Shown here: piece after piece, positions 1-64,000 of the stretch | Position numbering within the stretch: the first letter of the stretch is position 1 | Layout of the letters: each line of letters starts with the position of its first letter | Assembly: GCA_030824075.1 (NCBI GenBank) | Contig: JAVBYJ010000026.1 | Span: 1 to 64,000, forward strand | Origin: Geothrix sp. | GTDB lineage: Bacteria; Acidobacteriota; Holophagae; Holophagales; Holophagaceae | Length of the DNA stretch: 64,000 nt | Direction of reading: 5' to 3' | Made by a program: the position numbers and the translations under genes | The notes under the pieces: generated by a model | Seen by the model: the letters and a program-made list of their open reading frames with translations, nothing else | Told to the model about the DNA's origin: nothing | The model's database searches: none

Positions 1-279
1 CAGCGTCTCGCCCAGGAGAAGGCCGCCGAGTTCTCAGGCCGGCCCCAGGATCTCCGCTACCTTGGATTCTTCAAGGGCAGTCCTTCGGGCACCGTGGGCG
101 CGTTCATGAAGGGTGAGGAGCCCATCACCCTCATCCAGGGGACGGTTCTGAAGGAACGATGGAAGCTCATGTCCATTCTCGATACCCGCGCCGAATTCCA
201 GAACACGAAGTATCCGGACTTACGGATGGTCCTGGAGGCCCGCGAAGCCTCCGGTGGCGCGCCCGTGAACCAATTCTGA
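1..279 (+). CDS. C-terminal fragment of a pilus/type II secretion inner-membrane component (GspC/PilP-like)
   Basis: An open frame enters from the left edge and stops at 279, leaving 92 codons. The visible tail (YLGFFKG, GAFMKGEEPI, ERWKLMSIL) has the short beta-strand rhythm of the periplasmic HR/PilP domain that links inner-membrane pilus proteins to the secretin. I did not match it to a family by search. The secretin gene starts 18 bases downstream on the same strand and a pseudopilin follows, which supports a role in the same secretion or pilus machine. The name is therefore mainly an inference from context; the presence of a real coding end is well supported. Confidence 0.5.
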   Translation, partial: QRLAQEKAAEFSGRPQDLRYLGFFKGSPSGTVGAFMKGEEPITLIQGTVLKERWKLMSILDTRAEFQNTKYPDLRMVLEAREASGGAPVNQF

Positions 280-296
280 TCCGAAGGATGCCCCCG

Positions 297-2594
297 ATGC
301 CGATCCTCTCCTTCGCACCGCTTCGCAAACCCCTGATGGCCGCCGTGGTCCTGCTGCTGACCCTCGGCTGCAGCCTGCACCGGGCCAATAAGGCCTTCGA
401 CGAGGGGCGCTTCGACGACGCCGTGGTCGAGTACCGGACGGTCCTCCGCGGCGATCCCACCAACACGAAGGCCAGGATCGGCATCAAGCGCGCCTCCCAG
501 CGGGCTGCGGAGTTGCACCTCTCGCTTGCCCGCCAGGCCGACCAGCGGGGCTTCAGCGACACGGTGCTCACCGAGGTCCGCAAGGCCATCGTGCTGGATC
601 CCGATAACCAGATCGCCCAGGACTGGCTGATCCGGCTTGAGCAGAAGGCCGCCCGGGAAAAGGCCGAGGCCGAGTCCGTGGATGATCTAGAGGTCATGAA
701 GGTCAAAGCCGACTCCGTGAACGCCGTCCAGCTCAACCCGAGATCCCTCGAAGGCATCGATCTGAACTTCAGCCGCAGGACCAGCTTGCGGGAGATCCTC
801 GCGACCCTCAGCCGCGCCTCCGGCGTGAACATCATCCCCCACAGCTCCTTCCAGGATCAGAGCGTCTCCATCGATCTGCGCGGCCTGCCGTTCCAGCGGG
901 TGCTGGACACGCTGATGCTCCAGAACGACCTGTTCTTCAAGGTGATCGACACGAACACCATCATGGTCTTCAAGGCCACGCCACAGAACCGGGAACTGTA
1001 CGAAAACCAGATCATCAAAACCTACTACCTGTCCTTCGCCGAGCCGGATCCGGTGCGGTCCATCCTCACCACCATCAACCCGCAGCTCCGCGTATTCACC
1101 GACAAGCGCATCAACGCCATCATCGTGAAGGCCAAGCCGCTGGAACTGGCCATCGTCGATCAGGTGATCCGCAACCTGGACAAGGCCAAGGCCGAGGTCA
1201 TGGTCTACCTCGAGCTCATGGAAGTGACGGAGAACAGCCTGGAACAGGCGGGTCTGCTTCCGGTCATCAATGCCTCCGATACCTCGGGCACCTACCGCAT
1301 GGGCGCCACCACGGTGAACAACACGTCCGGCCTGAATACCAATTCCGGCTTCACTCGAATCACCACCGCCGACATTCGCGTCTTGTTCCCCAACCTCGCG
1401 CTGGATTTCCTAAAGAGCAACGGCGACGCCCGCCTGGTGGCCAGCCCCAACGTCCGCGTGGTCTCAGGGGAGACCGGCGAGGTGAACATCGGCGAAAAGA
1501 TCTCCACCACCCAGAGCCAGCTCTCCCTGCCGACCAGCGGGACCACCAGCACCGCCAGCGCCTCCTCGCTGCTGGGCGGCGTTGGCCAGACCTCGTTCTC
1601 CTACGAGGACGTCGGCGTGAAGATCAAGGTGGAGCCCCGCGTCCATCACAACGGGGAAATCACGCTCAAGATCAACAGCCTCGTCACCACCCTGAAGTCT
1701 GGCTCGACTCCGGGGCGCCCCGACCTCGGGAAACGGGAGATCATCACCTCGGCCCGGCTGCATGATGGCGAAACGGCCATCTTCGGCGGCCTGCTGAAGG
1801 ATGAGGAGCAGAAGAGCCTCCAGGGGATCTGGGGTCTGGCTGATATCCCGTTCATCGGGCGGCTGCTTGGCAACACGCGCAACAGCAAGGCCAAGACGGA
1901 TGTGATCCTCACCATCCGCGCGGTCCTGGTGCGCAAGCCCGTGCTTTCGGATCAGGACCTGGCTCCCTTCAACCCGGAGGATGCCGCTTCCAAGTCGGGT
2001 CCCTTCACCCCCAAACCGGTAAAGGCCACCCCGCCGGCCGCCGTACCACCCGCCACTCCCACTGCGCCACCGGCCTCTCCGGCCAAGCCTGGGACAAGCG
2101 CCAGTCCAGGAACGGCGGCCCCGGTCCCCCCCGTGGTTCCACCCTCCGAAGCCATCCAGGACAAGAAGCCCGGCACGGCTCCGGAACCGCCCCCTGCCGC
2201 TTCGGATCTGGTGTTCTTCATGTCGCCCGTGGCGGCGGAGATCAAGGCTGGAGAGCGTGTCCGCATCAACCTCAGCGTGAGCGGGGGCAAGGGCCTCAGT
2301 TCTGGAACACTCGAACTGCGCCTGCCGCCAGGGCTCCGCCTTCAGTCCGTCACCCCAGGGGAGTTCATCACCGGCGAGTCGGGCAGCCTTGAACAGTTCC
2401 CCGGCAAGGATGGGGTCTTGAAGCTGATCTTCAAGCGCAATCCAGCAGGCCTGGACAGCGGTCCCTTCGCCACTCTGGAACTGGAAGGTCTCACGGCCGG
2501 CAATGCCCCAGTCCTTATTCAAAGCGGGCAGTTCCTTGTGGGCACCGCCCCCATCTCCGGACGTTGGTCCAACGCCCTCGTGACGGTGCAGTGA
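297..2594 (+). CDS. Lipoprotein secretin (GspD/PilQ-type) with TPR head and cohesin-like tail
   Basis: Predicted outer-membrane secretin of 765 residues. The N-terminus has a lipoprotein-type signal ending LLLTLGC (Cys25), followed by a TPR-like region (about 26-140), an STN/N0-like domain (about 150-225, RASGVNIIPHSSFQDQSV), a NolW-type domain (about 235-310) and the secretin core (about 400-560, with VASPNVRVVSGETGEVNIG and GLLKDEEQKS). A Pro/Ala-rich linker (about 575-645) leads to a C-terminal cohesin-like beta-domain (LELRLPPGLRLQSVTPGEF). The start at 297 is chosen because AAGG lies nine bases upstream; ATG 288 is an alternative. The stop overlaps the GTG start of the pseudopilin gene. 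Family membership is clear; whether it serves type II secretion or type IV pili is not decided here. Confidence 0.88.
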   Translation: MPILSFAPLRKPLMAAVVLLLTLGCSLHRANKAFDEGRFDDAVVEYRTVLRGDPTNTKARIGIKRASQRAAELHLSLARQADQRGFSDTVLTEVRKAIVLDPDNQIAQDWLIRLEQKAAREKAEAESVDDLEVMKVKADSVNAVQLNPRSLEGIDLNFSRRTSLREILATLSRASGVNIIPHSSFQDQSVSIDLRGLPFQRVLDTLMLQNDLFFKVIDTNTIMVFKATPQNRELYENQIIKTYYLSFAEPDPVRSILTTINPQLRVFTDKRINAIIVKAKPLELAIVDQVIRNLDKAKAEVMVYLELMEVTENSLEQAGLLPVINASDTSGTYRMGATTVNNTSGLNTNSGFTRITTADIRVLFPNLALDFLKSNGDARLVASPNVRVVSGETGEVNIGEKISTTQSQLSLPTSGTTSTASASSLLGGVGQTSFSYEDVGVKIKVEPRVHHNGEITLKINSLVTTLKSGSTPGRPDLGKREIITSARLHDGETAIFGGLLKDEEQKSLQGIWGLADIPFIGRLLGNTRNSKAKTDVILTIRAVLVRKPVLSDQDLAPFNPEDAASKSGPFTPKPVKATPPAAVPPATPTAPPASPAKPGTSASPGTAAPVPPVVPPSEAIQDKKPGTAPEPPPAASDLVFFMSPVAAEIKAGERVRINLSVSGGKGLSSGTLELRLPPGLRLQSVTPGEFITGESGSLEQFPGKDGVLKLIFKRNPAGLDSGPFATLELEGLTAGNAPVLIQSGQFLVGTAPISGRWSNALVTVQ

Positions 2595-3049
2595 AGCGTC
2601 AAGGCGGGTTCACCCTGTTGGAACTGGTGGTCACAGCCACCGTGCTGATGATTCTGGCCTCTGCGGTGGTTCCCCTGGCCCGCAACGGACTCAAGCGCCA
2701 ACAGGAGCTGGAACTCCGGCGTTCCCTGCGCGAGATGCGAAGCGCCATCGATGACTACAAGAAGCAGGCTGAGCAGCAGAAAATCAAGGCCCCGCCTGCC
2801 GACGCCAACTTCTATCCGGAAAGCCTCGAACTCCTTGTGGAGGGCGCCCCCGCGACGGGTTCTGCCAGCCGCAAGATCCGATTTCTTCGTCGCATCCCCG
2901 TGGATCCCCTCACCGGCAAGGCCGAGTGGGGATTGCGGAACACCAACGATGATGCCAACAGCACCAGCTGGGGCGGGACCCATGTCTACGATGTCTACAG
3001 CCTCTCCCAGGGCACGGGCATGAACGGCATTCCCTACCGCGAGTGGTGA
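2591..3049 (+). CDS. Prepilin-like protein (GspG-type pseudopilin)
   Basis: 152-residue protein beginning KRQGGFTLLELVVTATVLMI, a textbook type III (prepilin) signal: Gly-Phe cleavage site, Glu at +5 and a hydrophobic helix. Residues about 40-60 form a charged helix, and the C-terminus contains DPLTGKAEWGLR, resembling the conserved calcium-site loop of GspG major pseudopilins. The GTG start at 2591 overlaps the secretin stop (GTGA), so the two are translationally coupled. It is probably processed by a prepilin peptidase encoded elsewhere and assembled into the pseudopilus. A minor type IV pilin is the alternative. Confidence 0.85.
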   Translation: MKRQGGFTLLELVVTATVLMILASAVVPLARNGLKRQQELELRRSLREMRSAIDDYKKQAEQQKIKAPPADANFYPESLELLVEGAPATGSASRKIRFLRRIPVDPLTGKAEWGLRNTNDDANSTSWGGTHVYDVYSLSQGTGMNGIPYREW

Positions 3050-3058
3050 GAATCGTGG

Positions 3059-3087
3059 TTGCCTCGGGACGCAGATCAAGCTAGGCT
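3059..3087 (+). promoter_or_regulatory. Promoter for tRNA-Leu
   Basis: TTGCCT (3059-3064) and TAGGCT (3082-3087) are separated by 17 bases, a sigma70-like arrangement, and lie about 48 bases upstream of the tRNA 5' end. Found by eye. Confidence 0.5.
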
Positions 3088-3135
3088 TTGTGTTCGGTAC
3101 GTCCGGAACCTGCGGGGCCCGGAATGCTCTTTCAA

Positions 3136-3221
3136 GCGGATATGGCGGAATTGGTAGACGCGCTAGCTTCAGGTGCTAGTGTTCACAAGACGTGGGGGTT
3201 CGAGTCCCTCTATCCGCACCA
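3136..3221 (+). tRNA. tRNA-Leu (anticodon CAG)
   Basis: An 86-base tRNA with encoded CCA. The acceptor arms are GCGGATA (3136-3142) and TATCCGC (3211-3217), with discriminator A3218 and CCA 3219-3221. The anticodon stem is CTAGC/GCTAG around loop TTCAGGT, giving anticodon CAG (reads CUG). A long variable arm and the T-loop GGTTCGAGTCC fit a class II leucine tRNA. The 3' end is buried in a long inverted repeat (see separate entry). Confidence 0.96.
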
Positions 3222-3254
3222 TTTTTTCGCCGGCGTTGCCGGCAAAAAAATGGT
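3218..3254 (+). repeat. 17-bp inverted repeat overlapping the tRNA-Leu 3' end
   Basis: Left arm 3218-3234 and right arm 3238-3254 are complementary over 17 positions with a single mismatch (C3228 against A3244) around a GTT loop. The arm includes the discriminator base and CCA of tRNA-Leu, then a T6 run, then GCCGGC. The A7 run follows the hairpin on this strand, so it is not a standard intrinsic terminator. Confidence 0.8.
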
Positions 3255-3283
3255 GAGTCGTACAAGACTTCATTGATAAAGGC

Positions 3284-3301
3284 ACCTGGCCTTTTCCAGG
3301 T
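3284..3301 (+). promoter_or_regulatory. Small hairpin in the rpsO leader
   Basis: ACCTGG (3284-3289) and CCAGGT (3296-3301) form a 6-bp stem with loop CCTTTT in the rpsO 5' leader. Ribosomal protein S15 represses its own translation through leader structures in several bacteria. That this hairpin does so here is only a suggestion. Confidence 0.3.
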
Positions 3302-3366
3302 TCGACCCCCCTTCGGTACGGGACTGAGGGATGGGTGACGGGCGACACCCCCGAAAAGGAGCCACC

Positions 3367-3636
3367 ATGGCCCTGAATGTTGAGCAGAAGAAGATCATCA
3401 TCGACGACTACAAGCAGCATGAGTCGGACACGGGTTCGCCCGAAGTGCAGGTCGCGATCCTCACCAAGCGCATCAATGACCTCACCGAGCACTTCAAGAC
3501 CCACACCAAGGACTACCACAGCCGCCGTGGTCTCATGATCATGGTTGGCCAGCGCCGCCGCCTGCTCGACTACCTCAAGCGCAAGAGCAAAGAGCGTTAT
3601 GCCGTCCTGATCGAGCGCCTCGGCCTCCGTCGCTAG
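3367..3636 (+). CDS. rpsO: 30S ribosomal protein S15
   Basis: 89 residues, the usual S15 length. S15 binds 16S rRNA helices 20-22 and helps form bridge B4. The family core is visible: [20 protein letters not shown], the central [15 protein letters not shown] and the C-terminal [25 protein letters not shown] 3367 is preceded by AAGGAG at 3356-3361, which excludes the longer in-frame start at 3331. The gene stands alone between tRNA-Leu and a terminator hairpin; the frequently adjacent pnp gene is not here. Confidence 0.98.
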
Positions 3637-3645
3637 TCCTCTCCA

Positions 3646-3684
3646 GGGGTTCCGCGCTTCGCGCATACCCCCGGACCCCCACGC
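3646..3684. repeat. REP-like GC-rich element downstream of rpsO
   Basis: Starts with the 17-mer GGGGTTCCGCGCTTCGC (3646-3662), has an internal small palindrome (GCGC TTCG CGC) and ends in C runs (ACCCCCGGACCCCCACGC). The same 17-mer occurs inside dnaE2 at 46515-46531. A diverged, inverted copy with the same layout lies at 44021-44063. Confidence 0.6.
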
Positions 3685-3709
3685 AAAGGCCCGGCCAAGC
3701 CGGGCCTTT
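3685..3709 (+). terminator. rpsO terminator hairpin
   Basis: Perfect 11-bp stem: AAAGGCCCGGC (3685-3695), loop CAA, GCCGGGCCTTT (3699-3709). The T run is short (TTT), so termination strength is uncertain. Confidence 0.7.
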
Positions 3710-3746
3710 GCTGTTGGTTCCTTGCGCTCTCGTGCGGGCGTTTTGC

Positions 3747-3761
3747 TATGTTCAAGGCATG
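3747..3761 (+). promoter_or_regulatory. Leaderless-type promoter of the Nudix gene
   Basis: TATGTT (3747-3752), six bases, then ATG at 3759. A loose TTGCGC lies at 3722-3727. The spacing puts the transcription start at or next to the ATG. Confidence 0.55.
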
Positions 3762-4433
3762 GACTTGACGCCCCTGCCCTGCCCCGAGCATCCGGATCCC
3801 TACACTGTTCTCGACCGACGGTTCGTCTACGACTCGCCCTGGATCCGCCTTCGCGAGGATCGCTTCCAGCATCGAAAGGGCGCCGTGGGTCGCTATGCCG
3901 TCTGCGGCTTCCAGCGCACCGCCTGCGGTGTGCTGGCCCTGGACGATCAGGATCGTGTGGTGCTGGTGGGTCAATGGCGCTACCCCTTGGAGGCCTACTC
4001 CTGGGAAATCCCGGAGGGGGGTGGCGAGGCGTGCGAAAGCCCTTTTGAGGCCATGCGCCGGGAGCTGGCCGAAGAGGCCGGTCTCACGGCACGGACCTGG
4101 GAGCCGCTGTGTTTCTTCCACCCCAGCAATTCCTCCACCGAGGAGGAGGCCTTTCTCTTCCTCGCCACCGGCCTTGACGCCACCGAAGGCACCCATGCGG
4201 AGGACGACGAAGAACTGATGGTCCACCGCGAGCCTTTCCAGGACTGTCTTCGCCGAGTCATGACCGGAGAGATCACCGATAGCCTCACGGCCATGGCCCT
4301 GCTGGCCCTCCAGGCGAAGCGAAGCGGCATTCCCGCAGAGATGGATCCAGCCCTGGCGGAACGGTTCTTCCAGCGGCCCCAGGAGCATCCTTCTGCCGGC
4401 CGGGCCCGCTGGGAAGCTCTGGATACGCCATGA
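3759..4433 (+). CDS. Nudix hydrolase, ADP-ribose pyrophosphatase-like
   Basis: 224-residue Nudix protein that should hydrolyse a nucleoside diphosphate linked to X; the ADP-ribose class is most likely from the length and from the WEIPEGG lead-in. The Nudix box is complete (GGGEACESPFEAMRRELAEE then AGL), with the metal-binding REL..EE residues in place. ATG 3759 is preferred because a -10-like TATGTT lies exactly six bases upstream, while the longer open frame would start inside the rpsO terminator. The stop overlaps the next start (ATGA), so it is coupled to the YciO/YrdC gene. Confidence 0.88.
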   Translation: MDLTPLPCPEHPDPYTVLDRRFVYDSPWIRLREDRFQHRKGAVGRYAVCGFQRTACGVLALDDQDRVVLVGQWRYPLEAYSWEIPEGGGEACESPFEAMRRELAEEAGLTARTWEPLCFFHPSNSSTEEEAFLFLATGLDATEGTHAEDDEELMVHREPFQDCLRRVMTGEITDSLTAMALLALQAKRSGIPAEMDPALAERFFQRPQEHPSAGRARWEALDTP

Positions 4434-5032
4434 TCCTCACCCTCCATCCAGAGACGCCCCAGATGCGTCACCTCGAGCGCATCGCCGAACTGTTGCGGCG
4501 CGATGGGGTCATCGCCTATCCCACCGATACGCTCTTCGGCCTGGGCTGCCTGGCGTCGCGCAAGAAGGCCGTCGATCGCGTCCAGCAGATCAAGGGCCGC
4601 GACCCCAAGAAACCCATGTCGATCCTGTGCTCCGACATGGAGATGTTCTGCCGCTACACCCGCCACCTGGACACGCCCACCTTTCGCCTCCTGAAGCAGA
4701 TGCTGCCGGGGCCCTACACGGTGCTCCTTCCCGCCAGTCGCGAAGTGCCGCGCTACCTCCAGAACAAGCAGGTCGTGGGCCTTCGCATCCCTGATCACCC
4801 ATTCTGCCAGGCACTGGTGTCCCTACTGGGCGAGCCCATCATCACGACCAGCGCCACGCTGCCGGATCAGCCCGTGCTGAATACCGCCTGGGAAATCGAA
4901 GAGGAACAGGGCCACGCCCTGGACCTCGTGGTGGACTGCGGCCAGCCCCTGGGCGTTCCCAGCACCATCGTGGATCTCAGCGAGGAGGGGCCGCTCCTGG
5001 TGCGGGAAGGCGCGGGGCCCTGGCCCATCTGA
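4430..5032 (+). CDS. YciO/YrdC/Sua5-family protein (threonylcarbamoyl-AMP synthase fold)
   Basis: 200 residues spanning the whole YrdC fold: VIAYPTDTLFGLGC near the N-terminus, KGRDPKKPMSIL, the PGPYTVLLPA motif, VGLRIPDHPFC and PSTIVDL near the end. TsaC/Sua5 makes threonylcarbamoyl-AMP for t6A37 of tRNA; the length, opening and KGRDPKKPMS form look more like the YciO branch, whose role is less settled. It begins within the stop of the Nudix gene and ends one base before the convergent SHOCT-tail gene. Confidence 0.85.
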   Translation: MILTLHPETPQMRHLERIAELLRRDGVIAYPTDTLFGLGCLASRKKAVDRVQQIKGRDPKKPMSILCSDMEMFCRYTRHLDTPTFRLLKQMLPGPYTVLLPASREVPRYLQNKQVVGLRIPDHPFCQALVSLLGEPIITTSATLPDQPVLNTAWEIEEEQGHALDLVVDCGQPLGVPSTIVDLSEEGPLLVREGAGPWPI

Positions 5033-5033
5033 A

Positions 5034-5753
5034 TCACTTCGCCTTATCGACAGCCTTCTTCCTCAGTGCCTGGCATTCCTCTTCGCTGAGGAGGCCGTCG
5101 CGCTTGAGCCCTTCGATGCGGCGCAGGGCCCCTTCCAGATCGAAGACGGGTGGCGGAATCGGGGCCGGCTTCGCGGTGGTTGCGGGCGCAGACACGGGCG
5201 CCAGGACCCGTCCCAAATTCTCGCACCAGCTGGCGTACTGGCTGGAGAGGATATCGGCGTTCAGCCCCTTGAGCGTGTCATGGAAGGCACCCAGCAATTC
5301 TCCCGTATCGCCATCCACCAGCTTCAGGTCGAAGGACAGGCTTGCCGCACCTGAAAACAGCGCGTCATCGGCCTCTCCCACCGCGTCCACGACCCGACCC
5401 ACGAGGATCACGTCCCCATCCGCGAGGGAGACGGGGATCGCGCCCTTGAGCCCACGCTGGAGGCCCTTCGCCAACTCGGGCACCAGGGTGCGCTCGAGAC
5501 GCCCCAGGAACAGCTGATCCTTCGTGGTTCGCCTGCCCAGAAGCCAGGCAGGCGGTTCCCAGACGTTGACCCGGAGCGTCCGCCCACGGAGGTCGAGGCC
5601 GGGCTTCAGCCATTGGAATCCGAGCGCTTTCGAGGGCTGGAGGACCGCTGCCGGGGCGAACCAGGCAGGATCAAGCCGTCCGTCGTCCAGGGGTGCGGAT
5701 TGCCCGAAGAGAAGGGCGGGAACGAGCAGGAGCCAAGCCGTGAATCGTCGCAT
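5034..5753 (-). CDS. Secreted protein of unknown function with SHOCT-like C-terminal helix
   Basis: 239 residues. A signal peptide (RRFTAWLLLVPALLFGQSAP) precedes a domain of alternating strands with GDVILVGRVVDAVGEAD and SFDLKLVDGDTGELL, resembling periplasmic or outer-membrane-associated DUF proteins. After a Pro/Ala linker, the last 35 residues (LEGALRRIEGLKRDGLLSEEECQALR) match the SHOCT short helical pattern. ATG 5753 is chosen as the start since TTGGAG sits five bases upstream; 5756 and 5759 are alternatives. It lies 49 bases after nadB on the same strand and may be its last operon member. I cannot assign a function. Confidence 0.65.
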   Translation of the reverse strand: MRRFTAWLLLVPALLFGQSAPLDDGRLDPAWFAPAAVLQPSKALGFQWLKPGLDLRGRTLRVNVWEPPAWLLGRRTTKDQLFLGRLERTLVPELAKGLQRGLKGAIPVSLADGDVILVGRVVDAVGEADDALFSGAASLSFDLKLVDGDTGELLGAFHDTLKGLNADILSSQYASWCENLGRVLAPVSAPATTAKPAPIPPPVFDLEGALRRIEGLKRDGLLSEEECQALRKKAVDKAK

Positions 5754-5802
5754 CATCACTCCAATGGGTTCGCAGGGCCGCCCTGGGGGTTCGGCTGGCA
5801 GA

Positions 5803-7377
5803 TCAGTCCACCCGATAGTGGCAGCCGCGGCTTTCCGGGTTCTGCAGGGCGGCGTTCAGGATGAGGCGGGCGCAGAGGATGCCGCTGCGCAATTCCAGGA
5901 GTTCACGGCTAAGGGAGGCCTCATGGTAGAAGCGCTCGATGCGGTGAGCCAGGTAGTGGAGGTCCGCCTTTGCGCGCTCCAGCCGGGCGCCGGTGCGAAC
6001 GATGCCGGCATAGTTCCACAGGGTGCTGCGGATGAGTCCCCAGTCCTGATCAATGAGCAGGGGATCCGTGTCCTGCGGTTCCACCGGCATGCGCCAAGTG
6101 GCCAGGTCACCGGGGTCCGGAAGCATCGCTCCGGGCAGCTCCTTCACGGCGGCCTCGGCACCGCGGAAGCCCCACAGCAGGCCCTCAAGCAGGCTGGTGG
6201 AAGCCAACCGGTTCGCGCCGTGCAGGCCCGTGCAGGCGACTTCGCCAGCCGCATAAAGCCCCGGCAGGCTGGTCCGTCCGTCGAGATCCACCAGTACGCC
6301 GCCGCAGAAGTAATGGGCCGCGGGCACCACGGGGATGGGCTGCCGGTGCGGATCGATGCCCTCGGCACGGCAGGCCGCCAGCACCGTGGGGAAATGGGAG
6401 TCCAGATCGAGTTTCGCCGCCACCGGGGCCAGATCGAGATACACGCACGCCTCGCCGCTGGCCGCCATCTCCTGGAAGATGGCTCGACTCACCACATCGC
6501 GGGGCGCCAGTTCCAGATGCTCCGGCGCGTACTTCGCCATGAACCGTTCGCCCTTCCGATTCACCAGCCGGGCACCTTCGCCACGGAGGGCCTCGGTCAA
6601 CAGGGTCCGGGGCTTGCCTGGCACATACAGCGCCGTGGGATGGAACTGCACGTACTCGCAGTTCACGATGCGGGCGCTGGCGCGGTAGGCGGCGGCCAGC
6701 CCATCGCCGGTCGCACTGGGGGGATTGGTGGTGTGGAGATACAGATACCCCAGGCCACCCGTGGCCAGCAGGGTCCGCCGGGCCAGTGCACCCTCCACTT
6801 CTCCGGTGGCAGGGTCAAAGAGGTAGGCGCCATGGACACGGATGGGTTCGTAGACGCGCACTGGACTGACACAGTGGTGCGGGCTGGTGATGAGATCCAC
6901 CAGGCAGAGGCCCTCCCGTACGCAGATGTTCGGATGCCTCCGCACGGCTTGGCTAAGGGCCGTCTGGATCGCCAATCCGGTGGCGTCCTTCGCATGGTAG
7001 ATGCGCCGCGCGCTGTGCGCGGCTTCGGCCGTGGGATCGGGTGTCCCGTTCGCCCCCAGGTCGAAAGGCACGCCTAGCCGCTCCCAGAGGAAGCTGCGGC
7101 AGAGCTTCGGCCCCTCCTCCGCCAGCAGGCTCACGGCTTCGGTCCGGCACAGGCCCGCCCCCGCCCCTTCGATATCCGAGGCCAACAGTTCCGGAGAATC
7201 ACCCTCCTCAGGTGGGGCCAGACCGATGATGCCGCCTTGGGCCCAGGCCGTGTTGGTGCCACCCAGCTCATCCTTGGCCACGAGCAGCACGGAGGCACCC
7301 AGATCCGCTGCCCGCAGGGCCGCCGAACACCCGGCGATCCCGGCCCCCAGCACCAGCAGATCGGCTGTTGCACTCAT
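5803..7377 (-). CDS. nadB: L-aspartate oxidase
   Basis: 524-residue flavoenzyme that oxidises L-aspartate to iminoaspartate, the first step of de novo NAD synthesis. The FAD-binding N-terminus LLVLGAGIAGCSAALRAADL, the following GGTNTAWAQGG, the substrate region NPPSATGDGLA..EYVQFHPTALY and the HGANRLASTSLLEG flavin motif are all present, with a normal C-terminal helical domain. Succinate dehydrogenase/fumarate reductase flavoproteins share the fold but have a longer capping domain and different residues. The start overlaps the stop of the DUF309 gene (ATGA). nadA and nadC are not nearby. Confidence 0.95.
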   Translation of the reverse strand: MSATADLLVLGAGIAGCSAALRAADLGASVLLVAKDELGGTNTAWAQGGIIGLAPPEEGDSPELLASDIEGAGAGLCRTEAVSLLAEEGPKLCRSFLWERLGVPFDLGANGTPDPTAEAAHSARRIYHAKDATGLAIQTALSQAVRRHPNICVREGLCLVDLITSPHHCVSPVRVYEPIRVHGAYLFDPATGEVEGALARRTLLATGGLGYLYLHTTNPPSATGDGLAAAYRASARIVNCEYVQFHPTALYVPGKPRTLLTEALRGEGARLVNRKGERFMAKYAPEHLELAPRDVVSRAIFQEMAASGEACVYLDLAPVAAKLDLDSHFPTVLAACRAEGIDPHRQPIPVVPAAHYFCGGVLVDLDGRTSLPGLYAAGEVACTGLHGANRLASTSLLEGLLWGFRGAEAAVKELPGAMLPDPGDLATWRMPVEPQDTDPLLIDQDWGLIRSTLWNYAGIVRTGARLERAKADLHYLAHRIERFYHEASLSRELLELRSGILCARLILNAALQNPESRGCHYRVD

Positions 7378-8150
7378 GCCAGCTCCCAGGTGGGGCGGTC
7401 CAGGGCCCAGAGGGGCGAAAGATCCGCGCGGTCGGTCATACGCTTCCCATGGTCCAGTCTCTGCGCTGTCAGGTCCAGCGAGGTCTGAATTCGCACCTCA
7501 CCCCAGGGCGTCGCGACCCGGCCTTCACAGGGCTCCAGGCGGCCAAGGGCCTCTTCCCATAGGGCCACCATGCCAGGCAGGTTGTGCAATTGGAGGTGGT
7601 GGTAGCCACCTGCCAGAAGGATGAGGCCCTGGATCTGGTCCTTCAGGTCGCCTTCTGCGGCGGTCCAGAGCGGTTCCAACGCGTCATGGCACTCATGGTA
7701 GAGGCCGTGGTTGAAGAGGGACACCCCGCAGGCCAAGGGATACCGGTCCCCCAGGGGCAGCGGCGTGAGCGCTGCCAGCTGCCAGCCACAGCGCAGGCTC
7801 ACCAGCGGGCCGAAGGCACCCCAGGCCGGTGCCGGGCGCCAGCCTCCAGATCCGCCTTCCGCCGTATCCGGCCAAGTCACGCGTTGGACCCGCCAAGCGG
7901 CCGCAGGATCGTGGTGACCCAGGGCGCCCAGCATCCGGGCCGCCAGGTTCAGCAATTCGGATTCAGGGATGCCCTCAGGATGGGCCTCCCGCACCCCCGG
8001 CGCCCCCAGGATCGTGGGCCAGACCAGGGTCTGGCGGGCTTCCGGATCTTGAAGCGCCGCCTCCAGGCGGTCCTGCAGGAAGCGGTGAACCCCCAGGGGC
8101 AGCCGAGGCTGGCGTTGCCAGAAGGGCGTGCGATTGCAGTCGTCGCTCAT
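7374..8150 (-). CDS. DUF309 domain protein
   Basis: 258 residues. The C-terminal half carries the DUF309 signature FNHGLYHECHDALEPLW followed by QIQGLILLAGGYHHLQ, a helical bundle of unknown function. The N-terminal half (about 1-115) is not recognised. ATG 8150 overlaps the yaaA stop and the gene's own stop overlaps the nadB start, so it sits translationally coupled in the middle of the chain. The longer open frame upstream has no ribosome-binding site advantage. Confidence 0.8.
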   Translation of the reverse strand: MSDDCNRTPFWQRQPRLPLGVHRFLQDRLEAALQDPEARQTLVWPTILGAPGVREAHPEGIPESELLNLAARMLGALGHHDPAAAWRVQRVTWPDTAEGGSGGWRPAPAWGAFGPLVSLRCGWQLAALTPLPLGDRYPLACGVSLFNHGLYHECHDALEPLWTAAEGDLKDQIQGLILLAGGYHHLQLHNLPGMVALWEEALGRLEPCEGRVATPWGEVRIQTSLDLTAQRLDHGKRMTDRADLSPLWALDRPTWELA

Positions 8151-8869
8151 GGTTCCACCACCAGCCGGAGCACCATGCCGCCCCGATCGTTCTCGGCTGC
8201 ACCTGCCCATTGGCACCCGGAGATGCGGCCCTTCAGCACCTTGCGAGGATCTCCCTGCTGATGCATCAGGATCCAGCGGGCCACAAGACCCCGATACTTC
8301 TTCGAGAAGTGGCTGACGGCCTTCCCCCGGGCATCAAAGATCTCCACCTCGTGGCGAGGGCGAGTCCAATCCTTGAGCAGATCAGCGGAATCCCCAGGCA
8401 GCAGCTCCCAGACGGGCCCCTCGGGTATCGCGGCCAGCTGCTCGGCAAGCGCTCTCCGCCAATGGACCTTCAGACCCGGGATGGCGCTGAGCTTGAGTTT
8501 GTAGGGCGGCACAGACTCATCGCCGCGCACCAGGCCACGGAGGTTGGACAGGATGAACACCTGGGCCCAGGATTCGGGCGGCAGCGTGGCCGCGTTCAAG
8601 GCCTGGAAAGCGACGCCCGTGTAGCGCGACAGGGCGGGCAGCAAGGGCACCGCCCCCACCAGCGCCCTGGCCTCGGTCCGCGCCTTGTCCAGGGCCAGAT
8701 CTTTCACATCAAAGGCCTTCTTCAGCGCCTCCGGCGAACCGGTTTTGGCCAGAACCACCAGCCGTTCCCGCACCCACCGCTGGGCGGGGGACTCCACAAG
8801 GCGGCCCCGGACGCCTCCAGTGGCCTTGTCCTCGGAAGGCGCGAGAAAGATGATCGGGGCACCCTTCAT
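8147..8869 (-). CDS. yaaA: YaaA (UPF0246) peroxide-stress protein
   Basis: 240 residues with the family opening IIFLAPSEDK and the later ALSRYTGVAFQALN, NLRGLVRGDESVPPYKLKL, VEIFDARGKAVSHFSKKYRGL and ARWIL blocks. In E. coli, YaaA limits free iron and oxidative DNA damage during peroxide stress; the fold has DNA-binding features. ATG 8869 overlaps the deacetylase stop (ATGA) and the gene's stop overlaps DUF309. Its link with NAD synthesis genes here is unexplained. Confidence 0.9.
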   Translation of the reverse strand: MKGAPIIFLAPSEDKATGGVRGRLVESPAQRWVRERLVVLAKTGSPEALKKAFDVKDLALDKARTEARALVGAVPLLPALSRYTGVAFQALNAATLPPESWAQVFILSNLRGLVRGDESVPPYKLKLSAIPGLKVHWRRALAEQLAAIPEGPVWELLPGDSADLLKDWTRPRHEVEIFDARGKAVSHFSKKYRGLVARWILMHQQGDPRKVLKGRISGCQWAGAAENDRGGMVLRLVVEP

Positions 8870-9669
8870 TGGGCCTCCACCCAGGCTTCGAGGCTCGTCA
8901 GGCGGAACCCCGCAAAGAGATCCCGCAGGTGGTCCCCGTATCCGCGCAACCCCGCGCTGTGGGCAAAGCGATGGCCGAAAGAGGCTCCGGGGAGGTCCGG
9001 TTGGCCCTCGTCCAGCTCCCAGGGGTGCAGCACCAGAGGGGTGCCGGCGTCTTCCGATGCCAGGGTTTCCAGCGCACGGCGAATGAGGCTGAACGGCAGC
9101 ACCCGCAAGCCCCAGCCCCAGAGCGGCGACCGGGGTGGACCCGACCACAGCACGGGCGGGGGCAGCTCCCACAGCCCATTGGGGAAACGATGGGGTCGGG
9201 TGGGCCAATCGGGCTGGCCGATGACAGCCAGCGGCACCCTGCTTGAATCGTACCGGAAGCCCAGGTCGGGCAGGTCCTGCCACCAGTCCGAGGCGAGGCC
9301 GCGCAGGCTCCATTCCGGGGCACGGTAACCCACGACAGGACGGCCTGTCAGATCCTCCAGCAGGGCCTTGCCGTCACGCAGGCCGGCCTGCCAAGTGGCG
9401 CGGTCCATCTCGAAGGCCCGGCGGTGCGTCAGGCCGTGCAGACCGATGGCGTGACCTTCCGAAACGATGCGCCGCAATAGATTTGGGTGCCGTCGCGCCT
9501 GATCTCCCAGGCAGAACCAGGTGGCGGTGGCACCCAGATCCTCGCAAAGGGACAAGGCCCGCTCCGTGGCCAGTGGCAGTCGGCACTCGAACCGGTCCAG
9601 AGCCTCGGGCTGATCGTAGGGTGGGCAGCAGAGCTGGAACCAGTCCTCCCAGTCGAGAGAGAGGGGCAA
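8866..9669 (-). CDS. Polysaccharide deacetylase family protein
   Basis: 267 residues of a NodB-like carbohydrate esterase. It opens with LSLDWEDWFQL (catalytic Asp/DWED style seen in exopolysaccharide-locus deacetylases), continues with TATWFCLGDQARRHPNLLRR, the metal-ligand motif GHAIGLHGLTHR, YRAPEWSL (R-A-P-x-x), and a C-terminal VLHPWELD. The start is a TTG at 9669, 11 bases after the ExbB stop; no better start is visible downstream before DWED. It probably acts on a surface or cell-wall polysaccharide. No glycosyltransferase lies next to it. Confidence 0.85.
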   Translation of the reverse strand: MPLSLDWEDWFQLCCPPYDQPEALDRFECRLPLATERALSLCEDLGATATWFCLGDQARRHPNLLRRIVSEGHAIGLHGLTHRRAFEMDRATWQAGLRDGKALLEDLTGRPVVGYRAPEWSLRGLASDWWQDLPDLGFRYDSSRVPLAVIGQPDWPTRPHRFPNGLWELPPPVLWSGPPRSPLWGWGLRVLPFSLIRRALETLASEDAGTPLVLHPWELDEGQPDLPGASFGHRFAHSAGLRGYGDHLRDLFAGFRLTSLEAWVEAQ

Positions 9670-9680
9670 CCGGCGCTTGT

Positions 9681-10376
9681 TCAGGTGAAGTTCCGCTCGG
9701 AGAGGCTAATGAACTCAAGGGAGAAGTCGTCCAATTCCGTCTGGAACTGCTTCAACTGGCCCTGGAAGAAGTTGTAGGCCATGAGGGCGGGGATCGCCGC
9801 CACCAGGCCAATGGCTGTGGCCACCAACGCCTCGGAGATGCCCGGCGCAACGGTGGCGAGGTTGGCGTTGCCTGTGGCGCCGATGCCCCGGAAAGCGTCG
9901 ATGATGCCCCACACGGTGCCGAAGAGTCCGATGAAGGGGCTCACCGCCGCCACCGTGGCCAGGCCACCCAGGGATCGCTCGAGGCGTCCCATCTCCACCA
10001 CGCTGGCCCGCTGGAGGCTGCGTTCCACCGCCTCCATGCTGCGCAGCTGGGGGCGGCCATCCTGGCCCACCTGGCGCAGCTGGTAGGTGACCTCGCCATA
10101 GCCCGCCACGAAAAGGCCCACGAGGGGGCTCAGGGCGAATTTCTCCACCTGCTGCTTCAACTCGCGCCAGTCGCTGGCGCGCTTGAAAGCACCCCGGAAC
10201 TGCTCGGAGACGTCACGGCTGCGGTGGTAGAGCAGCGCCTTGCGGATGATCACGACCCAACTCAGCAGGGAGAACACCGCGAGAATCACCAGCACCGACT
10301 TCGAGACCGGCCCTGCATGGAGCATGACCTCCAGCAGATTGACCTCGTTGCCCGTGGGTGCCATCAGAATTGCCAT
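9681..10376 (-). CDS. ExbB/TolQ/MotA-family proton channel subunit
   Basis: 231 residues with three membrane segments: about 25-45 (VLVILAVFSLLSWVVIIRK), about 135-160 (LATVAAVSPFIGLFGTVWGIIDAF) and about 180-200 (ALVATAIGLVAAIPALMAYNFF). The GLFGTVWGI and EALVATAIGLVAAIPA motifs are the TolQ/ExbB core that, with ExbD/TolR, uses the proton gradient to energise an outer-membrane partner. No exbD/tolR follows, which is unusual for this family. A -10-like TATCAT and a GGAGG precede the start. It heads the minus-strand chain to nadB and is divergent from ugd. Confidence 0.9.
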   Translation of the reverse strand: MAILMAPTGNEVNLLEVMLHAGPVSKSVLVILAVFSLLSWVVIIRKALLYHRSRDVSEQFRGAFKRASDWRELKQQVEKFALSPLVGLFVAGYGEVTYQLRQVGQDGRPQLRSMEAVERSLQRASVVEMGRLERSLGGLATVAAVSPFIGLFGTVWGIIDAFRGIGATGNANLATVAPGISEALVATAIGLVAAIPALMAYNFFQGQLKQFQTELDDFSLEFISLSERNFT

Positions 10377-10494
10377 GCCGCCTCCGTCCTCCGAATGATA
10401 GCAAGCGCGGAGGACATCAGAGCGTTCGGCTTCATCGCGGCACTGTCGGTTATTGTCAGACGCTCATACACTGGATGCTTTGCGCGAGGCTGTC

Positions 10495-11850
10495 ATGCAG
10501 GTGCTGGTCATCGGTTCGGGGTACGTGGGGCTGGTCGCGGCCGCCTGTTTCGCCGAGGCGGGACACCACATCCTTGCTGTGGATGTGGACGCAGCCAAGG
10601 TGGCCACCCTCTCCCGCGGCGAATCGCCCATCTTCGAACCCGGCCTGGATGATCTCCTCACGAAACATCTGGCCTCGGGTCTCCTTCGATTCACGACCGA
10701 CCTCAAGGCCGGCATCGCGAGCGCCGATGCCGCCTTCATTTGCGTAGGCACACCCCAGAGCGAGGATGGAAGCGCCGACATGAAATACGTGCTGGCGGTC
10801 GCGGCTCAGCTCGGCGCCGCGATGAGTCTGCGCGCCAAAGACGCGAAACCCCTCATCGTGGTGGACAAGAGCACGGTCCCGGTGGGCACAGCCGTGCGGG
10901 TCCACGCCGAGATCGCCGCGCATACGGATCGCGCCTTCGAGGTGGTGAGCAATCCCGAGTTTCTGCGCGAGGGTTCGGCCATCGGAGACTTCCTCGAACC
11001 CGATCGCGTGGTGGTGGGCTGCCGCACGGACCACGCCGAGACCGTAATGAAGGCCCTTTATCAGCCCTTTCTCGACCGCAGCCACGGCAAATGGTTCCGC
11101 ATGGATCCACCGAGCGCGGAGCTCACCAAATATGCCGCCAACGCCATGCTGGCCCTGCGCATCAGCTTCATCAACGAGATCGCCAACCTGGCCGAGGATG
11201 TGGGCGCCGACGTGGACCATGTGCGGGTGGCCATCGGCGCCGATCACCGCATCGGCCCCGCCTTCCTCAATCCCGGCCCAGGCTTCGGCGGCTCCTGCTT
11301 CCCCAAGGATCTGCAGGCGCTGCTCAAGGTGGGTCGTGAATACGGCCACCCCATGATGACCCTGGCCACCACTGTGGAGGCCAACCGTCTCCAAAAACAG
11401 GTCCTCCTTCGGAAGCTGAAAGCCCATTTCGGCGTGAAGTCCGGCGTCCCCTCCCCCTTGAAGGGTCGACGTTTCGCTCTCTGGGGGCTGGCTTTCAAGG
11501 CGAATACCGACGATATCCGCGAGAGCATGGCCCTCGAACTCATCGAAGGGCTGGTGAACCTGGGCGCCGACGTGGTGGTCCATGACTTCGCCGCCATGGA
11601 GGCTGTGAAGGTGAAGCTTGGTGACAAGGTGCGTTACGCCGAGACGCCGCTCGCCGCCTGTGAAGGCGCGGACGCACTGCTCATCGCCACGGAGTGGCCC
11701 CAATACCGCGAGGCCGATCTCGAAGCGGTGGCCAAGGCCCTGAAGGCCCGCCGGATCTTCGACGGCCGCAACCTCTTCCGGCCTGAGGCCATGGAAGCCA
11801 AGGGCTGGACCTATCACTCCCTGGGCCGCCGTGCCGTGGAGGGGCAATAA
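10495..11850 (+). CDS. ugd: UDP-glucose/GDP-mannose dehydrogenase family (UDP-glucose 6-dehydrogenase)
   Basis: 451 residues. The N-terminal Rossmann motif QVLVIGSGYVGLVAAACFAE, CVGTPQSEDGSADM, VVSNPEFLREGSAI, the central ELTKYAANAMLALRISFINEI and the catalytic GFGGSCFPKDLQAL (active-site Cys) are all present, plus the C-terminal GLAFKANTDDIRES domain. This fits UDP-glucose to UDP-glucuronate oxidation for surface polysaccharide. ATG 10495 replaces the longer frame at 10453. A TACACT -10-like element sits at 10477-10482. The stop overlaps the next start (TAATG). Confidence 0.95.
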   Translation: MQVLVIGSGYVGLVAAACFAEAGHHILAVDVDAAKVATLSRGESPIFEPGLDDLLTKHLASGLLRFTTDLKAGIASADAAFICVGTPQSEDGSADMKYVLAVAAQLGAAMSLRAKDAKPLIVVDKSTVPVGTAVRVHAEIAAHTDRAFEVVSNPEFLREGSAIGDFLEPDRVVVGCRTDHAETVMKALYQPFLDRSHGKWFRMDPPSAELTKYAANAMLALRISFINEIANLAEDVGADVDHVRVAIGADHRIGPAFLNPGPGFGGSCFPKDLQALLKVGREYGHPMMTLATTVEANRLQKQVLLRKLKAHFGVKSGVPSPLKGRRFALWGLAFKANTDDIRESMALELIEGLVNLGADVVVHDFAAMEAVKVKLGDKVRYAETPLAACEGADALLIATEWPQYREADLEAVAKALKARRIFDGRNLFRPEAMEAKGWTYHSLGRRAVEGQ

Positions 11851-12194
11851 TGCGCATCCGCCTGGAAGACATCGCCCACGCCCGCAGCGGCGACAAGGGG
11901 GACGGCTCGAATGTGGGCGTCATCGCCTACACCGAAGCTGGATTCCGTTTCCTACAGAAGGAACTCACGACGGAGCGTGTCAAACATCACTTTTCAACCA
12001 TATGCAAAGGCGGTGTTGAACGTTTCGAAGTTCCTAACCTCAAGGCCATCAACTTCATTTTGCATGATTCCCTCGGCGGCGGCGGCAGCGAGAGCGTAAA
12101 AACAGACGCCCAGGGCAAGACCCACGGGCAGGCCCTGCTTAGAATGGAACTCGACCTGCCCCGCGATGTGTCGCTGGCGGATCTGAAACCCTGA
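11850..12194 (+). CDS. AtuA-like C-terminal domain protein
   Basis: 114 residues, nearly all matching the small ferredoxin-fold domain found at the C-terminus of AtuA proteins (acyclic terpene utilisation): ARSGDKGDGSNVGVIAYT, VERFEVPNLKAINFILHD and LGGGGSESVKTDAQGKTHGQ. Here the domain stands alone without the large AtuA domain. Its role is unknown. It is coupled to ugd by a one-base overlap and ends 28 bases before tatA, but neither neighbour explains it. Confidence 0.8.
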   Translation: MRIRLEDIAHARSGDKGDGSNVGVIAYTEAGFRFLQKELTTERVKHHFSTICKGGVERFEVPNLKAINFILHDSLGGGGSESVKTDAQGKTHGQALLRMELDLPRDVSLADLKP

Positions 12195-12222
12195 ACCCGC
12201 ACCACCCGATACGGAGCGCACC

Positions 12223-12408
12223 ATGGGCAACCTGGGAATGATGGAAATCCTGCTGATCGGCGTCGCCTTGCTGATCTTTTTTGGCCCCTCGCGGCTGCCG
12301 GAACTGGGCAAGAGCCTGGGCAAGGGCATTCAGGAATTCAAGAAGGCCAGCCGCGAGCTGACGGATTCCGTGAAAGAAGACATCGTCGTGGACAAGGATA
12401 AGAAATAA
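12223..12408 (+). CDS. tatA: Sec-independent translocase protein TatA
   Basis: 61 residues: one N-terminal membrane helix (MEILLIGVALLIFFG), the FGPSRLPELGKSLGKGI hinge and amphipathic helix, and a charged tail. TatA polymerises to form the pathway for folded twin-arginine substrates. TatA and TatE cannot be distinguished by sight, and no tatB is next to it. GGAGC lies upstream of ATG 12223. tatC follows after a hairpin. Confidence 0.93.
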   Translation: MGNLGMMEILLIGVALLIFFGPSRLPELGKSLGKGIQEFKKASRELTDSVKEDIVVDKDKK

Positions 12409-12427
12409 GTCAGATCCTCCAATCCCC

Positions 12428-12451
12428 ACCGGCCTCCCTCGGGAGGCCGGT
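12428..12451 (+). terminator. Hairpin between tatA and tatC
   Basis: ACCGGCCTCCC (12428-12438) pairs with GGGAGGCCGGT (12441-12451). It is followed by TCCCTTTCTC, a poor T run, so it may attenuate rather than end transcription into tatC. Confidence 0.5.
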
Positions 12452-12471
12452 CCCTTTCTCTCCAGAGGACC

Positions 12472-13242
12472 ATGGCGATTCCGGCCGCGCCGCCTGAGAA
12501 GATGAGCTTCTGGGAACACCTGCAGGAACTGCGGGTCCGCATCGTTCGCTCACTCCTCATCGTGGCGGTGGGCTTCGCCGTCACCTATGCCTTCCGCTTC
12601 AAGCTCTGGGTCTGGGCCCAGAAGCCCTTCCTGGAGGCCATGGCCCGCCAGACCGGCAAGCCGGTGTCCTCCCTCGATCCCTTCGCCTTCACAGACCTCA
12701 CGGAACCCTTCTTCAGCATGATGCGGCTCTCCCTGTGGTCTGCCGCCGTGTTCTGCGCGCCCTTCCTCTTCTATCAGCTCTGGGCCTTCATCCGGCCCGG
12801 CCTGCTGCCGAAAGAGCGTCGCCTGGTCATCCCCTTCGTGCTGGTGACCTCGGGCTGCTTCCTGGCAGGTGCGGCCTTCGCCTATACCCAGGCCTTCAAG
12901 TTCCTGGGCGACATCCTATTCAAGGAAGCAGCGTCAGCGGGCCTGAGGGCGAACCTCCACGCCTCCGACTACCTGGACCTGTTCATCTCCACCACGCTCA
13001 TCACCGGCGTGATGTTCGAGTTGCCCGTCCTGTTTTTCTTCCTGGCGAAATTCCGCATCGTGACCTCGCGGCTGATGTTGAAATACTGGCGCCATGCCAC
13101 CATGGCCATCCTGATTTTCAGCGCCTTCTTCACACCCGGCGACGTGGTTGTCACCACCATTTTCTTCAGCGTCGTGCTGCTCACCCTCTACGCGGTTTCC
13201 GTCGCTGTCGCCTGGGTTGCCGAGCCCCGTCAGCCGAAATAG
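12472..13242 (+). CDS. tatC: Sec-independent translocase protein TatC
   Basis: 256 residues, six membrane segments. The conserved N-terminus FWEHLQELRVRIVRSL, the first periplasmic loop with DPFAFTDLTEPFFSMMRLS, FYQLWAFIRPGLLPKERR and the TM4 region FELPVLFFFLAKFRIVTSRLM are characteristic. TatC recognises the twin-arginine signal. The 3' end overlaps the convergent murG by 13 bases. Confidence 0.96.
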   Translation: MAIPAAPPEKMSFWEHLQELRVRIVRSLLIVAVGFAVTYAFRFKLWVWAQKPFLEAMARQTGKPVSSLDPFAFTDLTEPFFSMMRLSLWSAAVFCAPFLFYQLWAFIRPGLLPKERRLVIPFVLVTSGCFLAGAAFAYTQAFKFLGDILFKEAASAGLRANLHASDYLDLFISTTLITGVMFELPVLFFFLAKFRIVTSRLMLKYWRHATMAILIFSAFFTPGDVVVTTIFFSVVLLTLYAVSVAVAWVAEPRQPK

Positions 13243-14318
13243 GACGCCAGGTCCTCCAGGCAGAGATCCACGGCCCGGTTGGGTTCAGGAGTTCTTGACA
13301 ACAGTTGTCGCGTCGAGGTTCCGCTCATCAGGGGCTGGATCGCTTCCAACAGGCGCGACGAGAGGCCAGAAGTCTGCTCCACGACGAAAGCGCGATCCTC
13401 CGCAGCCATCGCCAGGGCATTCATGCGCTGATGGTCGTTGGCGCTGGTGGGAAGGGGTATCAGGATCGCACCACGCCCCACAGCCTTGAGTTCTGCGCAG
13501 GTGCTCGCGCCGGATCGGCTCACCACGAGGCTGGCGGATTCCATGGCCTCATCCATGCGTGCGATGAAGGGGACCAGGGCATGGCGTGCATGGCGGGCTC
13601 GATTCCCTAGCCGATCCAATTCAGCGAGGCCGGTCTGGTGCTGGATCTCCCATTCCGGAAAGGCCTCCAGCAACGCCGGCGCGATCGCCAGCATCGCTTC
13701 GTTGATGGCCCGTGCCCCACCGCTGCCGCCCAACACCAACAGCCGGTAGGGAGGCAGCAACTCCGTGGCCGGACGGAACTCCCGGAGGAAGGCATCGCGA
13801 ACAGGCGTTCCCACCACGCGGCAGGCGGCCCCAGGAAGCAAGGGACAAACGGCCTCCAGGCCGCACCACACCCGCCGGGCCCGAGGTGCCACCAGCTTCA
13901 CCAGAGCGCCGGGGGCCGCGTTGCTTTCATGGAGGAAAAAGGGGATTCCCAGACTTCGTGCCGCAAGGAGGGCGGGCGCCGCGCCATAGCCGCCGGTACC
14001 GATCACAGCCCAGGGACTTTCGTGGCGCCAGAGACGCTTCAGCTGGGAAACAGCACGCCAGAGTTTCAGGGCGGAGCGCGCCATGCGAAGCGGAGAGCGG
14101 CCCACCACACCCTCCACGTCCAGCAGCAGGTGGGGCCAGGGACTCGCCGGAAGCTCTCGGGCCTCGATGCCGCGACGGGCGCCGACGAACGTGATCTGAC
14201 GGTCAGACCACCGGGCGCGGGCGCCTTCGGCCAGGGCCACGGCGGGGAAGAAGTGGCCTCCAGTGCCGCCGCCCGTGAGAACGAGGGCTCTGTGAAAACT
14301 GGGCATCGCATCTCGCAT
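13230..14318 (-). CDS. murG: UDP-GlcNAc:MurNAc-pentapeptide-undecaprenol GlcNAc transferase
   Basis: 362 residues for the membrane-associated enzyme that makes lipid II from lipid I. The N-terminal G-loop is LTGGGTGGHFFPAVALAE; GTGGYGAAPALLAA and the HESNAAPG motif follow, then LVLGGSGGARAINEA and the UDP-GlcNAc site SRSGASTCAELKAVGRGAILIPLP. ATG 14318 and ATG 14306 are both possible; TATGGT lies nine bases before the first. The usual dcw neighbours (ftsW, murC, murD) are absent, so this murG is separate from a cell-wall cluster. Confidence 0.94.
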   Translation of the reverse strand: MRDAMPSFHRALVLTGGGTGGHFFPAVALAEGARARWSDRQITFVGARRGIEARELPASPWPHLLLDVEGVVGRSPLRMARSALKLWRAVSQLKRLWRHESPWAVIGTGGYGAAPALLAARSLGIPFFLHESNAAPGALVKLVAPRARRVWCGLEAVCPLLPGAACRVVGTPVRDAFLREFRPATELLPPYRLLVLGGSGGARAINEAMLAIAPALLEAFPEWEIQHQTGLAELDRLGNRARHARHALVPFIARMDEAMESASLVVSRSGASTCAELKAVGRGAILIPLPTSANDHQRMNALAMAAEDRAFVVEQTSGLSSRLLEAIQPLMSGTSTRQLLSRTPEPNRAVDLCLEDLASYFG

Positions 14319-14444
14319 GATGCGTCCACCATACCGGAACCGAGGGAACCTACCCCAAGACAGGTCCGGACCCTACCAAGAGGCAAGGGTGATCGCAGGC
14401 ACAAAACCCCCGAAACGCCGCTGGGGTGGAGGGTTTCGTCAGGC

Positions 14445-14450
14445 TAGACT
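14445..14450 (+). promoter_or_regulatory. -10-like element for etfB
   Basis: TAGACT at 14445-14450, about 55 bases before the etfB ATG. The same hexamer occurs upstream of comEC and of the outer-membrane-like gene at 36260. Confidence 0.4.
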
Positions 14451-14504
14451 CTTCCTTTGTGCCGACCATCCGTCGGCTCGCCCATGACGCATCAGGGAGC
14501 GCCC

Positions 14505-15254
14505 ATGAAGATTCTCGTCGCCCTCAAGCAGGTCCCCGACACCGAGACCAAGATCAAGGTCGCCGCCGATGGACGTTCGCTTGATCCTGCGGATGTGAAA
14601 TGGATCACCAGCCCGTATGACGAATACGCGCTGGAAGAAGCCATCCGCATCAAGGAAGGCCGCGGTGCCGAAGTGGTGGCCCTTTCTGTCGGCGGCGACT
14701 CCGCCAAGGACGTACTCAAAAACGCACTGGCACTGGGTGCGGACACTGCCGTCCTGCTGAAGGGTGATGGACAAGGTGACGCTTTCGCGGTGGCGCAGAT
14801 GATCGCCGCCTACGCCAAGGACAAGGGCTTCGACCTGATCCTTTGCGGCAACAAGGGTCTCGGCGGCGACAACGCCGCCCTGGGGCCGATGCTGGCGGAG
14901 CTGCTCGGCGTGGCCCAGGCCAACGTCATCGTAAAGCTCGAACTCGGCGATGGCACCTTCAAGGCCGAGCGCGAAATCGAAAGCGGCTCCGAGATCGTGG
15001 AGGGCGCCCTGCCCGCCGTGATTACGGCACAGAAGGGCCTCAACGAGCCCCGCTATGCCAGCCTGAAGGGCATCATGGCCGCCAAGAAGAAGACCATCGA
15101 GGAATTGGACGCCGCGCCCGCGGTGGCCGGTTCGCTGATCAGCGCCCTGGCCCTGCCTCCCGAACGCCCTGCGGGCCGCAAGCTGGAAGGGGACTCCGCC
15201 ACCCAGGCCATGGCTCTGATCCAGGCCCTCAAGGATGAAGCCAAGGTCTTCTAG
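14505..15254 (+). CDS. etfB: Electron transfer flavoprotein beta subunit
   Basis: 249 residues: MKILVALKQVPDTETKIK at the start, then SPYDEYALEEAIRIKE, VVALSVGGDSAKDVL, DLILCGNKGLGGDNAALGPMLAELL and a C-terminal AMP-binding region. Beta pairs with alpha to carry electrons from acyl-CoA or other dehydrogenases towards quinone. ATG 14505 has AGGGAGC upstream. etfA follows after 40 bases. No dehydrogenase, ETF-quinone oxidoreductase or FixC is adjacent, so the partner is unknown. Confidence 0.96.
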   Translation: MKILVALKQVPDTETKIKVAADGRSLDPADVKWITSPYDEYALEEAIRIKEGRGAEVVALSVGGDSAKDVLKNALALGADTAVLLKGDGQGDAFAVAQMIAAYAKDKGFDLILCGNKGLGGDNAALGPMLAELLGVAQANVIVKLELGDGTFKAEREIESGSEIVEGALPAVITAQKGLNEPRYASLKGIMAAKKKTIEELDAAPAVAGSLISALALPPERPAGRKLEGDSATQAMALIQALKDEAKVF

Positions 15255-15294
15255 CCCATCCCGCCGCAGACTTCCGATTCGAAAGGACGACTCC

Positions 15295-16266
15295 ATGATT
15301 CTCGTGTTCTGTGAACTGAAGGATGGCCAGATTCGAAAGCCCAGCGCCGAGGCCCTCAGTGAGGGCCGCCGTCTGGCTGACGTCGTGGGCAAGCCACTCG
15401 GCGCCCTCTTCGCGGGCGCCTCCTGCGCGGGATCCGCCGAGGCAGCCAAGTACGGCGCCGATGTGATCCTCACCGCCGAATCCCCCACCCTGACCTCCTA
15501 CTCCAGCGATGCGTATGCCACCGTCCTGGCCGATGCCGTCAAGGCCAAGGGCGTCACCGTGCTCCTCGCCGCGGCCACCGCCATTGGCAAGGATGTGGCT
15601 CCCCGCGCCGCCGCCCGCCTGGGTGCCGGCTATGCCTCCGACGTCACGGCCCTTTCCATGGTCGATGGGAAGCTCCAGGCCATCCGTCCGGTCTACGCCG
15701 GCAAGGCCTTTGCCACCACCAGCTTCGCCAGCTCAGTCCAGGTGGCCACCACCCGTCCGAACGTATTTCCTGCCGTCGAAAAGGCTGGCGCGGGTGCCAC
15801 CGAGGCCCTGACCGCCCCCGCCGGGGATTTCAAGTCCGTGGTGAAAGAGATCCTCGCCAAGGCCAGCGGCAAGGTGGACCTGAGCGAGGCCAATGTCATC
15901 GTGAGCGGTGGCCGAGGCATGAAGGACGGCGCCAATTTCAAGATCCTGGAAGATCTCGCCGACGCCATCGGCGGCGTCGTGGGCGCCTCCCGGGCGGCCG
16001 TGGACGCGGGCTGGGGCCTGCCTCACAGCATGCAGGTGGGCCAGACGGGCAAGGTCGTGAGCCCCACCCTCTACATCGCCTGCGGCATCAGTGGCGCCAT
16101 CCAGCACATCGCCGGCATGAGCGGCTCGAAATTCATCGTCGCCATCAACAAGGATCCTGAAGCCCCCATCTTCAAGCTGGCGAACTACGGGATCGTCGGA
16201 GATCTGTTCGAGGTCGTCCCCGAACTCACCAAGGCCGCCAAGGCGTTGGGAATCGGTTCCAACTAG
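15295..16266 (+). CDS. etfA: Electron transfer flavoprotein alpha subunit
   Basis: 323 residues. The C-terminal FAD-binding domain is diagnostic: [52 protein letters not shown] and [23 protein letters not shown] 15295 is preferred over the upstream in-frame start because AAAGGA lies just before it. Forms the heterodimer with EtfB. Ends at a strong terminator shared with the convergent DUF1569 gene. Confidence 0.96.
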
Positions 16267-16273
16267 GCGTCCA

Positions 16274-16324
16274 TTTCCACCGACCAAAACGCCCGGCTTT
16301 GCCGGGCGTTTTGGTCGGTGGAAA
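16274..16324. terminator. Bidirectional terminator with perfect 24-bp stem
   Basis: The arms 16274-16297 and 16301-16324 are perfectly complementary around a TTT loop. The GC core GCCCGGC is flanked by A4/T4 tracts, so it can act for etfA and for the convergent gene at 16328. Confidence 0.85.
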
Positions 16325-16327
16325 AAA

Positions 16328-16777
16328 TCAAACCCCGAATTGCCTCAGATGGTGATCGAGGTGCTTGTACATTAAGCGACCCCACTCGTCCCCACTCAGG
16401 CGGCCAAAGAAGGGGTGCGTCTGCCGGGCGGCGGCGGCGGGACCGTACTGGATGAAGCGGTCGATAAAGGTGGCCAGGCGCGTCCGCTCCACCTCGAAGT
16501 CCCGGGCATCGGAGATCACGAAGGCCGGGTCCGTCGGGGAATTCCGACGAAAGGGCCGCTCGCCCAGGACCATGCCGCGAAGAAAAGGGGTGAGGAGTTT
16601 CCCGAGAAAAACCTGTTTCATGGGCCTGGCACCCGTCGCTGCTTCCAGCCCAGTGGCGCAATGGCAGAGCATCTGTGCTGGATCCATCTTCCCCCACTGC
16701 CGCACAGCACCCCGTTCAAGGTCTGCCAAACGATGGGCCAGGGATTCCCGGTCGGCCGGATTGAACAGGGATTTCAT
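16328..16777 (-). CDS. DUF1569 (DinB-like) protein
   Basis: 149 residues beginning MKSLFNPADRESLAHRLADLE with GKMDPAQMLCHCATGLE and a C-terminal HPFFGRLSGDEWGRLMYKHLDHHLRQFG. This is the DUF1569 pattern, a four-helix DinB-superfamily bundle with His residues that could bind a metal. Function unknown; DinB relatives are often thiol or metal-dependent transferases. Monocistronic by position, ending at the large bidirectional terminator. Confidence 0.85.
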   Translation of the reverse strand: MKSLFNPADRESLAHRLADLERGAVRQWGKMDPAQMLCHCATGLEAATGARPMKQVFLGKLLTPFLRGMVLGERPFRRNSPTDPAFVISDARDFEVERTRLATFIDRFIQYGPAAAARQTHPFFGRLSGDEWGRLMYKHLDHHLRQFGV

Positions 16778-16851
16778 CGTCGTGTTCCTTCATCAGAATG
16801 CCGTGACTCGCGCCAGGATCTCGCCTGGCGGAGGCTTGGAGATGGAAAAAG

Positions 16852-17079
16852 CTATACGGGGTCAAATCCTTCATCCCGGAGGAAATCACGGGCATCCTCG
16901 GGATCCCCGAACCGGGCAACGACGGTGTCGCCTTCGTTCCCGTCACCGTCCAGGGCATCGAGACTGTTGCGCTCCCGGATCACGCAGGCCCCGCCGATCT
17001 CGTCGAGCCCGAATTGCACCAGTTCGCGGATGACACCATGCTCATCCCGCCAAAGCTCCACATACAGATCCGTACCCAT
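16852..17079 (-). CDS. Small acidic hypothetical protein
   Basis: 75 residues with no family I recognise (MGTDLYVELWRDEHGVIREL ending DARDFLRDEGFDPV). It is rich in Asp/Glu. A strong GGGAGGAAAAGC ribosome-binding stretch precedes ATG 17079, which supports translation. It lies 37 bases after the cNMP-FHA gene, separated by a hairpin (9-bp stem) that overlaps that gene's stop. Confidence 0.6.
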   Translation of the reverse strand: MGTDLYVELWRDEHGVIRELVQFGLDEIGGACVIRERNSLDALDGDGNEGDTVVARFGDPEDARDFLRDEGFDPV

Positions 17080-17092
17080 GCTTTTCCTCCCT

Positions 17093-17117
17093 CAGCTTTT
17101 CCATGCAGCGGAAAAGC
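17093..17117 (-). other. Hairpin between the cNMP-FHA gene and the small acidic ORF
   Basis: AGCTTTTCC and GGAAAAGCT form a 9-bp stem around a seven-base loop, overlapping the upstream stop codon. No T run follows, so an mRNA-processing or stability hairpin is more likely than a terminator. Confidence 0.45.
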
Positions 17118-17839
17118 TAAGTCTTTTCGAAGAACAGCACCACCATGCCGAAGCCCACGCGGTCGCCATGCTTCAGTTCCCGGGGTTCGCCGGGCAGGAT
17201 GCGTTCGCCGCGCACGAAGGTGCCGTTGGCCACGCCGGGCTCTTCCAGCAAAAAATACCGGCCATGCTCACAGAGAATGCGGGCGTGGCGGCGCGAGACG
17301 CTCAGGTTGTGGTCCTCGTCTGTCAGATCGATGTCGGGATGGACGCCCGTGGTGGGATCGAAGCGGCCGATGAGGGACCCATGCGCCAAAATCGGATGGG
17401 GCTTGCCGCTGAGTACCGACACGAGGTTGGCCACGGGGGCGCCGGGAGCTTTGACGGGACGGTTGGCGTCCAGGGTCTCCACACGTTCACCGAGTTCCCG
17501 GTGGCGCTGGGCGAGCCGCTGCATCATCTTCACGGACACTTCCGGGTTCTGCCGGATCATCCGCAGGAAGGTGCCGCGGTTGATGGCGATCAGGTCCGAA
17601 TCCTCCAGGGCCAAGACTGTGTGCTGGCGCGGAAGGGCTTCAAGGAGGCTGCCCTCCCCAAAGAAGTCCCCCTTGGAGAGTTCCTCGGCCCAGTCGCCCT
17701 GGGGATCTTCTGAAACGTACAGGCGGACTTTGCCCGAAAGAATGATGTACATCTGTTGGGCCATCTCCCCCTTGCGGAAGATGATCTCCCCTTCGCGAAA
17801 GCGCAGCTTGCTTTGATCGATGAAGCTGGGTTCGGCCAT
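17117..17839 (-). CDS. Cyclic nucleotide-binding domain fused to an FHA domain
   Basis: 240 residues. Residues about 10-125 form a CRP-type cNMP-binding beta-roll (FREGEIIFRKGEMAQQMYIILSG, GDFFGEGSLLEALPRQHTVLA); the FGEGSLLE-PRQHT phosphate-binding cassette resembles FGE..LL..xRxAxV but the usual Arg-Ala is Gln-His. Residues about 150-240 form an FHA phosphothreonine-binding domain (SLIGRFDP, VSRRHARIL, ANGTFVRGERI). There is no DNA-binding helix-turn-helix, so it is a signalling adaptor rather than a transcription factor. Kinase partners are not nearby. Confidence 0.88.
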   Translation of the reverse strand: MAEPSFIDQSKLRFREGEIIFRKGEMAQQMYIILSGKVRLYVSEDPQGDWAEELSKGDFFGEGSLLEALPRQHTVLALEDSDLIAINRGTFLRMIRQNPEVSVKMMQRLAQRHRELGERVETLDANRPVKAPGAPVANLVSVLSGKPHPILAHGSLIGRFDPTTGVHPDIDLTDEDHNLSVSRRHARILCEHGRYFLLEEPGVANGTFVRGERILPGEPRELKHGDRVGFGMVVLFFEKT

Positions 17840-17892
17840 GGGGGTCCCGGGGAGTCCCCTAGATTAACCCAGGGTCCTCACCGGAAGGAAAC

Positions 17893-18414
17893 TCACCGGT
17901 CCGGGACCGGGACGAAGCAGGTGGCGAGCAGATCCTCCAGGATCCGGGCCTCCGCCGCGGAGAATCCATCCAGGTGGGGGCAGTCTAGGTCCAGCACCGC
18001 CGTCACCCGCCCACGCACCGTGACTGGAATCACCAGTTCGCTGCGGGTGGCGTCGTCACAGGCGATGTGGCCCGGGAAAGCCTGGACGTCGGGCACCAGC
18101 TGGGTGGTCCCGGTTCGCGCACAGGCCCCACAGACACCCCTCTCGAAGGAAATGCGGAGGCAGCCCATGCCCCCCTGGTACGGCCCAACAGCCAGCATCC
18201 GATCCGCCACGTGGCGGTAGAACCCGCACCAGTTGGTCTGGGGCAGGGTTTCCCAGAGCAGGCAAGCCAGGGTGGCCTGGATCGCCACCTCGTCGGTCTC
18301 GCCGGCCAGGGCCGCCTGGATCTGCGGCAGGGCCTCCCGGAGCCGTGTCACACGATCGGCTTCCGGAAGCAGGGTGCCCCGTGCCACCTTCGCCAGCAGA
18401 ATGCCCTCGCTCAT
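17893..18414 (-). CDS. msrC: Free methionine-(R)-sulfoxide reductase (GAF domain)
   Basis: 173 residues. The GAF-fold fRMsr signature is visible: TNWCGFYRHV, GPYQGGMGCLRISFERGVCG, DVQAFPGHIACDDATRSELVIPV and a final VLDLDCPHLDGFS. The three Cys positions used by E. coli fRMsr (G-C-L-R-I, GVCG and IACD) are conserved. It reduces free Met-R-O. ATG 18414 has GGAGG upstream; the longer frame is rejected because it would cross the lpxK promoter. It is divergent from lpxK with 23 bases between the starts. Confidence 0.92.
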   Translation of the reverse strand: MSEGILLAKVARGTLLPEADRVTRLREALPQIQAALAGETDEVAIQATLACLLWETLPQTNWCGFYRHVADRMLAVGPYQGGMGCLRISFERGVCGACARTGTTQLVPDVQAFPGHIACDDATRSELVIPVTVRGRVTAVLDLDCPHLDGFSAAEARILEDLLATCFVPVPDR

Positions 18415-18425
18415 GTGTCCTCCGC

Positions 18426-18440
18426 TAACCTTGACCCATG
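18426..18440 (+). promoter_or_regulatory. Leaderless-type promoter of lpxK
   Basis: TAACCT (18426-18431), six bases, then ATG at 18438. No Shine-Dalgarno sequence is present; the only GGAGG in the spacer serves the opposite strand. Confidence 0.6.
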
Positions 18441-19469
18441 TCCATTCTGCGTTATCTGTCGGCGCCCCTGGCCCCCCTGTATGGGATGGTGGTGCGCGCC
18501 CGCAACCAGAGCTTCGACGCCCACCCCGAGCGGGCCGCACGCGTGCCGGTCCCGGTGGTGTCTGTGGGCAACCTCAGCGCGGGTGGCACAGGGAAGACGC
18601 CCCTCACGCTTTTTTTGGCCGAGGGGCTGGAGGCCGCCGGATGGACGAACGCCGTGCTGTCACGCGGCTACGGCGGCCGCCGGGATATCGACCCCATGAG
18701 CGTGCGACCGGATTCGGATCCCAGAAAGACCGGGGATGAACCCCTGCTCATGGCCCGGCGCCTGGGCCCGAGCCGGGTGGTGGTGGGTCGGAAGCGTCAT
18801 GCCGCCGCCCTGCGCGCCATGGCCCAGCGCCCGGACCTCCGCTGTTTGCTGTTGGACGACGGCTTCCAGCACCGGGCCCTGCACCGCGATCTGGACCTGC
18901 TCGTGCTCGACGGCGTCCGTCGCTGGGGCAACGGGCGCATGTTACCCCTGGGTGATCTCCGGGAGCCCATGGACAGTGCGCGACGGGCCCATGCTCTGGT
19001 CGTCACGCGCGCCGCGCGGGTGCCTGACCGCGCCGAAATCGAGGCCTGGTGGGCCCACTACGGCTCTGGTGGCCCCATCTTCTGGGTGGACTTCACCCTG
19101 GGCGACCTCCGTCGGTGGGATACCACCGGAGCACCCTCCTCCCTGCCCCTTCCCGACCTGGGTCCCGCTTTCGCCTGGTGCGGCCTCGGGCATCCCGAAG
19201 CCTTCTACGCCGACCTTCTGATTGCCGGCCAGCCCTGGATCGGCTCCCACAGCTTTCCCGACCACCACGGTCCCTCGCCGGCTGACCTCCGGCGACTACA
19301 GGCTCTGGCCCGCCGTGAGGGCGCGGAATGGCTGGTTTGCACCGAGAAGGACGCGGTGAAGCTGAACGCAGACCATTCGAGGGTCCTGGACATGCCGCTC
19401 TTTGTGGCGGAACAGCGTGTCTCCGGTGGGGAATCCCTGCTGGCTTGGGTGCGGGCCCAACTGGGCTGA
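18438..19469 (+). CDS. lpxK: Tetraacyldisaccharide 4'-kinase
   Basis: 343 residues. LpxK phosphorylates the lipid A disaccharide at the 4' position in the inner membrane. The P-loop VVSVGNLSAGGTGKTPLT, the LSRGYGGR motif, KTGDEPLLMARR, VVVGRKRHAAA, LLLDDGFQHRALHRDLDL, PLGDLREP and the late FPDHHGPS motif are all present in order. It proves a lipid A-containing outer membrane. ATG 18438 appears leaderless. Confidence 0.96.
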   Translation: MSILRYLSAPLAPLYGMVVRARNQSFDAHPERAARVPVPVVSVGNLSAGGTGKTPLTLFLAEGLEAAGWTNAVLSRGYGGRRDIDPMSVRPDSDPRKTGDEPLLMARRLGPSRVVVGRKRHAAALRAMAQRPDLRCLLLDDGFQHRALHRDLDLLVLDGVRRWGNGRMLPLGDLREPMDSARRAHALVVTRAARVPDRAEIEAWWAHYGSGGPIFWVDFTLGDLRRWDTTGAPSSLPLPDLGPAFAWCGLGHPEAFYADLLIAGQPWIGSHSFPDHHGPSPADLRRLQALARREGAEWLVCTEKDAVKLNADHSRVLDMPLFVAEQRVSGGESLLAWVRAQLG

Positions 19470-19575
19470 CCAGGCGGCCTGGAAGGAATCGGCCCGCCTT
19501 CCCAGAGACGATGGCAGCCGCTATGCTTGCGGCCACCAAACCACTCCAACCCAATCGCCTCTTAAGGAGGGCACG

Positions 19576-20835
19576 ATGTTCAGGCAGATCGTCTCTGGAT
19601 CACTCTTGCTCGCGGCCTTAGGCCTCCAGGCTGGAGACACCGTCAAGATCGCCCTCACGGGCCCCTTCAGCGGCGGTTCCGCGCCCATGGGCACCTCCGC
19701 CCGGGACGGTTCCAAGCTCGCCATCGCCGAGATCAATGCCACCGGCGGCATCCAGGTGGGCGGCAAGAAGATGAAGATCGAGATCATCGAGCGCGACGAC
19801 GAGGCCAAGAACGAGCGCGGCGCCCTCATCGCCCAGGAACTGTCCGCCATGGGCGACCTGACGGGCGTGATCGGCACCGTGAACACCGGCGTCTGCATGG
19901 CGGGCGACAAGCACCTGCAGGAGAAGGGCATCACCAAGATCATCTGCCCTGCTGCCGGATCGGCTTCCATGACCCAGTGGAGCAAGGCTGGCGTGAAGGA
20001 CTGCTCCATCTTCCGCTTCGCCGCCCATGACGGCATCCAGGCGGCCATGGTGGTAGAGGAGGCCATCAACCGCAAGTTCACCAAGGTGGCCGTAGTCTTC
20101 GATTCCACCAACTACGGCGTGTCCGGCCGGGACGACATGCTGGACCAGATCAAGAAGCAGGGCAGCAAGCTCACCGTGGTGGCCCAGGAAAAGTTCAACA
20201 TCGGCGACAAGGACATGACCGCCCAGTTGCTGCGCTCCAAATCCGCCGGCGCCCAGGCCATCCTGATCTGGGGCATCGGCCCGGAGCTGGCTGCCGTGGC
20301 CAACGGCATGGCCAAGATTGGCATGAAGGTCCCTCTCATCGGCGGCTGGACGCTGTCCATGTCCAACTTCATCGACAACGCCGGCAAGAATGGCAACGGC
20401 ACGCTCATGCCCCAGACCTTCATCGAGGAGCCCATCACGCCCAAGGCCAAGGCCTTCATCGAGGGCTACCACAGAACCTTCAAGGTGGGCCGCATCCCCT
20501 CCCCCGTGGCCGCCGCCCAGGGCTATGACTCGGTGTACCTCCTCGCCGCTGCGATCAAGCAGGCAGGCAGCACCGACACCCACAAGGTCAAGGAAGCCCT
20601 GGAGGATCTGAAGGAGCCCGTGGTGGGCGTCATCGCCACCTGGAACCACCCCTACACCAAGTGGGATCCCGCGGACGTGACGACCCATGAGGCCTTCCGC
20701 CGCGAGCAGACTGTCATGGGCATGGTGAAGGACGGCCGCGTGGTCTTCGGCAACGAGGCCGACCGGGAGCGCCTCCGCAAGTCCGCGACCAGCGCCACAC
20801 CAGCGAAGGCCAAGGCCAAGGGCAAAACCAAGTAG
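19576..20835 (+). CDS. ABC transporter substrate-binding protein, branched-chain amino acid type (LivJ-like)
   Basis: 419 residues. A signal peptide (FRQIVSGSLLLAALGLQAG) precedes a periplasmic type I binding fold: VKIALTGPFSGGSAPMGTS, SKLAIAEINATGGIQVGGKK, GVIGTVNTGVCMAG, and AAAQGYDSVYLLAAAIKQAG. The last residues are an unusual Lys/Ala run (AKAKAKGKTK). AAGGAGG at 19564-19570 and TATGCT near 19522 support the start. It is followed by a terminator and the permease/ATPase genes. The ligand (Leu/Ile/Val or another amide) cannot be read from sequence. Confidence 0.92.
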   Translation: MFRQIVSGSLLLAALGLQAGDTVKIALTGPFSGGSAPMGTSARDGSKLAIAEINATGGIQVGGKKMKIEIIERDDEAKNERGALIAQELSAMGDLTGVIGTVNTGVCMAGDKHLQEKGITKIICPAAGSASMTQWSKAGVKDCSIFRFAAHDGIQAAMVVEEAINRKFTKVAVVFDSTNYGVSGRDDMLDQIKKQGSKLTVVAQEKFNIGDKDMTAQLLRSKSAGAQAILIWGIGPELAAVANGMAKIGMKVPLIGGWTLSMSNFIDNAGKNGNGTLMPQTFIEEPITPKAKAFIEGYHRTFKVGRIPSPVAAAQGYDSVYLLAAAIKQAGSTDTHKVKEALEDLKEPVVGVIATWNHPYTKWDPADVTTHEAFRREQTVMGMVKDGRVVFGNEADRERLRKSATSATPAKAKAKGKTK

Positions 20836-20849
20836 CCTCGGCACCCGCC

Positions 20850-20879
20850 AGCCGGGGGGCTTCGGCCCCCCGGCTTTTT
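20850..20879 (+). terminator. UUCG-tetraloop terminator after the binding-protein gene
   Basis: AGCCGGGGGGC (20850-20860), TTCG loop, GCCCCCCGGCT (20865-20875), then TTTTT. This should give more binding protein than permease. Confidence 0.9.
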
Positions 20880-20905
20880 CCCTCACCTTCCAGGACGGGC
20901 CGGGT

Positions 20906-21784
20906 ATGAATGCATCGATCATCGGGCAGATGGCGGTCAGCGGAGCCTTGATGGGCCTCGTGTACGCCCTCATCGCCTATGGCTTTCAGCTCACCTACGC
21001 CACCAGCAAGAGCATCAACTTCGGCCAAGGCGAGCTGGTGATGGTCTCGGCCTTTTTCAGTCTCACCCTCACGAACCTTGGACTGCCCTATTGGCTGATG
21101 GTGCCTGGCGGCCTTCTCTTCGGTGCCCTGCTCGGGCTGGTTGTGGAGCGCGCGGGGGTGCGGCTCGCGCTGGAGCAGAAAGGCGAAGGCTGGATCCTGC
21201 TCACGATCATCATCGGCCTCTTCTTCTTCTCGGCCGCCGAGAACATCTGGGGGCGCGATGACCGCCCCTTCCCCACACCGATCTCCGCCGACCCGATCCA
21301 CGTACTGGGCGTGGATATCACGCGCATCGAACTATCGGTGGCCGTGGGCGTGCTTGCCATCATGGGCCTGGTCGAGTTGTTCAAGCGCCGCACCCTGCTC
21401 GGAAAAGCCTTCGAGGCCGTTTCGGCCGACCGCGATGCGGCGGAGCTCATGGGCATCTCCGCCACCCGCACCGTCATGCTCTCCTACGGCCTCTCCGGTT
21501 CCGTGGCGGCGCTGGCGGGCATCCTGGTCTCGCCCATCACCACCGTGGGCCCCACCATGGCCTCGGCGCTGATCCTCAAGGCCTTCTCCGTGGCCGTGGT
21601 CGCAGGCCTGGATTCGGGCTTCGGCGTGGTCCTGGTAGGCATGTTCCTGGGCGCCCTGGAAAGCCTGGCCAGCTTCTACCTGGGCAGCGGCTGGCGCGAG
21701 GCGCCGGGCCTCGTCCTGCTGATCCTTGCCCTCGCGCTGCGCCCCACCGGCGTGTTCGGCAAAGCCACGATTCGGAAGGTGTGA
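20906..21784 (+). CDS. livH: Branched-chain amino acid-type ABC permease (LivH-like)
   Basis: 292 residues with about eight membrane segments. The opening MAVSGALMGLVYALIAYGFQ and SINFGQGELVMVSAFF, then FEAVSADRDAAELMGISATR (the EAA-like cytoplasmic loop that contacts the ATPase) and the GLDSGFGVVLVGMFLGALES end are LivH features. The FLIP motif is less clear. livM-livG starts two bases after its stop. Confidence 0.92.
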   Translation: MNASIIGQMAVSGALMGLVYALIAYGFQLTYATSKSINFGQGELVMVSAFFSLTLTNLGLPYWLMVPGGLLFGALLGLVVERAGVRLALEQKGEGWILLTIIIGLFFFSAAENIWGRDDRPFPTPISADPIHVLGVDITRIELSVAVGVLAIMGLVELFKRRTLLGKAFEAVSADRDAAELMGISATRTVMLSYGLSGSVAALAGILVSPITTVGPTMASALILKAFSVAVVAGLDSGFGVVLVGMFLGALESLASFYLGSGWREAPGLVLLILALALRPTGVFGKATIRKV

Positions 21785-21785
21785 G

Positions 21786-23741
21786 ATGAAGAGAATCTTG
21801 CTCCTCCGCGGCGCCGAACTGATCGTCTTCGCCCTGCTCGCCACCATTCCCTTGCTGGTGGTGAATCCCTATGCCCTCGGCCTGCTCACCCTGCTGGCCA
21901 TCTACGGCATCCTGCTCATCGGTCTGGATGTGACCGTGGGCTACCTGGGCCAAGTGAACCTCGCCCACGTGGCCTTCCTGGGCCTGGGTGCCTACACAGC
22001 GGGACTGGTGGTCACCAAGCTGGGCCTGGGCATGGCTCCGGCGCTGTTGGCGGCGATGGCGGTCGGATTGCTGCTCGGCGGCCTCCTGGCCCTGCCCGCC
22101 CTCCGCCTGGAAGGCCCCCAGTTCGCCCTCGCCACCCTCAGCTTCTCGGCCCTCAGCACCACCGCGCTGAACGAACTCGAAGGCCTCACCGGTGGCGCCC
22201 AGGGCCTGAGTCTCAGCCGACCGCCAGTCTTCGGCTACGCCCTGACCCCCCCCCTCTTCTACTGGCTCTGCATGGCGCTACTAGCGGTGGTGTGGATGCT
22301 CATGCGCAACCTGCTGGCCTCCCAGTGGGGCCGCGCCTTCGAGGCCCTGCGTGACAGCCCCATCGCCACCGATGCCATGGGTGTGGGCACCTACCGCCAC
22401 AAGGTCGCGGCCTTCGCGTTGGGTTCGGGCCTTGGTGGCCTGGCGGGCGGGCTTTATGCCTTCAACTTCCAGTATCTCCAACCCCAGAGCTTCACCTACG
22501 ACCTGATGATCATCCTGCTGCTGGGCGTGGTTCTGGGTGGGCGCAAGAGCCTCTGGGGCGCCTTCGTCGGAGCCTCCGTCATCGTCCTGCTGCCCAACCT
22601 GCTGTCGAACCGCCTGCTCTTCCAGGTCTTCTCAGGCCTGGGATTCGCGATGGCCCTGGCCGCTGGGTGGCGCGGGCTGATGAAGAAAACCACACGCCCC
22701 TTCCAGGCTTTGGCCCCCGTGGCAGCCATGGGTCTGCTGGTGGTCGGCGGCTTGCTTGTTGAGAATACCGAGGATTGGCGCAAGGCCATCTTCGCCCTGA
22801 TGCTCTTCTCCGTGGTCGTGGGCCTGCCCGAGGGCATCATGGGCTTCCTGGCCCTCTTCCTGGCGAAGCTGTTCCGCGTCCCCCACGCCCCCCTTCCAGA
22901 GCCTTCGGATCTGGATGCAGTGCTTCCGGTCCGCGCCGCCGATGGCTCCCCCCTGCTCGTGCTGGAGGATCTCAAGCGGTACTTCGGCGGCGTGAAGGCG
23001 GTGGATGGACTGTCCATGACCATCCGCTCCGGCGCCATCCACGGGCTCATCGGGCCAAACGGATCCGGGAAAAGCACCGTCGTGAACGTCATCTCCGGCC
23101 TCTACACGCCCAGCTCTGGGCGCACGTTGCTCCGTGGTGTGGCACTGCCCTCGGGCAGCCTGTTCCAGGTGGCGCAGGCCGGCGTGGCCCGCACGTTCCA
23201 AAACCTCCAGCTCTTTGGGGAACTCACGACCCTCGAGAACGTCATGGTGGCCCTGAAAGGCGTCTACCGGAGTTCCCTGCCCCTGGTGCTGCTGGGCTTG
23301 GCCCGCACCGAAGAACGCCGGGCCCGGGCTGATGCACTGGCCTTGCTGGAGCTCATCGGCTTGAAGGCACAGGCCCTCACCAAAGCCAAAGACCTCACCT
23401 ACGGCGCCCAGCGGTTCCTTGAGATCGCCCGGGCCCTCGCCCGCAAGCCCGACCTGCTCATCCTGGACGAACCCGCTGCAGGGCTGGCTCACCCGGATGT
23501 GCTTCAGCAGATCGAGATCATCAAGCGAATCCACCAGCGCGGCATCACCATCGTCCTCATCGAACATCATATGGACGTGGTGAGTGAGCTCTGTGACACG
23601 GTGACGGTGCTGGACGGGGGCAAGATCATTGCCGAAGGCACCCCCGAGGAGATCAAGCGCCATCCCCGGGTGGTAGAGGCCTACCTGGGCCATCCCCCCC
23701 AAACCGAGACCTCCGGCGGCGCCGAGCCGCTCCCCGCGTGA
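21786..23741 (+). CDS. LivM-LivG fusion: permease plus ATPase of a branched-chain amino acid-type ABC transporter
   Basis: 651 residues. Residues 1 to about 375 are a LivM-type permease (GLDVTVGYLGQVNLAHVAFL, FEALRDSPIATDAMGV as the EAA loop, GGLAGGLYAFN). From about 390 a LivG-type ATPase begins: Walker A GLIGPNGSGKSTVVN, Q-loop ARTFQNLQLF, signature-like LTYGAQRFLEIARAL (in place of LSYG.Q), Walker B LLILDEPAAGL and the H-switch LIEHHMDVV. One continuous frame, no stop. The downstream LivF gives the second ATPase, so the complex would be LivH, LivM-G, LivF. Confidence 0.93.
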   Translation: MKRILLLRGAELIVFALLATIPLLVVNPYALGLLTLLAIYGILLIGLDVTVGYLGQVNLAHVAFLGLGAYTAGLVVTKLGLGMAPALLAAMAVGLLLGGLLALPALRLEGPQFALATLSFSALSTTALNELEGLTGGAQGLSLSRPPVFGYALTPPLFYWLCMALLAVVWMLMRNLLASQWGRAFEALRDSPIATDAMGVGTYRHKVAAFALGSGLGGLAGGLYAFNFQYLQPQSFTYDLMIILLLGVVLGGRKSLWGAFVGASVIVLLPNLLSNRLLFQVFSGLGFAMALAAGWRGLMKKTTRPFQALAPVAAMGLLVVGGLLVENTEDWRKAIFALMLFSVVVGLPEGIMGFLALFLAKLFRVPHAPLPEPSDLDAVLPVRAADGSPLLVLEDLKRYFGGVKAVDGLSMTIRSGAIHGLIGPNGSGKSTVVNVISGLYTPSSGRTLLRGVALPSGSLFQVAQAGVARTFQNLQLFGELTTLENVMVALKGVYRSSLPLVLLGLARTEERRARADALALLELIGLKAQALTKAKDLTYGAQRFLEIARALARKPDLLILDEPAAGLAHPDVLQQIEIIKRIHQRGITIVLIEHHMDVVSELCDTVTVLDGGKIIAEGTPEEIKRHPRVVEAYLGHPPQTETSGGAEPLPA

Positions 23742-23752
23742 AGGAGCGATCC

Positions 23753-24469
23753 ATGCTGCAGGTGGAGGATCTCCATGCGGGCTACGGGGCCAGCGAGGTG
23801 CTGATCGGCACCACGCTGACCGTAAAGCAAGGCTCGCTCGTGGCCCTCATCGGGGCCAACGGCGCGGGCAAGACAACGACCATGCGGGCCATTTCCGGCG
23901 GCCTCAAACCAAGCCGCGGCCGGGTGGTACTCGATGGCCAGGAGGTGCAGGGTCTCGATGCCTCTCGCATCGCCCGGCTTGGTCTCGCCCACGCACCCGA
24001 GGGGCGCAAGGTGTTCGGGCCGCTGTCGGTGGAGGACAACCTCCTGCTGGGCGCCTACGGTCGGCTGCCCCGGTTCTTTGGGTTCCGAGCAAAGGCCCAG
24101 GCCGATCTCGACCGGGTCTACGACCTGTTCCCGAAGCTGCGGGACCGCACCAAGCAGGCCGCCGGCACCCTCTCGGGCGGCGAACAGCAGATGCTGGCCA
24201 TCGGTCGCGCCCTCATGGCGCGCCCCAAGGTGATGCTGTTGGATGAACCCTCCATGGGCCTCGCCCCAGTCATCGTCCAGGAGGTCTTCCGCATCATCCG
24301 GCGGCTGAAGGAGGAAGGCATCACCCTCCTCCTGGTGGAGCAGTTTGCCAAGAGCGCCCTCGAAGTGGCCGACTACGCCTACGTCATGGAACGGGGCCGC
24401 ATCGCCGTCGAAGGCACCCCCGCTGACCTGAGCCGCAACGAGCGCGTGATCGCGGCGTACCTGGGGTGA
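23753..24469 (+). CDS. livF: ABC transporter ATPase, LivF-type
   Basis: 238 residues. Walker A ALIGANGAGKTTTMRA, Q-loop region GLAHAPEGRKVFGPLSVEDN (LivF style), signature LSGGEQQMLAIGRALM, Walker B VMLLDEPSMGLAP and the H-switch LLLVEQFAKSA. ATG 23753 with AAGGAGC upstream is better than the GTG at 23738 that overlaps the preceding stop. It is the last gene of the operon and pairs with the LivG half of the fusion to form the nucleotide-binding dimer. Confidence 0.95.
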   Translation: MLQVEDLHAGYGASEVLIGTTLTVKQGSLVALIGANGAGKTTTMRAISGGLKPSRGRVVLDGQEVQGLDASRIARLGLAHAPEGRKVFGPLSVEDNLLLGAYGRLPRFFGFRAKAQADLDRVYDLFPKLRDRTKQAAGTLSGGEQQMLAIGRALMARPKVMLLDEPSMGLAPVIVQEVFRIIRRLKEEGITLLLVEQFAKSALEVADYAYVMERGRIAVEGTPADLSRNERVIAAYLG

Positions 24470-24502
24470 TCCGGCCCTTCGATCCCTGTCTTTTGGGCCT
24501 CC

Positions 24503-24527
24503 AAAACAAAAGCCCCCGTTCGGGGGC
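24503..24527 (-). terminator. Terminator downstream of tRNA-Gly
   Basis: On the minus strand GCCCCCG and CGGGGGC form a stem with a two-base loop, followed by TTTTGTTTT (24503-24511). Confidence 0.8.
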
Positions 24528-24533
24528 CTCTGC

Positions 24534-24608
24534 TGGAGCGGGCGACCAGGATTGAACTGGCGACATTCAGCTTGGGAAGCTGACGTTCTACCACTGAACT
24601 ACGCCCGC
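24534..24608 (-). tRNA. tRNA-Gly (anticodon CCC)
   Basis: A 75-base tRNA with encoded CCA. Acceptor GCGGGCG pairs with CGCCCGC, with discriminator T. Anticodon stem TCAGC/GCTGA encloses loop TTCCCAA (anticodon CCC, reads GGG). T-arm GCCAG-TTCAATC-CTGGT is intact. TAACCT (24617-24622, minus) ends eight bases before the tRNA 5' end, placing a promoter start at or near the mature end. Confidence 0.96.
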
Positions 24609-24643
24609 AGGCCTTCAGGTTAACGCAGTCGGGCAGATGGCGG

Positions 24644-25753
24644 CTACCCCTTCCCCTGCGCCTTCATCTCCACCAGGCGCTTGGCCTCGCGGCGGATCAG
24701 TTCAGGCACATTGCGGTCCTTCACGAGAAGCTTCATATCGCTTTCGAGCAGGCGCTTGAAGTGGGTCATGGCCACGGGCAACGGGGTGCGGGGGTTCATG
24801 ACCAGGGCCTTGGTGATGGGGTATTTCTTCATCCATTCGCGGTTGTTGGAGATGATCCGCAGCACTTCCTCATTCACCGTGCGCATCTGGGCAATGTAGG
24901 CCACCTCGCCTTCCGTGATGCGGCTGTTCCGGATGACGTTCACCTGGATGAGCCGGTTGGCTTCGCGGATAAGGAGGACCCGTTCCTCCTTGCCACCCTT
25001 GATGGCGAGCATGATTTTCTGGTTGGTCCTGAGCTTCGCCATCCGCTGGGTGAGGGTGAGGTTGATCTCCTGGCCCTCGTCGTCCACAGGGGGTTTTTGC
25101 GCCAACCGTCGACGTTCGGCGGCCATCTCCTCCGATTCGATCTCCGCATCGGCTTCTTCCTTCGACTTCGCCTTGGGCAGCGGCAGCTCTGACCAGGCTC
25201 GATCGAGGCGACCCGCCTCGACCTCGCTGATGATCTCCAGGCGATCCTTCTTCACCTCCTCCGGGATGAGGCGCAACACCTCGTAACGGAACTCATTGAC
25301 GCGCCGCTTGATGACGTACTCGCCTTCGGGGTGTTCTTCCAGGAGATCGAGGATCCGGGGTCGCTGGAGCCAGAGCACCTGGTTGTTCAGCACGATCTCA
25401 AGCACCGCGCCAGGCAGGCTCAGGACCGAGGCCTCCACGATTTCCGAGGTGAGGGATGGATTCAGAAGGACCGTTTCCAGCAGCGTGGGTTCCTTGCGGT
25501 GGCAGAGGACCAGTTGCAGGGGCGTCGGGGGGTCGATCGCTTCGGCCAGCACGCCCGACAACATGGATTCCGGCATGGTCGCGAAGAAGGCCAGAGCCCG
25601 TTGTGTATAGGGCGTCTCCTTGAGGGCCACATGGGACAGCGCCTGCAGCAGATCCTTCGTCGGAACCGGAAGGCTGCCGCCCACAAGGGCCATGGCCATG
25701 GGTTCAGGCAGTCCACCCTGGAGGAATCGCTCAACGATCGGGTGCAGACTCAT
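24644..25753 (-). CDS. Conserved helical-repeat protein of unknown function
   Basis: 369 residues, almost entirely alpha-helical by composition. The N-terminal half has repeating hydrophobic helices (LPGAVLEIVLNNQVLW, LLEEHPEGEYVIKRRVNEF) like HEAT or leucine-rich variant repeats. The central part (about 190-235) is charged and acidic. The C-terminal third is basic (REANRLIQVNVIRNSRITEG, AMTHFKRLLESDMKLLV). No enzyme motif. It is the last of four genes coupled by ATGA overlaps, so it probably works with the HTH-membrane protein and the MoxR ATPase upstream. I do not recognise a named family with confidence. Confidence 0.75.
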   Translation of the reverse strand: MSLHPIVERFLQGGLPEPMAMALVGGSLPVPTKDLLQALSHVALKETPYTQRALAFFATMPESMLSGVLAEAIDPPTPLQLVLCHRKEPTLLETVLLNPSLTSEIVEASVLSLPGAVLEIVLNNQVLWLQRPRILDLLEEHPEGEYVIKRRVNEFRYEVLRLIPEEVKKDRLEIISEVEAGRLDRAWSELPLPKAKSKEEADAEIESEEMAAERRRLAQKPPVDDEGQEINLTLTQRMAKLRTNQKIMLAIKGGKEERVLLIREANRLIQVNVIRNSRITEGEVAYIAQMRTVNEEVLRIISNNREWMKKYPITKALVMNPRTPLPVAMTHFKRLLESDMKLLVKDRNVPELIRREAKRLVEMKAQGKG

Positions 25754-26559
25754 GGCTTTCCATCCTCATCGTCATCGGGCATCGCGGGCTCACCGAGGAT
25801 GGCAGGAGGCGCCGGCTTCAACCATCGGCCCTCTGCGTCGAACCGACCCCACCAGGTCTCGCCCACACTCTGCCCATGGGGAACCCGTATACCCGCCACT
25901 TCCACGTTCACCACGCCGGCGTTTTCGAGAAAGAGGGTGAACGGCCCCTTCACCCTCAGGCGCCAGGGTTCAGAGACCCGCAGGGTCCGCGCCAGAGGCT
26001 GGGCTCCAGAGTCTGGTGATGGTTCGAGGCGCACTTCGCAGGCATCCATGGCCCGGAGACTCACAAGAATGCCCTGCTCGTTCAGGGGAGCCTCGGGCAG
26101 GAGTTCTCCGAGCACTGGATAGGCCGTGGCCGAAGGCTGAGGCGGTGGCGGCAGGGTGGCCTTGGGAAGGCCCGTGAGGTAGCTCAGCGCAGGTTTTCGG
26201 CCCAGGCTGGGCCCAGGCACCACCAGCCAGAGCGCCACGAGTACGGACGCGGCCGTCAGCAGGCCCATCACCACCCGCTCCAGTCGTTCCTGCCTGGGAT
26301 CGGGAGGTTCCAACTCCCGCACGCCCGGCACAATCTGGAAGGCACCGGTATAAAATTCCAGATCCACGCCCAGGCGCTGGGCCAGCTGTCGAGCCAGAGG
26401 CCGCGGGCGGCCGGGTGGCAACGTCGCCCAGTCGTCAGCCTCGATCGCCTCGATGTGGCGCAGGGGCAGCTTCAGTTCCAGGGCCAGCGCCTCCCGGGAG
26501 AGCCCCTTGGCCACCCGTGCCTCCTGAAGCAGCTGGCCGACCGTTTCATCCGCCCTCAT
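25750..26559 (-). CDS. RodZ-like HTH membrane protein
   Basis: 269 residues. Residues about 4-68 form an HTH_25/RodZ domain (VGQLLQEARVAKGLSREALA, LPLRHIEAIEADDWATLPPG). A membrane segment lies at about 95-118 (VVMGLLTAASVLVALWLVV), then a Pro-rich spacer and a C-terminal beta-domain resembling the periplasmic DUF4115-type domain (DACEVRLEPSPDSG, GPFTLFLENAGVVNVEVAG). RodZ links MreB to the cell wall. Here the gene lies in a signalling operon rather than beside mreB or ispG. Start 26559 chosen by the ATGA overlap with moxR. Confidence 0.82.
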   Translation of the reverse strand: MRADETVGQLLQEARVAKGLSREALALELKLPLRHIEAIEADDWATLPPGRPRPLARQLAQRLGVDLEFYTGAFQIVPGVRELEPPDPRQERLERVVMGLLTAASVLVALWLVVPGPSLGRKPALSYLTGLPKATLPPPPQPSATAYPVLGELLPEAPLNEQGILVSLRAMDACEVRLEPSPDSGAQPLARTLRVSEPWRLRVKGPFTLFLENAGVVNVEVAGIRVPHGQSVGETWWGRFDAEGRWLKPAPPAILGEPAMPDDDEDGKP

Positions 26560-27527
26560 CCGGCCCACCCCACGGGTAGTTCCTTGAGCAGCCGGGCCAG
26601 GTGTTCGCGACGGTCACTGCGGCTGAGGCGGCGGTCATCCAGGCTGCCGCGGTGGGCCATGGTGTCGGCCAGGGTGCGCTGGAGATCGTCGGGCGTGATG
26701 AAATCCCGGCCTTCGAGCCAGGCCTCGGCCTGGGCCAGGCCCAGCCAGTGCTTGGCGGCGCGGGTGGAGCAGAACCCACCCCCACCCCGGATGCGATCGA
26801 CCATGCGCTCGGCGTAGTCCAGGACCGCCTCGGCCACGCGCACGCCCCGAACCATGGCACGGGCCTGCCGCCAACCCTGCAGGTCCAGGGCAGGCGTGAG
26901 CGTCTCCAGCCGGTCCGAACCGGCCTGCCCGGTCAGGATGAGACGTTCCGCCTCCCGGTCCGGGTAACCGAGGTGGAGGGCGCAGGAGAAGCGGTCCAGC
27001 TGGCTTTCCGGCAGCGGGAAGGTGCCCGCATGATCCAGCGGATTCTGGGTCGCGATGACGAAAAAGGGATCGGGGAGCGGGTGGGTGCTGCGGTCCAAGG
27101 TCACCTGCCCTTCCACCATCGCTTCTAGCATGGCGCTCTGGGTCTTCGGCCCGATGCGATTCAGTTCGTCCAGCAGCAGCACATGACAGAACACGGGACC
27201 TGGCTGGAACCGGAAGCCCTGTTCCTTCGCATCCCAGAGGTGAACCCCCAGCAGGTCCGAGGGCAGCAAATCGTTGGTGCCCTGGACCCGCTGGAACGTG
27301 CCACCGAGGATACGGGAGAGTCCCTTGGCTAGCGTGGTCTTGCCCACCCCAGGCAGGTCCTCCAGCAGCACGTGACCGCCCGAGAGCATGGCCGCAAAGG
27401 CTCGCCGAACCTGGGCGTCCTTACCCACCACCACGGCCTGGAGCGCCATGAGGCCGGCCCGCGCCGCCGGGCGGATTCCATCCTGGCTGTGGAACGGGGG
27501 AACGAGAACGGGTGGGGCCTGGGTCAT
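26556..27527 (-). CDS. MoxR-family AAA+ ATPase
   Basis: 323 residues. Walker A EDLPGVGKTTLAKGLSRIL, the RVQGTNDLLPSDLLGV motif, Walker B LLLDELNRIGPKTQSAMLEAM, sensor I VIATQNPLDHAGTFPLPESQ and LDRFSCALHLGYPDREAE are all present and intact. MoxR ATPases act as chaperones that mature partner complexes, normally beside DUF58 and VWA-domain genes. None are adjacent here, where it lies between a degenerate response regulator and a RodZ-like protein. Confidence 0.93.
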   Translation of the reverse strand: MTQAPPVLVPPFHSQDGIRPAARAGLMALQAVVVGKDAQVRRAFAAMLSGGHVLLEDLPGVGKTTLAKGLSRILGGTFQRVQGTNDLLPSDLLGVHLWDAKEQGFRFQPGPVFCHVLLLDELNRIGPKTQSAMLEAMVEGQVTLDRSTHPLPDPFFVIATQNPLDHAGTFPLPESQLDRFSCALHLGYPDREAERLILTGQAGSDRLETLTPALDLQGWRQARAMVRGVRVAEAVLDYAERMVDRIRGGGGFCSTRAAKHWLGLAQAEAWLEGRDFITPDDLQRTLADTMAHRGSLDDRRLSRSDRREHLARLLKELPVGWAG

Positions 27528-28780
27528 GGTGCCTTCCGCGGGAGAGGACTGTCCCCATCTTCCAGAGAGATGCCGTGGTCCCGCAAGCGCAGAGCCAGGG
27601 TGCGCACCGTGAGGCCCAGGATTTCTGCCGCCTGGGGAAGATCCCCCGTGGCCTCCGACAGAACCCGTCGGAGCAATGGCGCTTCGGCCGACCTGGCCAC
27701 GGCTTTCAGCATGGCCTCCAGGCCGGCCGGCTCCGGCCAGGGCAGACAGAGCGGCACAGCCTCACTCAGCCCCAGATCCAGAAAGGTGCGGATGGCGTGG
27801 CCCTCCGAGAAGAGCAGGGTCCGGCCCACCAGCATCTCCAGTTCCCGCACGTTTCCCGGCCAGGGATGCTCCAGCAGCTGCCGCTCCGCGGACCGCTCAA
27901 GCCAGGGTGTCAGACGCCCTTCACGCCGCGCGGCCCGTTCCAGCAGCAGGCGGGCCAGGGCCAGCAGATCTTCCCGACGCTCCCGCAAGGCCGGGACCCG
28001 CAGTTCAAGGGAGCCTAGGCGCTGGGCCAGTTCCGGGGCCAGGACGCCCTCAGAATCCACCCCCGCCATCCAGTCGAGTCCCTGTCCCGCCGGGCTGTCC
28101 ATCGCCTGAGCCAGGGGCGCCGCTGCGGCCGGAGCCAGATGCTCGAGACCCGCAAGAAAGAGGCTGCCCCCTTGCAGCAGCCGGAGCATCTGCTGATCCG
28201 GCCCCTCCGGCCCCAGGGTCGCGGCGGTCAGGCTCAGGTAGGGCGCCGTCGGATGCCTCAGCCCATGCAGCCGGCGAGCGCAGCGTTCCTTCCCGGCTCC
28301 GCGTTCCCCCCGGAACAGCACGGGGACCGCCGCGCCTGCGGCCTGCCGGAGGGCGGCTTCCAACACCTTCATGGCTGGACTATGGGCGATCCAGGGTTCC
28401 GCGGGATCTGGCGGCGGGGCCCCCACCAAGGCCCGCAGGCGGTCGAGAAGGGCCATGAAGGCATCCAGATCAAAGGGCTTGGGCAGGAAGTCGTCCGCGC
28501 CGAGCCGCATGGCTTCCACGATGTCCTTCGGTTCGCCAAAGGCTGACATGAGCACCACCCGGAGGCCCGGGTACAGCCGTTTCGCGCGGCGGATCAACTC
28601 CAGGCCGCTCATGCCGGGCAGGCGCAGATCGGTCACCAGCACCTGGAAAGGGTGGGATTCCAGGACCCGCAGTGCCTCCTGGGGATCCGCCACCGCCCGC
28701 ACCGTCCAGACCGACCCTTCCAGGGCCTGAGTCAGCAGGCGCCGGAAGCTGTCCTTGTCCTCGACGAGCAGGAGGTCCAT
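27524..28780 (-). CDS. Response regulator with degenerate NtrC-type AAA+ domain and Fis-like HTH
   Basis: 418 residues. The receiver domain (1-118) keeps the phosphoacceptor Asp51 (VLVTDLRLPGMSG), Ser79 and Lys101. The AAA+ region is eroded: the P-loop reads GERGAGKE (158-165), the whole GAFTGA segment is missing (about 20 residues between LSLTAATLGP and LLQGGSLFL), and the Walker B acidic pair is replaced (GGSLFLAGLEHL). The WPGNVREL and C-terminal Fis-type helix-turn-helix (PQAAEILGLTVRTLALRLRDHGI) remain. It may bind DNA without activating sigma54. TACCGT lies seven bases before ATG 28780. Confidence 0.9.
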   Translation of the reverse strand: MDLLLVEDKDSFRRLLTQALEGSVWTVRAVADPQEALRVLESHPFQVLVTDLRLPGMSGLELIRRAKRLYPGLRVVLMSAFGEPKDIVEAMRLGADDFLPKPFDLDAFMALLDRLRALVGAPPPDPAEPWIAHSPAMKVLEAALRQAAGAAVPVLFRGERGAGKERCARRLHGLRHPTAPYLSLTAATLGPEGPDQQMLRLLQGGSLFLAGLEHLAPAAAAPLAQAMDSPAGQGLDWMAGVDSEGVLAPELAQRLGSLELRVPALRERREDLLALARLLLERAARREGRLTPWLERSAERQLLEHPWPGNVRELEMLVGRTLLFSEGHAIRTFLDLGLSEAVPLCLPWPEPAGLEAMLKAVARSAEAPLLRRVLSEATGDLPQAAEILGLTVRTLALRLRDHGISLEDGDSPLPRKAP

Positions 28781-28787
28781 GGATTGA

Positions 28788-28793
28788 ACGGTA
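28788..28793 (-). promoter_or_regulatory. -10-like element of the degenerate-regulator operon
   Basis: TACCGT on the minus strand, seven bases before ATG 28780. This is close to the leaderless spacing seen elsewhere in the window. Confidence 0.4.
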
Positions 28794-28837
28794 GCAGCGG
28801 ATGAAGGAGAAAACAGTCAGGAGTCTCGACGCAGCAG

Positions 28838-30190
28838 CTACCCGCCACAGCCTTCGATGAACCTCCGGCTTTGCGCCTCGGCCTGGGCCTCGAAGAGGGT
28901 TGCGCCCGCCACCAAGGAAAGGTTCGCTTCCTGGGCCCAGCGCGCGAAGGCCGTGTCCTCCTTGTAGATCCACTCCACAGCCCAACGGGCGCTGGCCTGG
29001 GCGGCCAGCAGCTGATCGGGGAACGGGGCCGGATCGTCCACAGCCATACCCAGGCTGGTGGCCTGGACGACGCCCACGGGCGCAAAGGCGGCCACGGAGG
29101 CCGCGGTCACCGGCGACCGGCGGGAGACCTGGAGCACTCTTCGCCCCCCGGCTTCCATAACGGCGCGGCTGGTTCGCGCCACTCCGCCCTCTCCAAGCAG
29201 CAGCACCGGCCCGGGCGCCAGATGCGACAACGATTGTTCAAAAGCCTCGGCATCGGTATTGGTGCCCTGCCAGGGGTCCGCAGGCGATCGCCGCCAGAGG
29301 GTGTTCAGGGGACCCTTCAATCCGAGTGCTTCCGGAAGCGAGAGCTTCAGCGGCGCCGTGATGCTGAGTCCCAGGAGGTCGAGGGTGTCCAGAGCCTCCA
29401 CTGCCTCTGCGGCTGCATCGCAGACCAGGGGCAGGTAGAGCAGGTCCTTGAAGGCCCCCTGAAAGCGGGGATTGTGGAAGGCCGGACCCCGAGAATGCAG
29501 CACCGGGTCCCCGATGACGCCGCAGAGACCGTGACCCGGATGGAGCTTCGCGCTGCGCCAGGCACGCAGGGTCGAGAGCGGCAGTTGTCCCGGCGCGGCG
29601 GGCGGCCCATCGTCCGGCGCGGCGAAGGTGAACGAGCCCCCCCAGGCGGATTGCATGGCCCGGCTGGCGAGTCCCTTGGGGCCCATCAGGAAAGCCGACA
29701 GGGCGAGGCCGTGGTCCCGGGCCCAGGCCAGCGGGGCACGGAGCCGCCCGTTGTCACCCAAGCGTCCAGCCCACCCCACCCACTTGAAGGCTTCTCCCTC
29801 CGGCAGGTCGCGCAGGCGCGCCTCCAAATCAAAGATTCCGGGCGCCACATGGATGGATCGCAGGAGTCGAACATGGGTGCGGGCCACCTGGACCTCGGAT
29901 GGGATGGACAGGTCCCACTCCAGATCCATCCAGGCGGGTTTGCCTTTGAGGGCGCGGATCAGGTGCGCGAGGCGTCCCGCCTCGTCCTCATCGGGCCACC
30001 GTCCGCCCTCCGAGACCCGGCGGCAGGTCACCAGACAACGCCGCTTCAGGGCATCCACCAGGGCCTCGGGATCCGCCTCCGGAAACAGGTCGAGGCGAAG
30101 CTCAGGAAGGGCATCCGCCCCCAGCCGCCTCGCGCAAGCCAGGGCCTCCTCCCACTCAGGGTGGGTCAGCGTCACAAGATGGAAGGGCAT
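28838..30190 (-). CDS. Bifunctional 3-dehydroquinate dehydratase (type I) / shikimate dehydrogenase
   Basis: 450 residues. The N-terminal half is type I dehydroquinase: LRLDLFPEAD, CRRVSEGGRW, an active-site-like His in SIHVAPGIFDL, Lys in EAFKWVGWAG, FLMGPKGLASR and GSFTFAAPDDGPPAAPGQ. The C-terminal half is shikimate dehydrogenase: GVIGDPVLHSRGPAFHN, LSITAPLK (catalytic Lys), GTNTDAEAF (catalytic Asp), the NADP region LLLGEGGVARTSRA and AGATLFEAQAEAQ. The usual second Ser of the shikimate site (HS.SP) is Gly here. Start ATG 30190, or GTG 30199. Confidence 0.9.
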   Translation of the reverse strand: MPFHLVTLTHPEWEEALACARRLGADALPELRLDLFPEADPEALVDALKRRCLVTCRRVSEGGRWPDEDEAGRLAHLIRALKGKPAWMDLEWDLSIPSEVQVARTHVRLLRSIHVAPGIFDLEARLRDLPEGEAFKWVGWAGRLGDNGRLRAPLAWARDHGLALSAFLMGPKGLASRAMQSAWGGSFTFAAPDDGPPAAPGQLPLSTLRAWRSAKLHPGHGLCGVIGDPVLHSRGPAFHNPRFQGAFKDLLYLPLVCDAAAEAVEALDTLDLLGLSITAPLKLSLPEALGLKGPLNTLWRRSPADPWQGTNTDAEAFEQSLSHLAPGPVLLLGEGGVARTSRAVMEAGGRRVLQVSRRSPVTAASVAAFAPVGVVQATSLGMAVDDPAPFPDQLLAAQASARWAVEWIYKEDTAFARWAQEANLSLVAGATLFEAQAEAQSRRFIEGCGG

Positions 30191-30416
30191 GGCGATCACA
30201 GGGCTTATCCGGGTTCCGCCATCCTACCCGCTTCGACCAAGGGTCATCGGGAAACCCATGGGATTATTCGCCTTCGGGGATCCAGGAGCTGACGCCCTGT
30301 GATCAACCTCACACCCGGCTGGCTGGCTCCTCTATTCACGACCTATTCGTCTGCTACCATCTTTTCCATCACAGGGTCAGTGGTCAGACCGCAAGTCCCT
30401 GAGAACAGGAGCATCA

Positions 30417-31754
30417 ATGATGTCCCCCGCCTTAATGTTCTGGATTCAATTCGTGCTCGTGCTGGGCGCCATCCTCCTGGGCATCCGGAAGGGGGGCGTG
30501 GCGCTGGGCCTCATCGGCGGCCTGGGCGTGGCCGTGCTGGTCCTCGGCTTCCGCGTGGCCCCCGGCACACCACCCATTGACGTCATGCTCATCATCCTTG
30601 CGGTGGTCACCGCCTCCGCGACCCTTCAGGTGGCGGGTGGCCTCGACTACCTGGTGCAGTTGACGGAGCGGGTGCTCCGAGCCAATCCCAAGTATGTGAC
30701 GATCCTGGCGCCCCTTTCGACCTTCCTGCTCACGGTGTGTGTCGGTACCGGCCACGCGGTCTATGCCCTGCTACCGGTCATCTCCGACGTGGCCCTGAAG
30801 ACCCGCATCCGGCCCGAGCGCCCCATGGCGATCTCCAGCGTGGCCTCTCAGATGGGCATCACCGCCAGCCCCGTGGCCGCGGCGGTCACCACCTTCCTGG
30901 CCATGGCCGCCAAGAACGGCCAACCCGTGGGCCTCTTCGACATCATCCGCATCACCCTGCCCGCCGGCATCATCGGCGTGCTGGCCGCCGCCGCCTGGAG
31001 CTACAACCGTGGCTTGGATCTGGACAAGGATCCCGAATTCCTCGAGCGCATGAAGGATCCCGAGTTCGCCAAGGCCCTGGATGCCGACGTCACCACCCTG
31101 GGCAAGGTGATTCCCTTCACGGCCAAGCTATCTGTGGGCCTCTTCTTCGCCGGTGTGCTGACCATCATCCTCATCGCCCTGAAGCCGGGCCTGTTGCCTC
31201 TGGTGAACGGCAAGGTCGTGCCCATGACCACCGTGGTGCAGATCATCATGCTGGCCTTCGGCGCCTTCATCCTCTTCGCCACCAAGGTGAAGGCCCCGGA
31301 CATCGCCCGTTCCAGCGTCTTCACCGCAGGCATGATCGCCGTCGTCTCCATCTTCGGCATCGCCTGGATGAGCGAAACCTTCATCAAGGCCAATGAGGGC
31401 TACCTCGTGGCCAACATCAAATCCATGGTGCAGATGGCTCCCTGGACCTTCGCCCTCGCCATGTTCGCCGTGTCCGCCTTCGTGAAGAGCCAGGCCGCGA
31501 CGCTCACCATCATGCTGCCCTTCGGTTATGCCCTGGGCCTGCCGACACCGCTGCTGCTGAGCCTCATCCCGGCCAGCTACGCCTACTTCTTCTTCGCCTT
31601 CTACCCCAGCGATCTCGCCGCCATCAACATGGACCGCACCGGCACCACCCGGATCGGCAAGTACCTGCTCAATCACAGCTTCATGATCCCCGGCCTCATC
31701 GGCGTCGGCACCTCCACCGTCGTCGCCTACGGCCTGTCCAAGATCTTCGGCTGA
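30417..31754 (+). CDS. Anaerobic C4-dicarboxylate transporter (DcuA/DcuB family)
   Basis: 445 residues with about ten to twelve membrane segments. The opening FWIQFVLVLGAILLGIRKGGVALGLIGGLG, GTGHAVYALLPVI, RPERPMAISSVASQMGITASPVAAA, KSQAATLTIMLPFGYALGL and FYPSDLAAINMDRTGTTRIG are Dcu features. It exchanges succinate, fumarate, malate or aspartate under anaerobic conditions. AGGAGC precedes ATG 30417. DcuA and DcuB are not separable by sight. It faces a DASS transporter and a tartrate/malate-type dehydrogenase. Confidence 0.95.
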   Translation: MMSPALMFWIQFVLVLGAILLGIRKGGVALGLIGGLGVAVLVLGFRVAPGTPPIDVMLIILAVVTASATLQVAGGLDYLVQLTERVLRANPKYVTILAPLSTFLLTVCVGTGHAVYALLPVISDVALKTRIRPERPMAISSVASQMGITASPVAAAVTTFLAMAAKNGQPVGLFDIIRITLPAGIIGVLAAAAWSYNRGLDLDKDPEFLERMKDPEFAKALDADVTTLGKVIPFTAKLSVGLFFAGVLTIILIALKPGLLPLVNGKVVPMTTVVQIIMLAFGAFILFATKVKAPDIARSSVFTAGMIAVVSIFGIAWMSETFIKANEGYLVANIKSMVQMAPWTFALAMFAVSAFVKSQAATLTIMLPFGYALGLPTPLLLSLIPASYAYFFFAFYPSDLAAINMDRTGTTRIGKYLLNHSFMIPGLIGVGTSTVVAYGLSKIFG

Positions 31755-31772
31755 AGTCATCACCAACCCAGG

Positions 31773-31802
31773 AAAAAGCCCCGCCAGCCGGCGGGGCTTT
31801 TT
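31773..31802. terminator. Bidirectional terminator between the two dicarboxylate transporters
   Basis: AAAAAGCCCCGCC (31773-31785), loop AGCC, GGCGGGGCTTTTT (31790-31802). Works in both directions for the convergent genes. Confidence 0.92.
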
Positions 31803-31818
31803 CATCGTGGAATGAGCG

Positions 31819-33585
31819 CTACCAGAGCCCCAGCACCTTCCACCAGAGGCCGCCAAGGCCCACCCAGATGACGATGTTCACGAGGCTGATGAGCAGCCCC
31901 ATGCGCCACCAGGTGCCGACCTCCACATACCCCGTGCCGAAGAGCACCGGTGCCGGGCCCGTCCCGTAGTGGGTCATGCCCGCGAAGAGGTTGCTGAAGA
32001 AGGCAAGCACCAGGGCCGCCAGCACCGGCGGCGCGCCGGCCACGATGGACACGCCAAGAAAGGCTGCGTACATCGAGGCCACGTGGGCCGTGTTGCTGGC
32101 GAAGAAATAATGGCTGTAGAAATAGACCAGTGCCAGCACCAGGAAGGCCGCGATCCAGCCCTTGCCTGACACCATGCCACCCATGGTCTTGCTGAACCAG
32201 GGCACCATCCCCAGCTTATTGAGGAAGCTGGCCATCATCACCAGGGCCGCGAACCAGACCAGGGTGTCCCAGGCGCCGGTCTCGGCCTTGATGTCGTCCC
32301 AGTTCAGGACGCCCGTGAGCAGCAGCACACCGAGCCCGGCCAGGGCTGAGGTGGTTGGATTCAGGTCGCCCAGCTGCTTGGCAAAGATCCAGAGCACCAG
32401 CAGCATCACGAAGACGCCGAGCATGGCCCATTCCTGCCGCTTGATGGGACCGAGGTCGCGCAGGTGGCCCTTCGCCATCTCCACAGCTTCCGGCGTTTCC
32501 GTGATCTCCGGCCGGTGCAGCCGGTAGATGATGAACGGCACCACGATCAGCGCCACCAGCCCCGGCACCAGGGCCGCAAGGGCCCAGCCGCCCCAAGTGA
32601 TGGTCACCTTTAGATCCCCCGCCAGCTTCTGAGCCAGCGGGTTGGCCGCCATGGCCGTGAGGAACATGGCGCTGGTGATGCAGTTCACCTGGTAGGCCGT
32701 GAGCGTGAGAAACGAACCCATCTTCCGGGAACTCGCGTCGCCTGGGTTGCTTCCGTAGGCGCGGGCCAGCGAGGCCATGATGGGCATGACGATGCCGCCA
32801 CCCCGGGCCGTGTTGCTGGGAATGGCGGGCGCAAGCACCAGGTCCGTGGCGGCCAGACCATAGCTGAGGCCCAGGGTACGCTTCCCAAGCAGCGCCATGA
32901 AGGTGTAGGCGATGCGTGCGCCGAGCCCGGTCTTGATGAAACCCCTGGAGATGAAAAAGGCCAGGACGATGAGCCAGATCACCACGTCCGAGAACCCGCT
33001 CATGGAATCCGCGATGGAAAGCGTCCCGCTGAGGGCCGTGACCGCGATGCCGATCATCGCCACCGCGCCCATGGGCAAGGCCTTGAGGATGATGCCCGCG
33101 ATGGTGGTGACGAAGATGGCGAAGAGGTGCAGCCCCTTCTGCCAGTCAGCCTTTCGCTTGGCTTCGGCATCCACCTTGGCCTTGGCGTCGGCCTCAGCCT
33201 TCAGCTTGGCGTCAGCCGCTGCCTTGGCTTTCGCCTCCGCCTCGACGATCGCCTTGGTTTCCGCCTCGGCCTTCGCCTTAGCCTCGGCCTGGGCTTTGGT
33301 CAGGGGCTTCGCTGGCGCAGGAGCCGGAACCGATGCCACTGCGGCGATGGGGGCGGGGGGCTTGATCTCCGGCTTCGGCGGCGCGGGCTTGGCGGTGGGC
33401 GCGGGTTTGGCCGCAACGGGCTGCCCCGCGAAGAGCTTGGCATCCGGTACCGGAACCACTTTCGGCAACCCGAAGTACAACACCAGACCGAGTGCGAGCG
33501 TCGCGAGTGCTGGGCCGAGCCTCGCACCCTGCCAGCCCGACAGACCTCCGGCCGCGACCGTTCCAGAAACGGGTTCATGGCTCAT
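31819..33585 (-). CDS. DASS-family divalent anion:Na+ symporter with a TolA-like insert
   Basis: 588 residues. Most of the protein is a canonical dicarboxylate/2-oxoglutarate/citrate symporter: LHLFAIFVTTIAGIILKALPMGAVA, APAIPSNTARGGGIVMPI (SNT substrate/Na motif), NPLAQKL and YFFASNTAHVASM. Between the first helix (about 22-40) and the second (about 152-170) lies a 100-residue insertion: a Pro/Ala/Lys stretch (48-95), then AEAKAKAEAETKA repeats to about 146, similar to the TolA central helix. ATG 33585 has GGAGG upstream; the longer frame lacks support. Confidence 0.9.
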   Translation of the reverse strand: MSHEPVSGTVAAGGLSGWQGARLGPALATLALGLVLYFGLPKVVPVPDAKLFAGQPVAAKPAPTAKPAPPKPEIKPPAPIAAVASVPAPAPAKPLTKAQAEAKAKAEAETKAIVEAEAKAKAAADAKLKAEADAKAKVDAEAKRKADWQKGLHLFAIFVTTIAGIILKALPMGAVAMIGIAVTALSGTLSIADSMSGFSDVVIWLIVLAFFISRGFIKTGLGARIAYTFMALLGKRTLGLSYGLAATDLVLAPAIPSNTARGGGIVMPIMASLARAYGSNPGDASSRKMGSFLTLTAYQVNCITSAMFLTAMAANPLAQKLAGDLKVTITWGGWALAALVPGLVALIVVPFIIYRLHRPEITETPEAVEMAKGHLRDLGPIKRQEWAMLGVFVMLLVLWIFAKQLGDLNPTTSALAGLGVLLLTGVLNWDDIKAETGAWDTLVWFAALVMMASFLNKLGMVPWFSKTMGGMVSGKGWIAAFLVLALVYFYSHYFFASNTAHVASMYAAFLGVSIVAGAPPVLAALVLAFFSNLFAGMTHYGTGPAPVLFGTGYVEVGTWWRMGLLISLVNIVIWVGLGGLWWKVLGLW

Positions 33586-33648
33586 GGGGAGCCTCCATGG
33601 TTGAGATTTGGATGGGATTTCGGTGCGTAGTCTACCCATCAGTCGGAT

Positions 33649-33672
33649 ATTGTGTAGGGCATTCTTACAAAT
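33649..33672. promoter_or_regulatory. Operator-like dyad between DASS and dehydrogenase genes
   Basis: ATTGTGTA (33649-33656) and TTACAAAT (33665-33672) form an imperfect palindrome in an AT-richer stretch between the divergent promoters. Nearby, TTTTGACC and TTTGACGG form a short direct repeat (33698-33715). No regulator gene is adjacent. Confidence 0.35.
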
Positions 33673-33735
33673 GTTTTGAGGGCTCATTCATCGTCGTTTT
33701 GACCATGTTTGACGGTTTCTTCAGAGGAGGCTTCC

Positions 33736-34791
33736 ATGCGCGACTTGAGGATCGCGGTCATTCCCGGCGACGGCATTGGCAAGGAGGTGGTGCCGGAAGG
33801 CATCCGCGTGTTGGAGGCCGCCGCCGCGAAGCATGACCTGCGCTTCCGCTGGGACGCGTTTCCCTGGAGCTGTGAGCATTTCCTTGAGCACGGCCGCATG
33901 ATGCCGGAGGACGGCCTCGACCAGATCCGTCACCACGACGCCATCTTCCTGGGTGCCGTCGGTTTTCCTGGCGTGCCTGACCATGTCTCGCTCTGGGGCC
34001 TGCTCATCCCCATCCGGCGCGGCTTTCGCCAGTACGCCAATGTCCGCCCTGTGAAGCTCATGCCCGGTGTGCCCTGCCCGCTGGCCGGTCGACAGGTGGG
34101 TGACATCGACTTCATCGTGGTGCGCGAGAACAACGAAGGCGAGTACTCCAGCATCGGTGGCCGCCTCTATGAGGGCACCGACCAGGAGATGGCCGTGCAG
34201 CAGACCGTGTTCACGCGGCAGGGCGTGGACCGCATTCTGAAGGTCGCCTTCGATATCGCGCAGTCGCGGCCCAAGAAGCACCTCACCTCGGCCACCAAGT
34301 CCAACGGCATCGCCATCACCATGCCCTACTGGGATGAGCGGGTGAAGGCCATGTCTGCTGCCTACCCCGACGTAAAGGTGGACCAGTTCCACATCGACAT
34401 CCTCTGCGCCCACTTCGTTCGCAATCCGCACTGGTTCGATGTGGTGGTGGGCTCCAACCTCTTCGGCGACATCCTTTCGGACCTCGGGCCCGGCTGCACG
34501 GGCACCATCGCCATCGCCCCCAGCGCAAACCTGAACCCCGAGCGCGAATTCCCCTCCATGTTTGAACCCGTCCACGGTTCGGCACCGGATATCTACGGGC
34601 AGGGCATCGCCAATCCCATCGGCCAGATCTGGGCCGGAGCGATGATGCTGGACCACCTCGGCTGCCCGGAGGCCGGCGCCTCCGTCATGGCCGCCATCGA
34701 AACGGTGCTGGCCAGTGGGCTGCGCACCCCGGACATGGGCGGAACCGCCAGCACCACGGACATGGGCAAGGCCATCGCCGACGCGGTGTGA
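33736..34791 (+). CDS. Tartrate / D-malate dehydrogenase (isopropylmalate dehydrogenase superfamily)
   Basis: 351 residues. The TtuC/DmlA branch is recognised from SCEHFLEHGRMMPEDGLDQI, FLGAVGFPGVPDHVSLWGLL, RGFRQYANVRP, VVRENNEGEYSSIGG, the Asp-ligand region SDLGPGCTGTIAIAPSANLN and FEPVHGSAPDI. The enzyme oxidatively decarboxylates D-malate, or oxidises tartrate, with NAD and a divalent metal. GAGGAGG (33724-33730) precedes ATG 33736. It diverges from the DASS transporter gene, and the pair would import and use hydroxy-dicarboxylates. Confidence 0.93.
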   Translation: MRDLRIAVIPGDGIGKEVVPEGIRVLEAAAAKHDLRFRWDAFPWSCEHFLEHGRMMPEDGLDQIRHHDAIFLGAVGFPGVPDHVSLWGLLIPIRRGFRQYANVRPVKLMPGVPCPLAGRQVGDIDFIVVRENNEGEYSSIGGRLYEGTDQEMAVQQTVFTRQGVDRILKVAFDIAQSRPKKHLTSATKSNGIAITMPYWDERVKAMSAAYPDVKVDQFHIDILCAHFVRNPHWFDVVVGSNLFGDILSDLGPGCTGTIAIAPSANLNPEREFPSMFEPVHGSAPDIYGQGIANPIGQIWAGAMMLDHLGCPEAGASVMAAIETVLASGLRTPDMGGTASTTDMGKAIADAV

Positions 34792-34792
34792 T

Positions 34793-35305
34793 TCAGCTCG
34801 GCCGAATGGCCGAGGTCGAGGTAGGAGGGTTTCCTACCCGGCCCTGCCGGGTTTCCACCTGCACCTGCACCTTCTTCGCGGCCCGACCTCGGATGCGGAT
34901 GCGCCGGTCTTCCGGCCCCAGGGCGAATTCCGCGGCCTTCCAAAAAGCCCACCAGTCCTCTCCGGCTGGTTGGAGGACGCGGATCTGGTCCCACGGGATG
35001 GAGGCCGGCCCCAGCCAGACCAGGGGCTGAAATGGAAACGGCTGCTTGATATGGAGGCAGCGCTGGCCCGCCTTCACGGACATGGGGGTGTGCCCGCGCC
35101 AGACCCCGAACTCAATCTGAATCCAGCCCAGATTGGCTTCGATGGGGTCGGACTTGTCCGCCGGAAAAGACAGGTAGAGCTGGAACACACCCATGAGGCG
35201 CGAGGAGAGCAGCGACCCGCCGAAGAACACCGCCAGAAAGAGGCCGACGATGAACCAGGGTGGCGGCGGATGTCCCGCCCGGGGCGCCAGCAGCAGCAGA
35301 TCCAT
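34793..35305 (-). CDS. PH-domain-like membrane protein of unknown function
   Basis: 170 residues. A membrane segment lies at about 14-34 (PWFIVGLFLAVFFGGSLLSS), followed by a beta-rich domain with two Trp-containing strands (GWIQIEFGVWRGHTPMS, LVWLGPASIPWDQIRVLQPA) in the manner of bacterial PH-like domains. ATG 35305 shares one base with the mazG stop (TGATG), so it is translated with mazG. It ends one base after the convergent dehydrogenase stop. No function is known. Confidence 0.65.
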   Translation of the reverse strand: MDLLLLAPRAGHPPPPWFIVGLFLAVFFGGSLLSSRLMGVFQLYLSFPADKSDPIEANLGWIQIEFGVWRGHTPMSVKAGQRCLHIKQPFPFQPLVWLGPASIPWDQIRVLQPAGEDWWAFWKAAEFALGPEDRRIRIRGRAAKKVQVQVETRQGRVGNPPTSTSAIRPS

Positions 35306-36096
35306 CACGGTCTTCCCTTCCGCTTCGCGGCCTGCCAGGCGGCCTCCATCTGATCGAGATCCCGCTGGCCCCACCCGCCATGGGCCCGGGAATCGTCCTC
35401 CACCGAGGCGAAGCGCTGCTTGAAGCGGATCATTTGACGCCGCAAGGCCGCGTCAGGGTCCACGCCCTTCTTGCGTGCCCACTGCATGAGGCTGAACAGC
35501 ACGTCGCCGAATTCCTCCTCCACACGCACGGGATCGGATTCAGCCTGCAGCTCGGCCACCTCCTCCTTCACCTTGTCGAGGACCCCTTCGAGATCGGGCC
35601 ACTCGAAGCCCACTTTCGCGCAGCGACGGCCGATCTCCAGGGCCTCATCCATGGGTGATAGCGATGTCGGAAGACCCTCCAGCAGCCGTGGTTCTGTCTC
35701 TGGCGTCTGCCCCTTTTCCTGGCGCTTGATGGCGGCCCAGTTGGTGAGGACGTCCTCGGCGCCCTCGACTTCCACGTCGGCAAACACGTGCGGATGGCGG
35801 CGCACCAGCTTCTCCACCACGGCCCGCTCCACGTCATGGATATCCCAGGCCCCCCGGTCCGCCGCCAACTGGGCGTGAAAGGCGATCTGCAACCAGAGGT
35901 CGCCCAACTCCTCGCAGAGATGCCCCTCGGTGACGGCTTCCCCGGGCTTGTGCGCCGCCAGTGCGTCCAGGACCTCTGCGGCCTCCTCGCGCAGGTAGCG
36001 GGCCAGGGTCTGATGGTCCTGCTTCAGGTCCCAGGGGCAGCCCGACTCCGGCTTCCGGAGCGCGGCCATAACAGCACGGAGGGTCATAGGGTTCAT
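35305..36096 (-). CDS. mazG: Nucleoside triphosphate pyrophosphohydrolase MazG
   Basis: 263 residues with two MazG domains. The first has CPWDLKQDHQTLARYLREEAAEVLDAL and EELGDLWLQIAFHAQLA; the second has EWPDLEGVLDKVKEEVAELQ and EEFGDVLFSLMQWARKKGVDP. The E-x2-E...E-x2-D metal sets are present in each. MazG removes non-canonical NTPs and can lower ppGpp. ATG 36096 is preceded by TAACCT at six bases, a leaderless-type promoter, with TTGGAT 18 bases further upstream. Confidence 0.95.
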   Translation of the reverse strand: MNPMTLRAVMAALRKPESGCPWDLKQDHQTLARYLREEAAEVLDALAAHKPGEAVTEGHLCEELGDLWLQIAFHAQLAADRGAWDIHDVERAVVEKLVRRHPHVFADVEVEGAEDVLTNWAAIKRQEKGQTPETEPRLLEGLPTSLSPMDEALEIGRRCAKVGFEWPDLEGVLDKVKEEVAELQAESDPVRVEEEFGDVLFSLMQWARKKGVDPDAALRRQMIRFKQRFASVEDDSRAHGGWGQRDLDQMEAAWQAAKRKGRP

Positions 36097-36108
36097 CCAC
36101 CGAGGTTA
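36094..36108 (-). promoter_or_regulatory. Leaderless-type promoter of mazG
   Basis: Minus strand TAACCT (36103-36108), six bases, then ATG at 36096. TTGGAT lies 18 bases upstream as a -35 candidate. Confidence 0.6.
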
Positions 36109-36225
36109 ACGGGGAAACCCAGCCGGATCCAAAGGACTGGTACCCAAACCCCATCTGGCTGGCGAAAAAGGAGAGGCCCGGTCGGATGGTCTGGCACTGG
36201 AAAGCCCTGGTGCAAAATAGGTGTC

Positions 36226-36231
36226 TAGACT
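36226..36231 (+). promoter_or_regulatory. -10-like element for the outer-membrane-like gene
   Basis: TAGACT 28 bases before ATG 36260. This start has a leader with GCGAGG, unlike the leaderless set. Confidence 0.35.
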
Positions 36232-36259
36232 ACCTTTGGTCGATCCTTTGCGAGGCTAC

Positions 36260-37039
36260 ATGTTGCGCCTGAAGTTCCGCCACCTTGTCACCCTTCTGTT
36301 CTTCCTGCTGGCGCCTTCTCTGGGGGCCCAGGATTTCCAGGACGAAATCCAGGTCTACACCAACGACATCCAGAAGCCCGGAAGGTTCGGACTGGAGGTG
36401 CATCTGAATCGGATCCTCAAGGGCCCGCTGGACGCGCCCCAGGGACTTCCCTTCAACGGTTCCTGGAACCTCACGCCTGAAATCTCTTACGGAATCCTGC
36501 CCTCCCTGGACATCGGACTCTACCTGCCCACGGCCCTCGACACCGACCAGCACTATCGGTTTTCCGGGCCGAAATTTCGCATCAAGTGGTTGCCTATCCG
36601 AGGCGAGGGAGAAGAGGCCAAGGGCCCCTTCCTCGGCCTGAACCTTGAGCTGGCGCGCACCAACCGCAGTTTCTCAGACCTGCGGTGGGAGAGCGAACTG
36701 CGGGTTCTGGCCGGCGTCCAGGCCCAGGACTGGCTTCTGGCTGTGAACCCCGTCTTCACCTGGCCTCTGTCTGACGGACAGGGTCGCGGCACTCCGGATT
36801 TCGCGACAGCTTGGAAGGCCACCTACACGCACTGGAAGACCGCCGCACCGGGACTGGAACTGTACCTGGACCACGGTCTTCTGAACCAGGTGGACCTGAC
36901 CCGGGAGCAGCGCCAGCGCCTGTTCTTCACGCTCGATGTGGACCACGGCCCCCTGGTGTTCAACGTGGGGATCGGCCGTGGGCTCACCTCGATCTCCGAT
37001 CGGTGGACCCTCAAATTCATCTTCGAGATGTCATTCTGA
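36260..37039 (+). CDS. Putative outer-membrane beta-barrel protein
   Basis: 259 residues. Signal peptide LRLKFRHLVTLLFFLLAPSLGAQ, then alternating strands ending in aromatic residues (GLEVHLNRIL, GLGLNLELARTN-like segments, WRVLAG-type turns), and a final strand WTLKFIFEMSF ending in Phe. That terminal Phe after alternating hydrophobics is the usual BamA recognition signal. No family name is recognised. ATG 36260 with GCGAGG upstream is preferred to the longer frame from 36221. It converges on the YkuD-Mur fusion gene with seven bases between. Confidence 0.7.
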   Translation: MLRLKFRHLVTLLFFLLAPSLGAQDFQDEIQVYTNDIQKPGRFGLEVHLNRILKGPLDAPQGLPFNGSWNLTPEISYGILPSLDIGLYLPTALDTDQHYRFSGPKFRIKWLPIRGEGEEAKGPFLGLNLELARTNRSFSDLRWESELRVLAGVQAQDWLLAVNPVFTWPLSDGQGRGTPDFATAWKATYTHWKTAAPGLELYLDHGLLNQVDLTREQRQRLFFTLDVDHGPLVFNVGIGRGLTSISDRWTLKFIFEMSF

Positions 37040-37046
37040 CCACGCC

Positions 37047-38981
37047 TCAGAGGGCTTCGAGGATCTCGCGGGCCAGGTCAGTGAGCGAGGGGTCCCGGGC
37101 CCCCATGACAAGGACCAGATCCCCTGCCTTCGCCTCGGCCGCCAGCCGTTCCACCAGCCAGGTCCGCGATGGCGCATACTCTGCGGACGCACCCCTCGCG
37201 GCGATGTCCGCGGCCACCTCGGCGCTGCTGATATCCCGCAAGGCGGCCCCCCCGGCGTAGAACACATCCAGGAACCAGAGGCTGTCTCGGGACGCCAATT
37301 CCGCGACGAAGGCCTCCACGAAATCAGCGCGGAGGAATTTAAGAGGTCCGAACCCGTGTGGCTGGAAGATCGCCAGAACGCGCCCTCCAAGCGCTTCCAC
37401 CCGAAGGTGGGCAGCCTGGATCGAGGCGGCGACCTTGGCGGGGTTATGGCCGAAGTCGTCCACCACGGTGACGCCACGCCGGGTACCCAGCACCTGGAAT
37501 CGCCGGGCCACCCCCTGGAAGGCGGCCAGAGGCTCGACCATGGCCGTCAGCGGCACGCCCAGAGCGCCGCAGGCTGCGATCGCCGCCAGGGCGTTCTCCG
37601 CGTTGTGGCGCCCTGATACGGGCAAACGAAAGGAGACACCCTGAACGCTGAAGGTGGATCCCTCGGGATCAAGCCGCAGGTTCTCCCCGCGGAAATTGGC
37701 CCCGGCCCCCCATCCGAAGCCGAGGCCCCCCTCGGCGAATTCGCGCAGATTCGCCGCCTCGCCCACCACAGCGGCTTCCCTGACCTGGACTCGGAAGGCG
37801 CGAAACAGCTCCGCCACGGCATCCATCTCTTTGTGGTCCCGCTGCAGATTGAGGATCACACCCACCGCGGCGTGGTAGCGCACCACCGAGCCGTCGCTTT
37901 CATCGGCCTCGATGACCAGCAGGTCCGAGGTTCCCGCCCACGCATTTCCCCAGCGACCCTGCCGCTGAAGCGCCACCAGATCTCCCCCCGTGATGACGGA
38001 CGGATCCCGGCCTGCCCCCCGCAGGATCTCGAAGACCATGGCCACCGTGGTGGACTTGCCGCTGGTTCCGGTCACCGCGACCGTGCGGTATCTTGCCACC
38101 AGATGCGCCAATAGTTCGGAGCGGTGCAGCACCGGCACACCCAGACGTCGCGCCGCCGCCATGTCAGGGACCTCATCCTCGACCGCCGTGGACACCACCA
38201 GCGCTGCGCAATCGCCTTCCAACCCCGTACCGTCCTGGGGATGGATCACCACGCCCAGGGCCTCGAGGTGAGCGCGTGCCTCGGGCCGCTGGCCCCGATC
38301 GAAACTGCGATCGCTGCCGCTGGCGTGGCCGCCTTTCAAAACCACAAACTGGGCCAGGGCGCTCATGCCGCTGCCCGCCACACCGGCGAAGTGCAGCCGC
38401 CCCAGGCCCAGGCCGTCGACCGGCAGGCCTTCGGCGATCAACACGGGATCACCTTCTGCCACGCGGTCGAAGAGGTCCACCACCGCCGCATTGGCGAGGC
38501 GCACGCAGCCGTGGGAAACGGGCCTGCCCAGCAGCCCCTCCTGGTTGGTGCCATGGAGGTAGATGAAGCGTTCCAGGGAATCCCGCCCCGGCCCACGGTT
38601 CAGGCCCTCCTCCAGGCCCTCCAGGGTGAGGACCCGGGTCAGGATCAGGTCTTCGTCCCGGGACTCGCCCCGCCACACGTCGCCCGTGGCCACGCGGCTG
38701 CGGAAGACCGCGCCCGGCTCCGCGCCCGCGCCGACGCGCTCGTGGATCCGGTGCCAGCCTGTGGGCGTGCGGTACGAACCCTCCTCGCAACCCAGGCCGT
38801 TCTTCGCCGTGGAGATGGACGCTTCGAAGACCAGGTGGTCTCGCTCCAGCAGGCCGAGGCGCTGCCGGGCCGAGTCCACCACCAGGATTCTGGAGCTTCG
38901 ATCCAGAGAAGGCGCACCTTCCCGCGCGAGGGTGGCGAGGATGAGGGCGCGGTAGCGGGCGGCGTGGACTGGATCAAGCAT
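37047..38981 (-). CDS. L,D-transpeptidase (YkuD) domain fused to a MurC/Mpl-type Mur ligase
   Basis: 644 residues in one uninterrupted frame. Residues about 30-183 are a YkuD domain with the full catalytic signature: HGTN (143-146), SHGCVRL (156-162, nucleophile Cys159) and the upstream TPTGWHRI. From about 195 a Mur ligase begins (LHFAGVAGSGMSALAQ, GSDRSFDRG); the P-loop is GTSGKST (305-311), followed by IEADESDGS (357-365), SGRHNAENALAAIAA and VDDFGHNPAKVAAS in the C-terminal domain. There is no signal peptide or N-terminal membrane helix, so the YkuD part looks cytoplasmic. Whether the ligase is MurC-like (L-Ala) or Mpl-like (tripeptide) cannot be told by sight. Confidence 0.9.
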   Translation of the reverse strand: MLDPVHAARYRALILATLAREGAPSLDRSSRILVVDSARQRLGLLERDHLVFEASISTAKNGLGCEEGSYRTPTGWHRIHERVGAGAEPGAVFRSRVATGDVWRGESRDEDLILTRVLTLEGLEEGLNRGPGRDSLERFIYLHGTNQEGLLGRPVSHGCVRLANAAVVDLFDRVAEGDPVLIAEGLPVDGLGLGRLHFAGVAGSGMSALAQFVVLKGGHASGSDRSFDRGQRPEARAHLEALGVVIHPQDGTGLEGDCAALVVSTAVEDEVPDMAAARRLGVPVLHRSELLAHLVARYRTVAVTGTSGKSTTVAMVFEILRGAGRDPSVITGGDLVALQRQGRWGNAWAGTSDLLVIEADESDGSVVRYHAAVGVILNLQRDHKEMDAVAELFRAFRVQVREAAVVGEAANLREFAEGGLGFGWGAGANFRGENLRLDPEGSTFSVQGVSFRLPVSGRHNAENALAAIAACGALGVPLTAMVEPLAAFQGVARRFQVLGTRRGVTVVDDFGHNPAKVAASIQAAHLRVEALGGRVLAIFQPHGFGPLKFLRADFVEAFVAELASRDSLWFLDVFYAGGAALRDISSAEVAADIAARGASAEYAPSRTWLVERLAAEAKAGDLVLVMGARDPSLTDLAREILEAL

Positions 38982-39007
38982 TGAGTTACTCGGGAAAAAG
39001 GACAGGA

Positions 39008-39129
39008 TCCACAGGTTTCACAGATTCACACAGATTCATTTGCAGGTTCGCTGGAGGCGGGCGTGGTGGCTATGCTGCCTCCACGGCTTGAGGTTCCAAT
39101 CGGTGTCATCAGTGTCATCAGTGTCATCT
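39008..39129. repeat. Short tandem repeats in the aconitase/Mur-fusion intergenic region
   Basis: Two repeat clusters: CACAG-TTCACAG-type units with ATTCACACAGATTCATT (39010-39040; TCTGTG on the other strand), and three 9-mers GTGTCATCA/GTGTCATCA/GTGTCATCT (39103-39129). The rest of the 176-base gap shows no gene. Confidence 0.6.
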
Positions 39130-39157
39130 GAGGAAAAGATTCCTGTTCTTGACCACT

Positions 39158-41104
39158 TCAGGCGCCCACGATCCGCCCCGCCAGGGCGCTGGCGGTGACG
39201 GTCGCCGGGCTGGCCAGCCACATCTGGCCCGGGCCGCTGCGGCCAGGAAAGTTGCGATTGATGGCGCTGATGGTGACCTGATCAGGGTGGGTGGATACGC
39301 CCGGGCCCGCATTGATGCAGGCCCCGCAAGAACTGCCCAGCACCACGGCCCCCACCGCCTCGAAGGCCGAGATCCAGCCCTGCGCTTCCGCGTAGCGCCG
39401 AACGTCCTCGCTGCCGCACTGCACGAAGAACTGCACGCCCTCAGGCACCCGGCGTCCCTCCAGAACCGCCGCTGCCGCCACCTCGAAGGCCCGGCGCAGA
39501 TCCTCGCGCTTGCCGCCGGTGCAGCTGCCCAGATAGGCGATGTCGATGGGCACCGCCTCGTCCAGGTCCGCCAGGGCCAGGCCGTTCCCAGGATCGCCGG
39601 GACGCGCCAGCATAGGGCCCAGCGCCGCACAGTCCACCTCCAGGGTATGGGAGTAGGTTGCGCCCTCGTCGCCGCACATCCAGGGTTCCAGGACCAGGTC
39701 CACGCCGCGTCGATCCTTCACGAAGCGGACGGTCTCCTGATCCGGTGCGATGAGCCCGGTGAAGCCGCCGATTTCCGCAGCCATGTTGGTGAGGGTGGCA
39801 CGCTCGTCGGTATCCAGATCCAGCAACCCCTCGCCCTGGTACTCAATCACATGCCCCAGGGCACCGCCCTCCCGGATCAGGGGCTGGGCCAGGAGGCTCA
39901 GCACTAGATCCTTGGCGGAGACGCCGAATCGCAGGCGGCCATTCAAGCGGACCCGCAGGGTAGGTGGCACCGTGACACGGACATCCCCGGTCACCCAGGC
40001 ACAGGCGATGTCCGTGGTACCCACTCCGAAAGCCAGACACCCCAGGGCCCCTGCGTGGGGGGTATGCGAATCCGTACCCACCACCACCTGGCCTGGGCAA
40101 GCGTAGCGCTCGGCCATGATCGCGTGGCAGATGCCCTCGCTTCCGGCGCCATCCGGAAGCTCACCATGGAGCCGGATCCCGTGCTTTGAACAAAAACCCT
40201 CCTGCGCGGGCTTCAGCCGTTCGGCCACCGTCAGCAGGCCCATGGTCCGATGCTCGGCCTTCATGCTGTGGTGCAGAAACGTGAGGTGATCCCGAAAGGC
40301 CAGGATGTGTTCCGGATCACGCAGGACGGCCTCTGGTCCCAGGGCCTTCTCCAGAAAGCTCGCGGCCATGGGCGTCACGTACTCGTGGCTGAAGCGCCAG
40401 TCGGCCATCACGAAGAGACCATCGCCGGGCTTCACCACGGGAAGGCCCACCTCCCCCGCCGTCGCCTCCACCACCGTGTGCCGCGCCAGCAGCTTCTCCG
40501 CGTAGGTCATGGGACGTGGGGCGTGCGCCGGCAGCGGCGGTACCACCTCGCCCGTCAGGCGGGCGGCGTTGTAGGCGAAGAGCCCTCCACGGCGCACGAT
40601 CTCGGCGGTGACGGGGTCCAGCCCGGCGGTGAATTCCGCCAGTGAGATGGCCTCGCCCCGCCGGATCCGTGGAATCAAGCCGAAATCCGTGCTGGTGAGG
40701 AGCCCGAGATTCTGCGCGTTCTGACGGTAAATGCGCTCAAAGCTCTCCGCGATCACCAGGCGGATGCCCGCACACAGTTCGGCGAAGGGACTGGCCTCGC
40801 GGCTGCTGCCCTTGCCCCGGCGCTTGCCTGCCACGCTGACGGCGAAACCACCGGCGCGGACCGCACCTTCCTTCACCGGAAAGGTCCCGCCGCACTTCAG
40901 CCCCAAATAGGGGAAGTCACCCAGTTTCTCGTCGAAGTGGTAGCAGATGAAGGCGGGGGTGATCTCGTCGGTGCTGATCTGATCCCGCAGGGGTCCGGTT
41001 TCGGAAGGTTCCAGATCTTCGCCCGCGAATTGGCGGAGGATCCGTGCCGGATCCTCCGTGAGAAAGAGAATTCGGCCATCGAAACGAATCGAGTCGGACA
41101 ACAT
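39158..41104 (-). CDS. Aconitase/isopropylmalate isomerase family, swivel domain first
   Basis: 648 residues. The small swivel (LeuD-like) domain is N-terminal (about 40-165: STDEITPAF, YLGLKCGGTFPVKEGAVRAGG, RRGKGSSREASPFAEL), followed by the large catalytic part. That part has LPDGAGSEGICHAIMAE, VVGTDSHTPHAGALG, the cluster Cys motifs YLGSCTGGKREDL and SSCGACINAGPG, and NRNFPGRSG near the end. The order differs from AcnA/LeuC+LeuD. Substrate unknown: aconitase, homoaconitase or isopropylmalate isomerase. ATG 41104 follows TACCCT by exactly six bases. Confidence 0.88.
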   Translation of the reverse strand: MLSDSIRFDGRILFLTEDPARILRQFAGEDLEPSETGPLRDQISTDEITPAFICYHFDEKLGDFPYLGLKCGGTFPVKEGAVRAGGFAVSVAGKRRGKGSSREASPFAELCAGIRLVIAESFERIYRQNAQNLGLLTSTDFGLIPRIRRGEAISLAEFTAGLDPVTAEIVRRGGLFAYNAARLTGEVVPPLPAHAPRPMTYAEKLLARHTVVEATAGEVGLPVVKPGDGLFVMADWRFSHEYVTPMAASFLEKALGPEAVLRDPEHILAFRDHLTFLHHSMKAEHRTMGLLTVAERLKPAQEGFCSKHGIRLHGELPDGAGSEGICHAIMAERYACPGQVVVGTDSHTPHAGALGCLAFGVGTTDIACAWVTGDVRVTVPPTLRVRLNGRLRFGVSAKDLVLSLLAQPLIREGGALGHVIEYQGEGLLDLDTDERATLTNMAAEIGGFTGLIAPDQETVRFVKDRRGVDLVLEPWMCGDEGATYSHTLEVDCAALGPMLARPGDPGNGLALADLDEAVPIDIAYLGSCTGGKREDLRRAFEVAAAAVLEGRRVPEGVQFFVQCGSEDVRRYAEAQGWISAFEAVGAVVLGSSCGACINAGPGVSTHPDQVTISAINRNFPGRSGPGQMWLASPATVTASALAGRIVGA

Positions 41105-41116
41105 GCCTCCAGGGTA
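41102..41116 (-). promoter_or_regulatory. Leaderless-type promoter of the aconitase-family gene
   Basis: Minus strand TACCCT (41111-41116), six bases GGAGGC, ATG at 41104. The GGAGG is one base from the ATG, too close to act as a ribosome-binding site. Confidence 0.55.
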
Positions 41117-41136
41117 CCTGGCTTTACCCCCTACGC

Positions 41137-41164
41137 ACGAAGGCCCCCAACCGGGGGCCTTCGT
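41137..41164. terminator. Hairpin between DUF1292 gene and aconitase-family gene
   Basis: Perfect 12-bp stem (41137-41148 and 41153-41164) around AACC. No T run on the minus strand, so termination is not certain. Confidence 0.6.
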
Positions 41165-41184
41165 CATCTCGTCGGAAAGGCGAT

Positions 41185-41532
41185 TCAGTCCTTCTCTTCC
41201 TCGGCCTTGAGCTTGGCTTCCTGCTCGTCGAGGTGCTTCATGAGACGCTCGGCCAAGGGCTCGTCTTCCAGGGGGGTGAACATATCGTCCTTCACCTCGA
41301 AGATCTCCAGGCTCAGGCCCTCCTCGGGATCCGCGGTACCCTCCTCCTGGGCCTGCAGCTCAGCCAGCGGCGCCAGGATGGCGAAATTGCGGCCCTCGAA
41401 CTCGAGCTCTTCCAGGATCGCGAATTCTTCCTTCTCGCCATTCTCGTCTTCGAGTTCGACGACTTCAATTTCGAAGGAATCGTCATTTTCGTGGTTGCAG
41501 TTTGGTCCGTGTTCGTGACCTTCGTGAGCCAT
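41185..41532 (-). CDS. DUF1292 protein with His-rich N-terminus
   Basis: 115 very acidic residues. The core (FEIEVVELEDENGEKEEFAI...FAILAPL...EGLSLEIFEVKDD) matches DUF1292, a small family of unknown function common in Firmicutes. The first 16 residues, MAHEGHEHGPNCNHEN, are rich in His and Cys and could bind a metal such as Ni or Zn. AAGGAGGAG precedes ATG 41532 and TATTCT lies upstream. No metal-transport neighbour. Confidence 0.85.
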   Translation of the reverse strand: MAHEGHEHGPNCNHENDDSFEIEVVELEDENGEKEEFAILEELEFEGRNFAILAPLAELQAQEEGTADPEEGLSLEIFEVKDDMFTPLEDEPLAERLMKHLDEQEAKLKAEEEKD

Positions 41533-41607
41533 GGGCTCCTCCTTGCGCGAAGAACAAGAATACGGTCGAATGCCATTCCGGCCAAGGGAAGAAGCTGTGA
41601 CTCGCGT

Positions 41608-42285
41608 CTACTGGAGCTTGGCTTCGCCAGGCCCCGTGACAATGGCGGTGACAGCGCGTCGGGCACCAGGTGCCTCCAGGCGCACCCGGTCGCCCAGGCC
41701 GGCCCGGCTGCGGGCGGTGGTGTCCAGGCTGATCCGGAGAGATTCGTGCGTGGCTGTCAGGCGGACTTTGTCACCGGACTCGATGAGGGGGATGGGTTCC
41801 AGGTCCGCCCGGGTGAGGATCTTCCCCGAGGTCACAGCACGCATGAGGCGCTGGCCTTCGGGAAGCTCCGTCAGGGCACCTTCCGGGGGCACCCCCTCGA
41901 AGGGGCTAGGCTCCACCTGATCGGCGGAAAGCTCGGTCTTGCGGACCAGATCGCCCTTGGCGCGCAGCACCGAGCCCACCCAGCTGCCTTCCAGGTCCAC
42001 CCGGGCCATGCCCACCTTCTCGCCATCCACCTTGAGGGTCACCACCACGAAGAAGCGGCCCAGGGGTTCGCGTTTGCTGAGGTGGGAGGGCTCGAAACTG
42101 AGCTTGCCGGGCCGTGTCACGGGCACCCGGGGCGGCTGGGCCACCTTGAAGCGGTGCTCACCGCCCAGCTTCTTCGCCTCTGAGCTGGCGAAGCCCAGGG
42201 CCGCGTCCGCCAGGCGCTCGACGGGAGAAATCGGCGCTTGGGCCAGGAGCGCGGGTGGGACCAGGAGCAGAACGGCGGCGCGCAT
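41608..42285 (-). CDS. flgA: Flagellar P-ring assembly chaperone FlgA
   Basis: 225 residues. Signal peptide (AAVLLLVPPALLAQA), then a domain ending in the SAF/FlgA C-terminal fold: VLRAKGDLVRKTELSADQV, RAVTSGKILTRADLEPIPLIESGDKVRL, GDRVRLEAPGARRAVTAIVTGPG. FlgA assists FlgI assembly in the periplasm. The gene starts four bases after flgG, coupled in the order flgF-flgG-flgA. flgH and flgI do not follow. Confidence 0.9.
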   Translation of the reverse strand: MRAAVLLLVPPALLAQAPISPVERLADAALGFASSEAKKLGGEHRFKVAQPPRVPVTRPGKLSFEPSHLSKREPLGRFFVVVTLKVDGEKVGMARVDLEGSWVGSVLRAKGDLVRKTELSADQVEPSPFEGVPPEGALTELPEGQRLMRAVTSGKILTRADLEPIPLIESGDKVRLTATHESLRISLDTTARSRAGLGDRVRLEAPGARRAVTAIVTGPGEAKLQ

Positions 42286-42289
42286 GCAG

Positions 42290-43078
42290 CTACCGTTTGA
42301 GGTTGTTCAGCAGGCTGAGCATATCGTCGACGGTCTTGATGGTCTTCGAGTTCGCCTCATAGGCCCGCTGGCCGATGATCATGTTCACCATCTCCTCAGC
42401 CACGTCCACGTTGGAGACTTCCAGGAATCCCTGGTTGATGGTGCCCAGGCCATCCGTGCCCGGCGTGCCATCGATGGCCTCGCCGCTGGCCAGGGTGGGT
42501 TGCACCAGATTGCGGCCCAGCTGGTTCAAGCCCGTGGGGTTGATGAAGTGCGACAGGGTGATCTGGCCCACCTGTTGGGGCTGGGTCTGGCCGGTCTGGG
42601 TGACGCTCACCGTGCCGTCCGGGGCGATGGTCACACTCAGGGCGTCCTGGGGGATGGTGATCTGGGGATCCAGCAGGTAGCCCGCCGAGTTCACCAGGGC
42701 GCCGTTCTGATCCGTGGTGAAGCCGCCGTCGCGAGTGTAGGCCAAGGTGCCGTCGGGCTGCGTGACCTTGAAGAAGCCATCGCCCTCGATGGCCATGTCG
42801 AAGCGGTTCGCGGTCTGCCGAAGGTTCCCGGTGGAGTACTGGCGCATGAGGCTCTGCAGCTTCGCACCGTGGCCCAGCTGGATGCCCGCAGGGATCGTGC
42901 TGCTATTGCTGGAACTGGTGCCCGCCAGATTCACGGTCTGATAGAGCAGGTCCTGGAACTCAGCCCGGCCCTTCTTGTAGCCCGTGGTGTTCACATTCGC
43001 CAGGTTGTTGGAGATGGTGTCCATGTTGTACTGCTGGACATTCATGCCCGCCGCCGCCGACCACATTGCACGCATCAT
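42290..43078 (-). CDS. flgG: Flagellar distal rod protein FlgG
   Basis: 262 residues. N-terminus MMRAMWSAAAGMNVQQYNMD followed by ISNNLANVNTTGYKKGRAEF, the central MAIEGDGFFKVTQPDGTLAYTRDG and the C-terminal SNVDVAEEMVNMIIGQRAYEANSKTI are the rod/hook protein signature. AGGAGG sits five bases upstream of ATG 43078. Confidence 0.97.
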   Translation of the reverse strand: MMRAMWSAAAGMNVQQYNMDTISNNLANVNTTGYKKGRAEFQDLLYQTVNLAGTSSSNSSTIPAGIQLGHGAKLQSLMRQYSTGNLRQTANRFDMAIEGDGFFKVTQPDGTLAYTRDGGFTTDQNGALVNSAGYLLDPQITIPQDALSVTIAPDGTVSVTQTGQTQPQQVGQITLSHFINPTGLNQLGRNLVQPTLASGEAIDGTPGTDGLGTINQGFLEVSNVDVAEEMVNMIIGQRAYEANSKTIKTVDDMLSLLNNLKR

Positions 43079-43113
43079 AAAGACCTCCTGATCCATTCAT
43101 TGAGAGCTGAGAA

Positions 43114-43857
43114 CTAGCGGCTGATCGCGACGTCGTTGATGGAACGCGAATCCAGGTCATTTGAAAGGGTTGAGGCCACCTTCAGGCTCAGTTCGAAGAG
43201 CCGGTTCAGGCGGATCATCTCGACCATGGTGGAGGCCGTGTCCACGGCACTCTGCTCCAGGTGGCCCTGGGTGACCGTGCCCTTCACGGGGGCCTCGGCC
43301 GCGCCGGTGGGATCGAAGCGCAGGGCGCCCATGCGCTTGAGAGCGCCAGGCTTCTCGAAGGCTTTCAGATCCAGCTGGCCCACCACCTGCTCCTTCTGCT
43401 GGACGGTGCCGTCCGCCATGATGGAGATGTTCCCGTTCTTGAGGTCCACGGTGATGGGCTGGCCGTTTTTGCCGAGTACCTGACTGCCGTCCATGGTCTG
43501 GAGTTGTCCATCCTGCCCCAACTGGAGACGGCCGTCGCGGGTCACGCGGTCTCCGGCAGGCGTGCGGACATTCAGGAAGGCGTTGCCCTCAATGGCCACA
43601 TCCAGCTGTCGGCCCGTGGCCCGGAGGGCGCCCTGCCCGGTGATCACGCCAGTCTCCCCGAACACCACTCCATCATTCAGGTAGCCGCTCAAAGGCAGCT
43701 TCCGCCCGCTTCCCGCGGCCTTATTGAATACGGCGAAGAAGGGCTGGTCGGGCTTGTAGCCCACCGTGGCCGCGTTCGCCAGGTTGTTCGCCACCACCTC
43801 AAGCTGGAAGGCCCGGGCCTTCAGGCTGCCAGCGGCGACATAGTATCCAGGATCCAT
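43114..43857 (-). CDS. flgF: Flagellar basal-body rod protein FlgF
   Basis: 247 residues, a FlgG paralogue with the N-terminal YVAAGSLKARAFQLEVVANNLANA.TVGYK, central VAIEGNAFLNVRTPAGDRVTRDGR and C-terminal LEQSAVDTASTMVEMIRLNRLFELSLK. The assignment to FlgF rather than FlgG rests on the divergent ends and the position before flgG. The 36-base gap carries the flgG ribosome-binding site. Any upstream promoter would lie in the GC-rich repeat region 43858-44075. Confidence 0.9.
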   Translation of the reverse strand: MDPGYYVAAGSLKARAFQLEVVANNLANAATVGYKPDQPFFAVFNKAAGSGRKLPLSGYLNDGVVFGETGVITGQGALRATGRQLDVAIEGNAFLNVRTPAGDRVTRDGRLQLGQDGQLQTMDGSQVLGKNGQPITVDLKNGNISIMADGTVQQKEQVVGQLDLKAFEKPGALKRMGALRFDPTGAAEAPVKGTVTQGHLEQSAVDTASTMVEMIRLNRLFELSLKVASTLSNDLDSRSINDVAISR

Positions 43858-43990
43858 TGGGCACCTCTCGCCCAGCCAGCGACCGGGACAGGAGGACTAC
43901 CGCCAAAGGGATGCCAAACAGCCCCGACTCGGTCTTGCCGGACCCGGCGCAGGCCCCCCAGACAACCAAGGGAGCTCCGGACAACCAAGA

Positions 43991-44063
43991 AAGCCCCGGC
44001 CCGGCTTTGCCGGGTCGGGGCGTGGGGGTTCCGGGGGTGTTTGCGCAGCAAGGAACCCCCGGA
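43991..44063. repeat. GC-rich hairpin and REP-like element upstream of flgF
   Basis: A hairpin (CCCCGGCCCGGC/GCCGGGTCGGGG, 43995-44020) is followed by CGTGGGGGTTCCGGGGG and ends AAGGAACCCCCGG. In inverse orientation this has the same layout as the element after rpsO (3646-3709): GGGGTTCC, a short palindrome, C runs, CACGC, terminator stem. The 263-base gap 43858-44120 holds this element and the cspA terminator, and no gene. Confidence 0.6.
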
Positions 44064-44070
44064 CAGCATC

Positions 44071-44101
44071 AAACAAACCGGCCTCCCGAAGGAGGCCGGT
44101 T
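44071..44101 (-). terminator. cspA terminator
   Basis: Minus strand AACCGGCCTCC, TTCG tetraloop, GGAGGCCGGTT (44076-44101), then TGTTTG (44071-44075). Confidence 0.85.
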
Positions 44102-44120
44102 CATGGTCGAACGGGTGAAG

Positions 44121-44324
44121 TTAGATCTTCTGAACGTTGGTCGCCTGGGGGCCCTTCTGGCCCTGGCCTACCTGGAAGCTAACCCGCTGATTCTCGTCCA
44201 GGGTGCGGAAACCCGTGGTTTCGATGGCGGAGTGGTGCACGAACAGATCCGCGCCTCCATCATCGGGGGTGATGAATCCGAAACCCTTTTCGGCGTTGAA
44301 CCACTTGACGGTGCCTTGAGCCAT
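44121..44324 (-). CDS. cspA: Cold-shock protein (CspA family)
   Basis: 67 residues: [20 protein letters not shown] with RNP1, DLFVHHSAI with RNP2, and [17 protein letters not shown]. Single-stranded nucleic acid-binding OB fold, probably an RNA chaperone. TACACT (44425-44430, minus) would give a leader of about 95 bases, as is usual for temperature-regulated csp mRNAs. AGGTAG is a weak ribosome-binding site. Confidence 0.96.
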
Positions 44325-44528
44325 GATGACTACCTGCTTTTTTCGTCCTGGATACAGATGCATTGTCCCTTCCAGGCGAGGTGGCAATGCTTTTTTCTGC
44401 CCGCACGATAGACGAGCAATTCACAGTGTAGGGCATTTCTGCCTTCAATCTTTAAAAAAACGATGGTGGGCGCAGTTTGTTTCCCGAGACCGGCTGGGGA
44501 GGGTGGTTCCTCGGCTGCCCATCCCAGG

Positions 44529-45329
44529 CTACAGATAGGTCCGGACCCCGACGAAGGCCTTCCGGTAGTAGCGATCCGAGATCTCGTCCTGGCGGATGCC
44601 CTGCCCGGGCCGGGGGGCATGGATAAAGGCCCCCTGCCCCACATACACCCCCACATGGCTCACCCGGCCCCCGCCTCCGGTGGCGAAGAAGAGAAGGTCT
44701 CCCGCCTGGGCTTCGTCCAGATCTACGAGGCTGCCTGCCTCGAACTGGGCCTGGGAGGAGCGTGGCAACCTCAGCCCGTTCAACTGGTACACGGCCCCCG
44801 TGAAACCGCTGCAATCGAAGCCGCGCTCCGTGGTGCCACCAAAAAGGTAGGGCACGCCCAGGTAGTCCCGGGCGGTATGGACCAGGCTGGCCCGCAGGCC
44901 ACCTTCGTCCGTGGGCCGCCGCTGATTCCGGCCCGAGGCGCCCGGGGCTGAACCATCCGGCGCCACCACCCAAAAGGCGTCGATCACCCCGGCGGCCTTC
45001 AGAGCCTCACCCCTGGCCCGGGCCTTCTCCTTGGTGGCGAAATCCCCGAAGCGCACCCGATAGAGACCGTCGCCAGAGGCGTAGTAGGCCGCTTCCAGCC
45101 CCTGGGCATGCAGCGATTCCGAAAACCGCGCCGCGTTTTCAACCTTCCCGAACGCTCCCGCCTGCAACGTGTAGCCCAGGCGCGGAAGGACCTTGGCGAC
45201 CGAAGGCCGGTTGGCTCGCCGCTCCGGGACCGGTCGCGGCGCACGGGAGCAGGCGGGGATCAACAACAGAAGGGCCACCACCGCTGGGGGAGCCAGCCTC
45301 ACACGCGGCATGACCTCGAAGAAGAACAT
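44529..45329 (-). CDS. SPOR-NlpC/P60 lipoprotein, peptidoglycan endopeptidase
   Basis: 266 residues. A lipoprotein-like signal (ALLLLIPAC) leads to a SPOR domain (about 50-120: YTLQAGAFGKVENAARFSES, LYRVRFGDFATKEKA) that binds denuded glycan. The C-terminal NlpC/P60 domain has the catalytic Cys in RGFDCSGFTGAVYQ and His in GRVSHVGVYVG. It should cleave peptide stems at septal or outgrowth sites. TAGGAT lies exactly six bases before ATG 45329. Confidence 0.92.
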   Translation of the reverse strand: MFFFEVMPRVRLAPPAVVALLLLIPACSRAPRPVPERRANRPSVAKVLPRLGYTLQAGAFGKVENAARFSESLHAQGLEAAYYASGDGLYRVRFGDFATKEKARARGEALKAAGVIDAFWVVAPDGSAPGASGRNQRRPTDEGGLRASLVHTARDYLGVPYLFGGTTERGFDCSGFTGAVYQLNGLRLPRSSQAQFEAGSLVDLDEAQAGDLLFFATGGGGRVSHVGVYVGQGAFIHAPRPGQGIRQDEISDRYYRKAFVGVRTYL

Positions 45330-45341
45330 GCGGAGATCCTA
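45327..45341 (-). promoter_or_regulatory. Leaderless-type promoter of the NlpC/P60 gene
   Basis: Minus strand TAGGAT (45336-45341), six bases, then ATG at 45329. Confidence 0.55.
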
Positions 45342-45514
45342 TCAGCGGGGCCCGGTTCCGGCGGTCAACTCCCCACCAGGAATGCCGAAAAAACAGAGCG
45401 TTGAAGTCCCCGGCCTGACGGATGTCCCGAGCAGCCCCCTTCAAACTTCTCCAGGCATTCGGGGAACACTGCACCATTCTGTAGACGAGCGGACAGCCGC
45501 GCTCGGAGGTTCCC

Positions 45515-46270
45515 ATGAGCGATCAAGCCCCCACCGCCACCCCCAGGCGACCCTTCCCGGTCCGGCTGACCCTCCTATCCGTGCTGGTGGTGGGTGCGGG
45601 CGCGGCGGGTATCTACCTGGCCGACCAACTGGTGCTGGCACCCCGGCGCCAGCTGGAAGCCAAGGTAGCCAAGCTGGAATCGGAGACCCTCCGGCTCAAG
45701 ACCTACCTGAAGTTGCTGGAATACACCGAACGTCGCGCCCAACTGGAGGTGATCTCCCAGACCAAGGATGCGGCGGGCGAGACCGTCAACAAACTGCGAT
45801 TCACGGAACTGGATCCCCAGGGCGGGGTGGTGGGCGCGCAACGGGTGCTGGAGATCAAGGGGGATGAAGTCTACGTGGATACGTTGGTCATCAAGTTCGA
45901 GGACCACTTCGTGGAGCAGGGCGATCCCTTGAAGGGCAAGGCCCTGCTGCTCTTCCGGCGCATCTTCACCAACCGCGTGAAACCCGACGACGGGTACTAT
46001 CTGGACCGGAATGGCGTCCCTCCCGAGATCTATGCGGGCCGGACGGTTCCCAACGCCTTTGAACGGGATCTCTGGGCGAGGTTCTGGGAAGTGGCAAACA
46101 GCGAACCCCAGGCGAAGCTGGCCGGCGTGAAGGCCATGCATGGACAGGCCGTCTATGGCAGGCTGGTGCCCAATATGGTGTACACGCTCCTGATGCGATC
46201 CACGGGGGAAGTGATCCTCCCCGCACCGAAGGCCTCCCAGGCCCCCCCCAACCCCATGCCCGCCGAATGA
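45515..46270 (+). CDS. Membrane-anchored protein of unknown function
   Basis: 251 residues. One N-terminal membrane helix (about 18-37, LTLLSVLVVGAGAAGIYLADQ) is followed by a coiled coil (about 44-75, RRQLEAKVAKLESETLRLKTYLK) and a globular domain (EVYVDTLVIKFEDHFVEQG, RTVPNAFERDLWARFWEVAN). The tail is Pro/Ala-rich. GGAGG precedes ATG 45515. I do not recognise the family; a bacterial envelope scaffold is possible. It converges on dnaE2 with six bases between. Confidence 0.75.
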   Translation: MSDQAPTATPRRPFPVRLTLLSVLVVGAGAAGIYLADQLVLAPRRQLEAKVAKLESETLRLKTYLKLLEYTERRAQLEVISQTKDAAGETVNKLRFTELDPQGGVVGAQRVLEIKGDEVYVDTLVIKFEDHFVEQGDPLKGKALLLFRRIFTNRVKPDDGYYLDRNGVPPEIYAGRTVPNAFERDLWARFWEVANSEPQAKLAGVKAMHGQAVYGRLVPNMVYTLLMRSTGEVILPAPKASQAPPNPMPAE

Positions 46271-46276
46271 TGGCGT

Positions 46277-49200
46277 TCACCCCACTTCCAATACCGCCAA
46301 TCCATCCTGCAGGGTCGCCCTCCCGCTGACGGGCACGACATCGCCCACCCGGAAGGGTCGCTGGCGGCGCTTGAGGACGTCGGGGAAGGCGACAGCTTCA
46401 CAAAGGCCGGTCTCATCCTCGAAGGTGATGAACTGCATGCGCTCGCCCTGCTCGGTGGCGACATCCTTGTCCGCCACCACCAGGGCCCAGAAGCGCAGGC
46501 GGCGATCTCGTCCGGGGGTTCCGCGCTTCGCTTCGCTGCGCGCCTCCATAGATCGCACGCTGCTCTGCATCGTGCTCCCGCTCGCTGTGCTTGCGGATAT
46601 GGAGCCTCCCACCCAGGGCCCCGCGCCCGGGTGCGGCAGAGCCGTCCCCGGGCTTGTGCAGCCCCCGACCTCGGCGGCCCGGCTGGGGCCCCCGCCTTTC
46701 CGCACGCGGGCCAGGGCCGCAGGGTGCAGTTCCAGCGTGATTCCCATGGTTTCCATCTCCAGATCGGCCCGGTCGAAGAGGTCCGTGGGGCGCGGACGCA
46801 CACCCGGGGGCACGCCGCCCAACCGCGCCCACATCAGCCGTGTGCGGTCACCGTCTGGAGCCCAGTGGTCGAAGGCTCCAGCAGCGCACAGTGCCTCGGC
46901 AGTGGTCACCGAGAGCTTCACGCGGCCCAGGAGGTCATCCAGATGCTCGAAGGGGCCGTGGGTCTCGCGCTCCGCCAGCAGCGCGCGGACTTCCTTTTCC
47001 TGGGCCCCACGCACCTGCATGAGACCCACGCGCACGGCCTGCTCTCCCTCGGCGGTGAAGGGCCAGACCGATGCGTTCGCATCGGGCCCGCGCACCACCA
47101 GACGGTGGCGCCGGGCATCGCCCAGGTAGGCGATGGCGGGGTAGTAGCCACCCTGGTTGGTGATGACCGAGGCAAAGAACGCGGCCGGATGGTGGGCCTT
47201 GATCCAGGCGCTTTCGAAACTCACCTGGGCGTAGCTGGCGGAATGCGGCTTGCAGAAGGAATAGCCCTGGAAGGTGCGGATCATGTCCCAGGCCTCGTCC
47301 ACGGTGGCCTGACGCACACGGCGTTCCGCGCAGCCCCGGCGGAAACGGGACTCGAAGTAGGGCAGCTTCGTGTCGCAGTCGGGCTTGCCCAGCAGCTTGC
47401 GGAGCTGGTCGGCGTCGTGGTGGCTCCAGCCCGCCAGCGCCACGCAGACCTTGATGACATCCTCCTGATACACCAGCACGCCAAAACTATCGGACAGGAG
47501 TTGTTCAAAAACAGGGTCGCTCGGTTCCCAGACTTCCTCGCCCCGGCTGCGCTTCACGTAGCGATCCACCCAGCGGTAGGCGGCGGGGCGGATGAGGCTG
47601 CTGTGGATCACCAGCGTCTCGAAATCGCCCTTCTGCACCCGCTGCTGGAGCTGGCGGGTGGCGGGGCTTTCCACGTAGAAGACGCCGATGCTGTCGCCCC
47701 GGGCCAGCAGGGCCTGGGTGGCGGGATCGTTCCGGGCGTGGCTGCCGGGATCTTTCGGTACGCGGTCCCCCAGCACCTCGTAGGCATCGCGGATCACGGC
47801 GAGGCTGCGGTTCCCGAGGAGGTCGATCTTCACCAGGCCATAGTTTTCCACACCATCCTTGTCCCAAGTCGTGATGGATACATTCGCTTTCGCAGGAGCA
47901 GGCTGGAAGGCGGCGTGTTCCCACAGAGGTCCGGACGTGACGATGGTGCCGCCGGGATGCACGGAGAACTGGTGGAAGTGGCCCTTCAGGGCCTTGGCCT
48001 GGCGCAGGATCACATCCCAGGCGGGATTTTCAGAAGCGCGGTCCAGGCCCCCTTCCCAGCCCCGCACGTAGCGAGCCAGCTGCTTCAGTTCGCTGTCCGG
48101 CCGCCCGTGGGCCTGGGCCACGGCCCGCAGGGCGCCCTTGGCCTTGAAGAAAGCGTGGTTGGACACCATGGCCACACGGGCGCGGCCGTAGCGGTTGAAC
48201 ACGGCCTGGATGACGTCGTTGCGTTCGTCCCAGGCGAAGTCGATATCCATGTCCGGCGGATCCTTGCGCTCCTTGGTGAGGAAACGCTCGAACATCAGAT
48301 TCGTGGCCACGGGGTCCACGTTGCTGAGACCCAGGGCGTAGCTCACCAGGGAGGCCGCGCCGCTGCCTCGGCCGCAGATGCGGGGGTTCTCCCCTTGCAC
48401 CGCCTGCACGATGTCCTGCACCAGCAGGAAGTAGCGGGCGAAGCCCTTGAAGGCAATGAGGTCCAGCTCCTGCTCCATACGGGCAAGGATGTCGCCGCGC
48501 ACCACCGGAAATCGCTTCTCCACACCCGCGCGCACCCGCTCGCGGAGGAGCACCTCGAGGTCCGCATCATCCGGTCTTCCTTCATGACCCAGGGGCCGCG
48601 CCATCTCCCATTTGCCCCAAGGGATCTTCCAGCCCGTGATGCGCTCCAGCAGCGCGGCGGTGGCCTTCGCCACGGCGGGCTCGGCGAAGGGGAAGCGGGC
48701 TTCCCAGTCGGCGCGTGGCACGGCCGCCTCGGAGGGCTGCCACAGGGCCTCGGTGCGGAGGAAGGTGGCCTGCTGCGCGATGGCCCGCTTGAGGCGATGC
48801 ATTTCCAGGCCTTCGGGCGTACGGAAGCGCAGCACCTGGGGAGCGACCACCGTGAGCCCATCGGCCAAGGCTGCGCGGGCCTCCTGCACGCGGTGGGAAT
48901 GCCCCAGCAAGGCGGCCTTGAAACCTTCCCGCAACAGGGTGTCCAGGCCCGCCCGATCCTCTGCCAGCAGCATGCAATCCCGGGGCGGTTCGGGTGCACC
49001 CAGGCCCGGGATGGCGGGACCCGGCGCCGCGTCATGGGCCTGGGCCGTGAGCAGGCGGTTCAGGGCCCCGTAGCCCACATCCGAGAAAGGCAGCGCGCCG
49101 TAGCCGTGCCCCTGCCAGGTGAAGCGGCAGCCCAGGTGGATGCGGAAATCTGTCCACTCCGGATCGGGCGGCAGGCCTTCGAGCTCACGGGACGTGTGGA

Positions 49201-49357
49201 TCCACTCCAGCGTGTCGCGCAGCTTCGGGTACCCCGCCATCCCCCGGTCCCAGCAGACCAGATCGCGGTAGCCCAGATGATGCGCCAGCCGCAGCAGCTG
49301 CGCCGCCGGGTAGACACCTTCACCAAGGCTGAAATCGGAAATGCCGAGGGCGAACAT
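46277..49357 (-). CDS. dnaE2: Error-prone DNA polymerase DnaE2/ImuC
   Basis: 1026 residues, shorter than replicative DnaE. The PHP domain opens MFALGISDFSLGEGV; the polymerase core shows CGRGSGAASLVSYALGLSNVDPV, PDMDIDFAWDERNDV (catalytic Asp pair), GGTIVTS, GLVKIDLLGNRSL and FCKPHSASYAQVSFESAW. The last part is a short OB-like domain (RLRFWALVVADKD). Just before it, residues about 890-950 are an insertion unlike the family (see finding). Together with the upstream imuB it forms a damage-tolerance polymerase pair. GTG 49366, overlapping the imuB stop, is an alternative start. Confidence 0.92.
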   Translation of the reverse strand: MFALGISDFSLGEGVYPAAQLLRLAHHLGYRDLVCWDRGMAGYPKLRDTLEWIHTSRELEGLPPDPEWTDFRIHLGCRFTWQGHGYGALPFSDVGYGALNRLLTAQAHDAAPGPAIPGLGAPEPPRDCMLLAEDRAGLDTLLREGFKAALLGHSHRVQEARAALADGLTVVAPQVLRFRTPEGLEMHRLKRAIAQQATFLRTEALWQPSEAAVPRADWEARFPFAEPAVAKATAALLERITGWKIPWGKWEMARPLGHEGRPDDADLEVLLRERVRAGVEKRFPVVRGDILARMEQELDLIAFKGFARYFLLVQDIVQAVQGENPRICGRGSGAASLVSYALGLSNVDPVATNLMFERFLTKERKDPPDMDIDFAWDERNDVIQAVFNRYGRARVAMVSNHAFFKAKGALRAVAQAHGRPDSELKQLARYVRGWEGGLDRASENPAWDVILRQAKALKGHFHQFSVHPGGTIVTSGPLWEHAAFQPAPAKANVSITTWDKDGVENYGLVKIDLLGNRSLAVIRDAYEVLGDRVPKDPGSHARNDPATQALLARGDSIGVFYVESPATRQLQQRVQKGDFETLVIHSSLIRPAAYRWVDRYVKRSRGEEVWEPSDPVFEQLLSDSFGVLVYQEDVIKVCVALAGWSHHDADQLRKLLGKPDCDTKLPYFESRFRRGCAERRVRQATVDEAWDMIRTFQGYSFCKPHSASYAQVSFESAWIKAHHPAAFFASVITNQGGYYPAIAYLGDARRHRLVVRGPDANASVWPFTAEGEQAVRVGLMQVRGAQEKEVRALLAERETHGPFEHLDDLLGRVKLSVTTAEALCAAGAFDHWAPDGDRTRLMWARLGGVPPGVRPRPTDLFDRADLEMETMGITLELHPAALARVRKGGGPSRAAEVGGCTSPGTALPHPGAGPWVGGSISASTASGSTMQSSVRSMEARSEAKRGTPGRDRRLRFWALVVADKDVATEQGERMQFITFEDETGLCEAVAFPDVLKRRQRPFRVGDVVPVSGRATLQDGLAVLEVG
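46511..46690. repeat. Palindromic element inserted in frame in dnaE2
   Basis: Contains GGGGTTCCGCGCTTCGC (46515-46531), identical to the element after rpsO, plus an inverted pair CTCCATA (46544-46550) and TATGGAG (46598-46604) and several GC palindromes. It translates without a stop on the minus strand to a low-complexity Gly/Ser/Thr/Pro stretch. Confidence 0.6.
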
Positions 49358-49362
49358 GGGTT

Positions 49363-50493
49363 TCACGCGCCCTGCCCCATCCACCCCGGCAGGACGGTAT
49401 GGCCCGGGAAGCGGCGGCGGAGGTGGGCGAGGGCGGGTTCGAGGCGCTCGAGGCGTGCGTGGATTGGATCCTGGAAGAGGCTCCGTTCACGGCCCAGGCC
49501 CCAGGCCAGACGCAGTTCCACCTCGCGTATGAGCAGGCGCCGGGGGGCGCCCGCCAGGAAGGCCTGCTGGAGACGTCGGGCCAAGATCAGGGGCGGGGCC
49601 GTCAGGTCCTCCGGCGCGGCGCGCCAGGTGTGGGGTTCGCCGTCCACGTCCCACCAGCGCAGGATCAGGTGGCGCGGGTGGCGGGCATCGGACCAGAGCC
49701 AGTCCAGACAACGGGCGGCCAGAGCCACCTCTTCCGGCAGGCAGGGGGGCTGGAGTCGCCAGCCGTGGCGGACATGGCCAGGGCGTTCCGTGAGCAGGGG
49801 GAGCCGCGGCCGGTCCTCGCCGCGGACCCGGGCCCGCAGGTCCGGGGCCAGTTTGGAATTCGTCAGTTCCGCCAGCACGGGCAGGGGCACGGGCTGGAGG
49901 TCTCCGAAGGCACGGAGACCCAAACGGTGAAAGCGATCCTGCAGGCGCGGCGCCAGATCCGGCAGGCGGCGCAGGGAATGGGGGGCGAGAAACGTGGCTT
50001 CGGTGCCGTCCACCACCCATTCCAGGTGATGCTCGGCGCGGGCGGCGATCTGGGCGGCGGTGGCGCTGAGGGACAACCCCCCATGGCTGGCCCAGCCGTG
50101 CTGGTCAGCCAGTTCACGGCACATGCGCGTGGCGGTATCCGCCAGGGGGCCGAAGAGCCGCTGGGTGCCCTGGAGCTCCACCAGAGCCTCGCCCAGGCGC
50201 AAGAGCTGGCCCTGAGGCGTCCAGTGCTGGAGGAAGTCGCCCAGGCTGCCCTGGGCCTCCCACCACACCTGGGGCGAGGGATCCAGCACCCGCAGGCCCG
50301 GCGCGGCCCGCAGGGCCCGATCCATGGGCATGCCCGCGACCAGCCCTTCGGCGCGGCCCAGGCGGTTCACGAACCAGAGGGTGGGTGAGCGTGGGCTTTC
50401 GGGATTCAGGAAGGCCAGGGCCCGGTCCCGCAGTCCTCCGTCCCGCCCGCAGGCCAGCTGGAACGGCAGTTCGGGAACCCACATCGCCAGCAC
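49363..50493 (-). CDS. imuB: ImuB-like Y-family polymerase subunit
   Basis: 376 residues. The opening MLAMWVPELPFQLACGRDG, LVAGMPMDRALRAAPGLRVL and the C-terminal little-finger and tail resemble ImuB. This is a Y-family-related protein whose catalytic acidic residues are normally lost and which recruits DnaE2 to the clamp. GTG 50493 is chosen because GGAGG lies five bases upstream. imuA is absent from the neighbourhood. dnaE2 follows at once. Confidence 0.88.
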   Translation of the reverse strand: MLAMWVPELPFQLACGRDGGLRDRALAFLNPESPRSPTLWFVNRLGRAEGLVAGMPMDRALRAAPGLRVLDPSPQVWWEAQGSLGDFLQHWTPQGQLLRLGEALVELQGTQRLFGPLADTATRMCRELADQHGWASHGGLSLSATAAQIAARAEHHLEWVVDGTEATFLAPHSLRRLPDLAPRLQDRFHRLGLRAFGDLQPVPLPVLAELTNSKLAPDLRARVRGEDRPRLPLLTERPGHVRHGWRLQPPCLPEEVALAARCLDWLWSDARHPRHLILRWWDVDGEPHTWRAAPEDLTAPPLILARRLQQAFLAGAPRRLLIREVELRLAWGLGRERSLFQDPIHARLERLEPALAHLRRRFPGHTVLPGWMGQGA

Positions 50494-50564
50494 CGGAACC
50501 TCCAGAGGGGATCCAAGTATGGCGAATAAAAAACGAAAAACAAGCTCTGATTGAAGTACTGGCC

Positions 50565-50999
50565 CTACATCTGGAAGCGGTGCGTGCACTCCACCCAGCT
50601 CTCGCTGCCGTCCTTGTAGCGTTCGCGCTTCCAGATGGGCACCCGCTGCTTGATCTCGTCCATGATCCAGGCGGCAGCCTGGAAGCTTTCGGCGCGGTGG
50701 GCGCTGCTGGTGACAACAATGACGGCGGCTTCGGTGAGAGGCACCACGCCGATGCGGTGGTGGACGGCGCAGCGGGTGAGGCCGTAGCGCTCGATGGCCT
50801 TCTCGCGCAGCAGGCCCAGTTCCTTCTCGGCCATGGGCACGTAAGCCTCGTAGGCCAGCTCCAAAACGGGGCGGCCTTCGTGGTGATCCCGGGCCCGGCC
50901 TTCGAACAGGACAAGGGCCCCGGCGTGGGGATCTTCCATGACACTTCGTAAAGCCATTGCGTCCAGAGGCGCTTCCTGAACCGCTATCCAGGGAATCAT
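50565..50999 (-). CDS. moaE: Molybdopterin synthase catalytic subunit
   Basis: 144 residues. MoaE motifs: GALVLFEGRARDHHEGRPV, LELAYEAYVPMAEKEL, VHHRIGVVPLTEAAVIVVTSSAHR (active-site Arg/Lys region) and VPIWKRERYKDGSESWVE at the end. It transfers sulfur from MoaD to precursor Z to make molybdopterin. Other moa genes are not nearby. GCGGAGA precedes ATG 50999. A much longer frame upstream is an antisense shadow of the aminotransferase gene. Confidence 0.95.
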   Translation of the reverse strand: MIPWIAVQEAPLDAMALRSVMEDPHAGALVLFEGRARDHHEGRPVLELAYEAYVPMAEKELGLLREKAIERYGLTRCAVHHRIGVVPLTEAAVIVVTSSAHRAESFQAAAWIMDEIKQRVPIWKRERYKDGSESWVECTHRFQM

Positions 51000-51021
51000 G
51001 CGTGTCTCCGCTTCAACCCCA

Positions 51022-51031
51022 ACCATACACT
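51022..51031. promoter_or_regulatory. Overlapping divergent -10 elements for moaE and lat
   Basis: ACCATACACT reads TACACT rightwards (51026-51031) and TATGGT leftwards (51022-51027), so the two promoters share bases. Confidence 0.45.
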
Positions 51032-51053
51032 GAAGCGTTTTCAGAGGTCTGCC

Positions 51054-52391
51054 ATGTCCGGTCCGCACATCGATCCCAACGCCGTCTTCGACACCCTGGG
51101 CCGCCACATGCTGGTGGATGGGTTCCATCTGGTGATGGATCTGGAGAAATCCCACGGATCCTGGATCGTGGACGCCCGGGATGGCCGGAAATACCTCGAT
51201 TTCTACACCTTCTTCGCCACCACGCCCCTGGGCCACAACCACCCCCGCCTGCGGGAGGCCGCCTTCGTGCAGCGCCTGGGCGAGATCGCCGTCAACAAGC
51301 CGGCCAACTCGGATATCTACACCACCGCCTTCGCGGAGTGGGTGGAGGCCTTCGGCACCCACGCAGCACCGGACTACCTGCCCCACCTGTTCTGGATCGA
51401 CGGCGGCTCTCTGGCGGTGGAAAACGCCCTGAAAGCGGCCTTCGACTGGAAGGTTCGCAAGAACCTGGCGGCCGGCAAGGGCGAAAAGGGCTCGCAGGTG
51501 ATCCACTTCCGGGAAGCCTTCCATGGCCGCAGCGGCTACACCCTGAGCCTCACGAACACCGCCGATCCCCGCAAGCACCAGTACTTCCCCAAATTCCCCT
51601 GGCCCCGCGTACCGAATCCCAAACTGACGTTCCCCATGGACCTCGCCACCATCGAGGCGGCGGAGGCGGAAGCCATCTCGGCCATCGAAGCCGCCGTGGC
51701 GGTGGATCCCGACGACATCGCCTGCCTCATCGTGGAACCCATCCAGGGCGAGGGCGGCGACAACCACTTCCGGGGCGAGTTCCTCCGGAAGCTGCGGATC
51801 CTGGCGGACCGTCATGATTTCCTGCTGATCTTCGACGAAGTGCAAACGGGCTTCGGTGCCACAGGCAAGTGGTGGGCGCATCAGTGGTTTGACGTGCAGC
51901 CCGACATCATCGCCTTCGGCAAGAAGACCCAGACCTGCGGCATTGCCGCGGGTCGACGCCTGGACGAAGTCGAGGGCGTCTTCAAGGTGCCCAGCCGCAT
52001 CAACAGCACCTGGGGTGGCAACCTGGTGGACATGGTGCGCGGCACGCGCATCATCGACGTCATCCGCGAAGAGAACCTGCTGGATCATGGCGTCAAGCAG
52101 GGTGAACGCCTGCTCAAGGGACTGCAGGAGATCCATCGCGACTTCGCTGAGTTCACCTCGAATCCCCGTGGCCTCGGCCTCTTCTGTGCCCTGGACATCG
52201 CCACGCCGGAGCTGCGCAACGCCGTGGTAGCCAAGGGCCATGAGCTGGGCATGATGGTCCTTTCCACCGGCGTGCAGGGCCTGCGCTTCCGCCCCGCCAT
52301 GAACCTCACCACGGAAGATCTGGACCTGGGCGTGGAACTGCTCCGCAAGGCCGTGGCCGAAGTAGCGGCCACATCGCCTACCCTGGTTTGA
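51054..52391 (+). CDS. lat: L-lysine 6-aminotransferase
   Basis: 445 residues, class III PLP aminotransferase. [93 protein letters not shown] and the PLP-Lys [10 protein letters not shown] match lysine 6-aminotransferase rather than acetylornithine or GABA relatives. It converts lysine plus 2-oxoglutarate to piperideine carboxylate. AGAGG precedes ATG 51054. It is divergent from moaE and overlaps rnhA by one base. Confidence 0.9.
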
Positions 52392-52393
52392 TG
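52379..52393 (+). promoter_or_regulatory. Leaderless-type promoter of rnhA
   Basis: TACCCT (52379-52384), six bases, ATG at 52391. It lies inside the last codons of lat, so rnhA may also be read from the lat transcript. Confidence 0.4.
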
Positions 52394-52831
52394 AAGGTCG
52401 AACTCTATTGCGATGGCGCGTGCTTAGGTAACCCCGGCCCGGGCGGGTGGGGTTACCTGCTCAGGGTGCACCTCACCACGGGCGTCCAGGAGAAGGAAGG
52501 TTCGGGCCCCGAGGCGGATACCACCAACAACCGCATGGAGCTGATGGCCGCCATTCGCGGTCTGGAAGCGCTCTCCAAGCCCTGTCAGGTTCAACTGCAG
52601 AGCGACAGCCAATACGTGGTGAAGGGCATCACCAGCTGGCTGAAGGACTGGAAGCGCCGGGGTTGGAAGAAGGCGGACGGCAAGCCTGTGCTGAACGCGG
52701 ATCTCTGGCAGACGCTCGATACCCAGCTGACGCGCCACCACGTGGAGGCCCGCTGGGTGAAGGGCCACGCTGGCCACGCAGAGAATGAGCGCGTGGACCG
52801 CCTTGCCAACAAAGCCGCGCAACAGGCATGA
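52391..52831 (+). CDS. rnhA: Ribonuclease HI
   Basis: 146 residues with the DEDD active site: [18 protein letters not shown] (Asp), [17 protein letters not shown] (Glu), [12 protein letters not shown] (Asp) and [18 protein letters not shown] (Asp). Degrades RNA in RNA-DNA hybrids. The start is within the lat stop (TGATG). Confidence 0.97.
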
Positions 52832-52832
52832 A

Positions 52833-52856
52833 ACGGGCTCCCTCCGGGGAGCCCGT
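52833..52856. terminator. Hairpin downstream of rnhA
   Basis: ACGGGCTCCC and GGGAGCCCGT, 10-bp stem around TCCG. No T run; bidirectional role possible with the convergent TonB-like gene. Confidence 0.5.
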
Positions 52857-52876
52857 CATGAGAAGCGGAGTCCAGC

Positions 52877-54685
52877 CTAGCGTCGCTTGGGGAACTTGTA
52901 GGCAATCTCTGGGGTCCAGCCCCGCACCGGTTTCCCATCACGGGTGGCCGGGCTATAGCTGGACTTGTTGGCAGCTTCAATGGCCGCCTCGTCGAACCCG
53001 TAGGAACCGGATACCCCCTCGATCACGGAGACCTTGAGGGCCTGACCCTGTTCCCCCACGAAGACCTTCAACCGCACAATGTGATCCAGGTTTGTCTCCC
53101 AACGCATCTGGACTGCGCGTAAAGGGAAGACCGGAACCGCCTGATTCAGGAGGCGGGCGGGCTCATTGACGGGGATCGCAGCCTGGGTGGTGGCCTGCTG
53201 AGGGGGCGTCGGCACAGCAGGCTTGGGCGCCTCCTGCATGGGCTGGGGCTTGGGCGCCTCCTGAACCGGGGGCGGGGGAAGCGTGGCCACCTTGGTTTCG
53301 GCGGCCTTCTTCTTCTGCTCGGCCAGATTCTGTTCATTCTGTTTCTGTTCAGCCAGCCGCTGCTCCGCCGCCTTCTGCTGCCGTTCCAGATCCTGCTTGC
53401 GCAGCTGAGCCTCCTCCAGCTGCTTCTGGAGCCTCGCCTTCTCCTCGACGGACTTGCTCTCACCCAACTGCTTCTGCAACTGGGCGGTCTTGTCGGCCTC
53501 GACCTTCGCCTTGGCATCGAGATCAGCCTTCTGCTGCTCGATCTGGACCTTCAACACCTGAAGCTCGGCCAGTTGTTTCTGCATGACCGGATCCACCTTG
53601 GCGCGTCCAAAGAGGATATAGCCTAGTCCGAGGACAACGACGGCGGCGAGGCCTCCGCCGATGAGCAGGGTGGAGTTCTTCTGGCTGGTCTGGGCCTCAG
53701 GGTGACCATCGCCCTGATCGATCCGCGTGGCGCCGCTGCGCATCGTTTCACCCGCGGCCGTGTAGGCGAGGTAGTTGTCGCCCTGCTCCGCCTTCATGGA
53801 CGTGACGTCCCGGTCGTTCTCCTCCCGGAACAGCGTGTGCATGAAGAAGGCCATGTTGAAGGTGGTGGGGCTGTACTCGCCATCGTAGAGGACGCGCTCG
53901 AGCTCTGTGCTAAAGGCCTCCACCGTGGCGAAGGGCTGGCGACCCAGCAGCAGCCGACCGAGGAAGGCACGGATCTCTGCGGGCAGCGGGGCCTCTTCCT
54001 GGGCCGCCTTGAGGGTTGCCTGGTCCAGCACCGATTGGAGGTTGCCGCCCACCGGCAGGCGCTCAAAGGTGAGCAGTTCGTAGAGCATCGCACCCAGCGC
54101 GAAGAGGTCCAGCTGGAGCGCATCGCTCTCGGGACCCTGGAGGTAGGAGGCCAGCTTGTGCTTCACGGAAGGAGCCTTGGCCAGCATGCTCTTAATCAGC
54201 GGGGCGTAGGGTGCATCCACGAGCTGGGTGGCCCCCTCGAAACTCACCCACACGCTGTGGGGGCTGAGCACGCCGTGACTGACGCCCTTGGCCTGCATCT
54301 GCACGATGCCCTGCGCCACGCCCTGGATCACCGTGAGGGCATGGTCCACACCGAAGGGGATTTGTTCCTGCTTCGCCTTATCGATCAGCTGGGCAAGGCT
54401 GCGGCCGGGCACATAATCCCAGGCCACATGCGGCGTCTTGCCGCTTTCGATCCGGTAGCCCAATCCGAAGATGCGGGCGCCGCCCAGCAGGGGCACCACG
54501 CGGCCGGCCTCGGCCAGCCGCGTGTTCATGCCCGCCTGGAACAGCTCTTCCGAGAACGTGTGCACCAACACATGGCGGTCGAAGGTGCTGCCGAGGATGA
54601 CGACCGCGCGATGCACGGCGCCGAAGGGATCGTTGGCCAGTTCAGAAGCCAACAGGTAGGACCCGAGGCGGGTGTAGGTACCCAT
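52877..54685 (-). CDS. Pseudokinase-TonB fusion
   Basis: 602 residues. Residues 1 to about 270 have a protein-kinase fold (LGSYLLASEL, HVAWDYVPGRSLAQLI, SHGVLSPHSVWVSFEG, DLFALGAMLYELLTF) but lack catalytic residues: the ATP Lys strand reads VLVHTF, HRD is SHG, and DFG is VDAP. A membrane helix follows (339-360), then a long charged coiled coil (364-460, QKQLAELQVLKVQIEQQ), a Pro-rich stretch and a TonB C-terminal domain (about 515-602, VRLKVFVGEQGQALKVSVIE and ATRDGKPVRGW). Start ATG 54685 chosen for GGAG spacing. Confidence 0.85.
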   Translation of the reverse strand: MGTYTRLGSYLLASELANDPFGAVHRAVVILGSTFDRHVLVHTFSEELFQAGMNTRLAEAGRVVPLLGGARIFGLGYRIESGKTPHVAWDYVPGRSLAQLIDKAKQEQIPFGVDHALTVIQGVAQGIVQMQAKGVSHGVLSPHSVWVSFEGATQLVDAPYAPLIKSMLAKAPSVKHKLASYLQGPESDALQLDLFALGAMLYELLTFERLPVGGNLQSVLDQATLKAAQEEAPLPAEIRAFLGRLLLGRQPFATVEAFSTELERVLYDGEYSPTTFNMAFFMHTLFREENDRDVTSMKAEQGDNYLAYTAAGETMRSGATRIDQGDGHPEAQTSQKNSTLLIGGGLAAVVVLGLGYILFGRAKVDPVMQKQLAELQVLKVQIEQQKADLDAKAKVEADKTAQLQKQLGESKSVEEKARLQKQLEEAQLRKQDLERQQKAAEQRLAEQKQNEQNLAEQKKKAAETKVATLPPPPVQEAPKPQPMQEAPKPAVPTPPQQATTQAAIPVNEPARLLNQAVPVFPLRAVQMRWETNLDHIVRLKVFVGEQGQALKVSVIEGVSGSYGFDEAAIEAANKSSYSPATRDGKPVRGWTPEIAYKFPKRR

Positions 54686-54771
54686 GTCCATCTCCAAAGG
54701 AATGCTTGGAAAGATAGCCCGAAAGTCGTGTTTCGCCTAGCGCATCGATAGGGTGCTTTCGGATGTCGTGA

Positions 54772-55440
54772 TCAAGGTCCGGCTGGGATCTCCCACTGGT
54801 CTCCTGCCATCCGCCAGACCAGGATCCAAACGTTGGCTGTGGCGTGAACGCCGTTGGAGAAAGCCAGCTGCATCTGAGCGAAGGGCAGGGACAGCTCATC
54901 CCAGGGTCCGATGCGACGGCCCGTGCCCTCGTCAAAATGCTCCAGCAGACGCCGGTTCCGCTCCTGCTTGACGGCCAGGAAACGTCGCAGAGGCGGTCCG
55001 GGGTCCAGACTGCCCGTGGCGGCCCAGTAGGGCTCCTGGGTCACCAGCAGGTGGGCCAGGTGCTCGTCGGCGTAGGCTTCGAAACTCTCCCGGAGCGGGC
55101 TGAGGCCTTCCATGACCGAGGGATCTGTCAGCAGCTGGACCTGGTGCGCCAGAACCCCGAGATCGCGCACGATTTCCTCGGGGCGCCGATGTTCCTCACT
55201 CAGGCGCAGCAGGGTGCGGAAATGGGCCTCGATTTGCTCGACGGTGGGCGGCTGGTCATTGGCCACACCCCGGGCGGCCTCCAGCAGGATCTGAGGATGG
55301 GCCCGAAGCAGGGCGGCCATGCGGTGCGGCAGGAGACGGATGGCCCTGGCGGTCTGGACCTCGTGAACCCTGGGCGACCAGGCCCCCAGGGGCCCGAAGG
55401 CCAGCAGCGCTGCCAGCACCGGACGTGTCGAAACGCGCAT
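54772..55440 (-). CDS. Secreted protein resembling Zn-dependent phospholipase C / S1-P1 nuclease fold
   Basis: 222 residues. A signal peptide (RPVLAALLAFGPLGA) is followed immediately by WSPRVHEVQTARAIRLLP. In Zn-phospholipase C and P1 nuclease the mature chain starts with a Trp that binds zinc, with His nearby. Further His-Asp-containing helices (GVLAHQVQLLTDPS, DEHLAHLLV, SNGVHATANVW) suit the metal site. The match is by pattern only. Start shares a base with the stop of the sigma54 regulator (TGATG). Confidence 0.5.
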   Translation of the reverse strand: MRVSTRPVLAALLAFGPLGAWSPRVHEVQTARAIRLLPHRMAALLRAHPQILLEAARGVANDQPPTVEQIEAHFRTLLRLSEEHRRPEEIVRDLGVLAHQVQLLTDPSVMEGLSPLRESFEAYADEHLAHLLVTQEPYWAATGSLDPGPPLRRFLAVKQERNRRLLEHFDEGTGRRIGPWDELSLPFAQMQLAFSNGVHATANVWILVWRMAGDQWEIPAGP

Positions 55441-56852
55441 CAGGGGGCCTCCCGGGCCAGGATGGACTCGGCCTCGCCCATGGGATCCATGGGGATACCC
55501 AGAGCCCGCAGGCGGTGAAGAAGGGTCGTCCGGCGCATGCCGAGGCGGCGGGCGGATTCGCTCTTGTTCCAACCCGTGGCCTGGAGGGACTCCAGGATCA
55601 GGTGGCGTTCCAGTTCCTCCAGGAACCGGCCCAGATCCTGGTTTTGGGGCAGCCTTGGAAAAGTCACCGAAGGCAGCACACCGGCGATGGAAGCCGGAAG
55701 GTCCTGCAGCAGCAACCGCTCGGGATCAGAACCCAGGGCCATGGCCCGTTCTACGGCGTTTTCCAGTTCGCGCACATTGCCCGGCCACCCGTAGGCCTCC
55801 AGGGCCTGCAGCGCCGAGGGTTCCACCTGCTTCAAGGGAAGCCCCAACTCCCGGGCAAACTTCCGGATGAAATGCGCCACCAGCACCGGGATGTCCTGGG
55901 GGTGCTCCCGGAGCGGGTGCAACTGAATGGGAATCACGTTCAGACGGTAGAAGAGATCCTCCCGGAATCGCTTCTGCTCCACGAGACTGCCCAGTTCCTC
56001 GTTGGTGGCCGCCAGGAGCCGGAAATCCGATTTCACCGTGCGGGTTGATCCCAAAGGGGTGAATTCCCGCTCCTGGATCACACGCAACAGCTTCACCTGG
56101 AGGTTCAGTGGCATGGTGCCGATCTCGTCAAGGAACAGCGTGCCGCCTTCCGCCTGCTGGAAGCGCCCTGGCCGATCCGTGCGGGCGTCTGTATAGGCCC
56201 CGCGCACGTGGCCGAAAAGTTCGTCCTCCAGCAGGTTCTCTGGAATGGCGCCACAGTGGATGGGAATGAAGGGCCCCTGGGCGCGCAGGCTCCACTGATG
56301 GATGGCCTTGGCGGCGAGTTCCTTTCCGGTGCCGGAAGGCCCTGTGATGAGTACGGTGGAGGGCGAAGGCGCCACTCGGCGAAGCAGGGTCTGGAGGTTC
56401 TGCCAGGTTTCAGAGCGGCCGACCATGTGCGGTCCCGGCGTCTGCCCCTGAATCTGTTCACGCAGCCGCTTGTTCTCCTGGTTCAACTGAGACTTCTCGA
56501 TGGCGCGCAACAGCGTGTGTTCCAGCTCCTCGGCGCGGAAAGGCTTGGGCACGTAGTCGTAGATGCCCATCTTCATGGCCTGGAGGGCTGTCTCCACGGA
56601 AGTCGATCCCGAAAGTACCACCACCACCGTGTCGGGTTTGGCGACGGCCTGGCGGGCCAACTCAAGGCCGCTCAAATCCGGCAGCATGAGGTCCACCACC
56701 GCAAGGTCAAAATGTTCGCTGCGGAGAAACTGTGCGCCCCTCAGCCCGGATCCCGTACCCACCACCTCGTGTCCGTGCCGGGACAACAGGGTGCCCACCA
56801 CCTCGAGAATGGTTGGATCATCGTCCACCAGCAGGGCCCGGGCCGGGTTCAT
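55440..56852 (-). CDS. Sigma54-dependent response regulator (NtrC type)
   Basis: 470 residues. Receiver 1-115 with Asp54 (AVVDLMLPDLSG) and Lys103 (VPKPF). AAA+ domain: GPSGTGKE (171-178), NLLEDELFGHVRGAYTDA (GAFTGA position 218-223 reads GAYTDA), Walker B GGTLFLDE (236-243), arginine fingers and GWPGNVRELENAVERA. C-terminal Fis HTH: LQATGWNKSESARRLGMRRT. Start ATG 56852. No histidine kinase is adjacent. Shares a TGATG overlap with the phospholipase-like gene, which it may control. Confidence 0.94.
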   Translation of the reverse strand: MNPARALLVDDDPTILEVVGTLLSRHGHEVVGTGSGLRGAQFLRSEHFDLAVVDLMLPDLSGLELARQAVAKPDTVVVVLSGSTSVETALQAMKMGIYDYVPKPFRAEELEHTLLRAIEKSQLNQENKRLREQIQGQTPGPHMVGRSETWQNLQTLLRRVAPSPSTVLITGPSGTGKELAAKAIHQWSLRAQGPFIPIHCGAIPENLLEDELFGHVRGAYTDARTDRPGRFQQAEGGTLFLDEIGTMPLNLQVKLLRVIQEREFTPLGSTRTVKSDFRLLAATNEELGSLVEQKRFREDLFYRLNVIPIQLHPLREHPQDIPVLVAHFIRKFARELGLPLKQVEPSALQALEAYGWPGNVRELENAVERAMALGSDPERLLLQDLPASIAGVLPSVTFPRLPQNQDLGRFLEELERHLILESLQATGWNKSESARRLGMRRTTLLHRLRALGIPMDPMGEAESILAREAP

Positions 56853-56905
56853 AGCTCTCAGGTTCCCCAGGCCCAAGGCCCCTGTCAAGGTTTGGACAGG
56901 CTGGG

Positions 56906-56920
56906 TAGACTTTCACCATG
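56906..56920 (+). promoter_or_regulatory. Leaderless-type promoter of comEC
   Basis: TAGACT (56906-56911), six bases, ATG at 56918. CTGTCA (56882-56887) is 18 bases upstream. Confidence 0.6.
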
Positions 56921-59248
56921 CTTTCCAGATCCAGCCTGTGGCAGCGCCTGTCCGGAGCCTCGCTCTGGCCCTTGGCCTGGGCCCTGGCTGCCGCCAGCGC
57001 GGTACCCTGGCTCGTGCCTGAGCGGTGGGGTGGCAGGGTGGCATCGCTTCATCTGCTGCTCGGCAGCCTGATCTGGATCCTCTCCCTGCCCCTGGCCAGG
57101 ACCCGCCGCTGGGCCGTCGTGCCCTTGGCCCTGGGCCTGGCGGGCTTCACCTTCCTGGGCCTCGCCCGCAAGGCCCGATGGGAGACGGCACTGCCCATCG
57201 GCTTCCAGACCCTGGAGGGCCGCATCACCGCACCCTGGACCCTCCAGGGCGAAAGGCTGCGCAGCCGCATCGACCTGTCATCGCCGGAAGCCCTCCGCGG
57301 CCTCACCCTGCCCATTACGTTACCCATCAACGGGGAACAGACACCCCCTGGACCCGGTTCACCTGTCCGGCTGCGAGCCGAGTTGCGACCCATCCAACCC
57401 GCGCCCCTCTTCCTGGCCGAACGCCCCCTCTGGCGCGCCCGGAGCGATGAAGCGCCCCGCCGCATCCACCTGGCTTCAGCGCAACTGATGGAGGTCACCG
57501 GCCCTGCCAAGCCCTCCCTTCTATTGAGACTCCAGACCTTCGCCCGGCACCGCTTCGCGGCGCTGCCCCTGGGGCCCACCGCCAAGGATCTCTGGGGGGC
57601 CCTCGCTCTGGGCATCCCTCCGGCAGATGAGGCCCATTTCAGCGTGTTTGCAGAAAGCGGCACCATCCACATCCTGGTGGTATCGGGGCTTCAAGTGACC
57701 CTGGTGATGGCTGCCCTGGAGGCCCTGCTGCGTCGGCTGCGCCTGCGCGGGGCCGCGGCCGGTGCCATCGCCGCCGGGCTGCTGTACTCGGGGCTGGTGG
57801 GTTTCTCGGCACCCGTGTGGCGCGGCCTCTTCATGGGTGTGGCCTGGGCCATCGGCCGCAGCAGTGGCTGGAAACTGCCGCCAGTGGCAGGGTTGCACCT
57901 CGCCCTGCTCCTGTGGCTGCTGAGCCATCCGGCCGCCGGCGTGGAACCAGGTTTCCTGCTGGCCTGGTGGGCCCTGCTGGGCCTGCTCTGGGGGGCGGAG
58001 CCGCTGGCTGGGCTGCTGTCGCCATGGCTGGGCCGCCTCGCCCTGCCTTTGGCTCGGCTGGCTGCGCCTTGGTTGTCCACGATGCCGCTGCTGGCTCTTC
58101 TGCACGGCGGCGCACCCTGGTGGGGCATCCTCGCCAACCTGCTGGTGCTGCCCCTGGTGGCCTTCCTCACCCCCGTCTGCCTCCTGTTGATCCTGATTCC
58201 CCTGCCGGGCCTCACCCAGGGCGCAGGGGCCCTGCTGACCTGGATGGGAGACCGCCTCGTCCCGGCCCTGACGGGCATCGCACCGCTCGCAACAGGCATT
58301 CTCTGGCCCTGGCTCTTGCTGACCTTCGGATGGTTGGCCCTGGCCCACCTCCAAGGAAGGCTGAAACGGACCCGCGCCCTCACGCTGGGGCTCGTGGCCA
58401 TATCGATGGGTCTTCTTGCTTTCCACGGCACGGGCCGGGCACCCAGCACCCTGGCGCTGGAGTCCGTGGACATCGGCCAGGGCGATGCCCTGCTGCTGCG
58501 CGTCTCCGGCGGGGACGCCACTGTGATCGATACCGGCCCGGGTCCCTGGACCGGTCGCCGCCTCGCGCGGGTGCTGAGCCGACGCGGTGTGCGGGAACCT
58601 GTGCACCTGGTGCTCACCCACGCCCACGGGGATCACGCCGGCGGCTGGGCCACCCTCTCACGGCTCTGGCCGATGGCCAGTACCTCGGTGCCGGTCACAG
58701 CCGATGTAGAGGATCCCTGGGCAGCCTTCCGGCCGACCGCCGGAACGGATCCTGTGGGCCTGCTGCGCGGCGATGCCTGGACCCGCGGCGAGGCCGCCTT
58801 CAGTGTGCGCTGGCCCCCCAGCGCCTTCGCCCTGCCGGATGCCAACATGGTGTCAGTGGTGCTGAAGGTCACCTGGCAGGATCGGGAGCTATGGCTCATG
58901 GGGGACGCCCTGGCCGTCCAAGAGCGGGATCTGCTGGATCTGGGCGACCCGGGTCCCTTTCCGCACCGCCTTCTGAAAGCCGGACATCATGGCAGCCGCA
59001 ACGCCTCCGACCCGGCTTGGGTGGCGGCGCTGAACCCGGAAGTGGCCATCATCTCCGCGGCCGTCCGGAACCGCTTCGAGCATCCCCATCCCGAAACCCT
59101 GGAAACATTCCGCCGAGCAGACGTGCCCGCCTGGGTCGCCGGACCAGATGCAGGGGTACGCGTGACCGCCATTCCCCAGGGATGGCGGATCGAAACCGGC
59201 GACGGGGCCGTGTCCTTCACGCCCCTTCGAAAAAACCCGAGGCCCTGA
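56918..59248 (+). CDS. comEC: ComEC/Rec2 DNA-uptake channel
   Basis: 776 residues. An N-terminal region with membrane helices and an OB-like part (DUF4131), the competence domain with GIPPADEAHFSVFAESGTIHILVVSGLQ, many helices, then a metallo-beta-lactamase-like domain: VDIGQGDALLLR, VIDTGPGPW, LTHAHGDHAGGWAT, and KAGHHGSRNASD. ComEC carries the entering DNA strand across the inner membrane. This and the pilus genes at the window start suggest natural transformation. Its end overlaps the convergent nucleosidase by 32 bases. Confidence 0.94.
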   Translation: MLSRSSLWQRLSGASLWPLAWALAAASAVPWLVPERWGGRVASLHLLLGSLIWILSLPLARTRRWAVVPLALGLAGFTFLGLARKARWETALPIGFQTLEGRITAPWTLQGERLRSRIDLSSPEALRGLTLPITLPINGEQTPPGPGSPVRLRAELRPIQPAPLFLAERPLWRARSDEAPRRIHLASAQLMEVTGPAKPSLLLRLQTFARHRFAALPLGPTAKDLWGALALGIPPADEAHFSVFAESGTIHILVVSGLQVTLVMAALEALLRRLRLRGAAAGAIAAGLLYSGLVGFSAPVWRGLFMGVAWAIGRSSGWKLPPVAGLHLALLLWLLSHPAAGVEPGFLLAWWALLGLLWGAEPLAGLLSPWLGRLALPLARLAAPWLSTMPLLALLHGGAPWWGILANLLVLPLVAFLTPVCLLLILIPLPGLTQGAGALLTWMGDRLVPALTGIAPLATGILWPWLLLTFGWLALAHLQGRLKRTRALTLGLVAISMGLLAFHGTGRAPSTLALESVDIGQGDALLLRVSGGDATVIDTGPGPWTGRRLARVLSRRGVREPVHLVLTHAHGDHAGGWATLSRLWPMASTSVPVTADVEDPWAAFRPTAGTDPVGLLRGDAWTRGEAAFSVRWPPSAFALPDANMVSVVLKVTWQDRELWLMGDALAVQERDLLDLGDPGPFPHRLLKAGHHGSRNASDPAWVAALNPEVAIISAAVRNRFEHPHPETLETFRRADVPAWVAGPDAGVRVTAIPQGWRIETGDGAVSFTPLRKNPRP

Positions 59249-59798
59249 GCAGGTCCACCAGCCGCCGACTTCCTTCCCTGTGGTTGACCTTCCACTGAAC
59301 CTGGGCGTCCGGACCCACATCGTTCACCACCATCAGTGCGCCCCCGCAGGGCACGCCCCCCGCATGGCAGGCCGCAAAGACACCCGTCAATTCCAGATGT
59401 TCCACAGGAGCGACGGCAGCCAGCAGGGCCGCGCCTTCCAGCGTCTTCGTGATGGCCGGTGGCACGGCCACGGGATGCCTCGGCAGCGGTCCCACCAGAG
59501 TTGAAGCCCAGCGAACCCGTTCCAGACCGGGGCGATAGGCACCACCGCGCAGCTCCTCCAGAGAGGTGGCGATGGCCTCGGAGGCCCACAGACCCTCGAA
59601 CAACGCGAAACGGCTGTCGTAGCGGCCGCAGGTGCCGAGGAACAGGACCGCCTCAGGTTTGCGTTCCACCAGCAGCCGGGCCGTGGCAGCCGCGGCGGTC
59701 ACCGCACCCACGCCCACGGTGGCCGTCTCCCAACCCGTCGGTGGATCCCCCGCAAGGGAACCCAGTTCGGGAGCGAAGGCGGAGAGCAAGAGGCGCAT
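59217..59798 (-). CDS. Nucleoside phosphorylase/nucleosidase family protein (futalosine hydrolase-like)
   Basis: 193 residues of the PNP/MTA-nucleosidase fold: ATVGVGAVTAAAATARLL, AVLFLGTCGRYDSRFALFEGLW, HLELTGVFAACHAGGVPCGGALMVVNDVG and VNHREGSRRLVDLL. The late Asn-Asp in VVNDVG matches the catalytic Asp region. MqnB futalosine hydrolase (menaquinone route) is a candidate because of the small size; MTAN is another. TAGAAT lies six bases before ATG 59798. Confidence 0.75.
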   Translation of the reverse strand: MRLLLSAFAPELGSLAGDPPTGWETATVGVGAVTAAAATARLLVERKPEAVLFLGTCGRYDSRFALFEGLWASEAIATSLEELRGGAYRPGLERVRWASTLVGPLPRHPVAVPPAITKTLEGAALLAAVAPVEHLELTGVFAACHAGGVPCGGALMVVNDVGPDAQVQWKVNHREGSRRLVDLLRASGFFEGA

Positions 59799-59810
59799 GA
59801 CCCGATTCTA
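59796..59810 (-). promoter_or_regulatory. Leaderless-type promoter of the nucleosidase gene
   Basis: Minus strand TAGAAT (59805-59810), six bases, ATG at 59798. It lies at the end of the Dnmt2-type gene. Confidence 0.6.
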
Positions 59811-60665
59811 CAGATGATCCAGCGCCCAGGCCGCGACCGGGATGGACAGACCGTTGCCCAGCAGCCGGTAGCGGACCTCCAGGGATAGCGTGTCCGGGAA
59901 CCGGAACGCCTCAGGCAACCCAAGGAGCCGCGCCACCTCGGAAGGCGAGAAGCGGCGGATGCCGCGGGCCGTTTTCAAAAAGGAACCACTGCCCACGAAG
60001 CGTCGGCCATAGCCACCGATGAAGCAGGCACTGCGATGATCCCCAGGTTCCACCAGATCCAGGCCCTGGTGATGCCGGGTATGGGCCTCGGAGCGGAGAT
60101 ACAACCCTTCGTCCTCCACCGCATCTAGGAAACCCGCCAGGGGACGCTGCGGGAGATCCAGTGGCGGGAGCGCCTTCAGCGGCTTCCGCGAAGCCACGAT
60201 GAACACCCGGGGTCGCAGGTTGGGCAGGCCAAAGTGGCTGGGGCAAGCCTGGAGGTCCATTTGGTGCATCCCGTGGAAACGGAGGCATTCCGACAGCAGC
60301 CCGTGGGCATCTGAACCCAGGAATCCTGCCACGTTCTCCAACACCAGGCGTTCCGGCGGCGCCTGGCGGAAGAGATCCATGAGGTGACGGAAGGCCCGGG
60401 AGCGTGGATCCTCCAGCCCCTGGTGGTTTCCCATGCGGCAAAAGGGTTGGCAGGGCGGGCTCATCAGCCACGTATCGGCCCCAGGCATCGCCAGTTCCGA
60501 CAGGGCCACTGCGGCCAGTTCCCGAGCCTTTGGAAGGTCACCGTGATTGAGCGCATAGGTGGCGTTGGCCGCCTCGCTCACATCGTAGGCGGCGACGACT
60601 CTGCCGCGGCCCCGGAGGGCCCAGCGCCAGCCCCCCAGACCGCTGAACAGTTCGAGAACACGCAT
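59808..60665 (-). CDS. Dnmt2-type (TRDMT1) tRNA cytosine-5 methyltransferase
   Basis: 285 residues, only the catalytic fold and a small target domain, as in Dnmt2. MRVLELFSGLGGWRWALR, VVAAYDVSEAANATYALNHGD, catalytic MSPPCQPFCRMGNHQGLEDP (Cys in PPCQ), LVLENVAGF, FGLPNLRPRVFIVAS, CFIGGYGRRFVGSGSFLKTA (the Dnmt2-specific CFT...GYG...GTGS block), SPSEVARLLGLPEAFRFPD and RYRLLGNGLS. Bacterial restriction-type cytosine methyltransferases lack the CF..GYG block. No endonuclease is adjacent. Start shares a base with the ettA stop (TGATG). Confidence 0.88.
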   Translation of the reverse strand: MRVLELFSGLGGWRWALRGRGRVVAAYDVSEAANATYALNHGDLPKARELAAVALSELAMPGADTWLMSPPCQPFCRMGNHQGLEDPRSRAFRHLMDLFRQAPPERLVLENVAGFLGSDAHGLLSECLRFHGMHQMDLQACPSHFGLPNLRPRVFIVASRKPLKALPPLDLPQRPLAGFLDAVEDEGLYLRSEAHTRHHQGLDLVEPGDHRSACFIGGYGRRFVGSGSFLKTARGIRRFSPSEVARLLGLPEAFRFPDTLSLEVRYRLLGNGLSIPVAAWALDHL

Positions 60666-62362
60666 CAGCGGGTGAGTTTGCGGTATTTGATGCGGTGCGG
60701 ATCGAAGGGCTTCAGGCCCAGCACGTCCTTGCGGTATTGCTCGTACTGGCTGTAGTTCCCATCGAAGAACTGCACCTGGGAATCACCCTCGAAAGCCAGA
60801 ATATGCGTGGCCAGGCGGTCCAGGAACCAGCGGTCGTGGCTCACCAGCACGGCGCTGCCCGCGAAGGATTCGATGGCTTCCTCCAGGGCGCGCATGGTGT
60901 TCACGTCCAGGTCGTTGGTGGGCTCGTCAAAGAAGAGCAGGTTGGATTCGCTCTTCAGCGTGAGGGCCAGGTTGAGGCGGTTCTGCTGGCCACCGCTGAG
61001 TTCGGCGATTTTCTTCTGCTGGGAGTCGCCAGAGAATCCGAAACGGCTCAGCCAGGCACGGGCATTGATGAGCTTGCCGCCGAGCTCGATCTGCTCGTAG
61101 CCGCCGGAGATCGCCTCGAACACAGTCTTGTCTGGGTTGAGCCCGGACCGCAGCTGATCGACATAGGCCATGCGGACGGTATCCCCGATGCGGATGGAGC
61201 CTGCGTCCGGCGCTTCCTGGCCCGTAAGAAGCCGAAGCAGCGTGGACTTGCCGGCGCCGTTGGGGCCGATGACGCCGAGGATGCCCGCGCGAGGGATAGC
61301 GAAGCTCAAGTTCTCGAAGAGGACGCGGTCGCCGTAGGCCTTGGAGACGCCTTCCAGTTCCGCGACCAGGTCCCCCAATCGCGGACCGCTGGGGATGTAG
61401 ATCTCCAGTTCCTGCTCCTTCTGGCGCCCTTCCTCACCAGCCAGCCGCTCGTAGTTCGCGATGCGATCCTTGCTCTTGGCGTGCTGCCCTTTGGGCGACA
61501 TGCGGATCCACTCCAGTTCCCGCTCCAGGGTCTTCTGCCGCTTCTGGTCGGACTTCTCCTCCCGGGCCAGACGGTCATGCTTCTGCTCGAGCCAGCTGGA
61601 GTAGTTGCCCTTCCAGGGAATGCCTTCGCCACGGTCCAGCTCGAGAATCCATCCGGCCACATGATCCAGGAAGTAGCGGTCATGGGTAACGGCGATGACC
61701 GTGCCCTTGTAGTCCTGCAGGTGCTTCTCCAGCCAGGCCACGCTTTCGGCATCAAGGTGATTCGTCGGCTCGTCCAGCAGCAGGATGTCGGGCTCCTGGA
61801 GCAGCAGGCGACAGAGGGCCACGCGACGGCGCTCGCCCCCTGACAACACGCCGACCTTGGTGTCGGGATCGGGGCAGCGCAAAGCATCCATGGCCTGATC
61901 GAGCTGCGAATCGAGATCCCAGCAGTCGTGGGCATCGATCTTCTCCTGCAGCTCGCCCTGCTTCGCCAGCAGGGCATCCATATCCGCATCCGGATCGGCG
62001 AACTGGTCGCTGATGGCATTGTAATCCTTCAACCAGCCGACCTTTTCGGCCGCACCTTCCTCAACGATTTCCCGTACGGTCTTGTCGGGATCCAGCTGAG
62101 GTTCCTGATCCAGGAGACCGGTGGTGTACCCCTTGCTCAGCACGGCCTCGCCGTTGAAGTCCTGATCCACGCCCGCCATGATGCGTAGCACGGTGCTCTT
62201 GCCGGAACCGTTGAGACCCAGCACGCCGATCTTGGCACCGTAGAAGTAGCTGAGGGAAATGTCCTTGATGACAGGCTTGTTGTTGTAGATTTTGCTGACC
62301 CGCATCATCGAGTAGATGATTTCGGGCTGCGCTGATGCCGAACTGGGGACGGTCTTGGCCAT
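60665..62362 (-). CDS. ettA: ABC-F protein EttA (energy-dependent translational throttle)
   Basis: 565 residues with two ABC domains and no membrane part. First P-loop GVLGLNGSGKST, LLDQEPQLDP, LSGGERRRVALCRLLL, LLLDEPTNHLDAESV; second P-loop GVIGPNGAGKST, LSGGQQNRLNLALTL and LFFDEPTNDLDVNT. The arm region and IRMSPKGQHAKSKDRIANYE are typical for EttA, which binds the ribosomal E site and senses ATP/ADP. ATG 62362 follows a terminator. It is co-operonic with the Dnmt2-type gene. Confidence 0.95.
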   Translation of the reverse strand: MAKTVPSSASAQPEIIYSMMRVSKIYNNKPVIKDISLSYFYGAKIGVLGLNGSGKSTVLRIMAGVDQDFNGEAVLSKGYTTGLLDQEPQLDPDKTVREIVEEGAAEKVGWLKDYNAISDQFADPDADMDALLAKQGELQEKIDAHDCWDLDSQLDQAMDALRCPDPDTKVGVLSGGERRRVALCRLLLQEPDILLLDEPTNHLDAESVAWLEKHLQDYKGTVIAVTHDRYFLDHVAGWILELDRGEGIPWKGNYSSWLEQKHDRLAREEKSDQKRQKTLERELEWIRMSPKGQHAKSKDRIANYERLAGEEGRQKEQELEIYIPSGPRLGDLVAELEGVSKAYGDRVLFENLSFAIPRAGILGVIGPNGAGKSTLLRLLTGQEAPDAGSIRIGDTVRMAYVDQLRSGLNPDKTVFEAISGGYEQIELGGKLINARAWLSRFGFSGDSQQKKIAELSGGQQNRLNLALTLKSESNLLFFDEPTNDLDVNTMRALEEAIESFAGSAVLVSHDRWFLDRLATHILAFEGDSQVQFFDGNYSQYEQYRKDVLGLKPFDPHRIKYRKLTR

Positions 62363-62375
62363 GGCGGAATCCGAC

Positions 62376-62403
62376 AAAAAGGCCGTGCGGAGGCACGGCC
62401 TTT
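62376..62403 (-). terminator. ppdK terminator upstream of ettA
   Basis: Minus strand AAAGGCCGTGC, loop, GCACGGCCTTT (62378-62403), followed by TTTTT. Confidence 0.88.
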
Positions 62404-62425
62404 CCAGGATAGCTGATTCAGCGTG

Positions 62426-64000
62426 TTACTGCTCCAGCGCCGCCTGAGCGGCTGCTAGGATGGCAATGGGCACACGGTAGGGACTGCAGCTCACATAGTC
62501 CAGGCCCACGCGATGGAAGAATTGGACACTGCGAGGGTCACCGCCGTGTTCGCCGCAGACACCCAGTTTGATACCGGGACGGGCGGCCCTGCCCTTTTCG
62601 CATGAGATGCGGACCAGTTCGCCGATGCCTTCCTGATCCAAGCTCTGGAAGGGGTCGTCCTCCAGAATTTTCTTCCCGACGTATTCCGGCAGGAAGGATC
62701 CGGCATCGTCGCGGCTGAAACCGAAGCCCATCTGGGTGAGGTCATTGGTTCCGAAACTGAAGAACTCGGCCTCTTGGGCAATACGATCCGAAGTGATGGC
62801 CGCCCGGGGGATCTCGATCATCGTGCCGATGGGGCAGGAAAACTGGGCGCCGCGTTCTTTGTTTACCTGGGCGATCTCATCAAGCATCTCGGTCTTGGTA
62901 TAGGCCAGTTCGCGCACGGTGCCAATGAGAGGCACCATGATCTCGGGAATGGCCTTGATCCCTTTCGCCGACACATTCAGGGCCGCTTCGGCGATGGCTC
63001 GCACCTGCATACGGATGATCTCAGGGAAGGTGATGCCGAGACGACAGCCGCGGTGGCCCATCATCGGGTTGAACTCGTGAAGCTGCGCCACGCGGCGTTG
63101 CACGGTCCCAAGGTCCACACCCAACACGTCGGCCATCTCCCGCTGGCCCGCCTCGTCCTGGGGCAGGAATTCGTGCAGAGGTGGATCCAGCAGGCGGATG
63201 TTTACGGGCAGTCCATCCATGGCCGAGAAGAGGCCTTCGAAATCCTCGCGCTGCATGGGTAGCAGCTTCGCAAGGGCCTTTTTCCGGCCATCCGTATCCG
63301 TGGCCAGGATCATTTCGCGCACCGCGAGGATGCGGTCTCCCTCGAAGAACATGTGCTCGGTGCGGCAAAGGCCGATCCCCTCGGCGCCGAAGGCCCGCGC
63401 CACGGCCGCATCATGCGGCGTATCCGCATTGGTGCGAACCTTCAGGCGCTTGGCCTCGCGGCTCCAGGCCAGGATCTTGGCAAAACGCTGGTAGAGCGGA
63501 CTGTCCTCGGCCTTCAGACGGCCGTCCACCAGCACCTGATTGACCTCGGAGGGATGAGCACTGAGCTTGCCGGCGAAGACCTCGCCCGTGGAACCATCCA
63601 TGGAGATCCAGTCGTGGCCGGCCTTCAGCTCCCGGTCACCCACTTTCACGACGCCACGGGCTAGGTCGATTTGAATGGCGGACGCACCGCACACGCAAGG
63701 CTTGCCCATGCCGCGGGCCACCACCGCCGCGTGGCTGGTCATGCCGCCGCGGGCCGTGAGGATGCCCTGGGAGGCCACCATTCCAGAGATGTCCTCGGGG
63801 CTCGTCTCCACACGCACCAGCACCACGGGCCCTTCCTGAGCCATCTTTTCGGCCGCATCTGCGGTGAGGGCAATGCGACCGGTGGCCGCGCCAGGACCAG
63901 CGTTCAACCCCTTGGTCAGCAGTTGGCCTTCCTTGCGCAGACGATCCTTCTCCCTCGGATCGAAGACCGGTGCCAGCAGCTGGGAAAGGCTGTCCGCGTC
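62426..64000 (-). CDS. ppdK: Pyruvate, phosphate dikinase (5' part beyond the window)
   Basis: 524 codons to the window edge, open from base 64000. Swivelling-His domain: LNAGPGAATGRI, TARGGMTSHAAVVARGMGKPCVCGA (phospho-His). TIM-barrel PEP domain: GIGLCRTEHMFFEGDRI, RLLDPPLHEFLP, MMGHRGCRLG, MIEIPRAA, FSFGTNDLTQMGFGFSRDDAG and CGEHGGDP with active-site Cys. The enzyme interconverts PEP and pyruvate with ATP/AMP and PPi/Pi, useful in anaerobes. The N-terminal ATP-grasp part is outside the window. Confidence 0.96.
   Translation of the reverse strand, partial: DADSLSQLLAPVFDPREKDRLRKEGQLLTKGLNAGPGAATGRIALTADAAEKMAQEGPVVLVRVETSPEDISGMVASQGILTARGGMTSHAAVVARGMGKPCVCGASAIQIDLARGVVKVGDRELKAGHDWISMDGSTGEVFAGKLSAHPSEVNQVLVDGRLKAEDSPLYQRFAKILAWSREAKRLKVRTNADTPHDAAVARAFGAEGIGLCRTEHMFFEGDRILAVREMILATDTDGRKKALAKLLPMQREDFEGLFSAMDGLPVNIRLLDPPLHEFLPQDEAGQREMADVLGVDLGTVQRRVAQLHEFNPMMGHRGCRLGITFPEIIRMQVRAIAEAALNVSAKGIKAIPEIMVPLIGTVRELAYTKTEMLDEIAQVNKERGAQFSCPIGTMIEIPRAAITSDRIAQEAEFFSFGTNDLTQMGFGFSRDDAGSFLPEYVGKKILEDDPFQSLDQEGIGELVRISCEKGRAARPGIKLGVCGEHGGDPRSVQFFHRVGLDYVSCSPYRVPIAILAAAQAALEQ

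Follow-up and report, generated by a model that had tools for sequence, protein, structure and literature searches.

The window, i.e. the whole stretch of 64,000 nucleotides analysed, belongs to a draft genome of Geothrix sp. (94.6% complete, 85 contigs) and harbors an unbroken gene of 644 codons, starting with ATG and free of internal stops, whose product joins a YkuD domain to a Mur ligase, as the preliminary description had proposed (Table 1). All Pfam domains are found above their cut-offs, with YkuD (PF03734) reaching 75 bits versus a required 23.4, followed by Mur_ligase (residues 196-299), Mur_ligase_M (303-471) and Mur_ligase_C (493-629). The full YkuD signature with Cys159, previously read from this sequence, was recovered with both HGTN and SHGC conserved in 18 aligned fused homologues, in which the catalytic residues of both halves, including the P-loop GTSGKS, are invariant. 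The AlphaFold2 model of the whole chain, for which the E. coli MurC row was left out of the alignment, shows a mean pLDDT of 95.7 and a pTM of 0.93, and the block 181-190 in the linker region has a pLDDT of 88. The neighbours of the gene in the window code for aconitase-family and MazG proteins, unrelated to it. The aconitase-family gene (39158-41167, reverse strand), whose product carries the swivel (Aconitase_C) domain ahead of the catalytic domain, lies upstream of the fused gene, an arrangement also seen, with one gene in between, in the complete genome of the same genus (G033).

Table 1. Features of the fused gene and its product (window coordinates).
Feature	Position	Strand	Basis
Fused protein, ElsL-like YkuD and GARD/QPHG-clade Mur ligase, 644 aa	37047..38981	-	ORF, Pfam, AlphaFold2
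YkuD (PF03734) catalytic domain, residues 31-182; predicted cytoplasmic ElsL-type L,D-carboxypeptidase	38436..38891	-	Pfam, ElsL profile
YkuD active site, HGTN (143-146) ... SHGC (156-159), nucleophile Cys159	38505..38555	-	Alignment, 18/18 fused proteins
Interdomain linker, residues 183-194	38400..38435	-	Alignment; length differs among genomes
Three-domain Mur ligase, complete, residues 195-630	37092..38399	-	Pfam; fold match to MurC 1p3d
P-loop GTSGKST, residues 305-311; canonical MurC, G[TSA]HGKT	38049..38069	-	Alignment
DDFGHNP, residues 508-514; canonical MurC, DDYGHHP	37440..37460	-	Alignment
QPHGFGP, residues 540-546, in place of MurC QPHRYSR	37344..37364	-	Alignment, HiMurC mapping
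GARDPSL, residues 627-633, C-terminal signature of the clade; MurC, GAGD/GAGN/GAGS	37083..37103	-	Alignment

Since the genome is a draft in 85 contigs, an artefact had to be considered, be it a sequencing frameshift or an assembly error, or else a hidden signal by which the protein is exported. The frameshift, named earlier as the finding that would undo the fusion, is ruled out because full-length, single-frame copies recur in 30 of the 37 genomes of the genus (source genome counted) and in no fewer than five further genera of the Holophagaceae, with 64-84% identity. An 82% identical copy is found in Geothrix sp. BP11, seven full-length copies come from the other genera, and five more genomes of the genus carry a copy that is split, has gaps or is located at a contig end. 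Purifying selection acts on each half, with dN/dS values of, for example, 0.18 and 0.13 between the two closest copies. With respect to export, the conserved sequence opens with M-x-DPV right at the start codon, and the N-terminal hydropathy maximum is 0.7-1.6 in the fused proteins versus 2.6-2.9 in signal-peptide proteins; by these criteria no signal peptide is present, which bears out the original reading of the chain as leaderless and argues against a hidden one. An artefact of any of these kinds thus has a negligible probability, and what is encoded is most likely, judging from sequence, a cytoplasmic protein of the Holophagaceae, a family from soils and sediments to which Geothrix belongs, in which YkuD and Mur ligase are joined. 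A search for this domain pair across the Acidobacteriota, suggested at the outset, yielded copies of 64-68% identity in the other Holophagaceae genera and none beyond the family among the matches listed (396 genomes of the phylum, best three candidates per genome); hence, a fusion widespread across the phylum was rejected.

YkuD domains are transpeptidases as a rule. The best YkuD-specific NCBIfam profile for the YkuD half is the ElsL profile NF040925, which matches over the whole domain with 125 bits (the model cut-off of 270 is not reached), while E. coli LdtA, LdtB and LdtE obtain 22-31 bits with the same profile, and the Ldt profiles reach no more than background level in the family of fused proteins. 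At the profile level the YkuD half resembles ElsL, and not the secreted L,D-transpeptidases of the LdtA/B/E type, from which the fused protein differs in having neither a leader nor an Ldt profile match. For ElsL of Acinetobacter baumannii, a YkuD protein without a leader, experiments have shown that it acts as an L,D-carboxypeptidase in the cytoplasm; it occurs where LdcA is missing (PMC8649774). The fused protein shares with it the leaderless YkuD domain with an intact HGT...SHGC, and a host without S66 LdcA, but differs in that its YkuD domain makes up only ca. 185 of 644 residues, joined to a ligase, and in its score far under the NF040925 cut-off. As proteins of more than 200 residues were discarded in the published search for ElsL orthologs (PMC8649774), YkuD fusions could not appear there. 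The preliminary description knew of no described case, which stands for the fusion, for which we also found none in a literature search beyond whose reach most subscription papers lay, but not for a cytoplasmic YkuD carboxypeptidase, given ElsL (PMC8649774). Both YkuD carboxypeptidases of the cytoplasm and tripeptide ligases are already known separately. For peptidoglycan recycling in Geothrix or the Holophagaceae, our literature search returned nothing relevant. From its profile match and intact motif, the YkuD half most likely trims recycled cell-wall peptides as an L,D-carboxypeptidase.

Concerning the ligase half, the best full-length profile is TIGR01082 (MurC), which scores 290 bits where 335 are required, whereas TIGR01081 (Mpl) yields 115 bits against 388.7. 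The ligase part of the AlphaFold2 model is closest to MurC (1p3d, TM 0.88, 2.3 Å) and matches the Mpl structure 3hn7 more weakly (TM 0.66). The Mpl motif (S/T)AFFDKRSK (PMC3060825) is absent from the fused protein, where EADESDGSVVRYHAAVG stands at that place. The N-terminal UDP-MurNAc-binding fold and the ATP site follow MurC, these sites being mostly common to both, but the amino acid pocket does not: the H. influenzae MurC residues Tyr346, His348, His376, Arg377 and Arg380 correspond to F510, H512, H542, G543 and P546, so that both arginines that contact L-Ala, Arg377 and Arg380 (PMC3060825), are lost to Gly543 and Pro546.

A phylogenetic tree groups 49 sequences, including the fused ligases, as a monophyletic clade (support 1.0) whose sister group is formed by the 53 canonical MurC sequences, with Mpl placed separately. 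Its signatures are GT[SA]GK[ST], DD[FY][AG]HNP, QPHG and GARD, versus G[TSA]HGKT, DDYGHHP, QPHR[YF][ST]R and GAG[DNS] in MurC, with single-signature deviations in three Elusimicrobiota (QPHA) and in two further members (L101 and L102, at QPHG and GARD); otherwise, the acceptor loop is kept as QPHGF/Y. A contig scan revealed relatives in Bacteroidota, Elusimicrobiota, Fibrobacterota, Krumholzibacteriota, Alphaproteobacteria, Riflebacteria, Rokubacteria and Planctomycetota. At some MurC loci (e.g. L043, L044) long ORFs seem to be extended in frame at the N-terminus; these stretches look wrong-frame and were disregarded. By its motifs and tree position the ligase half is a member of a separate multi-phylum clade, neither MurC nor Mpl. 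It differs from its sister clade in the L-Ala-binding arginines, the HGKT P-loop and the GAG[DNS] signature, and from Mpl in motif, clade, profile score and fold distance, while sharing with the latter the three-domain Mur ligase fold, the predicted reaction and a partner L,D-carboxypeptidase in a recycling pathway. A true Mpl was rejected on the TIGR01081 score and tree position. Hence, of the earlier label "MurC/Mpl-like", the completeness, the MurC-like fold and the GTSGKST P-loop stand, and the assignment to either family does not. The clade is widespread and previously undescribed, with no description found in the same literature search, most subscription papers again lying beyond it.

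Among 33 clade-carrying genomes tested, true Mpl was found in none, as expected if the clade takes its place, and 16 carry an S66 enzyme somewhere in the genome. Canonical MurC was not detected in three clade-carrying Elusimicrobiota (G424, G427, G437) and several rumen Alphaproteobacteria, which suggests that at least some members may ligate L-Ala, or that the clade may not be uniform in the substrates it accepts. In these three Elusimicrobiota the QPHA member (L076, L079 and L090) is the only MurC-like ligase beside those of MurD/E/F type, and from this context may act there in place of MurC.

The gene neighbourhood of the non-fused clade members is informative as well. A YkuD gene overlaps the ligase start in Krumholzibacteriia (L072), Chitinispirillum (L082) and Fibrobacteres (L087), whereas in two rumen Alphaproteobacteria (L089, L093) the ligase end is abutted or overlapped by a gene for S66 LdcA, and in a Parvularculaceae member (L095) such a gene is divergent and adjoining. 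Within the Holophagaceae, UBA1801 (L094) has a ligase without YkuD followed by LdcA with a 4-base ATGA overlap. AmpG adjoins the ligase in L107, and dapB overlaps its start in L079. With the same profiles, neither YkuD nor LdcA was found near canonical MurC (0 of 47 loci), and the probability of chance adjacency with lineages collapsed is at most 2e-6, a rough binomial estimate with assumed gene densities. S66 LdcA is unrelated to YkuD in fold and catalytic residues, and has the reaction predicted for the YkuD half, so the exchange of one for the other beside the same ligase gives strong support to a model in which peptides are trimmed and then ligated. We regard this partner exchange as the strongest single argument that the YkuD half acts as a carboxypeptidase whose product the ligase uses. 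With regard to the partner genes themselves, the YkuD genes of Fibrobacteres and Chitinispirillum show Cys for the usual Arg of SHGC-V-R (SHGCVC/SHGCIC), and that of Krumholzibacteriia has SGGC where SHGC is usual. The two rumen Alphaproteobacteria (G436, G440) have genomes of 1.2-1.3 Mb with the clade ligase and LdcA and almost no other Mur ligases detected; they are possible scavengers of peptidoglycan peptides, or their genomes are incomplete.

In the source genome, the fused gene is the only YkuD gene found, no S66 LdcA was found, and Mpl gave no match above cut-off. The check for separate ldcA and mpl genes, proposed beforehand, thus came out in favour of the original proposal, both being missing also from the complete congeneric genome G033. 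AmpG (427 bits versus a cut-off of 350) and a GH3 match of NagZ type are present. Canonical MurC is encoded elsewhere (550 bits versus a cut-off of 335), by which the fused ligase as the sole MurC of this genome was rejected.

Taken together, we assign a probability of about 0.74 to the fused protein being an enzyme with two activities that serves peptidoglycan recycling in the cytoplasm, predicted to combine a YkuD L,D-carboxypeptidase with a tripeptide ligase. Muropeptides from the wall would enter the cytoplasm via AmpG, and the YkuD half (Cys159) would remove the terminal D-Ala from the stem tetrapeptide, as ElsL does. The ligase half, which most likely re-attaches recycled peptides to the cell-wall building block, would then join the resulting tripeptide to UDP-MurNAc at the expense of ATP, a reaction like that of E. 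coli Mpl but carried out by a different branch of Mur ligases. Tripeptides remain able to accept D-Ala-D-Ala from MurF, and coupled steps would let tripeptides alone re-enter precursor synthesis. What each half catalyses, on which substrate, and whether joining them brings a benefit are inferred from sequence and genome context. The one-protein recycling device originally put forward is thereby supported by the coupling to YkuD or LdcA in other lineages and by the ElsL profile, its biochemistry being predicted.

Several observations count against recycling: LdcA is also carried by 3 of 11 tested Holophagaceae genomes of other genera, no Amidase_2 (AmpD-type) match, for the step that would release the peptide from the sugar, was obtained in the source genome, most clade members have no adjoining L,D-carboxypeptidase, the ElsL and MurC profile scores stay under their cut-offs, and some lineages carry the clade with no canonical MurC detected. 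Moreover, in two genomes of another Holophagaceae genus (L060, L061) the fusion lies directly 3' of murD, within a mur cluster together with mraY or murF, respectively, a position that would suit a biosynthetic role too. This last point favours an interpretation of the ligase half as a second, conditional UDP-MurNAc:L-alanine ligase, i.e. a diverged MurC, with the YkuD half only trimming or regulating; so do the MurC fold and profile as nearest matches, and the Elusimicrobiota in which a clade member is the sole MurC-like ligase. However, the latter have the different QPHA loop, while in the fused protein both L-Ala-binding arginines are gone from a loop otherwise kept as QPHGF/Y, a canonical MurC is at hand in the same genome, and the coupling to two unrelated L,D-carboxypeptidases would be left unexplained, so we consider a second MurC unlikely.

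Less probable still is that the YkuD half is a transpeptidase which, in peptides or nucleotide precursors of the cytoplasm, puts a different D-amino acid in place of the fourth residue. Such exchange, the usual activity of the domain and compatible with the intact SHGC motif, had been offered alongside trimming in the preliminary description; trimming is supported by the ElsL profile and the LdcA swap, whereas for exchange the profile is of the wrong type (not LdtA/B/E), the enzyme standing in for YkuD in other lineages, S66 LdcA, belongs to a hydrolase family, and a product that is still a tetrapeptide would block MurF, which has been described upon LdcA loss (PMC13046382). An even smaller chance is left for a pair acting on a peptide or acceptor other than the murein stem tripeptide, e.g. 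a modified peptide or a dipeptide: the clade is uncharacterised, and its GARD signature and acceptor loop fit neither MurC nor Mpl, but the UDP-MurNAc-binding fold and the ATP site are MurC-like, and the links to LdcA, AmpG and dapB all indicate murein.

Returning to trimming followed by ligation, a recent study concludes that in bacteria with neither LdcA nor Mpl stem peptides are probably degraded to amino acids (PMC13046382). In such bacteria the recycling loop could be closed by the candidate ligase clade, which has members in Bacteroidota, Fibrobacterota, Elusimicrobiota, Alphaproteobacteria and Acidobacteriota, among others. We find it rather probable that, among the UDP-MurNAc peptide ligases, the ligase half stands for a third clade that has gone unrecognised and is present in at least eight phyla. 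This clade would recycle stem peptides in bacteria presumed to lack the step for want of Mpl, and would couple repeatedly, in an operon or by fusion, to any L,D-carboxypeptidase that is available, giving in the Holophagaceae a single trim-and-ligate enzyme. The fusion assigns an L,D-carboxypeptidase and a ligase to one pathway without a prior mutant, and with two active sites on one chain their coupling is directly measurable. The clade also suggests that many "MurC" annotations made by similarity may be other enzymes.

Further genes of the window, all on the reverse strand, deserve mention. A second fusion, of AroD-AroE type, joins type I 3-dehydroquinase and the shikimate dehydrogenase N-terminal domain in one protein (28838-30199), a sodium:sulfate/dicarboxylate symporter (31819-33687) carries a long Ala/Lys/Glu-rich insertion near its N-terminus (ca. 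residues 85-180), and a SPOR and NlpC/P60 protein (44529-45329) is a likely periplasmic peptidoglycan hydrolase.
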